From: a virus
Length of the DNA stretch: 39,633 nt
Strand: one strand, 5' to 3'
Virus record (IMG/VR): IMGVR_UViG_3300013104_000047
Span: 1 to 39,633 of that record
This document shows, one piece after another, positions 1 to 39,633 of the stretch. The position numbers and the translations under genes are program-made. The notes below the pieces were generated by a model. The model was not told the origin of the DNA, searched no databases, and worked only from the letters and a program-made list of their open reading frames with translations. Within the stretch, counting starts at the first letter, position 1. Every line of letters starts with the position of its first letter.

Positions 1-113
1 GATTTTCTGAAGGGTCGCCCCGGGGCCTCCCCCGTGGGGTCTGGGCCGCCTTGAGGCTGCCTCTGAGGCATGCCCGACTGCCTCTGCGTGCCTGCCTGTG
101 GGCCGTGGCTGTA
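1..113. other. Probable cos-proximal end, non-coding
   Basis: This is the terminal non-coding segment beyond the last HNH gene. It contains the 10-base palindrome GCCCCGGGGC near position 17 and repeated TGCCTCTG units near positions 57 and 80. With terminase at the opposite end of the window, this is most simply read as one side of a cos or terminase-recognition region. The overhang itself cannot be seen in a linear sequence. Confidence 0.4.
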
Positions 114-171
114 TCAGTCGAGGGAACCGGACTTGCGCACGATCGGGGCCACTAGACGGGCGCGCTTGGTG

Positions 172-384
172 CTATTGCAGGAGCGGATGTCGATGCGCTG
201 CCCTCAGGTTCGGCAACGCATCCTCACCGCCTTTGGCTAGTGGGATCACGTGGTCGATGACGAAGGACCGAGGGTCGAGGTGACCTGCGTTCCAGTCGAT
301 GGCCTGACCGCAGATGTGGCAGGCGGGCTTGGCTTGAGCGATGACCTTGCGGAACCTGGTCTGCTTCGCTGTGTTGCGTCCCAC
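172..384 (-). CDS. HNH endonuclease, C-terminus apparently frameshifted
   Basis: A small HNH nuclease of the kind found beside cos sites, where such proteins assist terminase. A CxxC (CHIC) at residues 22-25, the DH of the HNH core (IDHVIPLAKGG) and the following NL are visible. The expected second CxxC-like element, CNSTKRAR, is missing from the frame as read. It lies in the +1 frame just downstream and stays open to position 114, so the gene looks interrupted by an indel near 198-206. The start is GTG with GGGAG about nine bases upstream, 24 bases after the preceding HNH gene. It could be a decaying gene, a sequence error or a truncated but used protein. Confidence 0.6.
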   Translation of the reverse strand: MGRNTAKQTRFRKVIAQAKPACHICGQAIDWNAGHLDPRSFVIDHVIPLAKGGEDALPNLRAAHRHPLLQ

Positions 385-408
385 GTGTTCATCACTCCCT
401 GCCCTGGT

Positions 409-1041
409 TCAGGCTGCCTCGATTGGCTGGGCACGCCCGCCGTTTCGGAGGTGGGCTATCGTGTCGTTGCCGCTCCACCATCCTGCTTCTCGCAGCGCTT
501 TGGACCGGGCCTGTCCGGCACGGCCTGCGTTGCATGACCGGCACGATGGGGCCAGGTTCTCGAGGCGGTTGTCGTCACCTTGGTTGTTCAGGTGGTCTGG
601 CTGTAGCTCGCCGGGTGTTCCCTTGGGCTTCCAGTCAACCTCGGTGCCGCACCAGTGGCAGGCGTGGGGTCCGTACCCGATGGCATCGAAGAGGACCATG
701 CGGTGTACGTACACGATGCCGTGCTTGGATGCGAGCGGGTGTCTGGGTGCGTGCTTGGTCTTGTACTTGCGGCCGTTGCTCACGCTGACACCGGATCTGG
801 TTGCGACCATGCTGGTGGATCCGTGTCGGTACTGACGGTGGTAGTGCATCTTGCACAGCTCAGCGGTCCGTGACCTGGCTGGCTTGCTGCACCCGTCGAT
901 TTCGCATGTCTTCTGTGGGTGTGCCGCGTTCTCTGCTGCTCGAGCGATCGCCGAGCTGGTGTTGGCGCACAGGTGGGAGCAGTATCTCCGCTGCCCGCTG
1001 TTGAGTGGTGTCTTGCAGTGGTTGCAGGTACGCTCGGGCAT
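409..1041 (-). CDS. HNH endonuclease with N-terminal zinc fingers
   Basis: A 210-residue HNH nuclease. The N-terminus carries cysteine pairs resembling zinc fingers (C6/C9 with C21/C25, then C46, C51 and C63). The HNH core follows: CHWC at 128-131, DH at 149-150, NL near 162-163, and CRSCN at 167-171. The ATG start has a clear GAGGAG Shine-Dalgarno sequence. It lies between an operator-like intergenic region and the terminal HNH gene at the cos-proximal end. HNH proteins here often work with the terminase, but a homing role is equally possible from sequence alone. Confidence 0.85.
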   Translation of the reverse strand: MPERTCNHCKTPLNSGQRRYCSHLCANTSSAIARAAENAAHPQKTCEIDGCSKPARSRTAELCKMHYHRQYRHGSTSMVATRSGVSVSNGRKYKTKHAPRHPLASKHGIVYVHRMVLFDAIGYGPHACHWCGTEVDWKPKGTPGELQPDHLNNQGDDNRLENLAPSCRSCNAGRAGQARSKALREAGWWSGNDTIAHLRNGGRAQPIEAA

Positions 1042-1117
1042 ATCGACTCCTCATAAGTCGGTCGTGACCCGGGCTGTTAGCGCAGCGCCGGGTCGTTCTC
1101 TGTGTAGTTGTTGGGTC

Positions 1118-1219
1118 GAGTGGTACATAACTCGACTGGATCCGCGTAATTACGCGGATCTTGTTTCTGGGTGGGTAGTCAAACCCCGAAGATTTTCCAA
1201 CCGGAGTGGTACATAACTC
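1118..1219. promoter_or_regulatory. Two identical 16-mers flanking a 22-bp palindrome
   Basis: The 16-mer GAGTGGTACATAACTC occurs exactly twice, at 1118-1133 and 1204-1219. Each copy has GAGT/ACTC inverted ends, and the first extends to six-base arms. Between them, 1139-1160 is a perfect 22-bp palindrome of the form GATCCGCGTAA plus its reverse complement. The region sits upstream of the HNH gene at 409-1041 and the second 16-mer overlaps the stop codon of the preceding gene. It looks like protein-binding sites around a cruciform or hairpin. No convincing -10/-35 pair was seen. Confidence 0.5.
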
Positions 1220-1349
1220 ACTCCTTGTTGGCCGGCGCCCATCCTTCGGTCATCCCGGCCAGGTTGCTGACTGCAGTGTCTTGCGCGACCCCGACAATCC
1301 CAGCGACCTCGAGTCCTGCCCTCGCGTGTGCTTCTTGTTCAGCGTTCAT
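1218..1349 (-). CDS. Hypothetical protein, 43 aa
   Basis: A 43-residue reading frame whose ATG lies inside the 3' end of the upstream gene (11-base overlap), as is typical in this operon. It is alanine- and glycine-rich with a predicted amphipathic middle (AGLEVAGIVGVAQDTAV). The stop codon lies inside the repeated 16-mer at 1204-1219. I recognise no family. Support is the overlap and the plausible composition only. Confidence 0.5.
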   Translation of the reverse strand: MNAEQEAHARAGLEVAGIVGVAQDTAVSNLAGMTEGWAPANKE

Positions 1350-1632
1350 CGCTGGTGTCCTCGGGTGGGAGTTGGTGGGCGTACAGGGGTTCGCCGTTGA
1401 TGGTCCAGGTGACAGGCTCGGACGTTGGCGTGATGGTGACCTGACGTGGCGTCTCTTCTTGCCAGGCACGGAGCTTGTCGATGACACGGCCGAGACGACG
1501 TTTCAGAGCTTCACGGTCCTTGGGGTCTTTGGCGTACCAGTGAGCTTCCATGAGGAGGTCGCAGAGGTCGTCGTTGATCAGCTCGAGCTGCTGCTCGCGG
1601 CGCACTCCGTACAGGGTGCTGGTGTCACTCAT
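1339..1632 (-). CDS. Hypothetical protein, 97 aa
   Basis: An acidic, helix-rich N-terminal half (EQQLELINDDLCDLLMEAHW) leads to a charged repeat region and a C-terminal segment with several threonines and prolines. The ATG is preceded by GGGAG. The downstream 43-residue gene starts within it. No known family is recognised. Its place in a run of short early genes suggests an accessory lytic function, but that is only positional. Confidence 0.7.
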   Translation of the reverse strand: MSDTSTLYGVRREQQLELINDDLCDLLMEAHWYAKDPKDREALKRRLGRVIDKLRAWQEETPRQVTITPTSEPVTWTINGEPLYAHQLPPEDTSDER

Positions 1633-1813
1633 CGGCTTCTCTCCCGTCGAGGCTGTGGTGCCAGACGTCCCACCTGAGTACCCCGCTGCTCACATCGGAG
1701 CGGTGTGTTGGTCCGCAGATGCAGTGCTCGTCCGGTTGGTGGTCGATGAGGTCGCCTACTGGGATGTGGTGGGTGTCTTTGGAGTGAGTGACCGTTGACC
1801 AGGCGTTAGGCAT
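1625..1813 (-). CDS. Conserved small phage protein, 62 aa
   Basis: Only the last 62 residues of a longer open frame look coding. The core HHIPVGDLIDH, then CICGP, then WHHSLDGRE resembles a small conserved protein I recall from actinobacteriophages (pattern HVIPVNDLIEH...CxCGP...HHSLDGRE), whose function is unknown. The histidines and two cysteines could bind a metal. The ATG overlaps the stop of the upstream gene by eight bases, which decides the start. The longer upstream reading of this frame overlaps a better-supported gene and was not used. Confidence 0.7.
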   Translation of the reverse strand: MPNAWSTVTHSKDTHHIPVGDLIDHQPDEHCICGPTHRSDVSSGVLRWDVWHHSLDGREADE

Positions 1814-2009
1814 GCCGTTCGTGTTCCTCGCGGCGAATTTCAGCGCACTGCCATGTGTGCCGGTACGCGCGAGCAGCGAGATTGTTGTGTGGGGCGAACG
1901 GTGAGTAGTTTGCTCCGCGTCCCCAACTTCCCAGTGGTTCGAGGAAGGCGACGACTGCCCGTGCTTTCTGAATACCTGAACGGATGAGCCGTGCGTGCTT
2001 AGCGCGCAT
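1806..2009 (-). CDS. Hypothetical protein, 67 aa
   Basis: A basic protein rich in arginine and histidine (RAKHARLIRSGIQKARAVV near the start). An upstream in-frame ATG at 2066 is possible, but the ATG at 2009 is preceded by GGGAGG at ideal spacing and was chosen. It overlaps the next gene by eight bases. No family is recognised. The 210 bases upstream (2010-2219) hold no gene I can support. Confidence 0.6.
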   Translation of the reverse strand: MRAKHARLIRSGIQKARAVVAFLEPLGSWGRGANYSPFAPHNNLAARAYRHTWQCAEIRREEHERHA

Positions 2010-2219
2010 GTCAGCCTCCCGAAAGCGAGTATGGACTCCCAGCCGCCCGTGATCAGCGGCTTGCATACGGCTTGGAGTGGCGGTGGGTCGCCACCCTGTG
2101 TGCGTTGATTACCTGGCCAACGCCAACCTTTCATGGTGACCTTTGTGGTGGGCAGTGACGACGCGTGTGTGTGGCTCTACGGCCTGTGCGTGTATGCCCA
2201 CCAAGATTGGGGCGGCAGA

Positions 2220-2408
2220 CTATTCCTTGCGGTCTGCCAGCGCTGGTGCCTTACTCGCAAACGAGCGGTACTCCGCGCCCCGCCGTGAGGGATCGAACCT
2301 CACTGAGTCATCGCAGAGACGGTGCACCGAAGCTGCTATCTGAACCATCCGCGGGATGCCGCACGGGGCGAATTCCGACGCCGTGCCGTCTGACAGTTCG
2401 CCGGTCAT
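2220..2408 (-). CDS. Hypothetical protein, 62 aa
   Basis: A 62-residue frame with normal-looking composition (IPRMVQIAASVHRLCDD, then a basic C-terminus). GGAG lies shortly before the ATG, and the ATG overlaps the stop of a possible upstream frame as ATGA. Part of it (GTGAGGTTCGATCCCTCAC on the minus strand) resembles a tRNA T-arm. Because the rest does not fold as a tRNA and the frame looks coding, I treat it as a gene. The function is unknown. Confidence 0.45.
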   Translation of the reverse strand: MTGELSDGTASEFAPCGIPRMVQIAASVHRLCDDSVRFDPSRRGAEYRSFASKAPALADRKE

Positions 2409-2578
2409 GACTCCGGGTTGCTGCCACCACTCTTAGCCGTTGCTAGCGGGGTGGGGAGGTGTGTCGCGTTCCTGTCTTCGAGCGTGTTGGCTGTCACTGC
2501 GTACCTGTACCCTCGTCCGGGCTTGCCGAGACGTGTTGTCTTCGGGCTGCCGGGGGTGCTACTGGTCGCTTCTCGCAT
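2405..2578 (-). CDS. Possible small protein, 57 aa (weak)
   Basis: An open frame whose stop codon overlaps the next ATG as ATGA, the coupling seen throughout this operon. Composition is serine/threonine/proline-rich with a basic patch (TRLGKPGRGYRYAV). There is no clear Shine-Dalgarno sequence before ATG 2578 and no recognisable family. It begins just after the terminator at 2619-2648, so it would need its own promoter or read-through. It may be non-coding. Confidence 0.25.
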   Translation of the reverse strand: MREATSSTPGSPKTTRLGKPGRGYRYAVTANTLEDRNATHLPTPLATAKSGGSNPES

Positions 2579-2618
2579 GGTGGTGACGCTGAGACTGGAA
2601 CGCGAGCTGTTAACGACG

Positions 2619-2648
2619 AAAGCCCCCGAACCGAGGTCCAGGGGCTTT
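2619..2648 (-). terminator. Strong hairpin terminator
   Basis: AAAGCCCC (2619-2626) pairs with GGGGCTTT (2641-2648) across a 14-base loop. The A and T ends let it work in either direction. It follows the gene ending at 2718 and would end the transcript running through the 5-2.7 kb cluster. Confidence 0.75.
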
Positions 2649-2658
2649 GTCGAAGTGG

Positions 2659-2683
2659 TTGCAGCGACACTACTGCGCTGCAA
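2659..2683. other. Inverted repeat next to terminator
   Basis: TTGCAGCG (2659-2666) and CGCTGCAA (2676-2683) form a perfect eight-base stem with a nine-base loop. It lies between the stop at 2718 and the terminator at 2619-2648. It may be an accessory RNA hairpin or a protein site. Confidence 0.5.
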
Positions 2684-2717
2684 GACACAGTTAAACATCA
2701 ATGCAACGTTGGGGCAA

Positions 2718-2954
2718 CTACTGTTCCGGCGTGTCCCAACTGCGGCCTGATAGGCAGGCTGGACACACTTGGCTGCGCGGAACCTTCTCTGCGCGCCCGG
2801 GTAACGTGATTCCCATCCCGCATTTGATCGGCTGATACCACCCTCCCTCGTCGAGTTTCCCCGCGGGCAGGTGCCAGATCGTTGTGGTCGTCATCTCGCC
2901 TGCGCTGTAGCTTCGCTGGCGTTCAGCAATGACGATGCGTTGCTGCTCTGTCAT
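2718..2954 (-). CDS. Small protein with zinc-ribbon-like C-terminus, 78 aa
   Basis: The ATG overlaps the stop of the upstream 222-residue gene as ATGA. The first 20 residues are basic. The second half contains YQPIKCGMG and later VCPACL, a cysteine arrangement suggesting a metal-binding ribbon. An internal ATG at residue 21 would give a 58-residue form that keeps the cysteines. I recognise no family. Confidence 0.7.
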   Translation of the reverse strand: MTEQQRIVIAERQRSYSAGEMTTTTIWHLPAGKLDEGGWYQPIKCGMGITLPGRAEKVPRSQVCPACLSGRSWDTPEQ

Positions 2955-3619
2955 GTGCTCATCCTCTCATCTCCCTCTGACACAGCCTCTTCTGCTGACA
3001 GCCCCCACCTGAGCGCCCGGATCTCCTGCTCCCCTGCCCAGTATCCAGAGCACGGCCCGTCGTCACTGGACGCTCTACACCGTGCGACGGCATCCGAGAT
3101 GTCGGGCACCGCGTCGGTCGACTTCCCACGGAATTCGATGACGACGGGGTCGGCCATGATGTCGCCTGATGGTGACTTCCAGGTGACGGCACCGCAGACG
3201 GGGCAGGGTTCGGTGATGGTGAGGGTTCGTACAGGGTCGAACTTGCCCTCGATGGTTGTCGCCCATCGTCTCCACGTGCGTGCGACGGTTTCGGTGTCCT
3301 CGTCGTTGAGCGCTGCATAGATGCGCCGGAGGTTCAGTTCCGGCAGCAAACCCGGCACGCCCAACCCGAGTTCCACGAACTGTTCCCCGATGGCACGCTC
3401 AATGCCCTGGTACAGCTCCAACGCGTCGGCGTCGAACGGGAGGCGCTCATTTGGGAGGGCGCCAGCCGCAGCACCGCCAACCAGTGACGATGCGACCGAG
3501 GATCGGAGTTGCGGGATCAGTCCGTCGTGGAACTCCTGATGCTTCGTACCGTCCCCGAGGATCGTCGTGATGATTGTTCCCGTCGTTAGCTTGTCGAGCA
3601 GGTCGTCGAGCTCGCTCAT
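2951..3619 (-). CDS. Phage protein with a Cys-rich C-terminal domain, 222 aa
   Basis: A 222-residue protein with a helical N-terminal two-thirds. A C-terminal domain has CPVCG near residues 138-142 and two more cysteines around residues 184 and 193, together resembling a zinc ribbon. It resembles hypothetical early proteins of other actinobacteriophages, but I cannot name a function. It overlaps both neighbours by four bases (ATGA), so it is part of one translationally coupled block. Confidence 0.75.
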   Translation of the reverse strand: MSELDDLLDKLTTGTIITTILGDGTKHQEFHDGLIPQLRSSVASSLVGGAAAGALPNERLPFDADALELYQGIERAIGEQFVELGLGVPGLLPELNLRRIYAALNDEDTETVARTWRRWATTIEGKFDPVRTLTITEPCPVCGAVTWKSPSGDIMADPVVIEFRGKSTDAVPDISDAVARCRASSDDGPCSGYWAGEQEIRALRWGLSAEEAVSEGDERMST

Positions 3620-3747
3620 CGCCCTTCCTCCTGTTTCGTTTCTTGCGGGTACCCGTGCTCCTGCAAATCAGCGAGAAGACGAGGTTGGGAGTCGGCCATC
3701 TCGAATGCTTGACCGATTGACGCCCACGGGGTCGGGAAGTCAGGCAC
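3616..3747 (-). CDS. Hypothetical protein, 43 aa
   Basis: A GTG-started 43-residue frame. The GTG overlaps the end of the preceding gene by eight bases, GAAGG lies upstream, and the stop overlaps the next ATG as ATGA. The sequence is mildly acidic and helix-prone (ASIGQAFEMADSQPRLLADL). The function is unknown. The double overlap is the main support. Confidence 0.6.
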   Translation of the reverse strand: MPDFPTPWASIGQAFEMADSQPRLLADLQEHGYPQETKQEEGR

Positions 3748-4201
3748 GGTTATGCCCTTCCGTCTCGACGGGACGCCAGTCGGTGACCTCGCGCGAGACC
3801 AACACGTCGCCCTCGCACATGGACAGCTCACTAGAAGCGCGCGGGTCTTCGTCTCCGTGTGAGACATACACGGGTTCATCGGCGAGGTTCTTGTACCGGA
3901 CGCCCCATTCGGTTGTCGTCTCCGCTTTCACGGCTTCGAGAGACACAGGAGCAGCAGCGAGGATGTCGAACAGCACCTTCCGGTCGACGTGGGTTCCGTA
4001 CCGGTCGTCCATCAGAGGCACGCACTCGATCGCAGCAAGCGCATCCGCGATCACCGTGGCTCGTCGTGTCAGTTCGGCCTCAGCAGCCTCCAACGCGTCC
4101 GCGAGACCGCGCACCAGTTCATGGATCGGCGCATCGGCAGTGTTGTACCTCGTCGGCGTCGCGTAAGCCTTCGCCCGTACGATCAGTTCTTTGTTGTCCA
4201 T
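3740..4201 (-). CDS. Hypothetical protein, 153 aa
   Basis: It starts MDNKELIVRAKAYA and shares one base with the upstream stop (TGATG), which fixes the start. Residues about 25-60 form a long helix rich in alanine and glutamate (LADALEAAEAEL). A C-terminal part carries a WRPVE motif near the end. This layout (helical N-terminus, C-terminal YVS/WRPVE part) is familiar from phage early proteins of unknown role. No catalytic motif is visible. Confidence 0.7.
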   Translation of the reverse strand: MDNKELIVRAKAYATPTRYNTADAPIHELVRGLADALEAAEAELTRRATVIADALAAIECVPLMDDRYGTHVDRKVLFDILAAAPVSLEAVKAETTTEWGVRYKNLADEPVYVSHGDEDPRASSELSMCEGDVLVSREVTDWRPVETEGHNRA

Positions 4202-4305
4202 CAGAATCCTTTCTTGGTGATCCACCGGGTGAAGTAGACAAGAGCAGCAGCAACCGCGATGTTCGATGCGGCGGCGATGGTTCGGATGATGCGATCCGAG
4301 GTCAC
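4201..4305 (-). CDS. Membrane microprotein, 34 aa
   Basis: A GTG start preceded by GGGAGG. It overlaps the upstream stop by two bases and the downstream start by one base. The peptide has a single hydrophobic segment (about residues 9-25, IAAASNIAVAAALVYFT) and a basic C-terminus (RWITKKGF), so it should insert in the membrane. It is the second of two adjacent single-span microproteins. The role is unknown. Confidence 0.6.
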   Translation of the reverse strand: MTSDRIIRTIAAASNIAVAAALVYFTRWITKKGF

Positions 4306-4415
4306 ATCCGCCTCCCAGCACTCCATGCCGCGGTGATGATCGCGACCGCCGGCGCCAGAATGACCAGGCTGAACCCGATCGCGAACGCCCACGGGATCAG
4401 ATCGAACGGGTTCAT
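4302..4415 (-). CDS. Membrane microprotein, 37 aa
   Basis: It starts MNPFDLIPWAF with an ATG that overlaps the upstream stop as ATGA. Nearly all of residues 4-32 is hydrophobic, giving one or two membrane segments, and it ends AGRRM. Directly downstream is a second single-span microprotein. The pair could be lysis regulators, exclusion proteins or membrane anchors, and nothing in sequence decides this. Confidence 0.6.
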   Translation of the reverse strand: MNPFDLIPWAFAIGFSLVILAPAVAIITAAWSAGRRM

Positions 4416-4639
4416 GACTGCGCCTGACGCGTTCGGTAGAGGCGATCGAATACGCCGCCGCCGGGCAATCCCAGTCGAGCTGTTCCGGTCAGTGCGGCCT
4501 CGACCGCCTGGCGGATGTCCACAAACCGGCGTTTGCGGTCGGGGTATTCGATGTACCACTTCCCGGCACGGTTGTATCGGACGATCTGACCGCCATCGTT
4601 CGTCATGCCGTGCACGAGACGATCTGTCCTGAAGTTCAT
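4412..4639 (-). CDS. Hypothetical protein, 75 aa
   Basis: The ATG overlaps the stop of the 49-residue zinc-knuckle gene upstream as ATGA, with AAGGAG eight bases before it. It is a basic protein with a beta-rich middle (GGQIVRYNRAGKWYIEYP) resembling small phage proteins that follow a beta-hairpin then helix pattern. No family is assigned. Confidence 0.7.
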   Translation of the reverse strand: MNFRTDRLVHGMTNDGGQIVRYNRAGKWYIEYPDRKRRFVDIRQAVEAALTGTARLGLPGGGVFDRLYRTRQAQS

Positions 4640-4785
4640 GACTTTCTCCTTCCGGGGCATTCAGGGTTCCTGACGCCTGTTCCGTTGTTGCAGATACCGC
4701 ACCGGTGATCTGCCTCCTCGTGTTCCTGTGTTTGCGGGCTGATCGGGGCGAGACTGTACGCACCCCGAACCGACTGACCCGTCAC
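4636..4785 (-). CDS. Zinc-knuckle-like microprotein, 49 aa
   Basis: A hidden gene found from its boundaries. A GTG start overlaps the HNH stop as GTGA and its own stop overlaps the next ATG as ATGA. The N-terminus is polar. The C-terminus reads [17 protein letters not shown] followed by a basic tail, a CxxC...C pattern with an upstream histidine that could bind zinc. Similar CGxCxGxG...CP endings occur in small phage proteins. Confidence 0.55.
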
Positions 4786-5270
4786 GAGGGGTCTCCGTTC
4801 GCAACATTCCACTTCGCCAGCGATCGGCGGATGGTGATTCTGCTCACCCCGTACTCGTCAGCGAGCGCGACAATCAACTCGCCGGCCGCGCGCTTGAGGG
4901 CGATCTGATCCCTTTGATCCGGGGTCAAGATGGCGCGGCTGCCTTTCATTGAAGCTCTTCGGCCTCGCCGCGCAGCATCTCGGACGTTTTCAGCGTCCGT
5001 GCCCCAGTACAGATGCTTAGGGTTCACGCACGGGGGATTGTCGCAGTGGTGACAGGCACGCATGGCAGGATCAGGTGCGGGGATCCCCGAGCGCTCCAAT
5101 GCATATCGGGACGCGATTACCCGGACGCGCTTCGGCCTAGCAGGACCAAGCACGAATCGGCCATACCCATCCATGGTGTGGTCACCAACCCAGGGCCAGC
5201 ACTCGTCTTCGCCCAGTCGAGTGAAGTGGCTCTCGAAACGTTCAGCGTCTGTCTTTCGGGTACCATCCAC
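4782..5270 (-). CDS. HNH homing-type endonuclease
   Basis: A 162-residue HNH_3-type nuclease. An N-terminal CWPW (about residues 24-27) precedes the core, where a [17 protein letters not shown] stretch supplies the metal-binding and catalytic region. A C-terminal segment resembles a helix-turn-helix used for target recognition ([17 protein letters not shown]). The GTG start has a near-perfect AGGAGGG upstream. The frame is open further up to 5387, but no ribosome site supports that start. It separates SSB from a run of tiny genes, as expected of a mobile nuclease gene. Confidence 0.85.
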
Positions 5271-5308
5271 GGTAGCCCTCCTATCGGTCAAAGCGATTGG
5301 TTGGGTCA

Positions 5309-5343
5309 GACCCCGCCTGGTGTTGGTAGCACCTCGCGGGGTC
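5309..5343. other. Long imperfect hairpin upstream of HNH gene
   Basis: GACCCCGC (5309-5316) pairs with GCGGGGTC (5336-5343), and a nested GGTG/CACC stem extends the structure. It lies in the SSB-HNH gap, 39 bases upstream of the HNH GTG. It has no T-run and may be a protein-binding site or a translational control hairpin. Confidence 0.45.
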
Positions 5344-5389
5344 GCTCTCATTCTACTCTCTTTCAGTAGAAAACCCCTGGTCATCATGA

Positions 5390-5815
5390 CTAAAAAGGCG
5401 TCTCATCGGAATAGCTGCCGGGCGTGTTCCACGCATCCGTTGCCGCTGTACTGCCCGGTGACTCCTTCGCCCAAGCCTCACCCTGCTGCGGCTGGCCCTG
5501 TGCGCCCCGTGGAGACGCGCTAGGCGTGTGCTCGGACGCCGACAGCTCCGGCTTGTTCACGGCCCTCCTGATCGCGACCTTCGTCTCGCCGTCCTTCTGG
5601 TACGTCTCCCTCGAGATCCCCAACCATCCCTTCACAGTCGCCCGGTCACCCTCGCGGACAGCCAGGTCACCCCAGATCGTCCACTTGTCCGGGTACTGCT
5701 GCTTCTGGTCCTTCACCTCGAGCTCGAACGCCCGACCGTTCTTCGTGTCGAACGAGCGGCCCACCGTCCCCGAAACGAACCCGTACACGCCATCCTTGAT
5801 TGGCTGATCACTCAT
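5390..5815 (-). CDS. ssb: Single-stranded DNA-binding protein
   Basis: A 141-residue protein with a beta-rich OB-fold-like N-terminal domain (about residues 1-95), a glutamine/serine/proline-rich linker and the acidic tail SDETPF. The tail matches the SSB C-terminal peptide that recruits replication and repair partners. The N-terminal domain is divergent from bacterial SSB. It sits between the replication initiator group and the lower early genes, and its ATG overlaps the upstream stop (ATGA). Expected role: coating single-stranded DNA during phage replication and recombination. Confidence 0.75.
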
Positions 5816-6126
5816 GCTGTCTTCCTGTTCTCGAGCTCAGCGGCTCGTTTAACTCGTTGTGCAGCACGCCCCTCGGACGACTGCTTGTAGATCGTTCGTT
5901 CGTGGTGCGCGGCCTCCGCGGCGAGCATCCGGCGAATCTCGCCAGGCGTCGCAGACGGGAAGTCGCGCCGGTGCCGGAATTCGGTGGCGATCGCTTCATG
6001 AGCGAGACGCATCAGGCGGTCATCTGCCGACCCAGGACGCTCACCCCTACCCGGCGTACCGAACCGTTCCCGTTCGACCGCCACAGGGTCAACAGCGGCC
6101 AGGAACGCATCAAACGCCGCGCTCAC
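5812..6126 (-). CDS. Hypothetical protein in replication block, 104 aa
   Basis: A GTG start at 6126 is chosen because upstream reading of the frame is arginine-rich and non-coding in appearance. It overlaps the preceding gene by 17 bases, and its stop overlaps SSB as ATGA. The protein is helical and charged with two long helices rich in arginine, glutamate and alanine (EIRRMLAAEAAHHERTIY). Its place between the loader-like gene and SSB suggests a replication accessory role. Confidence 0.65.
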   Translation of the reverse strand: MSAAFDAFLAAVDPVAVERERFGTPGRGERPGSADDRLMRLAHEAIATEFRHRRDFPSATPGEIRRMLAAEAAHHERTIYKQSSEGRAAQRVKRAAELENRKTA

Positions 6127-6517
6127 TAGCCCACCCCCGCTCATACAGAGGCGGCAAACCCTCATCCACGAGCTGCTGCGAATAGATCGCCTTCTCACGG
6201 GCGAACTCCACCGGGTCATTCCACGCCGCGACCATCGCATCCCAGTTCGCCGGCTTCGGTGCAGCATTGTCCGGCGCCTCCAACGGTTGACGTGACACAC
6301 GATCGTTCCCAATCGCCTTCACACCAGCCGCCACATGCCCCGGCTCAATCCACACACCAGGACGCGTCAACCGGTGCTCACGGACAGCCTCGATCGAATC
6401 CTGAAACGACAGGTGACCGATCGTGTGGAACCACTCATCCAGCACCAGCTGATCCACTTGCCGGTTGTCGCCCAACTGGATCTTCGCCAACACCTGAGCG
6501 CACTGTTCGCGGTTCAC
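6110..6517 (-). CDS. Helicase-loader-like protein
   Basis: A 135-residue protein. Its first 75 residues follow the pattern of phage helicase loader/inhibitor proteins of the G39P type: an N-terminal helix MNREQCAQVLAKIQ, then DEWFHTIGHLSFQDSIEAV and REHR...PGVWIEPGHV. The second half is less conserved. It lies directly after the initiator gene (four-base overlap), the usual place of a loader that brings replicative helicase to the origin. No helicase gene is in the window, so it would act on the host DnaB (inference). Confidence 0.6.
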   Translation of the reverse strand: MNREQCAQVLAKIQLGDNRQVDQLVLDEWFHTIGHLSFQDSIEAVREHRLTRPGVWIEPGHVAAGVKAIGNDRVSRQPLEAPDNAAPKPANWDAMVAAWNDPVEFAREKAIYSQQLVDEGLPPLYERGWASERGV

Positions 6518-7335
6518 TGCTCGAGCCCCAACAACTCAGTCGCGAGCATCGGACGGCCAAGATTCACGGTTTGCATAGCTCTGTCTCCTGGTGACTGTGT
6601 GCGCTTCTCCGCTTCGGGCGGCTCTGGGAGTTCGTCGTCCCACCGTTCGCCGTTCAACCATGTCGCTGGGTGGGGCACGAACTGTTTCGCTGGACGGTGC
6701 TTGTGCTCGGCATAGGCGAGAGCAGCGGCGAACAGCTCATCGGGACTCTTCTTGAGGGCTGCTTTGTCCCACGCCTTCTTCGCTTCTCCCTTGCCGACCT
6801 TCCTCGGCCAGATGGCCCAGAAGTCATCGAAGGTGCGGTATGGGTGGATGGCGGGAACCATCGCCGGAGGTGATGACTCAGACCCAAACCCAAGATCAAA
6901 CCCAGACCCAACCCAACCCAACCCGTGGGTGAATGGTGCAGAAGGTTCTCCTGCATCCTTCATGCGTGATGCATGAAGGTCTCTCCGGGTTGCGCGAGGG
7001 TCGTCGAACGCAGGCAGGACATCCTTCGTCGGGTGCGGCGGCTTCTGGTGTTCTCCCCAGTTGATGACTGCGAGGTAGTCCGTCCCCTCGACCGTGTATC
7101 TGACGACCACGTGAGCATCCGTGAGGTGCCACAGCCACTCATCGATCGTCTCGGCGGTAATGTCCGGGTCAAGCGGGAAACAGTCGGCCTTCACCAACAG
7201 CGGGTTGTCCTTGGCTTTCCCGTGGTCATCCACGTACCCCCAGAGCAGAGTCCAGAAGTAGCGAATCGGGATCGGCCACGACGCGACCTTCTCAGAGGTC
7301 CGCAGATCGTGCTTCATCATCCGCGTCTTAGCCAT
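6514..7335 (-). CDS. Replication initiator, winged-helix/DnaD-type
   Basis: A 273-residue protein. Residues about 8-95 look like the winged-helix domain of phage replisome organisers (RYFWTLLWGYVDDHGKAK; then INWGEHQKPPHPTK). A glycine-rich linker (about 120-155) is encoded by G-tract repeats. A C-terminal domain holds the FWAIWPRKVGKGEAKKAW motif common in DnaD-like phage replication proteins. ATG 7335 overlaps the GIY-YIG stop by eight bases. Likely role: bind the origin and recruit loader and helicase. Confidence 0.75.
   Translation of the reverse strand: MAKTRMMKHDLRTSEKVASWPIPIRYFWTLLWGYVDDHGKAKDNPLLVKADCFPLDPDITAETIDEWLWHLTDAHVVVRYTVEGTDYLAVINWGEHQKPPHPTKDVLPAFDDPRATRRDLHASRMKDAGEPSAPFTHGLGWVGSGFDLGFGSESSPPAMVPAIHPYRTFDDFWAIWPRKVGKGEAKKAWDKAALKKSPDELFAAALAYAEHKHRPAKQFVPHPATWLNGERWDDELPEPPEAEKRTQSPGDRAMQTVNLGRPMLATELLGLEQ
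6879..6979. other. Candidate replication origin inside initiator gene
   Basis: Positions 6880-6924 carry seven CCC tracts spaced by two to seven bases (repeated ACCCAA on the plus strand, GGGTT on the minus), able to form G-quadruplex on the minus strand. About 30 bases on, CCTTCATGC/GCATGAAGG at 6957-6979 is a perfect nine-base inverted repeat with a five-base loop. Direct repeats plus an inverted repeat within the initiator's linker resemble origins placed inside initiator genes, as in lambda O. Confidence 0.4.
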
Positions 7336-7681
7336 GACGGAACCACCCCAGATCGCTTGCATGGAACTCATGCGTTTCGAGAGTCGGGTAGGTCAGGACG
7401 CCAGCACGGATGTCTGCCCACACCCGTCTGCCGGCAGGACCGCAAGGGTCGATGTTGAACGGCGGATCATCGAACATGACGCTCGCCGCTTCGACGTTCT
7501 CGGCCTCTTCACGTGTGGCGTACCGATCAACTTCAAACCACGTCGCCATTCCCCACCAGCTCGAGCTTCGGCGATGCTGACGCAACCGCTCCGATGCGTC
7601 GTAGCTGATGCCGACGTACAGGATCTCCCCTTCGTCGTCGAATGCTCTGTAGACGTCAGTTGGACCTACGATCTTCGCCAT
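7328..7681 (-). CDS. GIY-YIG endonuclease
   Basis: A 117-residue GIY-YIG nuclease. DVYRAF at 9-14 and LYVGISYDASERLRQH at 21-36 form the first two motifs with the catalytic arginine, and a glutamate in the YATREEAENVEA helix continues the fold. The ATG has AAGGAGGAGAC immediately upstream. It sits between a DNA methyltransferase and the replication initiator, typical of a free-standing homing or nicking endonuclease. Confidence 0.8.
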   Translation of the reverse strand: MAKIVGPTDVYRAFDDEGEILYVGISYDASERLRQHRRSSSWWGMATWFEVDRYATREEAENVEAASVMFDDPPFNIDPCGPAGRRVWADIRAGVLTYPTLETHEFHASDLGWFRHG

Positions 7682-7699
7682 GTCTCCTCCTTTCCTGTG

Positions 7700-8659
7700 T
7701 CATGCGGCACCGTCCCCGAAGTTCAGGGGCGGGGACTGGAACCGCGCGCTGAGCGACAGATCCAGGTAGTCCTTGTTCAGGTCGATGCCCACGTACTTGC
7801 GTCCCTCCTGAGTAGCGACCATCCCTGTCGTCCCAGACCCGCTGAACGGATCCAGAACCGTGTCCCCAGGACGTGAACCAGCGAGGATGCAAGGGCGAAT
7901 GAGGTCAGGCGGATACACCGCGAAGTGGGCACCAGGGAACTGCACAGTCGGCACCGTCCAAACCGAACGCTTGTTCTTGTCCGTCACGCCACCCGCACGC
8001 ATCCGTGCGGCGAGGGAGTCCAGCCCGCCGTTGCCGCCGTTACCAGCGCCGTACTTCACCGAAGTGTCATAGTGAGCAGTGGTCCTCTGGGCGTTGGAAT
8101 CAGACATTGGTTCCGCGATTGATGCTGCGTCGTAGTAGTACTTGGGCTTCTTCGCGAAGAGGAAGAGGTACTCGTGAGACTTGGTTGGGCGGTCTGTGAC
8201 GCTCTCTGGCATGGGGTTGGGCTTTTGCCAGATGATGTCCGACCGAAGAATCCAGCCGTCCGCTTGCAGAGCTAAGGCAACCCGCCAGGGAACACCTATG
8301 AGGTTCTTGGCAGCAAGACCGTCTACCTTCGATCGTTTGGCGTGTCCGCCCTTGTTGCGCGTATTTGTCGGAGAGTTGCCCGACAGCGCGCTCGAATAGG
8401 AATCGCCGAGGTTCAGCCACAGCGTCCCGTCATCAACCAGAACTCGCCTCAGCTCCGCGAAGAGCGAGACCAGCGACTCGATGTAGCCAGTCACGCTGTT
8501 TTCGGCGCCGATCTGTCCGTCCTCGCCGTAGTCACGCAGCCCGAAGTAGGGCGGTGACGTGACGATCGTCTGAACCGAAGAGCTTGGGAGCGTCACGGAC
8601 ACGGCAAGCGCATCTCCATGATGGAGGCTGATGAGATCGTCTCCGTAGTAAGGGTTCAC
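7700..8659 (-). CDS. DNA methyltransferase, N4-cytosine/N6-adenine type
   Basis: A 319-residue amino-methyltransferase with circularly permuted motif order. The catalytic SPPY is at residues 35-38 and the AdoMet-binding DPFSGSGTTG is near 270-279. SPPY favours N4-cytosine over N6-adenine. The start is GTG overlapping the previous stop as GTGA, since the upstream reading lacks family similarity. No partner restriction enzyme is adjacent. Orphan phage methylases usually protect phage DNA from host restriction. Confidence 0.85.
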   Translation of the reverse strand: MNPYYGDDLISLHHGDALAVSVTLPSSSVQTIVTSPPYFGLRDYGEDGQIGAENSVTGYIESLVSLFAELRRVLVDDGTLWLNLGDSYSSALSGNSPTNTRNKGGHAKRSKVDGLAAKNLIGVPWRVALALQADGWILRSDIIWQKPNPMPESVTDRPTKSHEYLFLFAKKPKYYYDAASIAEPMSDSNAQRTTAHYDTSVKYGAGNGGNGGLDSLAARMRAGGVTDKNKRSVWTVPTVQFPGAHFAVYPPDLIRPCILAGSRPGDTVLDPFSGSGTTGMVATQEGRKYVGIDLNKDYLDLSLSARFQSPPLNFGDGAA

Positions 8660-8949
8660 GATTGCCGGACATTCTGGGACGAAGGACGAGTGAATAGGTG
8701 GCGCCCCAGTTCCTCGATGCCATCCGAACAGGTCAAGCCGCCGTTTCGACTCACATCGCGGGACCGCCCACACTTGACGCACACGTCGTCGGGTCGAGGC
8801 TGATGAGGTACATGCTCTGACTTCCGATGCGCGCGGACATCCCGCACGGCCTCAGCATGGGTAAGACGCGGCAAACCAACGAACTCCTGGCACTTCCAGC
8901 ACCAAGCACGCGGGGCTGACCACGTCAACGTTTCCTGATGTCTACTCAT
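8656..8949 (-). CDS. Small protein with two CxxC motifs, 97 aa
   Basis: A 97-residue protein with WCWKC at 16-20 and CVKCG at 57-61, consistent with a zinc-binding module. The rest is rich in histidine and arginine (RDVRAHRKSEHVPHQ). It overlaps HNH upstream (ATGA) and the methyltransferase downstream (GTGA). The function is unknown. A role as partner or specificity factor for the methyltransferase is possible but unproven. Confidence 0.65.
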   Translation of the reverse strand: MSRHQETLTWSAPRAWCWKCQEFVGLPRLTHAEAVRDVRAHRKSEHVPHQPRPDDVCVKCGRSRDVSRNGGLTCSDGIEELGRHLFTRPSSQNVRQS

Positions 8950-9362
8950 CTGCTGAGCACTCCTTTCACGTAGTTCCCGCCAGCCGCGTCGATCGGTCGG
9001 ATTCCTTTCGACTCCTCATCCACGTGGTCGAGGAGGTGCACGAGCCCGCCGAGCCGGTAGTTGACCGGAACCTCAGCGAACGTGGCCCACGCGTTGACAG
9101 ACCAGCCCGCCTCACGCCCGGGACCGGTATGCGCGATCCCGTGGCAGCCGGACGTGTTCCCCCGACCACACAGGTGGAGGAGGTTCTGCACGTCATCAGG
9201 GCCACCCTGAGAGCGGTACAGACGGTGATGCATCTCCGTGGCAGGCTTACGACCGCAGCCCTCACAGCGGCCACCAGAGCGTCGCTGGACGAGCTCGTAG
9301 GCTGCAGAAGATGCGCGCTTCTGGTCAGCATTCGACAGCGGCGCCTGCTTCGGCCCGATCAT
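8946..9362 (-). CDS. HNH endonuclease
   Basis: A 138-residue nuclease. CEGCG near residues 33-37 begins the metal site, MHHRLYRSQGGPDDVQNLLHLC contains the HNH core with paired histidines and the conserved asparagine, and C..CHG near 69-75 completes it. ATG 9362 overlaps the WhiB stop as ATGA, which decides it over an upstream ATG. This compact HNH with a C-terminal tail is more like recombination-associated HNH proteins than the HNH_3 homing type elsewhere in the window. Confidence 0.8.
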   Translation of the reverse strand: MIGPKQAPLSNADQKRASSAAYELVQRRSGGRCEGCGRKPATEMHHRLYRSQGGPDDVQNLLHLCGRGNTSGCHGIAHTGPGREAGWSVNAWATFAEVPVNYRLGGLVHLLDHVDEESKGIRPIDAAGGNYVKGVLSR

Positions 9363-9589
9363 GCGCTCAGCCCCTTCAGCTTGTGTCTCTGCCGCGGTGA
9401 CAGACCGCCGTAGATGCCGTACTGCTCGTTCGTGTCCAACGCCCACTGCAAGCAAGAATCTGCTACGTCACACTGCCGGCAGATGAGTCGAGCCTGAGCA
9501 GACGAACCACCGTGGTCGATCACGAACAGGTCTGGGTCGGTCTGTGCGCACAACGCTTCGTCGCGCCACTCCTCGGAGTCGTAACTCAT
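9359..9589 (-). CDS. whiB: WhiB-family transcription factor
   Basis: A 76-residue protein with the four cysteines of an iron-sulfur WhiB protein at C14, C37, C40 and C46, followed by the GIYGG turn (58-62) and a basic C-terminus (SPRQRHKLKG) for DNA contact. WhiB proteins are restricted to Actinobacteria and their phages, so this supports the host assignment. Phage copies can alter host or phage transcription and superinfection outcome. It overlaps both neighbours as ATGA. Confidence 0.9.
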   Translation of the reverse strand: MSYDSEEWRDEALCAQTDPDLFVIDHGGSSAQARLICRQCDVADSCLQWALDTNEQYGIYGGLSPRQRHKLKGLSA

Positions 9590-10356
9590 GCGAGCTCACC
9601 TGCCGAGTTCCTTCGATACAGCCGGGGCTCGTATCCCAGATCGTGTTCTCGCCCGAGATCGCAGTTGCAAGCCACGAGCCCAGGAACGTTCGCGTCGTAG
9701 GCGTGATGGATCACGTCAGTGGCAGGGGGCTTGAGGTGGGCAAGGATCTGCCTCCCGACGAGCTCGGTCATGGCCGGCGGGATAGCTTCGCGGAGCTCAT
9801 CACGAGTCATCCAGTCGATGCCCATCGCGACCCGACCCGCAGCGACACCGGAGAAGTTCCCGACGATGTGCATGAACTCGTCCGGCCCTGGCTGCCGCCC
9901 CATCTTCGCCGTCTTCGCAACGTGCGCCGGATGCAACGGCTGCAGCAGGTTGACGTTGGATTCGAACAGACGGTGACGGTACGTGCGCAGTCCAGGGAAC
10001 ATGGCGCCGCACAACTCGATCGGATCCTTGAGCGGAGCGCCGACGACGTTCTCGATCACCCACGGCTTCCCGATCAGCTGAAACGCCGCCCTGGTTGCGG
10101 TGATGAAGTCCGGGTGCTCGTTGCCCTGTATCCGCTGAGCGTTGGTGAACGCCTGGCACGGGGGCGAAGCATGAAACGCATCGAACTCGTGGTGGTGCTC
10201 GAGCAGATACTTCAACGCGTCGCCCTGGTGGAACTCGAACGGGTAACGCGGCTGCGGGTCAATGTCGACCCCAAAAACGTCGAAGCCGGCCCTGTGGTAG
10301 CCCATTCCTGCGCCTCCAGCACAGGAGAACAGGTCCAAGATCCGCGGCCTAGACAT
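9586..10356 (-). CDS. DNA (cytosine-5) methyltransferase
   Basis: A 256-residue C5 methyltransferase. Motif I is LFSCAGGAGMG (9-19), motif IV is PPCQ with catalytic Cys67, and motif VI is ENV (102-104). A YRHRLFES stretch resembles motif VIII. It is short for the family, with a reduced target-recognition region. ATG 10356 has GGTGG upstream and overlaps the HNH gene by eight bases. With the amino-methyltransferase at 7.7-8.7 kb, this is the second orphan methylase. Confidence 0.85.
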   Translation of the reverse strand: MSRPRILDLFSCAGGAGMGYHRAGFDVFGVDIDPQPRYPFEFHQGDALKYLLEHHHEFDAFHASPPCQAFTNAQRIQGNEHPDFITATRAAFQLIGKPWVIENVVGAPLKDPIELCGAMFPGLRTYRHRLFESNVNLLQPLHPAHVAKTAKMGRQPGPDEFMHIVGNFSGVAAGRVAMGIDWMTRDELREAIPPAMTELVGRQILAHLKPPATDVIHHAYDANVPGLVACNCDLGREHDLGYEPRLYRRNSAGELA

Positions 10357-10810
10357 GAGACCACCGATCCCCACGCACAGCTTGGGTGATTGTGCGGCGG
10401 TCTACCGAGTAGCGAGCGGCAAGAGCGTGATACGACTCGCCATTTGCGTGCAGCTCGCGAGCTTCGCGCACGATCGCATCGTTCAGTTTTGACTGAGCAT
10501 TCGCCATGCCGACCATGCGGGGTGGATTGACGGCACGGTTGCGCGCCCGGGCATCAGCAGAATTGTCTGCATGTGTGCCGGGGAGCAGGTGCTGCGGATT
10601 CACACACGGTGGGTTATCACATGCGTGGCGCACAACGGGGGGAAGGTAACCATTCGCCAGCAAGAACGAGAGGCGATGAGCCTTCATCGGCTTCCCGTTC
10701 ACGCTGATTTGGCCGTAGCCTAGGTGGCGCTTAGCGGCCTGCCATTCCCAACATTCGCCTGGCCCTCGGCGCGCCACCTTCTTCCAGAATCTCTCTTCCA
10801 AGCTGCTCAT
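10349..10810 (-). CDS. HNH homing-type endonuclease
   Basis: A 153-residue HNH_3-type nuclease. CWEW lies near residues 20-23 and the core [18 protein letters not shown] at 61-78. A C-terminal helix-turn-helix (about 105-150, YHALAARYSVDRRTITQAV) resembles the one in the HNH at 4.8-5.3 kb. It sits between the resolvase-like gene and the C5 methyltransferase with four- and eight-base overlaps. Confidence 0.85.
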   Translation of the reverse strand: MSSLEERFWKKVARRGPGECWEWQAAKRHLGYGQISVNGKPMKAHRLSFLLANGYLPPVVRHACDNPPCVNPQHLLPGTHADNSADARARNRAVNPPRMVGMANAQSKLNDAIVREARELHANGESYHALAARYSVDRRTITQAVRGDRWSHV

Positions 10811-11169
10811 GGCCGTCCTTCCGTTTCGATTCCCCAGACCAGGACGAGCAGTTCGCGGACCGTCATGGTCACGTACTGATCGATGAACTGGCCCTTGCGT
10901 GCCCGTTTGTGGATGACGATCCCGGCTGCAGCGTCAGCGTTGCCTGCTTCCTGTTGCGCTTCGGTGACCCACCCAGCGAGGTTTGTCTTGGCGACGTTCT
11001 TGCATTCGATGGCGAGCTTCCCGTTTGGGGTGCGGACGTTGGCAATGTCGCCGCGGTCGGCGGTTCCTCGGAGTGGCGCCCGGTCGATTCGGTCGTCTTC
11101 GAGGGCGGCAGCGAACCCGTCCGCGATGAGACGTTCGAACGTGGTGCCCTTCTGCTTCGACTTGCTCAT
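10807..11169 (-). CDS. Holliday junction resolvase-like nuclease
   Basis: A 120-residue PD-(D/E)XK-type protein. An early glutamate (E12), GDI with D41, and IECKN with E55 and K57 form the active-site pattern of archaeal/phage Hjc-like resolvases and related small nucleases. It follows the RecE-like nuclease and unknown recombination genes, fitting resolution of replication or recombination intermediates. ATG 11169 overlaps the upstream stop as ATGA. Confidence 0.7.
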   Translation of the reverse strand: MSKSKQKGTTFERLIADGFAAALEDDRIDRAPLRGTADRGDIANVRTPNGKLAIECKNVAKTNLAGWVTEAQQEAGNADAAAGIVIHKRARKGQFIDQYVTMTVRELLVLVWGIETEGRP

Positions 11170-11720
11170 GCCGGCCCAGCCTTCACACGTGTCCACTCGG
11201 CGGTGATCATGTCGATGATCGTCTTGCCTGCATGGTTTGCGCGTGCAGCTTGACCGAGCGCAACGATCGCATCCAGGTCTTCGTTGGTCTCGTTCAACTC
11301 CTTCAACCAGTCCCGACCTGAGGTGTCTTTCGGGGTCTCGAGCGGCTGCACAGTGAACGGTGCACGCTTCCCACGAGTCGTAGTCAGGCTGAGCGCGAGG
11401 GGCTTATCGATGTGCGACAGGTGGCTGATCTTGATGCCGCCGACGACCTGCCCACCGAAGCGAACGTCAGGGTCGCCGTAGAGGGTCAGCTTGCGACCGG
11501 TGTAGGTGGATGCTTCCGGCCCCCACGCGGCGACGAGAACTCTCCTCATCGTTTTTGAGGGCTTGTAGGGTCGCCCGGGGTACTCGACGAGGTGCACTTC
11601 GACAGGCTGTTCAGCACTACCCGCCTTGACCTCCGTGACCGTGACCGTCTTCGGCCCGCCCACGTAATCGTCGTAGTTCTGCTGGTCGCTCTTCGGAGCG
11701 GTCGTTTCTGCGATATCCAT
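11166..11720 (-). CDS. Recombination-block protein, unknown, 184 aa
   Basis: A protein with a beta-rich middle (KTVTVTEVKAGSAEQPVEVHLVEY; GRKLTLYGDP) and the phrase LSLTTTRGKRAPFTVQPL, resembling a conserved phage protein often found near RecE/RecB-like nucleases. The C-terminus is helical. Starts at GTG 11723 or ATG 11720 are both possible; the ATG is chosen. It may be a DNA-binding partner of the nuclease, but I cannot name the family. Confidence 0.7.
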   Translation of the reverse strand: MDIAETTAPKSDQQNYDDYVGGPKTVTVTEVKAGSAEQPVEVHLVEYPGRPYKPSKTMRRVLVAAWGPEASTYTGRKLTLYGDPDVRFGGQVVGGIKISHLSHIDKPLALSLTTTRGKRAPFTVQPLETPKDTSGRDWLKELNETNEDLDAIVALGQAARANHAGKTIIDMITAEWTRVKAGPA

Positions 11721-11722
11721 CA

Positions 11723-11980
11723 CTAGACCTGCCGATCGCTGGGGAGCGTCAGGTACTGGATGAAGTAAGAGACCAGTTCGACAGCTCGACCGGGTGCGAA
11801 CTGCTCGAACTCTGCGGCATCTTCGCGGATCTGCTCGGCGAGATACTTCTGGGCGTCCAGTTGACCGGACCGGTAGACGGCACGTAACGGCTTCACACCA
11901 CCGCTGTAGTAACCAACGGTTGAAGCACGAGCAGCGATCAATCGGAGGTTGTCATCGGATGGTTCTGAATGAGTAATCAT
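11723..11980 (-). CDS. Hypothetical protein, 85 aa
   Basis: The ATG overlaps the stop of the RecE-like gene (ATGA). An 85-residue helical, acidic protein (KYLAEQIREDAAEFEQFAPG) without cysteines or membrane segments. It lies between two recombination-block genes. The longer upstream frame is arginine-rich and overlaps the RecE-like gene, so it was discarded. Confidence 0.65.
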   Translation of the reverse strand: MITHSEPSDDNLRLIAARASTVGYYSGGVKPLRAVYRSGQLDAQKYLAEQIREDAAEFEQFAPGRAVELVSYFIQYLTLPSDRQV

Positions 11981-12852
11981 GAGACTTGGATTTCTTCCTC
12001 TTCGGACTCGTACACGGCCCATGTCGGGGGTGTGAGTGTTGCTGTTGGGTAGCCGGGCCAGATACCTGACTCGGTGCATTCTCGGTAGAGGTCGCGTGCT
12101 CGTTTGACGCGTTCTTTGGCGAGGTCTTCCCACATGAAGTCGAGGTCGTACACACCGACTAGGTAGGGGGCGACGTTCTCCACAACTAGAAACCGAAAGC
12201 TCTCGAGCTCAGAACCGGTGATCGCGGTGTGAGCTTCCCCATACCAGCGGTCCTGAATGAAGTACCCGAGCCGCCCGACTGCCGTGTTGAAGCCCTTGGG
12301 TGATGCGTCGCGTGCGGTCTTCAGGTCGCCGGCACGTACACCGTCGTAGATGTCGAACCGTGCCCGGGTGGGTACGTCGTCGATGGTTGCGAACAGGCTG
12401 ACCTCACGGCCAGACACGGACTCGAGGAACGTTCGTGCGTCCTGGTTGGCGAGCACGGACTCAGCCATCAGATCGACTTCGCGCATCTGACCTGGGGCGA
12501 TTGGAGCTAGGCCCTTGGAACGCTGCTCCTCAGCCCACGCTTTGGCTGCCACGCTCTCGGAGACGTTGCCACCCTTTGTGATGTGCTCTGGCGGGTATGC
12601 GATGGCGCTTGCCCCGGTTCCGAGTACCTTCGTGTGCACAGCGGTTCCGAGGTCGAACGCTGCACGTCCCGGCCGCGGGTGGCGCCGTTCGTAGTCGAAC
12701 TTGGCTGGGGATTCGAGGAGGCGTCTGGCACCGGTCGAGGAGAGCGCCGGGTGCGAATGGTATTCAGCCTCGGAGACGTTCTCGTAGATCCCGTTGCGTT
12801 CTCCCATTGCTGCCCGGATGGTGGCGGGGTCAGACTGCAAACGCTCAGACAT
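11977..12852 (-). CDS. RecE-like PD-(D/E)XK exonuclease
   Basis: A 291-residue protein matching phage exonuclease VIII/RecB-like nucleases. SEAEYHSHPALSSTGARRLLESP is the typical N-terminal opening. GTAVH (69-73) supplies a histidine, RARFDIYD (163-170) and AGDLKTA (175-181) give D167, D176 and K178, and FIQDRWYGEA (199-207) is the QxxxY motif. It would degrade dsDNA to feed annealing-based recombination. No RecT is recognised, and the 184-residue downstream protein is a possible partner. Confidence 0.8.
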   Translation of the reverse strand: MSERLQSDPATIRAAMGERNGIYENVSEAEYHSHPALSSTGARRLLESPAKFDYERRHPRPGRAAFDLGTAVHTKVLGTGASAIAYPPEHITKGGNVSESVAAKAWAEEQRSKGLAPIAPGQMREVDLMAESVLANQDARTFLESVSGREVSLFATIDDVPTRARFDIYDGVRAGDLKTARDASPKGFNTAVGRLGYFIQDRWYGEAHTAITGSELESFRFLVVENVAPYLVGVYDLDFMWEDLAKERVKRARDLYRECTESGIWPGYPTATLTPPTWAVYESEEEEIQVS

Positions 12853-13190
12853 CAGGCCCAGTCCCATTCGGGGTAGTCCTCAAGCCAAGTGGTGGTGATC
12901 GGCCCTGACCCGACTTCGGGGGCGCGGTCGTCGCGCATGTCGTCGCCGTCGTCGCCTGCGTATACCGCCGCGTCAATGGCGAACCACTGACCCGTGATGC
13001 ACTCCTGCCCCGGCACGCGCATGTGTCCTTCCTGGTCATGCGTTCCCGCCTCATTCCAGACGTAGAACTCGCAGTCGCACTTCGGATAGCTGCGGCAGTC
13101 TGCTGTCGCATCGGCGGTGCAGGTGAACTTCACCTTGCGGTCGTGGAATGTCCCGGGCTCGATGGTCACCTGATGCGTTTCGTTGCTCAT
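12852..13190 (-). CDS. Cys-rich hypothetical protein, 112 aa
   Basis: It begins MSNETHQVTIEPG. Five cysteines lie in residues 23-41 (C24, C31, C37 and C39 among them), followed by WNEAGTH and a very acidic C-terminus. The cysteine cluster may bind zinc. The stop shares one base with the RecE-like start (TGATG). No family recognised. Confidence 0.65.
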   Translation of the reverse strand: MSNETHQVTIEPGTFHDRKVKFTCTADATADCRSYPKCDCEFYVWNEAGTHDQEGHMRVPGQECITGQWFAIDAAVYAGDDGDDMRDDRAPEVGSGPITTTWLEDYPEWDWA

Positions 13191-13228
13191 GTCTGTTTCT
13201 CGTTTCTCTGTGTAGTTGTCCCCGCCCG

Positions 13229-13390
13229 TTAGAACAGGGCGGACGGGTTCTCGTGTTCGCAGTACGTGCACACCCAGGTGCGGGTGTTGTCGTCCACGTC
13301 GTAGATGACAGTGACGGTCTGGTACAGGCCGCATTGGGCGCAGGTGACGTTCTCGTCGTAATACGAACGACCCTCACCGGACGTCGGCAT
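13229..13390 (-). CDS. Zinc-ribbon microprotein, 53 aa
   Basis: A short gene with CAQC at 17-20 and CTYC at 41-44, separated by a 20-residue beta-hairpin (YQTVTVIYDVDDNTRTW), a classic zinc ribbon. It ends NPSALF. The ATG lies 17 bases inside the upstream gene. Zinc ribbons of this size often act as nucleic-acid or protein adaptors, but no target is evident. Confidence 0.6.
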   Translation of the reverse strand: MPTSGEGRSYYDENVTCAQCGLYQTVTVIYDVDDNTRTWVCTYCEHENPSALF

Positions 13391-13706
13391 CAGAGGCTCC
13401 GAGGATCGCGTCAGCGAGAGCTACGACATGTCGATTCGTGCTGATCCCGAGGTCGCCCCGCATGTGGGTCAGGACGTGCCGCAGGATCGCGAGCTGCGCG
13501 TCGATCGTCGCGATGAGCACCATGAGCGCAGGTGCCGTCTCGTAGCGATCCCATCCTTCGTAGTGGTCCTCGTCGTCACAGCTGATGTCGCAATTCCGTG
13601 CGATGTGCCGGACCGCGCCGCGCGTGTACTCAGCACACGGCCACCCGACAGCCTTGATCTCTTCGAGCTTGGTGATTGCGGCTTCCAACTTCTCAACGGC
13701 GTTCAT
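13374..13706 (-). CDS. Hypothetical protein, 110 aa
   Basis: A helical protein with an opening coiled-coil-like helix (VEKLEAAITKLEEIKA), a middle region with C24, C39 and C43, and a C-terminal helix. It overlaps the membrane protein upstream as ATGA and the zinc-ribbon gene downstream by 17 bases. No family recognised. Confidence 0.7.
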   Translation of the reverse strand: MNAVEKLEAAITKLEEIKAVGWPCAEYTRGAVRHIARNCDISCDDEDHYEGWDRYETAPALMVLIATIDAQLAILRHVLTHMRGDLGISTNRHVVALADAILGASDADVR

Positions 13707-13930
13707 GATCCGTCCTTTCTCAGCAGGTCCCGCACGCTCACGGAATCGCCACCGACCCGGAGTGCGCGTTCGTTCGCGAGTTCCTTCCCGCGCCGGTCAG
13801 CCATCGCTTTCCACCGGTCGTGGTCCTGCTGCAACTCAGCTTTCGAACCACCCGCGACAAGGAGACAGGTGAGGAGGAAGACAATGACAGTGAGCTCGAA
13901 CGCGGCGAGGATGATCCAGATGGCGGTCAT
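13703..13930 (-). CDS. Single-span membrane protein, 75 aa
   Basis: Residues about 3-27 form a hydrophobic segment (AIWIILAAFELTVIVFLLTC), followed by a charged cytoplasmic-looking helix (QDHDRWKAMADRRGKELANE). It resembles small spanin- or Rz-like topologies but lies far from the lysis genes. ATG overlaps the upstream microprotein stop (ATGA). Confidence 0.65.
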   Translation of the reverse strand: MTAIWIILAAFELTVIVFLLTCLLVAGGSKAELQQDHDRWKAMADRRGKELANERALRVGGDSVSVRDLLRKDGS

Positions 13931-14025
13931 CGTGCACCGCCGTTCGCGGCATGCGCAGACGCCGGCACCGGGGCAGGGAAATCGGCGAACCACTTCTGCT
14001 GCTCGATCAAATCTGGGGTACTCAT
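13927..14025 (-). CDS. Microprotein, 32 aa
   Basis: A 32-residue gene that starts and ends in ATGA overlaps with its neighbours, preceded by CGGAGA. It begins MSTPDLIEQQKWFADF and ends alanine/proline-rich. There is no membrane segment and no family. The support is entirely the coupled boundaries and ribosome site. Confidence 0.5.
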   Translation of the reverse strand: MSTPDLIEQQKWFADFPAPVPASAHAANGGAR

Positions 14026-14192
14026 TGCTGTCTCCGTTGTTCTCGTTGTGCCTCGAACCGGTCGAGGGCTTCCAGATCGTGTTCACGTCGCGCCTGTGCA
14101 GACATGTACAGGTCGGTGGGTGTCGTGGTGGGGGTGTCGTCTGGTGGGAGCAGATGACCCACGTCATGCCAGATCGGCTCGCGGGCGGTCAT
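14022..14192 (-). CDS. Hypothetical protein, 56 aa
   Basis: The ATG overlaps the stop of the upstream zinc-ribbon gene (ATGA) and its stop overlaps the next start (ATGA). The N-terminus contains a histidine/tryptophan group (IWHDVGHLLPP), then a threonine/proline linker and a charged C-terminal helix (RREHDLEALDRFEAQREQR). The function is unknown. Confidence 0.55.
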   Translation of the reverse strand: MTAREPIWHDVGHLLPPDDTPTTTPTDLYMSAQARREHDLEALDRFEAQREQRRQQ

Positions 14193-14380
14193 CGCGGAAT
14201 CTCGACGAAAACGTTCTTGCCACAGTCAGGGCAGAAGAACTTGTCGCAGCAACCGAACGTGCACTCGCCGGAATCGACGGCACGCGTGTGTGGGCAGTCA
14301 TTTGACCGGACCTTCAGCAACCCGTGAAGCTCGATCTGGCGGGCGTTCGACTCATCCAAGTCATCAGCAGAGAACGTCAC
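14189..14380 (-). CDS. Zinc-ribbon-like protein, 63 aa
   Basis: Cysteines at about 29, 40, 44, 45, 50 and 53 (CPH; ECTFGCC; FFCPDCGK) form one or two zinc sites in the C-terminal half. The N-terminal half is acidic and helical. Coupled by ATGA to genes on both sides. Function unknown; one of several small cysteine-rich proteins in this operon. Confidence 0.65.
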   Translation of the reverse strand: MTFSADDLDESNARQIELHGLLKVRSNDCPHTRAVDSGECTFGCCDKFFCPDCGKNVFVEIPR

Positions 14381-14631
14381 GGCTTCCTCCTCGACACGAT
14401 AAACGGGTGTCCGTCGGCGGGTGCGCCGGTGAAGCTCCCGATTGATCCAGCGAAGTAGCCCTCACGGAAGGCGTTCACTTCTGCCGGTACGACAACGTCC
14501 GCGATGGACTGACCCGGTTCGAGTTCTCGGCCCATGCGCCTACGACGTCGGCGGTCCATCCATGCCGCCCAGACGCCGAGGAAGTAACCAGCGTTGAGCC
14601 CGAGAATGCCCGCCCAGATGAGATCCAACAT
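14377..14631 (-). CDS. Small membrane protein, 84 aa
   Basis: One N-terminal membrane segment (residues 2-24, LDLIWAGILGLNAGYFLGVW) followed by six consecutive arginines (27-32) and a soluble C-terminal region. The arginine run after the segment predicts the C-terminus inside the cell. It shares one base with the upstream stop (TGATG). Function unknown. Confidence 0.65.
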   Translation of the reverse strand: MLDLIWAGILGLNAGYFLGVWAAWMDRRRRRRMGRELEPGQSIADVVVPAEVNAFREGYFAGSIGSFTGAPADGHPFIVSRRKP

Positions 14632-14852
14632 CAGAGCTTCAACCCCTTAGCGACCGCATGCAGCCTTTCTTGCAGGGCAACGACTGCGTCGATCTCCGCC
14701 CCGTACCGCTGGTGAATGGCTTCCCGCTCTGCTGCCACGTCCTTGCTCAGTTGCAGCAAATCCGAGACCTTGAGTGATTCGAGGTCGCCCTGACCATCAA
14801 CGGCCGCAGCCAGCCAACCGTCCAGGCTCACTGATCCATATGTCTTGCTCAT
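14631..14852 (-). CDS. Helical hypothetical protein, 73 aa
   Basis: A 73-residue protein with a predicted coiled coil over residues 30-70 (SKDVAAEREAIHQRYGAEID). The ATG has a strong GAGGAG ribosome site. It is the first gene of the coupled run down to 12.9 kb. No family recognised. Confidence 0.7.
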   Translation of the reverse strand: MSKTYGSVSLDGWLAAAVDGQGDLESLKVSDLLQLSKDVAAEREAIHQRYGAEIDAVVALQERLHAVAKGLKL

Positions 14853-14872
14853 CGTTAGCTCCTCAACTCGTT

Positions 14873-15235
14873 TCAGGCGTGGCCGTCAGCGGCTCGTTTG
14901 GCGATCATGTGGGCGCGGTCGCGAGCGAGCCGAGCTTTCTGCGCAGCCATTTCCACCTGGCGTAGGTACTCGCCAGTGCTGACTGCTTCATGCCCAAACT
15001 TCAAGCTGTCCCACACGTGCTGACTTTCGGCTTCCGTCAGCCCCATCGAATTCGTCAAGGCAGCCATTGCCATTTGCCTCGGTCCAATCGGAGGCGCTTC
15101 GCCAGGCCCTTTCTTGCCGCATCGGACGCAGAAGCTCCCGTACATTCCCTTCACATACGCCGCGATCGTTACCTCGTCGCCACGTAGCACCCACTTATGG
15201 ACGCCCAAGCGACACCGCATCGATTCCGTCTTCAT
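14873..15235 (-). CDS. Hypothetical protein with CxxC, 120 aa
   Basis: It begins with a short basic region, then VRCGKKG containing C36xxC39, then a helical C-terminal half (VEMAAQKARLARDRAHMIAK). GAGGAG precedes the ATG. Upstream lies the long gene-free structured stretch, so its transcript either reads through that region or starts nearby. No family recognised. Confidence 0.7.
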   Translation of the reverse strand: MKTESMRCRLGVHKWVLRGDEVTIAAYVKGMYGSFCVRCGKKGPGEAPPIGPRQMAMAALTNSMGLTEAESQHVWDSLKFGHEAVSTGEYLRQVEMAAQKARLARDRAHMIAKRAADGHA

Positions 15236-15266
15236 TGCGTTCTCCTCTGTTGTGTTGTTGTGTCAG

Positions 15267-15314
15267 TGCCCCCGCCGCGACTCGAACGCGGACGACCCCA
15301 AACGACTCGGGGGC
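15267..15314 (-). tRNA. tRNA-like 3' half / acceptor-T minihelix A
   Basis: On the minus strand the T-arm is CCGCG-TTCGAGT-CGCGG, followed by CGGGGGC and discriminator A. An anticodon-like arm CCCCG/TGGGG lies at 15296-15312, but its seven-base loop lacks U33. No 5' acceptor strand or D-arm is found at normal distance. Instead GCCCCCG at 15308-15314 pairs perfectly with CGGGGGC, making a 48-base minihelix. It is a degenerate tRNA, a tRNA fragment or a tRNA mimic. Confidence 0.4.
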
Positions 15315-15398
15315 GGTGATCTTGCTGAACCGGTATCACTGACCGGCTAGGCCACCGCATCTCCCCGGAGAGGAGACAGGAACATGCGGCATTCAGCG

Positions 15399-15445
15399 TG
15401 CTCGGCGGTGGAGTCGAACCACCACTACGACCATCCGAGCTGGTC
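15399..15445 (-). tRNA. tRNA-like 3' half / acceptor-T minihelix B
   Basis: The minus strand gives anticodon-type arm GACCA-GCTCGGA-TGGTC, a five-base variable loop, T-arm GGTGG-TTCGACT-CCACC, GCCGAGC and A: a textbook tRNA 3' half by spacing. The loop lacks U33 and no matching 5' acceptor is found upstream. As in element A, an alternative 42-base minihelix forms, with GCTCGG from the loop pairing to CCGAGC. Confidence 0.4.
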
Positions 15446-15709
15446 AGCCCGTACCTCACGACCAGGGTCGGAACCCCTTCACTGCCGTGGTGTAGCCCGT
15501 GCCTTCCCCAATGGGGACTACCGAATGACACGACCCATATGTTGCTGACCGTTGATGCTTGGAGCAGGGAACACGGCCACGTCCACCACGACGCCCGGAT
15601 ACTCGACCTGCTCAGTTCTCTGTGGACCTGCTATCACGGCGCATCGGCAGTTGGTCTGTCGTCCGTGAAGCTATGTAGGTACTGCTGCATCCGGGCATGC
15701 CGGATAGTG

Positions 15710-15741
15710 CTGGGGTGCCGATCTGCGAGCGCACACCCCAG
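15710..15741. other. Stem-loop after GIY-YIG gene
   Basis: CTGGGGTG (15710-15717) and CACCCCAG (15734-15741) form a perfect eight-base stem 18 bases downstream of the GIY-YIG stop. There is no T-run, so it is either a weak terminator or an RNA-stabilising or processing structure. A second inverted repeat, ATCCGG/CCGGAT, follows at about 15689-15705. Confidence 0.5.
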
Positions 15742-15758
15742 CGAGGAGATGAAGAGAG

Positions 15759-16040
15759 TCAGCCGGCGAACTCGCGCATGACCGAGTTGATGATGCGATT
15801 GCCCAACTGAGTTGCTGGGTCAACGCCCTGCCTGTTGTGTTCGGGGTTCTCCTGCGCGATCAGTCCACGCTCGACATAGAGCGCCTGGTCCCACTCCGAC
15901 ATGGGGAAGATCTTCACGGTCCCGACCTGGTCCCACCACGGCTTCGCGTAGTGCTCAGGGATACGGCGGTCCACATCACGCGATGCGCCGATGTACAGGA
16001 CACTTCCGAGCGTGTCGAAGATGACGTAAACGCCGATCAT
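15759..16040 (-). CDS. GIY-YIG endonuclease
   Basis: A 93-residue nuclease: GVYVIF (3-8), LYIGASRDVDRRIPEH (15-30) and VERGLIAQENPEHN near 56-69 follow the GIY, YIG, arginine and glutamate motifs. It is short, consisting of the catalytic domain only. ATG 16040 overlaps the microprotein stop (ATGA); the longer upstream frame is not coding-like. It may be a homing-type nuclease. Confidence 0.75.
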   Translation of the reverse strand: MIGVYVIFDTLGSVLYIGASRDVDRRIPEHYAKPWWDQVGTVKIFPMSEWDQALYVERGLIAQENPEHNRQGVDPATQLGNRIINSVMREFAG

Positions 16041-16135
16041 GAGAGCACCGCCGCAACGATCAAGAAGATGATCGGTCCGAACGTCACCACGACCAGAACG
16101 GTGTTGTCGATGCAACCCGCAGTGCGCTCGCTCAT
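16037..16135 (-). CDS. Membrane microprotein, 32 aa
   Basis: The ATG overlaps the HNH stop and its own stop overlaps the GIY-YIG start, both as ATGA. After the polar MSERTAGCIDN, residues 12-31 are entirely hydrophobic (TVLVVVTFGPIIFLIVAAVL), one membrane span ending at the C-terminus. No homologue recognised. Being placed between two nuclease genes is unusual. Confidence 0.6.
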   Translation of the reverse strand: MSERTAGCIDNTVLVVVTFGPIIFLIVAAVLS

Positions 16136-16608
16136 GCGGACACCGCCTTGGCGCGGTCGCGGTAACGCTTGGACGCATCCGCAGCGCAGCGCTTGCAATC
16201 CTGTGACGTGTGCCCGTTCTTGCGCGTGTGCGTCTTGACGTTGTCCGCGGTGAGCTCGTGACCACGCGGGCACTTGACGACCTTGTCCCAGCGTCGACGG
16301 TTGTTCACTGCGATGGTGACTGGCTCGAGGTGTGCCGGGTTGATGCAGCGGTGGATGCCGCACAGGTGGTCGATGGTCAGATCTTCGGGAATCGGACCGA
16401 CGAACATCTCATAGGACATGCGGTGGGCGAGTGCCGTTCCGCCATTGCCGCTCCTCACCGAGGCGTACCCGTTGCCGTTCTTGGCGCCGGTCCAGAGCCA
16501 GCAAGTTGCGGTGATCGCGACCTTGTTCCACCAGTTCTCTGGCAGATCCCATGCGCGGACTTCGTTGTCGATTCCGGCCGGACGCGGTACAGTGTGGGTG
16601 TTGGACAC
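16132..16608 (-). CDS. HNH endonuclease
   Basis: A 158-residue HNH nuclease. CWLW (about 37-40), AHRMSYEMFVGPIP, then IDHLCGIHRCINPAHLEPV form an HNH_3 core with D-H and the H-x-x-C-x-N-P motif. A further CPRGH...CKRC zinc site is at the C-terminus. The start is GTG 16608 with GAGAGGAA upstream; the frame is open to 16674, but that part contains the hairpin at 16630-16659. It is the second gene of the lytic operon. Confidence 0.85.
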   Translation of the reverse strand: MSNTHTVPRPAGIDNEVRAWDLPENWWNKVAITATCWLWTGAKNGNGYASVRSGNGGTALAHRMSYEMFVGPIPEDLTIDHLCGIHRCINPAHLEPVTIAVNNRRRWDKVVKCPRGHELTADNVKTHTRKNGHTSQDCKRCAADASKRYRDRAKAVSA

Positions 16609-16629
16609 AGTGTTCCTCTCTGGTTCTTC

Positions 16630-16659
16630 GAAACGCCCTGGTTGCAGCCGGGGCGTTTC
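16630..16659. terminator. Hairpin between Cro-like gene and HNH gene
   Basis: GAAACGCCC (16630-16638) pairs perfectly with GGGCGTTTC (16651-16659), loop of 12. It lies after the Cro-like stop and before the HNH start, so it may attenuate or terminate the early transcript. No long T-run follows on either strand. Confidence 0.5.
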
Positions 16660-16670
16660 TGCGTTGATGG

Positions 16671-16907
16671 TCATGCGACAGATTCCGCTTCAGTCGGGAG
16701 GAACTCGATGCGAACGTTGACTCCTGCTGCTGATGCCATGGCGAACAGCTCATCGATGGTCGGTGAGGTGTCGCCGTTGAGACGGCGGGAGATGGCGGAT
16801 GCGGAGATTCCGGTGCGTGCTGCTGCGGTTTTCTGGCTGACTCGGTTGAAGCGGTAGATGCCGCCTAGTTCCTGGATTACCCGGTTAGCGGGTGTCGTCG
16901 TTGCCAT
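16671..16907 (-). CDS. Cro-like HTH regulator
   Basis: A 78-residue protein with a helix-turn-helix at about 25-45 (QKTAAARTGISASAISRRL), small like Cro. It is the first gene of the leftward early operon and faces the repressor across a 129-base control region. A possible TTGTGG/TAAAAC promoter ends seven bases before its ATG, implying a leaderless mRNA. A 15-base palindromic operator (16879-16893) lies inside its 5' coding region. It likely represses the repressor promoter (inference). Confidence 0.75.
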   Translation of the reverse strand: MATTTPANRVIQELGGIYRFNRVSQKTAAARTGISASAISRRLNGDTSPTIDELFAMASAAGVNVRIEFLPTEAESVA

Positions 16908-17014
16908 GCCTTAGTTTTACCCGCTGAGCGACTAACCACAACCCCCCAATCGCGTGTCGGGCAATCTGCCCGCAATCATGCTGCTTCACCCGCTGAGCGG
17001 TTGACTTAGTGGGT
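16879..17014. promoter_or_regulatory. Operators of the lysis-lysogeny switch
   Basis: Copies of a palindrome close to ACCCGCTNAGCGGGT occur at 16879-16893, 16920-16934 and 16988-17002, with a half-site at 17006-17014. The second sits between the -35 and -10 of the Cro-like promoter. The third overlaps the -35 of the repressor promoter. A separate perfect inverted repeat, CGGGCA/TGCCCG, lies at 16959-16973. Confidence 0.65.
16915..16942 (-). promoter_or_regulatory. Leftward early promoter (candidate)
   Basis: On the minus strand, TTGTGG (16942-16937) and TAAAAC (16920-16915) are separated by 16 bases. Transcription would begin at or next to ATG 16907, giving a leaderless transcript. An operator lies in the spacer. 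Confidence 0.5.
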
Positions 17015-17029
17015 CAGGCGTCCTAGTGT
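17001..17029 (+). promoter_or_regulatory. Repressor promoter (candidate)
   Basis: TTGACT at 17001-17006 and TAGTGT at 17024-17029 are separated by 17 bases. The start point would fall at about 17036, next to ATG 17037, so the mRNA should be leaderless, as known for lambda cI. The -35 overlaps an operator. Confidence 0.6.
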
Positions 17030-17036
17030 TGACCTC

Positions 17037-17441
17037 ATGAGCCACTCACTCGATATCAAGCCCGCCACGACCAACGTCCGCCACGAGATCGCCGCTGCCG
17101 TGCGCGCCCACTTCGCAGTCAGAAGCACCAACGACTCGAAGGTTGCCCGCGCCATCGGCAAGTCGCAGTCATGGATGAGCCGCCGCACCAATGGGGACAC
17201 GCCTTTCGACGCCGACGACCTCGGTGCAATCGCTGAGCTGTTCGGCATCAGCTACCTCGAGCTGGCTCAGATGCCTGCCGGCCGGCCGAATCCTGAGAAC
17301 CCGATGCAAAATTCGTTCTGGACTATTGCATCCGTTACCAACATCGATGAGTGGCAGAGCGCGAAAGAGTGCGCGGACGTCGCAGAGCCCACGGTGAGTG
17401 AGCGCATCGCGTCGGTCGACCGCATTGGTTTGGCGTCGTGA
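17037..17441 (+). CDS. Immunity repressor, HTH
   Basis: A 134-residue repressor with an HTH at about residues 35-55 (SKVARAIGKSQSWMSRRTNG) and a second helical region. The C-terminal third is polar. It has no ribosome site, consistent with a leaderless start. It lies directly upstream of integrase on the same strand and ends IGLAS. Repressor size, position and orientation match phages with integration-dependent immunity (BPs and Brujita groups), where attP is inside this gene and integration removes its C-terminus. Confidence 0.8.
   Translation: MSHSLDIKPATTNVRHEIAAAVRAHFAVRSTNDSKVARAIGKSQSWMSRRTNGDTPFDADDLGAIAELFGISYLELAQMPAGRPNPENPMQNSFWTIASVTNIDEWQSAKECADVAEPTVSERIASVDRIGLAS
17303..17332. 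other. attP: Candidate attP core within repressor gene
   Basis: GATGCAA (17303-17309) and TTGCATC (17326-17332) are perfect seven-base inverted arms around an A/T-richer 16-base centre inside the repressor's 3' half. Tyrosine integrases bind inverted core sites of this kind. Recombination here would truncate the repressor at about residue 90-98. The true core can only be set by comparison with attL/attR. Confidence 0.3.
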
Positions 17442-17584
17442 GGAGAGGCCCCCTCGTCGATGGGACGTCTGCCCTACGGGTTGTTACTACTATCCCCCAA
17501 AAGGAGGACATCACCCCTCGCTTAAGCCTCGTACCTCCGCTACCTTCCGGAGACCAGACAGAATCTGGATCTCAGGGGGAAGCA

Positions 17585-18388
17585 ATGATGCTCGACCAGT
17601 ACACCAAGTCCATGCGCCGGCGCCGTCGCAGCGAAGCCACGATCCGTACGCGTCTGTTCTATCTGAAGAAGTTCGACGCGTTCCTCGGTCCACGTGAGCT
17701 TGTCCAGGCAACGACAGACGACATGTACGACTACCTCGACTCGAACCCGAAGTGGTCTCCGGCGACGAAGCAGTCCATCGTCTCGTCGATCCGAGTGTTC
17801 TACGCGTGGGCGTTCAAACGCGGTTATGTGCAGTCGGATGAGTCGGAGGAGTTCTGGGCAGCGAAGGTCCACCAGGGCACCCAGCGAATGGCATCAGAGG
17901 AAGCCATCAGGAAGGCCCTGGGACGCTCCACGGACGCCGAACGCGCGATGATCCTACTGGGAGCCGAGTGTGGCCTCCGGGTGTCTGAGATCGCATCCTT
18001 GAACGTCCACAACCGGCATGAGGACTTCCTGACGATCGTCGGCAAGGGCAACAAGCAGCGCACCGTCCACATGTCCCATGAACTCGCCACCGTGCTGACG
18101 ATGATCGAGAACACGACGATGCGGTTCGGTAACTACTTCCCCGGCCAGTCCGGGAAGAAGCCGATGCATCCGACGTCGATTTGGCGGCACATCACGAAGG
18201 TGCTCGAGTCCAACCCGCACAGCCTCCGACACCGCGCAGGGACGGTCGCGTACCGGAAGGGTGGGCGGGATATCCGGTTGGCTCAGACGATGCTCGGCCA
18301 TGCTTCCCCGGTGACGACCGCGGTGTACGTGCACATGGAGGACGACGACTTGCGTAGAGCTTCGAGGGCAACGCGCGTGGCGGCATAA
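17585..18388 (+). CDS. int: Tyrosine integrase
   Basis: A 267-residue tyrosine recombinase. A SAM-like N-terminal domain includes TIRTRLFYLKKFDAFLG. The catalytic domain has GLRVSE (first Arg), a KGNKQR lysine turn, HSLRHR (His and second Arg), GHAS and the nucleophile in YVH near the C-terminus. GGGGGA precedes ATG 17585; the frame is also open from GTG 17438, which overlaps the repressor stop as GTGA. It ends RVAA, similar to ssrA-type degrons that make integrase unstable in BPs-like phages. Confidence 0.9.
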   Translation: MMLDQYTKSMRRRRRSEATIRTRLFYLKKFDAFLGPRELVQATTDDMYDYLDSNPKWSPATKQSIVSSIRVFYAWAFKRGYVQSDESEEFWAAKVHQGTQRMASEEAIRKALGRSTDAERAMILLGAECGLRVSEIASLNVHNRHEDFLTIVGKGNKQRTVHMSHELATVLTMIENTTMRFGNYFPGQSGKKPMHPTSIWRHITKVLESNPHSLRHRAGTVAYRKGGRDIRLAQTMLGHASPVTTAVYVHMEDDDLRRASRATRVAA

Positions 18389-18393
18389 CGAAA

Positions 18394-18427
18394 AAGCCCC
18401 TCACGATCCGTAGACCGTGAGGGGCTT
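18394..18427. terminator. Strong terminator after integrase
   Basis: A perfect 12-base stem (AAGCCCCTCACG/CGTGAGGGGCTT) with a ten-base loop, five bases after the integrase stop. A-run to the left gives a good U-run for minus-strand transcripts; it also ends the integrase transcript. Confidence 0.8.
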
Positions 18428-18434
18428 CCCCATG

Positions 18435-18462
18435 TTGCGTGTCGGGGGTGTGTGGCTATGCT
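18435..18462 (+). promoter_or_regulatory. Promoter of accessory operon (candidate)
   Basis: TTGCGT (18435-18440) and TATGCT (18457-18462) are separated by 16 bases. ATG 18469 begins six bases after the -10, so the mRNA is predicted to be leaderless. This fits expression independent of the lytic operon, for example from the prophage. Confidence 0.5.
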
Positions 18463-18468
18463 TCGGGG

Positions 18469-18657
18469 ATGAGCTACGAGTTCTGGTACATCAGCCTGCC
18501 GACGAAGACAGGACAGCGCCTCAAGGGCGAGTCGGTCGAAGACCACGCAAACCGGGAGCTAAACGAGCTCGTAGAGCGCGGTTGGGAGCCGATCAGCTTT
18601 GACCGTCCACAGGGCATCGGGCCGATCGGGTTCCTGCTTCGGAAGTCGAAGTCATGA
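18469..18657 (+). CDS. Accessory operon protein 1, 62 aa
   Basis: It begins MSYEFWYISLPTKTGQRL. A DUF4177-like small fold is suggested: a beta strand, a helix with regular spacing (HANRELNELVERGWEPISF), then GFLLRK. The W-E-P-I/V-S-F ending after a NELxxxGW helix is typical of that small domain. Leaderless start. It is coupled to the membrane protein downstream by an ATGA overlap. Confidence 0.7.
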   Translation: MSYEFWYISLPTKTGQRLKGESVEDHANRELNELVERGWEPISFDRPQGIGPIGFLLRKSKS

Positions 18658-19037
18658 GCGACCGTTCTCTGCCGGGGATTCAGCCTGTGGGGACAAGGCG
18701 CCCAACCTCCTCAAAGGTGGTCGGAGGAATTGCCATTGCCGTGCTGCTCGGCCTAATCGTCTGGGTTGCGGTGAACTCCGCCGGCGGATCTAAGTCAGAG
18801 TACGACGCGAACAACCCGGCGGAGGCGACGGCCCAGTGTGAGGCGCGTATTGAGCGCCTGTTGAAAGCGCCGGACACGGCGAAGTTCGATTCGTCTGCGA
18901 CGGGTTCGGGTACGTGGACGGTGTCAGGCAGTGTGGATTCGGAGAACGGGTTCGGTGCAAGGTTGCGTTCCGAGTACCAGTGCACAGTGGTGGTTCAGGG
19001 CGAGAAGCTGACGACCACTGTCGACTTTTTGCGATGA
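18654..19037 (+). CDS. Membrane-anchored accessory protein, 127 aa
   Basis: A short cytoplasmic N-terminus, one membrane span (about 22-42, VVGGIAIAVLLGLIVWVAV), then an extracellular domain with AQCEARIERLLKAPDTAKF and WTVSGSVDSENGFGARLRSEYQCTVV. Its two cysteines could form a disulphide. This outer domain is widespread in bacterial and phage proteins of unknown function. In an operon next to integrase, it may act at the envelope of the lysogen, for example in superinfection exclusion (inference). Confidence 0.75.
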   Translation: MSDRSLPGIQPVGTRRPTSSKVVGGIAIAVLLGLIVWVAVNSAGGSKSEYDANNPAEATAQCEARIERLLKAPDTAKFDSSATGSGTWTVSGSVDSENGFGARLRSEYQCTVVVQGEKLTTTVDFLR

Positions 19038-19321
19038 CTCGTCCGAAGCCGATCCGTTACGACCAGGACACATGGTTGGTGATGCGTAACGACCCGGTGA
19101 ATCCGAAGGCGATCATCGAACGACGCCGTGATGGTCGTGGTGAGGATGTGTTCTTCATCTCGCGTTGGAACGTTGACCCTGGTGCGCGTGTCCTCATGGG
19201 GACGAAAGGGTCATTGGTGGAAGCGGATGAGTTCGTTCGCTACGACCTACCGTCGAAGCGTGACGGGCGTGACGGGCCACCGAACGGGATCGACGGCGAC
19301 GGGGTACAGCGGCGCCGGTGA
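19034..19321 (+). CDS. Accessory operon protein 3, 95 aa
   Basis: The ATG overlaps the upstream stop (ATGA). A beta-rich basic protein (TWLVMRNDP; KAIIERRRDGRGEDVFFISRW) with a charged, disordered tail (RDGRDGPPNGIDGDG). No family recognised. It is the last gene before the convergent terminator. Confidence 0.65.
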   Translation: MTRPKPIRYDQDTWLVMRNDPVNPKAIIERRRDGRGEDVFFISRWNVDPGARVLMGTKGSLVEADEFVRYDLPSKRDGRDGPPNGIDGDGVQRRR

Positions 19322-19330
19322 ACGACGAAT

Positions 19331-19366
19331 AGCCCCCTCGGATCTCCGCAGAGACCCAAGGGGGCT
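19331..19366. terminator. Convergent bidirectional terminator
   Basis: AGCCCCCT (19331-19338) pairs with AGGGGGCT (19359-19366). It lies between the plus accessory operon and the minus tail-spike gene, where both transcripts must end. Confidence 0.75.
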
Positions 19367-19375
19367 GATGTCGTG

Positions 19376-22096
19376 CTAGATCCAGAGCGTGAAGTCGTCG
19401 ACGCTCGAGATGGTGTCTGCCGAGTAGTCACCGAAGATACCGACCGGCAGGTCGGTCGCCAGATCAGTGTCGGTCACTGCACCGACGAACTCCTCCGAGA
19501 CATACCAGGCAATCCGGTGTGTGACCGTGTCGTACTCCACCCGGATGATGTCGCCAGCGACGACTTCACGGTTGAAGCTGTTCAGGTTCGTCAACGTGCC
19601 CGCGACGAGCTTCTGCAAGCCCAGGTTGAACACGCCCACCGCTGGACGCAAAGCCACCCGGAAGTAACTGTTCGTCGCCGAGTACCCGAACACCAGACCG
19701 ATTCGACGGTTCGCGGACGTGTTGGCCGCATGGACCTTCATCTGCACTGCACCGACTGAACCGACTGCCGGTGTGGTGACGAACGTCATCGAGCCCGAGG
19801 TGGGCTTGGCGACGATGTTCCCGAAGCCGCCGATGACACCAGATGCGCCCTGTGTCCACGTTTGGGTGGTGGTGCCGTCCGCGAGTGACGTACCGTTCAG
19901 TGGTGCGGAGGCGCGGTTGAACCGGTCGATGACGTTGGCGACACCAGCGATGCCACGCACAGCGGCCGTGTAGTCGGAGGTGGTCCCTCCGATGACGGAC
20001 GCGACACGGAACTCGTACGTGTGTCCCTTCTTCAGCCCGCTGATGGTCGCCGTCACTGCAGTCGATGCGGTGTGAGCGAACGTCGTCCACGAACCAGCAT
20101 CCGGGAGCCGGTACTGGATCGTGTAGTCCGTCATCCCGGTCGCGTACGGCGCCTGCCAGGTGAGGACCGCGGAAGCGGTACTCGACGACGCGGCGACCAG
20201 AGCTCGAGGAACAGTCATCGCCACGTCACCAGTGTTCCCCGAAACGGTCACGTCGTTGATCGTCACCCCGGCGAGGACGACGTTGTCGATCTGTGTCTTC
20301 GTGGCCTTCAGGTCATAGCAGTCGTTGTCCTGAATCCGCCCACCGTCGATGCGTGAACCCGAGACGACGAGGATCCCCGCCTGGTCGTTGAGGACACCCG
20401 CGAGGCCGTTGCCAGCACAGTGGTTGTCCTTCACCGTCAGGAACTGGAACTTCCGCCCCGTCTCCGACACCAGACGGATCCCAGACAGCCCGTTGCGTGC
20501 GACCTGGTTGCCGTGAACCATCAGCCCAGCAATGTCCACACCAGCAGCAGCGGTCGCGAGCACGGAGATGCCCCACGACTGGTTGTCGATGATCTGGTTG
20601 CCCTCGATGATGGTGTGCAGGTCACGGGTCACGTTGACACCAGAGGCGTCCGGCATCGCGATGCGGATGCCGCTGCCGTCAGTGGAGATCGGACCAACAC
20701 CACCACGGATGGTGTTGTTCGTGATGATCGTGTGCAGGCCCGGGTACGGTGCACCCAGCGTCGTCTTCCGCAGGCTGATACCCACACCACAACCGACGAT
20801 CGTGTTGCCGTCAATCAGTGTGCCGGTGGAACCGCAGTCGCTAATGCCATAGAACATGCCGATCACGACGTTGTTCACGATCCGGTACCCGTTGGTCCCG
20901 AGCGCCGGGTTCGCGCCGGTCTGCGCTTCCGTGAAGATGCCGTTGTGGCCCGGGCTCCGCGTCGTGACCGTCTGGGATCCGACGATGACGTTGTTCGCGA
21001 TCAGGGTCGGCTCCGTCGCACCAACACCCTTCGTGCCAGCTCCGATACCGGAACCACCAGGACCAACACCAGGAGGGCACAAGCGTCCGGGACGCAGGAT
21101 GTAGTTACCGACGATGGAGCACTGATCGAACGAGTGGTCGAACGGGATCGCTGTCGCCGGGAAGTTCCAAACGTTCATGTCGCGGATGGAGCACCGCTGC
21201 ACGTAGTAGATGTTCAACGGCTTCACTGCGGACCCGTACCCGGCGGTGTGGATGTGAGCTTCCGCCTCGATACCGAAGTCGCTGAACTGTGCACCGATCA
21301 ACGGGGTGGACTCGGTACGTCCGGCACACGTCAACCAGTCCGACGTTCCGGCGGTTGAGCTGTTCCCGGCGCGGTCCTGGATTGAGTGCACCCACGACAC
21401 TTCCCGGCCCTCGCCCCGCCATGACACGAAGTTCTTGACGTTCAGGGGGATGGTGGCGATGGTGCGCCCCGGCGGAATGTACACGGTACCGCCGGACATG
21501 CCGAAAGCGATACCCGAAGTGGTGGCTGCAGCGTCCTGGGCGGCGGAGAATGCTGCGTCGTCGGGGGTGCCGAAGATGCAGCGCAGACCGGCCCCCGAGC
21601 TCGTAGCGTTCGACGCGAGCGTTGCCACACCGGACGCGACAGACACGATGGTGCTGATCCAGACACCATCGTTCGCGTTCGCGACGACAGGACCGGCGCC
21701 CATAACGGCGATGGTCTTGCCAATGTCGGCGGTCACGAACGCACGGGATGCCGAAGAGACGGTCGGCTGGCCGGCAGTCGTCACAGCGTTCGTGAGGAGA
21801 ATGCCGTCCATCTTCGCGCCGTAATCGCGGATGTCCTTCCGGGTGCCGCCGAAAACGCGGTCATTGATGACCGTGTTCGTCGGCAGCACGTTGGAACCAT
21901 CGACACCGTCGTCCCCCGGGTCGCCCTTGAAGTTGCCGAGGGCGATCTCAGTGCCGTCTTCCTGGATCAGCCAGACGTTGCCCAGCCCGTCAACTCGGCG
22001 GTCGACGATGGTGCGTGGGTTGAAGGGCAGCGCGTTCTTGACGCTATCGGGCAGCTCCTTCGTTTCGGAGTCGACGGATACGAGATAGTTGACCAT
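19376..22096 (-). CDS. Tail spike/receptor-binding protein, beta-helix + FN3
   Basis: A 906-residue modular tail protein. An N-terminal attachment region ends in a short collagen-like GDPGDDGVDG (59-68). Residues about 90-630 have the repeated GNxI/NNxI turns of a right-handed parallel beta-helix, as in phage depolymerases and spikes. About 632-722 is a fibronectin type III domain (VLTWQAP; YTIQYRLPDAGSW; YEFRVASV). The last 170 residues look like a jelly-roll/lectin-like fold (SYFRVALRP). GGGGG precedes the ATG. It probably binds or cleaves a surface polysaccharide. Confidence 0.8.
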   Translation of the reverse strand: MVNYLVSVDSETKELPDSVKNALPFNPRTIVDRRVDGLGNVWLIQEDGTEIALGNFKGDPGDDGVDGSNVLPTNTVINDRVFGGTRKDIRDYGAKMDGILLTNAVTTAGQPTVSSASRAFVTADIGKTIAVMGAGPVVANANDGVWISTIVSVASGVATLASNATSSGAGLRCIFGTPDDAAFSAAQDAAATTSGIAFGMSGGTVYIPPGRTIATIPLNVKNFVSWRGEGREVSWVHSIQDRAGNSSTAGTSDWLTCAGRTESTPLIGAQFSDFGIEAEAHIHTAGYGSAVKPLNIYYVQRCSIRDMNVWNFPATAIPFDHSFDQCSIVGNYILRPGRLCPPGVGPGGSGIGAGTKGVGATEPTLIANNVIVGSQTVTTRSPGHNGIFTEAQTGANPALGTNGYRIVNNVVIGMFYGISDCGSTGTLIDGNTIVGCGVGISLRKTTLGAPYPGLHTIITNNTIRGGVGPISTDGSGIRIAMPDASGVNVTRDLHTIIEGNQIIDNQSWGISVLATAAAGVDIAGLMVHGNQVARNGLSGIRLVSETGRKFQFLTVKDNHCAGNGLAGVLNDQAGILVVSGSRIDGGRIQDNDCYDLKATKTQIDNVVLAGVTINDVTVSGNTGDVAMTVPRALVAASSSTASAVLTWQAPYATGMTDYTIQYRLPDAGSWTTFAHTASTAVTATISGLKKGHTYEFRVASVIGGTTSDYTAAVRGIAGVANVIDRFNRASAPLNGTSLADGTTTQTWTQGASGVIGGFGNIVAKPTSGSMTFVTTPAVGSVGAVQMKVHAANTSANRRIGLVFGYSATNSYFRVALRPAVGVFNLGLQKLVAGTLTNLNSFNREVVAGDIIRVEYDTVTHRIAWYVSEEFVGAVTDTDLATDLPVGIFGDYSADTISSVDDFTLWI

Positions 22097-22129
22097 GCTG
22101 CCCCCTTCAGGGATACGTGCGGGTGGGGG

Positions 22130-22465
22130 TTAGACGGTGGGCTTGCTGGTGTCCGCGTGACGGCCGGCGCCCTGCACAACAGCAGTCGCGCCAGTCGGAC
22201 GCCAGATGCCGTAGTGGATACCCACAGCGACGATGAACGACGTGAACGCGAGCACCACACCAGTGCCCAGGTCGTACGCCGTTCCAGACGTCAGCGACGA
22301 CAGGAACTCAGTGCCGAGACCAGTGACCGCCGCCAACGCTGCGAGGAGTACCGCCTTCAACGCCGGATCGGTGACAACCTTCGTCACCAGGCCAACGATC
22401 AGCGGGAGAACCGTCGACACCAGAAGGCCAACGATGAGGACAGGGGGAACGTCGAACGTGATCAT
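22130..22465 (-). CDS. Holin, r1t-like
   Basis: A 111-residue protein with two or three membrane segments (VLIVGLLVSTVLPLIVGLV; LLAALAAVTGLG; VVLAFTSFIVAVGIHYG) and a polar C-terminus. This layout is typical of r1t-type actinobacteriophage holins, which open the membrane for endolysin. GGAGAC precedes the ATG. It follows endolysin and two membrane proteins. Confidence 0.75.
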   Translation of the reverse strand: MITFDVPPVLIVGLLVSTVLPLIVGLVTKVVTDPALKAVLLAALAAVTGLGTEFLSSLTSGTAYDLGTGVVLAFTSFIVAVGIHYGIWRPTGATAVVQGAGRHADTSKPTV

Positions 22466-22535
22466 GAAGGGATGTCTCCTATATCGGTGTGTCGTTTAAG
22501 TGGGTAAGCTCGCGCTCACCCTCCTGCAGGGGGTA

Positions 22536-22568
22536 GGGCTTCGGGGTGTCAACAGCACTCCGAAGCCC
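22536..22568. terminator. Hairpin in lysis cassette
   Basis: GGGCTTCGGGGTG and CACTCCGAAGCCC (22536-22548/22556-22568) form a 13-base stem with one mismatch, just after the stop at 22571. A second imperfect palindrome lies at 22518-22534. They may limit transcription into holin and spike. Confidence 0.6.
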
Positions 22569-22570
22569 GC

Positions 22571-22942
22571 TCAGTCAGCGTGCAGATCCTCGATCTCCAA
22601 CTGAGTCATGTCCTCAGCGGACGGCATCGGCATCGGACCAGGCCTACCATTCCGATCCCACGTGATGAGCTGACGGAAGAACCGGCGGATGATCGCGTTC
22701 GTGGACTTCTTCCACTCCTTGAACGCGTTCAACTCCTCCTGAACCGGCGCCAACGCGATCGCAATGCGCTTGTCGACGTACTCGGCGAGCTCGATATTGT
22801 TGTCGAACAGTTGCGACCCCGCATCAACCTGGTTCCGTGTCTCAGCGGTCCGGTTCGACCGTTTGTTGTTGACGTACACGCCCAACCCGAGGAGAGCGGT
22901 GACGATGAGGCCGGCGGCGGAGATCATCTCCGCGCCGGTCAC
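22571..22942 (-). CDS. Membrane protein with coiled coil, lysis cassette
   Basis: A 123-residue protein starting at GTG 22942, which overlaps the upstream stop as GTGA. One N-terminal membrane span (MISAAGLIVTALLGLGVYV) precedes a long charged helix (about 25-95) and a polar tail. It resembles small actinophage membrane proteins near endolysin and could be a second holin, holin regulator or spanin-like factor. Confidence 0.65.
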   Translation of the reverse strand: MTGAEMISAAGLIVTALLGLGVYVNNKRSNRTAETRNQVDAGSQLFDNNIELAEYVDKRIAIALAPVQEELNAFKEWKKSTNAIIRRFFRQLITWDRNGRPGPMPMPSAEDMTQLEIEDLHAD

Positions 22943-23391
22943 TTGAACACCGCCTTGCTCCGGCGCAGCTGCACGCCCAGGTCGAAGACACGCCAGATGG
23001 GAAGCACCACCAGTGCGGACATCAGACCGGCGGTGGCTTGCGAACCCGGGATCTCGAAACTCCTCGCAGTCAGCACCGCCACGTAGGAAGCCACCAGGCC
23101 GATGAGGACAAGCTTCGCGCTCAGCTCGAGCCGCCCCAACTTCGGGAACGCCACCCCAACCAGGCAAGCCAGCGACGTCAACGCGATCGCACCAGACCAG
23201 AACGCCGCATACATGGTCGACGTCAAGTCCGTCACTGAACCCACACCGCGCACGAACCCAACCACCCCGAAGTACAGGAAGATGAGGTTGCTGATCGGGA
23301 GGACGTACCGGAAAATCCCACGGAACCGCCAATCCTCAGGCCGGATGTTGCCCGACGCCCAGATGGACGCGGCGAACAATCGTTTGAACAT
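22939..23391 (-). CDS. Multi-span membrane protein, lysis cassette
   Basis: A 150-residue protein with about four membrane segments (around 30-48, 60-82, 92-108 and 120-135). It sits between endolysin and the coiled-coil membrane protein, so a holin-type or regulatory lysis role is likely. A good ribosome site (GGGAGGGGG) precedes the ATG. No family is certain. Confidence 0.65.
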   Translation of the reverse strand: MFKRLFAASIWASGNIRPEDWRFRGIFRYVLPISNLIFLYFGVVGFVRGVGSVTDLTSTMYAAFWSGAIALTSLACLVGVAFPKLGRLELSAKLVLIGLVASYVAVLTARSFEIPGSQATAGLMSALVVLPIWRVFDLGVQLRRSKAVFK

Positions 23392-23418
23392 GGGATCCCC
23401 CTCCCGGGATGGTGAAGG

Positions 23419-24348
23419 TCAGGACGCGATACCGACCGCGCGGCCCGCGGTCTCAAGCTCAGCGACCTTCGCCACGACGTCGTCCGTGCGGTCCGAGTGC
23501 TTCTTCAGCCACTCGTCGATACCGACAACAGTCGTCTGCGCGAGTGCCGCCTTCTCGTCCTCCGTCAGCTTCCGGTCGAACATCGCCGCCCGGAACGAAG
23601 CAACCCGCAGGTCAACGTTGATGAGTTCCTGCCGGTACCCCTCGTCCGTCATCTTCACGAACGTGTTGCCACACGCAGGCAGCAGGTACTGGAACTCGCC
23701 GGCGGTGACGCCGTCCTTCGTGAACTCGCCGAAGTACGTCACGGCTCCACTGGGGTGCTGTCCGAGGAACATGTCCTGGTTTCCTTTCACTGGGGCGATC
23801 TGAGCGCCGGCGATGATGGACTTCGCGTCTGCGATGATCCGGTCGATGTCGAGGTGGAGCGGGCAAGCTGTGGGGTAGCCCTGGCCGAACATGCCGAGGA
23901 CTTCCGCATGCCCGAGGTGCCCGGTAGGGTCATCCCGGGTGGCTCGTTTCAGCGGGATGCCGAGGTCGAGGAAGTCGCCGGCGGCCATGATCGCGCACGC
24001 GGCGTAGGTCGCTTCGCTGATCCCATAGCTGGGCGGGCCGGACGAGTTCGCGACCTCAGCGGTCATCGCCCGTCCGTCAGCGACCGAGCTCGACGACGTC
24101 CACGCGCGCTGCTCGGTGTGCACGACACCGGTGATGCGTGCGTGCTTCCGCTGCGGGTTCGTCGCCGGCGGCTTGTTGTCGACGGTCTGGTTCGCCGAGA
24201 CCTCCTTGGACCCGGAAACCATCGCGTTGATCGTGGCGTCATCGTTCGTGCCGGCCTGGTGATGCCAGATGCGTCGGACGATTGATCCGGTGCGTGCGCT
24301 CGCCTGTTCGGAAGGACGTGCCTGGTCGCAGTAGCTAGGGAAGCTCAT
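23419..24348 (-). CDS. lysA: Endolysin, N-acetylmuramoyl-L-alanine amidase
   Basis: A 309-residue endolysin. The N-terminal two-thirds is an amidase: RIWHHQAG (H29/H30), later TAEVANSS, GHLGHAEV (H147) and YPTACP (C162) give the zinc-ligand pattern. The C-terminal 120 residues (from about 185) form a separate region with GQHPSGAVTYFGEF and a helical end, probably the wall-binding part. GAGGAA precedes the ATG. No LysB accompanies it. Confidence 0.85.
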   Translation of the reverse strand: MSFPSYCDQARPSEQASARTGSIVRRIWHHQAGTNDDATINAMVSGSKEVSANQTVDNKPPATNPQRKHARITGVVHTEQRAWTSSSSVADGRAMTAEVANSSGPPSYGISEATYAACAIMAAGDFLDLGIPLKRATRDDPTGHLGHAEVLGMFGQGYPTACPLHLDIDRIIADAKSIIAGAQIAPVKGNQDMFLGQHPSGAVTYFGEFTKDGVTAGEFQYLLPACGNTFVKMTDEGYRQELINVDLRVASFRAAMFDRKLTEDEKAALAQTTVVGIDEWLKKHSDRTDDVVAKVAELETAGRAVGIAS

Positions 24349-24359
24349 CAGGTTTCCTC

Positions 24360-24995
24360 TCAGTTGACATCGGTCAGGTATGTGCCGGTCACCGAAATCT
24401 GGTCACCGGAAGCCCACGTGAACGGGACGGCAGCGACAACACCACCCATCGGGTCAGTACCTGACAGCAGGCGGGCAGTCGTCACAGACGCGCCCCGCGC
24501 TGCGGAACCACGATGCCGTCCAGAGGAACCAGCAGACGTATCGACGTACGTCGCATCCCCAAGCAGGGTTACGTTCGTCGCAGACCCGGAAGACGCGCAC
24601 GCGATCGGCAGACTGATGAACACGTCATTCACAACCGGAGCGGTACCCAAGGTGATGAGAACCCGCCAGGACACCGTCGCACCCGATCGAGACCATGAGG
24701 CGACCGTCGAACCGCCAGCACCCACCGTCAACCCAGTGAACGTCGGCGTGTACGACGTCAATGGCGAGAACAGGCAGTACCACTTCGCGCCGTCCGACAG
24801 GTACATTGCGCTCGTGTCGACCGCGGTGATCGTGCGTCCCGCCCACAACGCAGGAGAGGGCAACGACCCCGCAGCCGCAGCGGACTCTCCGATCTTCCCC
24901 GACGCCCACGTCGACACTGCAGTCAGATCGTTCGCGAAGTCCGCCGCGTCAGTATTCGCGAACGTCGGCGCGCCCTTACTCGTCGTTCCGGCCAT
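24360..24995 (-). CDS. Minor tail protein, 211 aa
   Basis: A beta-rich protein, threonine/serine/glycine-heavy, with MAGTTSKGAPTFANTDAADF at the start, an opening shared by many phage minor tail or fibre proteins. The start at 24995 has AGGAAGC; an upstream ATG lies within the terminator. Likely distal tail or fibre component. Confidence 0.65.
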   Translation of the reverse strand: MAGTTSKGAPTFANTDAADFANDLTAVSTWASGKIGESAAAAGSLPSPALWAGRTITAVDTSAMYLSDGAKWYCLFSPLTSYTPTFTGLTVGAGGSTVASWSRSGATVSWRVLITLGTAPVVNDVFISLPIACASSGSATNVTLLGDATYVDTSAGSSGRHRGSAARGASVTTARLLSGTDPMGGVVAAVPFTWASGDQISVTGTYLTDVN

Positions 24996-25007
24996 GCTTC
25001 CTCCAAA

Positions 25008-25032
25008 GAAAAACGCCCCCAAGTTGGGAGCG
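25008..25032 (-). terminator. Intrinsic terminator between minor tail genes
   Basis: On the minus strand CGCTCCC and GGGGGCG form a seven-base stem (one wobble) with loop AACTT, followed by TTTTTC. It should reduce transcription of the downstream minor tail, lysis and spike genes relative to upstream structural genes. Confidence 0.75.
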
Positions 25033-25049
25033 TGGATGAGTGGGGCGGA

Positions 25050-25940
25050 TCAGGCCCAAGAAATAGAAAGGGCGCCGGACGTGGAAGCGGGTTGCCATTC
25101 CATCCAGCCCGAAGCTGAAGCCTGCACAGACCCGATGCCGAACGCCGTGCCAGCCTTCATCGCCGCACCCCAAGCCAACGGGAGCTGCTTATATCCCGAA
25201 CCCTGAGAGACGACGAACGTGTCCAGAGCAGACGGCGGCGCACCAGCACGCCCACCGTCCGCGTGCAACGTCAACGTCACACTCGACGACGGTGTTTGGT
25301 TCGCGGCAATCTGAATGCCGAACCCGGTTACCGTTGCGCCGGCCGGAACAGAATCACGAACCTGAGTGCCATACCAGTAGAACCCCGACCTCGTGTCAGA
25401 CACCGAGAACGTACTGTCAGCCCAGCCGCCGGAACGCCAGGTGGCTGAGTCAGTTGCGAAGAACGACCTCGCACCGGAACCTCCCCCAGGGTTCACTGGG
25501 ACATCAGGTGTCGTACCAGTCTCATCAGCAGACGAAACACCCAGCACGACGCCGTTTGCGGGCCAGTGGAGCATTACCCGTGACGCCGCTGTTGGCGGTT
25601 CGCCCATGTACGGGACGACGTACTCGCGCCCATCGTCAGCGGCAACAGTCACCCGCCCTGACGCAGCATCACCAACTGTCGTCCCCGTCGCTGCGTTCGG
25701 GACAATGCCCAAGCAGATCGGTTGCCCACCAAGGAAAGCAACCCACACGGCCTGACCGGGGAATGGTGCAGCGTTGGCCATCGGCATTGCCAAACCAGCA
25801 GCACCACCAGCGCCGCCAACGTTGACCATCGCCAGACGGTTCGGCCAGTCGATCGACACGCACACGCCCTGCGACAGCGAAGACGCACCAGCCTCGAGCG
25901 ACGCGCGGTCGTTTGCCTGAGACTCGCCCAGCCCTACCAT
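25050..25940 (-). CDS. Minor tail protein, 296 aa
   Basis: N-terminal beta-rich baseplate-like part (about 1-120, WPNRLAMVNVGG; VWVAFLGGQPICLG), a glycine/proline linker (PVNPGGGSG), and a C-terminal jelly-roll-like domain (about 160-296). It starts seven bases inside the end of the upstream gene. Probable tail tip protein. Confidence 0.7.
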   Translation of the reverse strand: MVGLGESQANDRASLEAGASSLSQGVCVSIDWPNRLAMVNVGGAGGAAGLAMPMANAAPFPGQAVWVAFLGGQPICLGIVPNAATGTTVGDAASGRVTVAADDGREYVVPYMGEPPTAASRVMLHWPANGVVLGVSSADETGTTPDVPVNPGGGSGARSFFATDSATWRSGGWADSTFSVSDTRSGFYWYGTQVRDSVPAGATVTGFGIQIAANQTPSSSVTLTLHADGGRAGAPPSALDTFVVSQGSGYKQLPLAWGAAMKAGTAFGIGSVQASASGWMEWQPASTSGALSISWA

Positions 25941-27040
25941 GTGTCCGAAGCAATCAGTTCGAGTGTCATCGAAGACGTCGGATCGAAGCTGTACCGCATC
26001 GCAGTCACCTCACCCTTCACCACACGACCAGAAGCCGGATCCGTAACCTGCCCGAAGTCTCCGAGCTCAATGTGCGGCTGCGGCAAACACGTCACCTTGG
26101 TGGTCTTCGACTGCCGCGTGGAAACCCTCGCCAGGACTGTCTCAGCAGCCTCATCGACCTTCGCCTGTGTATCCAACAGCGGAGACGAGTACCGGTACGT
26201 GCGTCCACCGATCGGCCTGGTAACAGCGAGGGGGTTCGACTCGTCAAGGATCTGCCGGAAAGCGACCAGGTCGTTCCCGCCGATCGACGACTTCACCTGG
26301 ACTTGGTTGTAGAAGTTGTTCGACATCGAATCGTCCATGTCGATGACACCGTTAATCTCGAACACCGGGTCAGTGGCCGTCAACCATGCGTCCTTCACCC
26401 GAGCAGTCAACGCACCCTGCCGGGTCATGTGCGGGACACCACCGATCGAATCGAACAACTCAGTAATCGCATCCAAACGTGACCGGTACGTCACGCCAGC
26501 CGGGACCGCACGGTCAGTCAGCGACTGAACGATGGGTATAGGCGACAGCCGGCGTATCTCATCCCAAACAGAGTTACCCGCGACCGGCCCCTCAGCTTTC
26601 AAGAAATCGTCCGCATCAATCTGCTCGAAACGATCCGACAGTTTCAGCTCAGCCGACCACCCCACCACACCCAACTGCGACGGGTAACGCCGAAAATACT
26701 CTCGGGCAGATGGGATTTCCGTGATGCGGAACCGCCCCATCGGGATAGACCACACCTTCGGGCCAACCGTCACCGTCCGCTCAAGCACGATCTCCTGACC
26801 GAACGGCGCCAACGGATCCGTCTTCGACCGCGGAACCAGCGATTCCCCATCCTTCGCCAGATACATCGATCCGGTGCTCTGAATTTTCGCGTCGCCGTTG
26901 AAGGACAACGAACCTGACGTCCAATCTGCCGGCACGTCTTCGACCGTCGTCTCAGCACCGTAAACAGCGCTTGCCCGCCAACCCGGCTGGTGTCCTTCGT
27001 TCAACGCCTCCGACAGTTCCGGCTCAAGCGCAATGACCAT
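25934..27040 (-). CDS. Minor tail protein, hub-like (DUF5047-like)
   Basis: A 368-residue protein of the type following the distal tail protein in actinobacteriophages. The N-terminal part has repeated beta strands (TSGSLSFNGDAKIQSTG), GRFRITEI and a central DRFEQIDADDF. The second half resembles tail-hub proteins (FYNQVQVKSS; HIELGDFGQV). TGATG overlap upstream. Likely baseplate hub. Confidence 0.75.
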   Translation of the reverse strand: MVIALEPELSEALNEGHQPGWRASAVYGAETTVEDVPADWTSGSLSFNGDAKIQSTGSMYLAKDGESLVPRSKTDPLAPFGQEIVLERTVTVGPKVWSIPMGRFRITEIPSAREYFRRYPSQLGVVGWSAELKLSDRFEQIDADDFLKAEGPVAGNSVWDEIRRLSPIPIVQSLTDRAVPAGVTYRSRLDAITELFDSIGGVPHMTRQGALTARVKDAWLTATDPVFEINGVIDMDDSMSNNFYNQVQVKSSIGGNDLVAFRQILDESNPLAVTRPIGGRTYRYSSPLLDTQAKVDEAAETVLARVSTRQSKTTKVTCLPQPHIELGDFGQVTDPASGRVVKGEVTAMRYSFDPTSSMTLELIASDTW

Positions 27041-27948
27041 CAGACACCTCCCGGCGGGTTCCGCAAAGCATCCAAGTACGTCAAATACGCGGCGTTGAAA
27101 TCGCCGTACGTGGGGAACGCATCGTTGTACATCTGATACGTGATGATCGGCACCTGCACTGCAAGCGGCGACGAATCCGTTTCGTCGCCCTCAATGTCCC
27201 AACGCACCCACTCGCCACCCCACTGCACATCCTGAGGAACCTGCTTCACCGTACCCACCACTGCGTAGAACAGCGGCGGTAGCCGCGACGGTGGCGCTGA
27301 ACGCACCAACACCAGCGTCGCATCAAGAATGCTGTCGAGCTCGTCGGCCGCCGCAATGGTGCGGGTGTTGCAGATCAGCGGGATGCCCTCGAGCTTCCCC
27401 GCCAACCCCGTCAACGTGATGATCCGCCCTGACACGTTGTGCTGCTCGTAAGGGCGCTTCCGGGTCAGCACTCCTCCGAAGTCAGAATGCCCATCGACCG
27501 CGATTGACGAAGCCGGAGCCAACGGGTCACTGATGACCACCTGATCACCAGGCCACGCGATCGTCACAGTCGCCTCGTTGGTAATCCCCAACGACTCCCC
27601 CGACACGTCGTAAAGTTCCGCGCGGTACGTCACCGGAATACCCAACGGCACCTCGTAATCGACGATCACGAACGCCCCAGAAGCCGGCTGACGCAACGCG
27701 CCCCGAACCGTCGTCTGGTACTTCCCGAACAGACGGAACAGGGTGATCGTCGCATCCTCAGGGACCGCCGACACAGTCACCTGCACCCGAGGACGAGACA
27801 GGTCACCGAACGGAATCGCCGTCAGCAGGTTCACCGGAATCTCATACAACCCTGGAATTGAGGTCTCGCTCAACCCGACAGTCGAATACAGGCCAGGCTC
27901 CATTTCAACCAACCCTGCAGGAACATCTACCAGACCCTCATCGGGCAT
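27040..27948 (-). CDS. Minor tail protein, distal-tail-like
   Basis: A 302-residue beta-rich protein directly after tape measure, the position of distal tail proteins. An Ig-like part (about 50-135: VQVTVSAVPEDATITLFR) precedes GLAGKLEGIPLICNTR and a C-terminal domain ending in a tyrosine-rich helix. TGATG overlaps at both ends. Confidence 0.75.
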   Translation of the reverse strand: MPDEGLVDVPAGLVEMEPGLYSTVGLSETSIPGLYEIPVNLLTAIPFGDLSRPRVQVTVSAVPEDATITLFRLFGKYQTTVRGALRQPASGAFVIVDYEVPLGIPVTYRAELYDVSGESLGITNEATVTIAWPGDQVVISDPLAPASSIAVDGHSDFGGVLTRKRPYEQHNVSGRIITLTGLAGKLEGIPLICNTRTIAAADELDSILDATLVLVRSAPPSRLPPLFYAVVGTVKQVPQDVQWGGEWVRWDIEGDETDSSPLAVQVPIITYQMYNDAFPTYGDFNAAYLTYLDALRNPPGGV

Positions 27949-30629
27949 CAGATCCTCCTAGCGCCGGCACGAGACCGATCTGATTCTTGAGCGAGACGGA
28001 ACTCGACCGTCTCGCCAGCGACACCCTGGATCATGCCGATCAGGGTGCCGTTGGAAGTAACGATCGGCGCGTTGAAACTGATCTGTGGTGCGACGGCCGA
28101 ACTGGACGCGTAACGGTCGGCGGCGTACATGCCACCACCCGCGTACCCATCGACACCAAGCCGTCGACCCGTCTCCTGCCAAATGTCCAACGACCGTGCA
28201 CGCTTCGCAGGCGCCAAAGGGATATACGCCTCCCCACCCGTCTCCGGTTCAGCCCACACACGGAACGACCCGGCAGGGGCGATCTGTGCAACGTGGTTCT
28301 CGCGCAGACCACCGTTCGCGTAGAAGTCCAGCAGACCGCCGTTCGCCTGAGCAACAGTTGCCCGCCCCGACTGCGAACCGCCCGAACTGCCACCGAACAA
28401 GGGCATACTGTTGACCAGGTTGATGACGTCCCGGATGGCCTGCTTCACACGGTCGAGGTTCGCCACCGCAGCCTCAGTGCCATTGAGCGTCACTGACGTC
28501 TGTACGGTCGCGGGAGTCGCAATGAGCTTGTCCGCGTACACCTGCGCCGCCTGCGCCGAATCACCAAGGGCAATACGGGCGTCGATGATCCGCTGACGCC
28601 CAGCATTCAAAGCGCCAGCGATCTCATCGTTCGTCCCACCCACCGCAGCAATCGCTGCAGCGTTCTCGTTCGCAGCACGAGCAGTGTCCAGCATCGCTGA
28701 CTGCGTCTGCCGTCCAGCCTCGGTCGTCACATCGAGCGACGCCGAACCAGCATCCAGATTCTCCTTCAGAGAATCGAACGCCTCGTAAAGTCCCGCCGTG
28801 GATTCCTCCACGTCGAACTGTGCCGAACCGAAGTTGCGGATGTCATCGGACAGGTCATTGACCGCGTCCGACGTCTCAACCGCGACGCCCTGGATCTGCT
28901 CGAGCGACTGCGCAGACTCGTCCGCAGCAGCGGCCTGATCCTGGAAATTGTCCTTACCAGTGTTCAGGTCGTTGTTGAGGTCGCGGATCGACTGTGACGC
29001 GAGGCCAGCCCGGACAGCGATGCCGTTGAAAATGTTTCCAGGCGTGTTGTTGGCGCCGATCTTCGACAAGACGTCGTCAAGAGCGTCGCCGCCCTCGATA
29101 ACCGCGTCCGTAAGTTCCTTCTGGCTAACACCAGCCTCCTTCGCCGCCTCGAACGCGCCCTTCTCAGCGAGCTTCTTGGCAACGAGGTCACGTGTGTAGT
29201 CCGTCAGTGCGCCTGTCGACTTGTCCAATGAATCCGAGAACTCGTTCGACTGCTGAACGGCTTCTGACTGACGTGCCGCCCAGATAGAGAAGGCGATACC
29301 GGCTGCAAGGAGCGCACCCGATGCGATGCCCAGACCGAGAGCAGCACGCCCACCACTGAGGTTGAGCGTCTGCATTGCCAGCTTGAACTCTGCGATCTTG
29401 GGCAGGGCGACTAGTGCGGCACCACCGACCAGCCCAATCACGGCGACGATTCCACCGAGAGCGAGACCAACACCGAGCACAGGGCCAGGAAGATCGCCGA
29501 TGGCGTCGACAACGCCAGTCGCGGACTGCACGATCTGGCGCAGCGAGTCGTTAGCCGCCGACCCAGTACGAATCAGCGCCGTGTCGAACGCCCCACCAAG
29601 CGCCTCAACGTCACCAGACAGGTTGTCGAGACGCTTCGCAGCCTGCTCCGACGCGTACCCCTGATCGTTGACCGCAGTCGTCCACTCGTCGATGCCCTCA
29701 GCGCCCTCGTTGTAGAGGACGTTTGCAGCACGAACAGCATCCGAACCGAAGATCACGGCCAGGGCAGCGTTGCGCTGCTCCGGCGTCAGAGACTTCAGGG
29801 AGTCCTTCAGGTTGCCGGCGAACGCAGACAGACCAACGAACTGACCCTGAGCGTCATACGCCGAAATGCCGAGCTCTTCCATCTTCGACTTCGCTTCCGC
29901 AGACTGCGGTGTGAGGCGCTGCAACATCGACTTGAACGACGTACCCGCATCCGACCCCAACAGTCCCGCAGACGCGAACGCAGCCAGCCCAGCAGTGGTC
30001 TCCTCGATTGACAGGCCCGTGCCCTCAGCAACCAGGCCAGCCTGGTTCAGGGCAGCGGACAGGTCAGTGACGTCACCCATCGCCTTGCCAGCACCAGCAG
30101 CGAGCAGGTCGGCGACGTGGGACATGTCCGTACCGCGAAGACCGAACGTCTTCAACGCCACCGCGGCGATACCAGCAGCCTCAGCAACACCGAGCCCGCC
30201 GGCCGCAGCCAGATCCAACGCCCCGTCGAGGCCACCGTCGAGGATGTCCTGCGTCGAAACGCCAGCCTTCCCCAACTCCTCAATCGCATTCGCAGCCTCA
30301 GTCGCCGAGAACACCGTCCGAGCACCAGCATCCAGCGCAGCCTCACGCAACCGGTTCATGTTGTCCGCGGACTCATTCGTCGCAGCCTCAACATTCGACA
30401 TCGCCTGGTCGAACTCCATGAACTTCGACACCGCGATACCCACAGCCACCGCGGCGATGGTGCCGATGGCGAGCATCGACTTGCCAACGGTGTCCATCGC
30501 CCTGGCCCGCTCGGCGGAAGATGCTGCAGCGTCACCAACCCGACGGGTGCTGTCTGCGGCCTGCTCCATGCCCTGCACGTACTCAGCGACCTGAGCGGTG
30601 AGGCGTACACGTACGACACGATCGGCCAC
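27948..30629 (-). CDS. Tape measure protein
   Basis: An 893-residue protein with long helical coiled-coil stretches, alanine-rich repeats, and a TP901/PhageMin_Tail-type N-terminal third (FMEFDQAMSNVEAATNE...RTVFSATEAANAIEELGKAG). A hydrophobic stretch lies near 380-430. At about 1.5 angstrom per residue it predicts a tail near 130 nm. GTG start with GGAG. It sets tail length and takes part in DNA ejection. Confidence 0.9.
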   Translation of the reverse strand: MADRVVRVRLTAQVAEYVQGMEQAADSTRRVGDAAASSAERARAMDTVGKSMLAIGTIAAVAVGIAVSKFMEFDQAMSNVEAATNESADNMNRLREAALDAGARTVFSATEAANAIEELGKAGVSTQDILDGGLDGALDLAAAGGLGVAEAAGIAAVALKTFGLRGTDMSHVADLLAAGAGKAMGDVTDLSAALNQAGLVAEGTGLSIEETTAGLAAFASAGLLGSDAGTSFKSMLQRLTPQSAEAKSKMEELGISAYDAQGQFVGLSAFAGNLKDSLKSLTPEQRNAALAVIFGSDAVRAANVLYNEGAEGIDEWTTAVNDQGYASEQAAKRLDNLSGDVEALGGAFDTALIRTGSAANDSLRQIVQSATGVVDAIGDLPGPVLGVGLALGGIVAVIGLVGGAALVALPKIAEFKLAMQTLNLSGGRAALGLGIASGALLAAGIAFSIWAARQSEAVQQSNEFSDSLDKSTGALTDYTRDLVAKKLAEKGAFEAAKEAGVSQKELTDAVIEGGDALDDVLSKIGANNTPGNIFNGIAVRAGLASQSIRDLNNDLNTGKDNFQDQAAAADESAQSLEQIQGVAVETSDAVNDLSDDIRNFGSAQFDVEESTAGLYEAFDSLKENLDAGSASLDVTTEAGRQTQSAMLDTARAANENAAAIAAVGGTNDEIAGALNAGRQRIIDARIALGDSAQAAQVYADKLIATPATVQTSVTLNGTEAAVANLDRVKQAIRDVINLVNSMPLFGGSSGGSQSGRATVAQANGGLLDFYANGGLRENHVAQIAPAGSFRVWAEPETGGEAYIPLAPAKRARSLDIWQETGRRLGVDGYAGGGMYAADRYASSSAVAPQISFNAPIVTSNGTLIGMIQGVAGETVEFRLAQESDRSRAGARRI

Positions 30630-30651
30630 GATTTCTCCGATCTGTCAGTGT

Positions 30652-31053
30652 TTAGGTTTGGTTCCGCTCTTCGCGGTGCACCCGGAAGATGAGGCCCGAC
30701 ATGTCGGCGCCCTCGTACTTCTTCCGGTACGCGTCTTCCGCGTTACGTTTCGCCTTCTCGGCGTAATCCACCGTCGGCACCGCATCCGCAACGAAACGGA
30801 CCGTGCCCTCCGGGTTGTTCGGGTCAGCATCAGGAGACGTCGTCTCCGGCATCAGGAACCCATGAGGCCCCAACTGCGACCGGTGAATCTCGTACGCCAG
30901 CAACAGAGACCGTTGCTCGTCGTCGAACTCCGGCTCAGGGAACAAAACCGTCCCCACCAGAACACCGTCCTCATAGACGTGCTCCGTCAACGTCGAAGGC
31001 TCCCACCCCCAAAGCCGCCGAGGGGCGACTCCGAGACGCGCGGCAAGAGCCAC
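30652..31053 (-). CDS. Tail assembly chaperone, frameshift half (gpT-like)
   Basis: This frame is -1 relative to the upstream chaperone. It resembles the T part of G/GT pairs (LAARLGVAPRRLWGWEPSTLTEH), followed by a charged tail. An isolated GTG start is possible, but the -1 frame is open back to a TGA just upstream of GGTAAAAG at 31085-31092. A fusion with the first chaperone is therefore more likely. Confidence 0.8.
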   Translation of the reverse strand: MALAARLGVAPRRLWGWEPSTLTEHVYEDGVLVGTVLFPEPEFDDEQRSLLLAYEIHRSQLGPHGFLMPETTSPDADPNNPEGTVRFVADAVPTVDYAEKAKRNAEDAYRKKYEGADMSGLIFRVHREERNQT

Positions 31054-31058
31054 ATCAG

Positions 31059-31658
31059 CTAGGAGCGCGTCGCTGCTCCTGAGGCTTTTACCAGTTCAGC
31101 GATACGCTTCTGCGTCGAATACTCGTTGAGCTCCCACACCGCATCCCGGATGTCCTGAACTTCCGTACCAGTCAGCCCCGCAAGCAGGTCACCCCACTCA
31201 TCGACAGGCTTCTGGTTGTGGATCGTCTTCTCTTCGACCTTCAACGTGATCTCTTCACCGTTGTCGATCACACACGCGTACGCGGCACCATCAGCATCCA
31301 CGTACCGGACAGCGGCCTCGCAGACACCGTCGATGTTGTACCCGTACTGCCGGTCAACCGGCGAGTCCAGTCGGGCAGGGTTCCGCGACGTCAGCCGCGC
31401 CCACACGTTCCCCGGGATGCGGCGGAACCGAAGCGTGATGAGACCGTCGTCGTCCTTGTACAGGGCGTCAATCTGCTCCTGAATCTCCTCAGCCGGCGAC
31501 TTCGACGCGAGCCGCTTGTCATCCCGGTTCCCGAGCTTCGCCAGCTCAGCCTCGAGCCGTTCACGCTCACCCTGCAGATGATCATCCAACAGCACCTGAA
31601 CATCTTTGAACGGGCGCGCATTCTTCCGCGCCGCCAACCGCTCCTGAAAAGTCACCAC
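31059..31658 (-). CDS. Tail assembly chaperone (gpG-like)
   Basis: A 199-residue protein between major tail and tape measure. Charged helical N-terminus, then LRFRRIPGNVWARLTSRNPAR typical of chaperones, and a helical C-terminus. The start is GTG after AAGGAG. Near its 3' end the sequence GGTAAAAG (31085-31092) precedes a long open -1 frame. Confidence 0.8.
   Translation of the reverse strand: MVTFQERLAARKNARPFKDVQVLLDDHLQGERERLEAELAKLGNRDDKRLASKSPAEEIQEQIDALYKDDDGLITLRFRRIPGNVWARLTSRNPARLDSPVDRQYGYNIDGVCEAAVRYVDADGAAYACVIDNGEEITLKVEEKTIHNQKPVDEWGDLLAGLTGTEVQDIRDAVWELNEYSTQKRIAELVKASGAATRS
31085..31092 (-). promoter_or_regulatory. Probable -1 ribosomal frameshift site
   Basis: Minus-strand GGTAAAAG with zero-frame codons GTA AAA. 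The -1 frame has a TGA just upstream and then stays open through the gpT-like frame, so the shift must happen in this short overlap. A non-ideal heptamer, but the only A-rich site there. Confidence 0.5.
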
Positions 31659-31698
31659 AGTGTTACTCCTTCACCAGATTCACCAGATGTAGTTGAGA

Positions 31699-31735
31699 CC
31701 TGCGCGGGCGGCTCTGGTGGGACCGCCCGCGCAGG
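31699..31735. terminator. Very stable stem-loop after major tail gene
   Basis: A perfect 13-base GC-rich stem (CCTGCGCGGGCGG/CCGCCCGCGCAGG, loop 11) five bases beyond the major tail stop. No U-run, so it may stabilise the major tail mRNA or partly terminate. Confidence 0.65.
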
Positions 31736-31740
31736 AGCTG

Positions 31741-32232
31741 TTACGCGACAGTCAGCGCGTCGTCCTCCGGGATACCGGTGACGTAGAACGACTGCGTGAT
31801 CGTCTGGATCCCATTCGCAGTCGGAGCATCCTTACGCTGCTTACCAGCCAGCACAGGGATGACATCGACCTTCTGACCGACCGCCCAATCCGTAGCATTC
31901 GGCAGGCTGTACCGGGCCACAATGAACCCCGACGTACCCTCCACCAGCGCCGGACGCGCCACCTCAGAGGTGCCGCCGTACACGTACTGCAGCTCAAGCG
32001 TCTGAGACGACGTACCAGGACGCGACAGGGTGATCTTCAGCGTCAGCCGAGGGTCATCGATCGAGTTCTCCGTGATCGCACGGTTGAACCCAGACGGGGT
32101 CAGCGAGTACGTCAGAGCCTTCGTGGTTCCTGCCGCCAGAACGGCGACAGACTTGGCATTTCCAGACGGCACGAAAGCAATCCGGAGATTGCCATCGGAC
32201 GCTACTGATGCTTCAGCGGTTTCAAGCGCCAT
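31741..32232 (-). CDS. Major tail protein
   Basis: A 163-residue beta-rich protein immediately before the chaperone pair, the standard position. A mostly beta fold (LTLKITLSRPGTSSQTLELQYVYGG; GFIVARYSLPN) fits tail-tube proteins. AAGGAG precedes the ATG. The strong stem-loop after it fits high expression. Confidence 0.85.
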   Translation of the reverse strand: MALETAEASVASDGNLRIAFVPSGNAKSVAVLAAGTTKALTYSLTPSGFNRAITENSIDDPRLTLKITLSRPGTSSQTLELQYVYGGTSEVARPALVEGTSGFIVARYSLPNATDWAVGQKVDVIPVLAGKQRKDAPTANGIQTITQSFYVTGIPEDDALTVA

Positions 32233-32383
32233 CAGTGATCTCCTTCTTCTTGTGTGCCGCGGACGCGGCCTTACTCACGGGAGGTTTCTCCGTGAAGTCA
32301 TCGGGCCAACGGTCGAGCCATTCGCGACTCACTCGGGCCTCGTTTCCGTCGTTGTCGTAGACGGTCACGATCTCTGCAGACAT
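32222..32383 (-). CDS. Small head-tail region protein, 53 aa
   Basis: A short gene with a strong AAGGAG site. It begins MSAEIVTVYDNDGNEARV, a beta-hairpin, followed by SREWLDRWPDDF and a lysine-rich tail. It overlaps the start of major tail by 11 bases. Small proteins at this position occur in related phages; role unknown. Confidence 0.65.
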   Translation of the reverse strand: MSAEIVTVYDNDGNEARVSREWLDRWPDDFTEKPPVSKAASAAHKKKEITDGA

Positions 32384-32404
32384 CGGGTCTCCTTAAACAC
32401 GAAA

Positions 32405-32423
32405 ACCCCGCACAAGGCGGGGT
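32405..32423 (-). terminator. Intrinsic terminator
   Basis: Minus strand ACCCCGC/GCGGGGT stem with CTTGT loop followed by TTTTC, after the tail terminator-like gene. It would partly separate head-connector from tail transcripts. Confidence 0.75.
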
Positions 32424-32439
32424 AAATAGATGGGTTAGG

Positions 32440-32859
32440 TCAGGGTCGCCGGGACCAGAACGACAACTCGAACCGGGCGTAGTAGAGGGGCGGGAGGATC
32501 TTCGAGTCGCTATCGACCGGATCGACGGACACTCGAATGGGGTCGCATCTGCGACCAACAACCTCGGGTCGCTGACCCATGATCTGAGCGACAACTCGGT
32601 CGATCACGTACAGCACGCCGAGAGGGTCAACTGCAACCGCCTGACCGTCGTACACGTACTCAGCATCCGAAGCCATGTCCTGGTTCTTCGACAGCCGCCC
32701 GTCGTCGATCGTCTCCGGGCCAGCCGGCCACAGGATCACATAGGAACCTCGGTACGGCGTGCCATCAGCGCTCCGCTTCATCGCATCCGAAACGTCGAGC
32801 ACAGGATCGCGCTGGATCATCGACTTCACAGCGACAAAATGCGGGCTACTCCAAGGCAT
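32440..32859 (-). CDS. Tail terminator-like protein
   Basis: A 139-residue protein at the position of tail terminator/completion proteins, before major tail. It has GTPYRGSYVILWPAG, LGVLYVIDRVVAQIMGQRP and CDPIRVSVDP, a pattern frequent in actinophage connectors. It overlaps the upstream gene by 14 bases. Confidence 0.65.
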   Translation of the reverse strand: MPWSSPHFVAVKSMIQRDPVLDVSDAMKRSADGTPYRGSYVILWPAGPETIDDGRLSKNQDMASDAEYVYDGQAVAVDPLGVLYVIDRVVAQIMGQRPEVVGRRCDPIRVSVDPVDSDSKILPPLYYARFELSFWSRRP

Positions 32860-33238
32860 CAGCCACCGCCCGCTCTAGACCACGCTGGAAATCATCCTCA
32901 TTCTTCCGGGCAGCCTTCTGACCCGACTTCTGCGGACGAGCACCAACACCACCAGGCGCATCCTCCAAGATGCCAAGAGAACCCTGACCGCCGACGCGAG
33001 GACCGACCTCAGCGCCGATCTCACCATCACTGAGCTCCATCGTGTAATCGATCGCGCTCGGGTAGTTCTTCGCCTGCCCCGGGTTCTGCCGGCGCGCATC
33101 ATCACGCCAGTCGTCCTTCACATGACGGGCCGTGATCTCCACCGCCTGCCTGATCTTCGGCAGCGCCGCTTGTGGTGCGTCCTCGATCGTGGCAGCGAGA
33201 CTCAGTACCTCAGAGAAATCGAACTCGATGCTCGCCAT
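32846..33238 (-). CDS. Head-tail connector (HK97 gp10-like)
   Basis: A 130-residue helical protein. LPKIRQAVEITARHVKDDWRDDA and YPSAIDYTM match the gp10-like connector family, followed by GPRVGGQGSLGILEDA and a helical end. Correct place between stopper and terminator. Confidence 0.75.
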   Translation of the reverse strand: MASIEFDFSEVLSLAATIEDAPQAALPKIRQAVEITARHVKDDWRDDARRQNPGQAKNYPSAIDYTMELSDGEIGAEVGPRVGGQGSLGILEDAPGGVGARPQKSGQKAARKNEDDFQRGLERAVADALE

Positions 33239-33246
33239 GACAGCTC

Positions 33247-33654
33247 CTAGCTGATCTCTTCCACCGGAAACCGATGCGCGGTCGTCTGGCCGGCCTGCGG
33301 ACGACCAGTCACCCGGAACAGACGACCCACCAGCGTCGGATCCTCCGAAGCAGTGACCTGCACCCGGTCGTCTGTGCGAACCGTTGGCGCCGCACCGAAC
33401 GGCACATGTACCTCCGGCGACTGCAGGGCAATCAGCTGCGTTCCCTGGTCGCGGTCCTGCACGTTCAACGTCCGGTACTTGATCCGCGCCACCGTCGTAG
33501 CGACCGTCTCGCGAACCTCAACAACCTCGAGCGTGTCAGGATCCGTCGTCACCTCACCGGTCACCCGTGAGAACGTGACAGTCTCCTTCATCCGCGACTC
33601 AGCCTGCCCCCGAAGGAACGGCAAAGTCGCGTCGATGTCCTGCCCGAGACTCAC
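33247..33654 (-). CDS. Head-tail stopper-like protein
   Basis: A 135-residue beta-rich protein (ETVATTVARIKYRTLN; RTDDRVQVTASEDP; GRLFRVTGRP), typical of phage stopper proteins in this position. GTG start overlapping the upstream stop as GTGA. Confidence 0.7.
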   Translation of the reverse strand: MSLGQDIDATLPFLRGQAESRMKETVTFSRVTGEVTTDPDTLEVVEVRETVATTVARIKYRTLNVQDRDQGTQLIALQSPEVHVPFGAAPTVRTDDRVQVTASEDPTLVGRLFRVTGRPQAGQTTAHRFPVEEIS

Positions 33655-34124
33655 AGCTCGCCACCCTCATAGATGGGCGTGCCGGCGATGTCCACCCCGC
33701 ACGAGCAGTACAGGGCGCCGAACATCGACGCACACCACGGAAGGTGGATGTTGGCGAACCCGAGCATGTCGACAGCGAACGCGCCAGATGTCTCGTCCAG
33801 CAGACCCAGGAACGTCCACCACTCATCGACCGTCACACGGCCGCGGCCCGACTGAAACGTCTTCGACGTCGAACCGTCATCCACCGAGACGGTTACCTGC
33901 GTGGCATCATCCGGCTTCTTGACGTGCGACACAACAGCCTGCCGCACCGCGTAATCGACCTTCGCCTCATCAACCTCACGAGGCGGCGTGAACGAAACAC
34001 GTCGATCCTCGATCAGCATGTACGCGTCGTCGATCCACATCTGCCACTGCTGTTCCTGGGCAGAGTCGGGTTCGGGGGCGGCCTGCCCAAGAGCAACCGC
34101 AATCGTGCTGGGAGTCACAGCCAT
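33651..34124 (-). CDS. Head-tail adaptor-like protein
   Basis: A 157-residue protein. The N-terminal half is the gp6-like helical connector (QMWIDDAYMLIEDR; VDYAVRQAVVSHVKKPD). An unusual C-terminal extension (about 105-157) contains three cysteines (WCASMFGALYCSCG). AAGGGGG precedes the ATG. Confidence 0.75.
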   Translation of the reverse strand: MAVTPSTIAVALGQAAPEPDSAQEQQWQMWIDDAYMLIEDRRVSFTPPREVDEAKVDYAVRQAVVSHVKKPDDATQVTVSVDDGSTSKTFQSGRGRVTVDEWWTFLGLLDETSGAFAVDMLGFANIHLPWCASMFGALYCSCGVDIAGTPIYEGGEL

Positions 34125-34142
34125 GACCGCCCCCTTACCTAG

Positions 34143-34298
34143 TTAGACGTTCTCGATCGACTGTTCGGACTTCTTCGGTCGACCAGGACCACGCTTGACG
34201 GGACCGTCAGCGGGCTCCCACCCATCCGTGAACCGGTCATCCTTCGAGTCGTCAACCGAGACGACCACTCCGGTGCTCGAGTTTCTGAACCTAGACAT
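34143..34298 (-). CDS. Small conserved protein after capsid, 51 aa
   Basis: It begins MSRFRNSSTGVVVSVDDSKD and ends with a basic region (KRGPGRPKKSE). This RFRN...VVxV pattern is a small protein often found directly after capsid in actinophages. It overlaps the capsid stop by eight bases. Role unknown; perhaps capsid decoration or connector. Confidence 0.7.
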   Translation of the reverse strand: MSRFRNSSTGVVVSVDDSKDDRFTDGWEPADGPVKRGPGRPKKSEQSIENV

Positions 34299-35208
34299 TC
34301 GCGACCGCATCCTTCACAGTGGCGAACGCGTCGAGGTCCATGACCGCCCAGCCGTAGACGATCTCGGCGCGCAGAGCGATCTGGTTCTTGCGCTTGAGGT
34401 CACCGAGACCGTCCGGGTCGCCGTAGCGGATGAGCTCGACGGGGATGTCCTTCTGGACACCCCAGCGGAACGCATCCCACTGACCGACGATCGCCTTCAC
34501 GTTCGTGTTCGCGGAAGCCTCCGGGAGACCCGACACGGTGCTCGAGGAGAACGCAGGAAGACCCTCGAACGCGGTGACGTTCGAACCGAAGCCGAGCTCC
34601 GGGTACTTCTTGCGGCCGTCCGCGTAGCGCGACGTTGCGATGGTCCACGCGTAGGTGGGATCGAACGCGACACCATTGGGGATGTACCCGTCAGCGATGA
34701 CCAGGCCGGCGGCCTGCTCGATCACGAGGTCCGGGGTGGTCAGCGTCGCCGTGGTGATCTCGACCGAGTTGGTCGTGGTCGCGATGCGGTCGCCTGCGAC
34801 GATCGAAGCGGCCACGGTGCCCGCGAGCGGGTTGATGCCGTGGAAGCCACCGAGGTCGAGGGCGCGCGCGAGCGCAAGGCCACCCTCGTCAGCGAGCGTC
34901 TGCAGCACACCAAGCTGGTACGCCTCGTCAGCCCACTGGACTTCCTCGTTGAACCGCATCGTCACCTGGAACTTGTGCGGCGTCGCGATCTTCGTACCGA
35001 ACGTGCCGTTCGTGTCGGCCTTGTTGGCGCCTTCAGCGACCAGCTCAGCCTTCGGGCGACCGGTGAGGGTCATGTAGGTGACCTCACCGAACTGCTGCGG
35101 CTCAGAGTCCGACAGGACCGCGATCGCAGAGCCCTGCTGGGCCTTCTTGAACATGCCGGCGGCGATGTTCTTCGGGAGAGTGATTCCCGAGGTGGCAAGA
35201 ACTGCCAT
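34291..35208 (-). CDS. Major capsid protein, HK97 fold
   Basis: A 305-residue capsid protein with no large N-terminal delta domain. E-loop and P-domain features are suggested by FGEVTYMTLTGRPKAELVAEG, FNEEVQWADEAYQ and a C-terminal NQIALRAEIVYGWAV, common at the end of HK97-like capsids. Follows a separate scaffold. Confidence 0.85.
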   Translation of the reverse strand: MAVLATSGITLPKNIAAGMFKKAQQGSAIAVLSDSEPQQFGEVTYMTLTGRPKAELVAEGANKADTNGTFGTKIATPHKFQVTMRFNEEVQWADEAYQLGVLQTLADEGGLALARALDLGGFHGINPLAGTVAASIVAGDRIATTTNSVEITTATLTTPDLVIEQAAGLVIADGYIPNGVAFDPTYAWTIATSRYADGRKKYPELGFGSNVTAFEGLPAFSSSTVSGLPEASANTNVKAIVGQWDAFRWGVQKDIPVELIRYGDPDGLGDLKRKNQIALRAEIVYGWAVMDLDAFATVKDAVANV

Positions 35209-35226
35209 GATGATCTTCCTTTACGT

Positions 35227-35697
35227 TTAGTCGCGCGGTGAGAACAGCTCAGTCACGAACGCGGAGTCCGTGCTGGGCTGAGGCCGCGGCGAGTTGCCTT
35301 CATTGGGGACGTGCAGCCCGTTGCTGCCCTGATCTCCCCGGAACTGGATGAGCGCGTCCGCGAACTTCGCCAGATCCTCAGCGCTACCACTGGCAGGACC
35401 AGCGAGCAAAGCAGTGGGGACCGACTTAGTTGCGGCCACTTCGGCACGTGTCGAGCGGGCCTCGAGCTCCTCTGCGCGCTTCTCAGCAGCAGCGAGACGT
35501 TCGGCTGACTTCTCGGCTTCCGTCTTGTCTCGGTCCTCGAACTCCTTGAGGCGCTTCTCCGCGGCAGCTCGAGCTTCGCGCTCAGCTTTCAGTGCGGACA
35601 GCCCCGTCTCGCCCAGAGGGGCATCCTCGACCGTGTCAGTCGGGGTTTCGGGGGATTCAACGGCCTCAGTCGGAGTGTCGGTGATCGTGTCGGACAT
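35227..35697 (-). CDS. Scaffolding protein
   Basis: A 156-residue protein, glutamate/alanine/lysine-rich with a coiled coil over about 35-95 (EREARAAAEKRLKEFEDRDK) and a proline-rich C-terminus, as in phage scaffolds. Two adjacent ATGs (35700 and 35697); spacing from AAAGG favours the second. Directly before capsid. Confidence 0.8.
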   Translation of the reverse strand: MSDTITDTPTEAVESPETPTDTVEDAPLGETGLSALKAEREARAAAEKRLKEFEDRDKTEAEKSAERLAAAEKRAEELEARSTRAEVAATKSVPTALLAGPASGSAEDLAKFADALIQFRGDQGSNGLHVPNEGNSPRPQPSTDSAFVTELFSPRD

Positions 35698-35768
35698 CAT
35701 GTGCCTTTCGTGGGGCGGCATCGCGCCGCGTGAATCCAGCAGCCATCGCAGCTGTGGAAGATGTTTGG

Positions 35769-36431
35769 CTAGGAGTAGAACTCCTCGAGGTACTGGCGCA
35801 GCTCAGCACGCTGCTCAGGCGACCGTGAACGGCGGGAAGCGCGGTACTGAAGCACCGAAGCCTCAACACCCGTGTCGTTCGTCGTGAACACCGGTTGCGC
35901 GACGCAGTGGCAGTTGGTATGGGAAGCGAACCGAGCCGTATCCGACTTGTACACAGCGCCCCGGTCGGCCAACATCCGACAGAACGGACACCCGCCGGCA
36001 GTCACCCGACGCCAACCCACAGCATCAGGGTCATTGGACCGGTTCGTAGTGATCGTGTCCCGATACGGCCTGGCCGTTTCGAGCTGCACCACTTCGGCAA
36101 GACGGGCATCAACCGAATCGCCCGAATCGTCGAACCACGGCGACGCAGCCCAAGCGATCGAACGACGAATCTTCACCGTTCGGTCCTCGATCACCGCCTC
36201 AGCAGTGAACCGCGACCGAACCTCAGCGAGCTCGCGCTCCTCCTCGTAGAAGTCCGCAGCCAACGCCGCCGAACCTTCCGAGTAGTACCCGATCAGCTCA
36301 GGAACACCATCGAGCAACGCCAGCCGTCGCACCTCAGGCGACCCCGCAACACGGTTCGCGAGATCCGTCGCATACGCGACAGCCTCAGCCGTAACCAGTT
36401 GCAGAGCCGCACGAGACTCACGCGCCGACAT
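35769..36431 (-). CDS. MuF-like head morphogenesis protein
   Basis: A 220-residue protein after portal. The C-terminal domain has CPFC (148-151) and HTNCHC (171-176), the metal-binding signature of MuF-like minor head proteins. The helical N-terminus contacts portal. It overlaps portal by 14 bases. Confidence 0.8.
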   Translation of the reverse strand: MSARESRAALQLVTAEAVAYATDLANRVAGSPEVRRLALLDGVPELIGYYSEGSAALAADFYEEERELAEVRSRFTAEAVIEDRTVKIRRSIAWAASPWFDDSGDSVDARLAEVVQLETARPYRDTITTNRSNDPDAVGWRRVTAGGCPFCRMLADRGAVYKSDTARFASHTNCHCVAQPVFTTNDTGVEASVLQYRASRRSRSPEQRAELRQYLEEFYS

Positions 36432-37827
36432 TCGGCGTCACCGGAGCAGCAGGCTGCAAAGCCGCCAGGACGGCACGACCCGAAGCCTTCCGCTTCTCAG
36501 CCATCGCCCGACGAATCTGCTGATCGTCCAGACCCAGCAGCTCGAGACCAACCTCAGTCTCAGCCAGCCACGGCACCGCACCGATCTGCTTCGCACCCGC
36601 ATCCGCAGCCGCCGCACGCGAAAGATACAACGGGGAACGCCACTTCGTGTCGATCGACGCCCACTCAATTGGGACACTCGACTCGCCATTCTGGATCGCC
36701 AACGCTCGAGCAACCGAACGACGAATCGTCACCGACCAGTCATCCGTAGCACCCTCAGCCTCAGCAATCAGGTTGTCGCGTCCAGCGATGTACGAACCCT
36801 CACTTGTCGGGTTCGCCATGTCCGTCAATGCAAAGTCAGCATCGGGCAGATCCGTCTCACGCGCCGACAGTTTCGCCAACGCGTTCAAATCCGAAAGGTG
36901 CGAATCCGGGGACGTCGCATCAATCTGCTTGATGTCCGCCCGCTGGTTCACCTGGTCACCGTCGAGGTTGTCCGGCAGACCGAACGTCCGAGCCAAGGCA
37001 ATCTGCCATGCCGCCTTCGCAGACCCATCAGGATTCTTGAAGATCGACTCGTCAGCCCCCAACAGAATCAGCTTCGGGATCGTGTAGATGTCCATGTGCG
37101 CCTCAAGACGCACCAGAGCACGCAACGCAGCATCCTGGTAACCCATGAGAGGGCGGGTGATGCGCGACTTCCCCAAACGGCGAGAAGAACGCGGCTGATA
37201 CACCAGCGGGTCCGCCGGCACACCGAAATTGTGGTTGCGCTTGTCCGTCGACCAGACGTTGCCGTCCTTCTTGGCAGTGATCGTCTCGCCGTTGATGTAC
37301 AGGACGAACCCGGTGATCCGGTCTTCGTCACGATCAGTCACCGACAGCAGATTGTCGAGCGAACGGGTGCGGTTGTTCCAATCACCCGTCGCGTTCAGCC
37401 CATCCTTCGCATGGATGAGCGCCTTCGGTTCGCCGGCCGACTCGTCACCCTGCGTGGTGATCAGATACGAGACGCCATGGATGAGCGAATCCTTCAGCCC
37501 AGCAGCAACCTCCGAGTAGAAGAAGTTCCCATCAGCGAGCTCACGCATCCCCAACGACCCAATGTCGCCATCAGTCCACACCATCTGATCCAAATGGCAG
37601 CGCCGGGCAAGCCCATCAACGCCCTTCGCGGCCCAACCGAGAGCAAGCCCCAGCTTCGCGTACTGCGGCGGGATGATCGTGCCAACCTGCTTGATCGCGC
37701 GCTTGCCGTCGTAATACGACGACCGAAGCAGGTTCCGCGGCGCCTTCGCGTTCAGCTCATCGACAAGGTGGTTGACAAGGCCGGTCTGGTCATCAGACAG
37801 GCCAGGAACGCTCAGCTTCTCAGTCAA
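36418..37827 (-). CDS. Portal protein
   Basis: A 469-residue portal of the SPP1/Gp6-like family: LPGLSDDQT-like opening, a helical N-terminal part, GVPADPLVYQPRSSRRLGKSRI and a C-terminal helical tail. The start is TTG overlapping the terminase stop as TTGA; upstream in-frame starts are also TTG. It forms the ring through which DNA enters. Confidence 0.85.
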   Translation of the reverse strand: MTEKLSVPGLSDDQTGLVNHLVDELNAKAPRNLLRSSYYDGKRAIKQVGTIIPPQYAKLGLALGWAAKGVDGLARRCHLDQMVWTDGDIGSLGMRELADGNFFYSEVAAGLKDSLIHGVSYLITTQGDESAGEPKALIHAKDGLNATGDWNNRTRSLDNLLSVTDRDEDRITGFVLYINGETITAKKDGNVWSTDKRNHNFGVPADPLVYQPRSSRRLGKSRITRPLMGYQDAALRALVRLEAHMDIYTIPKLILLGADESIFKNPDGSAKAAWQIALARTFGLPDNLDGDQVNQRADIKQIDATSPDSHLSDLNALAKLSARETDLPDADFALTDMANPTSEGSYIAGRDNLIAEAEGATDDWSVTIRRSVARALAIQNGESSVPIEWASIDTKWRSPLYLSRAAAADAGAKQIGAVPWLAETEVGLELLGLDDQQIRRAMAEKRKASGRAVLAALQPAAPVTPNVGA

Positions 37828-39326
37828 AGCATCACCGCCGTCCTCGAAGTAGTGCGCCGCGTAGGACGCTTCACGTTGTCGTTCTGAGCACCCCAAAGGG
37901 CAAGAGTTTCCGCGACGATCGGACTGATGTTCGACATGGCATCCTTACGGTTCCACGCCCACGAACCAGCAAGCGGACGCTTCGTCGCAACCGACAACGC
38001 CACATTCACCTGCGGCTGATCCGTGTGGAACACCGAACCATCCAAAATGCCGTCATAGAACTTCGAGCAAGCGATCGCCATGTCCTTGCCCTCCCTCGCA
38101 GCCAACGTCACCAAGACGTCAGTGCCAATCAGGTAATGGCGTCCACGACGCTCCTCGACAAGCCCAGACAGCTCATCAACCACAACGGAGTGCAGACGGT
38201 TCCTCGAGGCACGCTCGACGACGTAGGGGATCGCCCAATCGACGCCCTTGCGCTCCTCGTACAACTCCACATGCCAACGACCGTCAGCACGCACACCAGC
38301 AAGAGCAACCGCCGCATACCCACGACCAGGCGGAACCTCAACCGAAATCGTCAGACGATCAATCGCCATCGACGACGCATCCGCAGCGTTCGACCACGAC
38401 ACCTCGTCAATGACCTGCTTCGACGTCAACGCATCCCAGATGCCCAACGCCTCGCGCTTGAACGAGTCATCATCAGTCAGATTCGCGCGCATGCGCTGCA
38501 TGGATTCAACCGGCGTCCGATGCGGGAACGAGGGGTTCGCCTTCGCCCACTGCTCCTGATCGTCAGGATCCGCATCAGCTTCCGCCGAAAGCTCGACGTA
38601 CACCATGTTCTTCGCTGTGCCGTCCAGCGCCTTCGCCCGGCGGTTCGTGAACTCCTCACCAGGATCAGTCGGCCGAGGCGGGGTGCCCATGAAGAACAGC
38701 AACGCACCCGAAGCCTGCTTCGACGCGTTCGCCGCCGGCACCATGTCCTCGAGCGCCTTCTCCGTGAGAATCTGCGCCTCGTCGAACACCTCCACGTCGA
38801 CCGAGTCGAACCCACGTCCGAAACCAGCCTCACGGGCGCCGAACATGATGACCGAACCGTTCTTGAAACGGATCTCCTGCTCACCGTTCGTCGAACGGAT
38901 GCCATCGTTGCGAATCGCCGCCAGATGCACACGGATCTTCTTCTTGCGAACCATGCCCTGCATCGTCTTGAACGTCATCGTCGACGTTCGGGTGCGGTGC
39001 GCCGTCCACAGCACGGTGAGGTTCGGGAACAGGATGCACAGGGCGATGATCATCATGCCCACCAGGAAGGTCTTCCCAACCTGGCGCGGGATGCTGAGAA
39101 CAACGCCGCCGACAGTCGCAGCGTACTTGCCATTCTTCAACTTGCCGAGAGCAACCGTCCCAATGCCGTGCTGCCACGCATCGAACGAAACGCCCATCGC
39201 AGCGCACTGAGCAACCACCCGCGGCCACACCGTCGAAGCGATGTTCTTCGGGAACACCACATGCCGAGCAACCTCAGAAAGCTTCAGCTCAGATGGCTTC
39301 CGCGTCGAACTCCCCGTCCTCGACAT
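37824..39326 (-). CDS. terL: Terminase large subunit
   Basis: A 500-residue packaging motor. Walker A is PRQVGKT (80-86) and Walker B VEVFDEAQ (178-185), with an ATPase coupling segment (LLFFMGTPP). The nuclease domain in the second half carries acidic residues around VVVDELSG and MAIACSKFYDG. ATG 39326 has GAGGGTGG upstream; it overlaps the small subunit by 38 bases. Confidence 0.9.
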   Translation of the reverse strand: MSRTGSSTRKPSELKLSEVARHVVFPKNIASTVWPRVVAQCAAMGVSFDAWQHGIGTVALGKLKNGKYAATVGGVVLSIPRQVGKTFLVGMMIIALCILFPNLTVLWTAHRTRTSTMTFKTMQGMVRKKKIRVHLAAIRNDGIRSTNGEQEIRFKNGSVIMFGAREAGFGRGFDSVDVEVFDEAQILTEKALEDMVPAANASKQASGALLFFMGTPPRPTDPGEEFTNRRAKALDGTAKNMVYVELSAEADADPDDQEQWAKANPSFPHRTPVESMQRMRANLTDDDSFKREALGIWDALTSKQVIDEVSWSNAADASSMAIDRLTISVEVPPGRGYAAVALAGVRADGRWHVELYEERKGVDWAIPYVVERASRNRLHSVVVDELSGLVEERRGRHYLIGTDVLVTLAAREGKDMAIACSKFYDGILDGSVFHTDQPQVNVALSVATKRPLAGSWAWNRKDAMSNISPIVAETLALWGAQNDNVKRPTRRTTSRTAVML

Positions 39327-39585
39327 TCGCGCCACCCTCAGCCTCATCCGAATCCCGCGACACCAACGCCTCGATCTCCTTCGAGATCAATGACAACTGA
39401 CGGTGCAACGCAGCCTTCGCCGGCCCGCGCTCCTCCGGCAACGACGTCACAATCTCCCGACGCTGAGCAAGAAGAATCTGCAGATAATCACCGAGCTCAA
39501 TCGCCTCAGACAGAGACATAATCTTCGGCGAATCCGCCGTCTCATCAGGCGCAACAGCACGCAATTTCCTAGGCGCAGAACCCAT
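39289..39585 (-). CDS. Probable terminase small subunit
   Basis: A 98-residue protein at the expected first position. A helical core (LSEAIELGDYLQILLAQRREIV; KAALHRQLSLISKEIEAL) fits small terminase coiled parts. AGGAGGTG precedes the ATG ideally. No clear HTH, so the assignment rests partly on place. Confidence 0.65.
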   Translation of the reverse strand: MGSAPRKLRAVAPDETADSPKIMSLSEAIELGDYLQILLAQRREIVTSLPEERGPAKAALHRQLSLISKEIEALVSRDSDEAEGGANVEDGEFDAEAI

Positions 39586-39633
39586 GCGAGCACCTCCTAG
39601 AAACGAAAAAAAGGACGGGGAGGGAAGGCGGCA
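39586..39633. other. Probable cos-proximal end
   Basis: A 48-base non-coding end upstream of the first gene, with a run of seven A residues and purine-rich GGGAGGGAAGG. It probably borders the cos end; no promoter is recognised within it. Confidence 0.4.

Follow-up and report, generated by a model that had tools for sequence, protein, structure and literature searches.

A probable cargo slot next to the integrase gene of a temperate Microbacteriaceae phage, with a possible role in superinfection exclusion

What is the function of a small operon that follows the integrase gene of a temperate phage and is oriented opposite to the late genes? The whole stretch of DNA that was analysed, referred to as "the window", is a virus record of 39,633 bases from a temperate phage. 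Its late genes are located on the minus strand, while a repressor-like gene and a tyrosine integrase gene are located on the plus strand, followed by three small genes, here called A, B, and C (Table 1). The original prediction viewed these genes as one prophage-expressed module, possibly for exclusion or defence. For comparison, viral and cellular loci were fetched, which are labelled with L-numbers (e.g. L002 and L026). As judged from the translations, the 40-kb genome contains many homing-endonuclease-like genes, i.e. HNH-type endonuclease-like ORFs at 409-1041, 4782-5387, 8946-9455, 10349-10810, and 16132-16674, and the early region contains two DNA methyltransferase-like genes (7700-8782 and 9586-10374).

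Table 1. Features of the operon and its surroundings in the window, with the associated evidence.
Feature	Position	Strand	Evidence and remarks
Repressor-like HTH gene	17037-17441	+	Same orientation as int; HTH/phrog_4583 transcriptional repressor, E 4.6e-10
Tyrosine integrase gene (int)	17585-18388	+	PF00589, E 8.7e-19; ATG start at 17585, preceded by cagggggaagca
Hairpin terminator, gap between int and operon	18394-18427	.	Fold z -5.3 (+), -8.4 (-); identical in L026
Putative promoter TTGCGT-N16-TATGCT	18435-18462	+	Sequence: -35-like TTGCGT 18435-18440, 16 nt, -10-like TATGCT 18457-18462, 6 nt, ATG 18469; conserved to the ATG in L026
Gene A, DUF4177-like, 62 aa, no TM segment	18469-18657	+	PF13783, E 0.0099, below cut-off; homologues L002, L003, L150-L157
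Gene B, 127 aa, one TM segment and exported helix/four-strand domain	18654-19037	+	phrog_13160, E 1.3e-17
Gene C, 95 aa	19034-19321	+	L026-L030, 79-95% identity; cellular homologues with LexA boxes
Hairpin terminator, gap between operon and convergent tail-spike-like gene	19330-19367	.	Fold z -4.7 (+), -6.3 (-)
Tail-spike-like late gene, convergent with operon	19376-22096	-	Beta-helix and fn3 domains; phrog tail spike, E 2.2e-5

The three-gene operon is real. Start and stop codons overlap in an ATGA-type arrangement at both junctions (A/B at 18654-18657, B/C at 19034-19037), and the codon usage and GC3 values of all three genes are like those of known genes of this phage, while the other frames score negative. 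The operon is situated downstream of the repressor and integrase genes, and the folding values of both flanking hairpins are strong, so that the predicted location, i.e. a separate plus-strand operon next to int, between two terminators and opposite to the late genes, was borne out.

A promoter of its own that directs leaderless initiation had also been predicted, and the spacing of the putative promoter to the ATG of gene A fits this mode of initiation. A pattern scan of the window for the sigma-70 consensus let none pass at the operon promoter, and a scan for U-tract terminators picked up neither of the flanking hairpins, because only the first one has a U-run, on the minus strand. With the pattern scans having found neither, the evidence for the promoter and the terminators consists of folding and of the comparison with L026. 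L026 has exactly the same -10 element, 6-nt spacer, and ATG, although its downstream gene is unrelated. This conservation is better evidence for the putative promoter than a match to the consensus, and it agrees with the prediction.

The idea of a single three-gene module had to be given up. Profiles of A, B, and C were applied to a set of fetched loci; the trio was found in the window only, and A and B together only in the window and in L002. Relatives of C with 79-95% identity are present in five viral contigs, and A and B are next to C in none of them, so the gene order is not kept in relatives. A and B occur without C, and C occurs without A and B, and each of the three genes has its own history. 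A grouping of C and A in one family was considered and rejected, as the profiles are without similarity. The idea of an exclusion locus survives, in a form other than a three-gene module.

This form is suggested by L026, the closest relative that was found. Its integrase is 97% identical to that of the window, over the residues from the ATG at 17585 onwards. In a DNA alignment the two phages agree from the end of int via the hairpin and the promoter to the first ATG, and are unrelated beyond it. In L026 a single lipoprotein ORF, with a signal peptide ending in LTGC, replaces A and B. Then C returns with 94% identity, and its GTG start overlaps the TAG stop of the lipoprotein gene. The constancy of the promoter and C combined with the change of the cargo points to a cargo slot. 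An exchangeable slot with a fixed promoter and a fixed C is well supported and very probable, with the exact swap of the cargo having been seen in one pair of relatives, i.e. the window and L026; a search for other phages that share this promoter or integrase found L026 only.

Two further observations concern L026 and the region upstream of the slot. The contig of L026 begins with int and stops short of the divergent HTH pair, which in the window (16671-17585) is followed by the repressor and int genes close together. From these contig ends, the attachment site may be located between about 16675 and 17585; the C-terminal -GLAS of the repressor is reminiscent of integration-dependent immunity. 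Downstream of C, L026 encodes a multi-TM protein of 403 aa (L026:1603-2814) with weak similarity to Wzy_C O-antigen ligases (E 2.5e-5, below cut-off), a possible candidate for a surface-glycan conversion protein.

The neighbours of C in other loci were compared, with gene calls in the relatives made by a simple codon-usage script with virus contigs that are trimmed at genes, and with an uneven sampling of genomes. In L030 a different lipoprotein gene (LSAC) precedes C by about 30 nt. C is followed by genes for TM-anchored GDSL hydrolases in L027 and L028, which have their own TAGGAT-type, leaderless-looking starts, and by genes for small TM proteins in L169 and L170. Together with B of the window and the lipoprotein of L026, an exported or TM protein is thus encoded next to C in seven of the seven same-strand viral or prophage contexts examined, compared with 21% of the genes in those C loci that have such a hydrophobic segment. 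The difference is suggestive, and the comparison is inexact because there are two flanks to choose from, L027 and L028 are related, and the two lipoproteins are slightly less hydrophobic. Some neighbours hit PHROGs annotated as "superinfection exclusion" (L156, E 0.019; L030, E 0.14), but these hits fell on the signal or TM segment and were discarded, and a search for relatives of the alternative cargo proteins among isolated phages found none. Two contigs (G005, which carries L030, and G006, which carries L002) have the cargo at the start and, as judged from the translation, a serine-recombinase-like integrase gene at the end; if their ends were joined, the order would again be int followed by cargo.

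Gene B was predicted to encode a membrane-anchored protein with an external cysteine domain, and this description holds. The protein has one TM segment (residues 22-40, KD 2.81), and its exported domain contains two cysteines, Cys62 and Cys110. The domain is predicted to consist of a helix on a four-stranded sheet, loosely NTF2/cystatin-like, in an AlphaFold model with pLDDT values of 81-93 for the domain and low confidence for the TM region. The family has the motif LK[AS]PxTAxF...V[DS][SA][EQ]N[GS]FGA. No significant match to Pfam was found, no match of the fold to the PDB at E<0.001, and searches against solved structures gave nothing usable; phrog_13160 and phrog_2320, both of which B matches, are annotated as unknown function.

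A scan of viral sequences with the B profile yielded 80 loci. B is located within 1.5 kb of a tyrosine integrase gene in 13 of the 31 contigs that have one, compared with about 3.3 expected for random placement. In L005 and in phage MinS1, the gene that follows B immediately is an integrase gene. In Gordonia phages of two genera, B is a single reverse-oriented gene between the tail assembly chaperone and the tape measure genes, and the same is true for L007-L010. Both positions, near int and reversed among tail genes, are typical of genes expressed by a prophage. B-like proteins were found in only five of 300 Microbacteriaceae genomes. B-like genes are also found at bacterial loci that have no obvious phage neighbours in the stretch examined, and from these the role of the domain may be more generally related to the envelope.

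For gene A, predicted to be DUF4177-like, the match to DUF4177 (PF13783) is weaker in the protein of the window than in a homologue. The former has a score of 16.5 bits, below the curated Pfam cut-off of 25 bits, while its homologue L156:1495-1686, which is picked up by the same profile, has 30.3 bits. A search of solved structures gave no usable match for A. In L003 and L150-L155, A is present alone, reversed, between the tape measure gene and the gene upstream of it. The tail assembly chaperone/tape measure junction is a recurrent site for small reversed genes of the unrelated families A or B, with examples in L003, L150-L155, the Gordonia loci L066 and L067, and L007-L010. In the window, L002, and L156, A is paired with, and overlaps, a following gene for a membrane-anchored protein, and L157 apparently has such a pair with a frameshift in the second gene. 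The pair of L156 adjoins an integrase gene, and the external domain of the partner differs from that of B, so that at least two kinds of anchored protein serve as partners of A. Despite the different external domains, a proline-rich N-terminal tail of the PPGI type ahead of the TM segment is common to the partners, which suggests that A may work with the cytoplasmic tail of its partner.

In our main reading, to which we assign a probability of about 0.5, a temperate Microbacteriaceae phage has at this locus a slot for lysogenic-conversion cargo, which most likely serves superinfection exclusion at the envelope; for the operon itself, exclusion as the function has about even odds. In the prophage state, the leaderless promoter behind the int terminator would drive the A and B cargo and C, and the three proteins would be made by coupled translation in the lysogen. 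B would sit in the cytoplasmic membrane, its small domain facing outward, and would most likely block an incoming phage during DNA ejection or right after it, with the small soluble A assisting on the cytoplasmic side. Expression in the lysogen, the exclusion phenotype, the ejection step, and the helper role of A are steps that we infer. The alternative cargo of the slot is also exported. The repeated siting of A and B by tape measure genes fits a link to tail function and falls short of proof. Reversed genes at this site could serve any function expressed by the prophage.

The same exported cargo might instead alter the envelope for the benefit of the host, with respect to stress, adhesion, or wall glycopolymers, so that lysogens grow better. 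The GDSL hydrolases and the Wzy_C-like protein among the alternative neighbours of C are in line with this possibility, and so are the B-domain proteins in viral contigs of very different sequence character, beyond high-GC actinobacterial ones. However, prophage genes that modify the surface are classic exclusion genes as well, and the recurrence of A and B beside tape measure genes is more easily explained by a role in tail function or ejection; we regard host fitness as a tentative alternative with clearly less than even odds.

Known systems were compared with the proposed exclusion function. The closest mechanistic analogue is Ltp, the exclusion lipoprotein of Streptococcus thermophilus phage TP-J34. 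The ltp gene belongs to the lysogeny module, where it adjoins int; Ltp is made by the prophage and targets the tape measure protein (PMC3952083). B resembles Ltp in being small and anchored in the envelope, in having an external domain, and in the position of its gene by int in the direction of lysogeny. However, B is not a member of the Ltp family: Ltp is lipid-anchored and contains helix-turn-helix repeats, whereas B has a TM anchor and a helix/four-strand domain, and no match to the Ltp domain was found in B with Pfam or NCBIfam. Gp41 of Cutibacterium acnes phages (Aquarius, PA6) is a proposed exclusion protein (PMC11480721). Like B, it has a TM anchor and, outside the membrane, a cystatin-like helix/beta domain that contains two cysteines, but its gene is one of the early genes in a phage of another type. 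A C. acnes phage protein of 177 aa, which may be gp41, was retrieved at E 0.013 when the fold of B was searched. A relationship of B to gp41 was rejected, because the likeness is confined to topology (HMM score -1.5 bits, hhalign probability 0.1). In general, B has no detectable sequence similarity to exclusion proteins that have been tested or proposed.

The two-gene, prophage-expressed defence systems Sbash gp30/gp31 and Gordonia phage CarolAnn gp43/gp44 each include one membrane protein (PMC6426596, PMC6426606). A and B might form an abortive-infection unit of this type, or of the RexAB type, in which A senses infection and triggers B. The format is the same, i.e. a small cytosolic and a membrane protein, overlapping genes, an own promoter (known for Sbash, predicted for the window), and a location by the immunity region (PMC6426606, PMC6426596). 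However, the Sbash/CarolAnn systems combine a four-TM membrane protein with a DUF4747-like partner. B has one TM segment and not four, A is DUF4177-like and a DUF4747-like partner was not found, each of the two genes is often present in the absence of the other, and a sequence relation between A and B and the Sbash/CarolAnn proteins was not detected, so that an abortive-infection unit appears quite unlikely. None of the component models of PADLOC was matched by A, B, or C at E<=10.

Gene C, the constant part of the slot, is basic and beta-rich, as predicted, with a net charge of +3, a predicted core of five strands and one helix, and a disordered yet invariant tail of about 20 residues. No match of the fold to the PDB was found at E<0.001, and searches against solved structures gave nothing usable. 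Comparison with its relatives resulted in dN/dS values of 0.07-0.23, i.e. purifying selection. A transient moron operon with no selected joint function, with C as a passenger, would account for the restriction of the trio to the window and the separate histories of the genes, but is very unlikely in view of the purifying selection on C and its invariant tail, the conserved promoter, and the start-stop overlap at C, which both phages of the swap pair (the window and L026) have retained.

Relatives of C were found in 47 of the 300 Microbacteriaceae genomes searched (19 at E<1e-20), and many of them are chromosomal single genes. These cellular genes often have a LexA box, TCGAAC-N4-GTTCGA, at the start region. 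Boxes with at most one mismatch were counted: 11 were found in 155,899 positions of C loci, a number equal to that in the stretch just upstream of C in these loci, and they represent about six independent cases because several loci are near-identical. The boxes at or just before the start are found in L034 (7976-7992), L039-L043, L047, L065, and L033/L044. One Plantibacter genome of 4.3 Mb contains six perfect boxes in all, one of which precedes its chromosomal C, and no perfect site of the reversed control pattern. The recA and lexA genes of two C-bearing genomes have nearby boxes with one or two mismatches. The box directly upstream of the start is of the Streptomyces type, as described for the LexA regulon of S. 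venezuelae with the motif tCGAAC-N4-GNNCGa (PMC9380542). The predicted sites would place cellular C in the LexA (SOS) regulon.

The viral copies of C differ in this respect. Those examined have no LexA box with up to three mismatches in the 150 bases upstream, and none was found upstream of the viral operon. In L209, C is located beside a gene for an SOS response associated peptidase (SRAP, E 4e-46). There, C adjoins the SRAP gene (5047-5739) and diverges from a gene for a protein of 83 aa (4442-4693), a relative of which is also divergent from C in L033. A suspected identity of this upstream gene in L033 and L209 as DUF6504 was dropped, because it has no Pfam match. To our knowledge, C is not among the described SOS proteins, and the cellular family is a candidate for a new SOS gene. 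Viral C looks like a host SOS-type gene that may have been captured and placed under a prophage promoter, and perhaps it might tune the host damage response.

Taken further, the locus could be a general and hitherto undescribed exchange slot of Microbacteriaceae prophages, in which interchangeable envelope cargo is flanked by a fixed leaderless promoter and by a fixed C gene that was taken from a host SOS family and freed from LexA, coupling exclusion to the management of the damage response of the lysogen. We consider this wider reading unlikely. If it were true, A and B would constitute a new kind of exclusion system in two parts, of which the external domain can be exchanged.

The exported domain of B is widespread, has no Pfam match, and is found repeatedly at positions where prophage-expressed genes are typical. 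C represents an uncharacterised small family of Microbacteriaceae, of which a part has strong LexA boxes and which has apparently been captured by phages. The window and L026 are a test pair that differ at the locus in the cargo alone, and the slot offers a bounded place to seek prophage exclusion genes, for which the large phage collection of Microbacterium is available.
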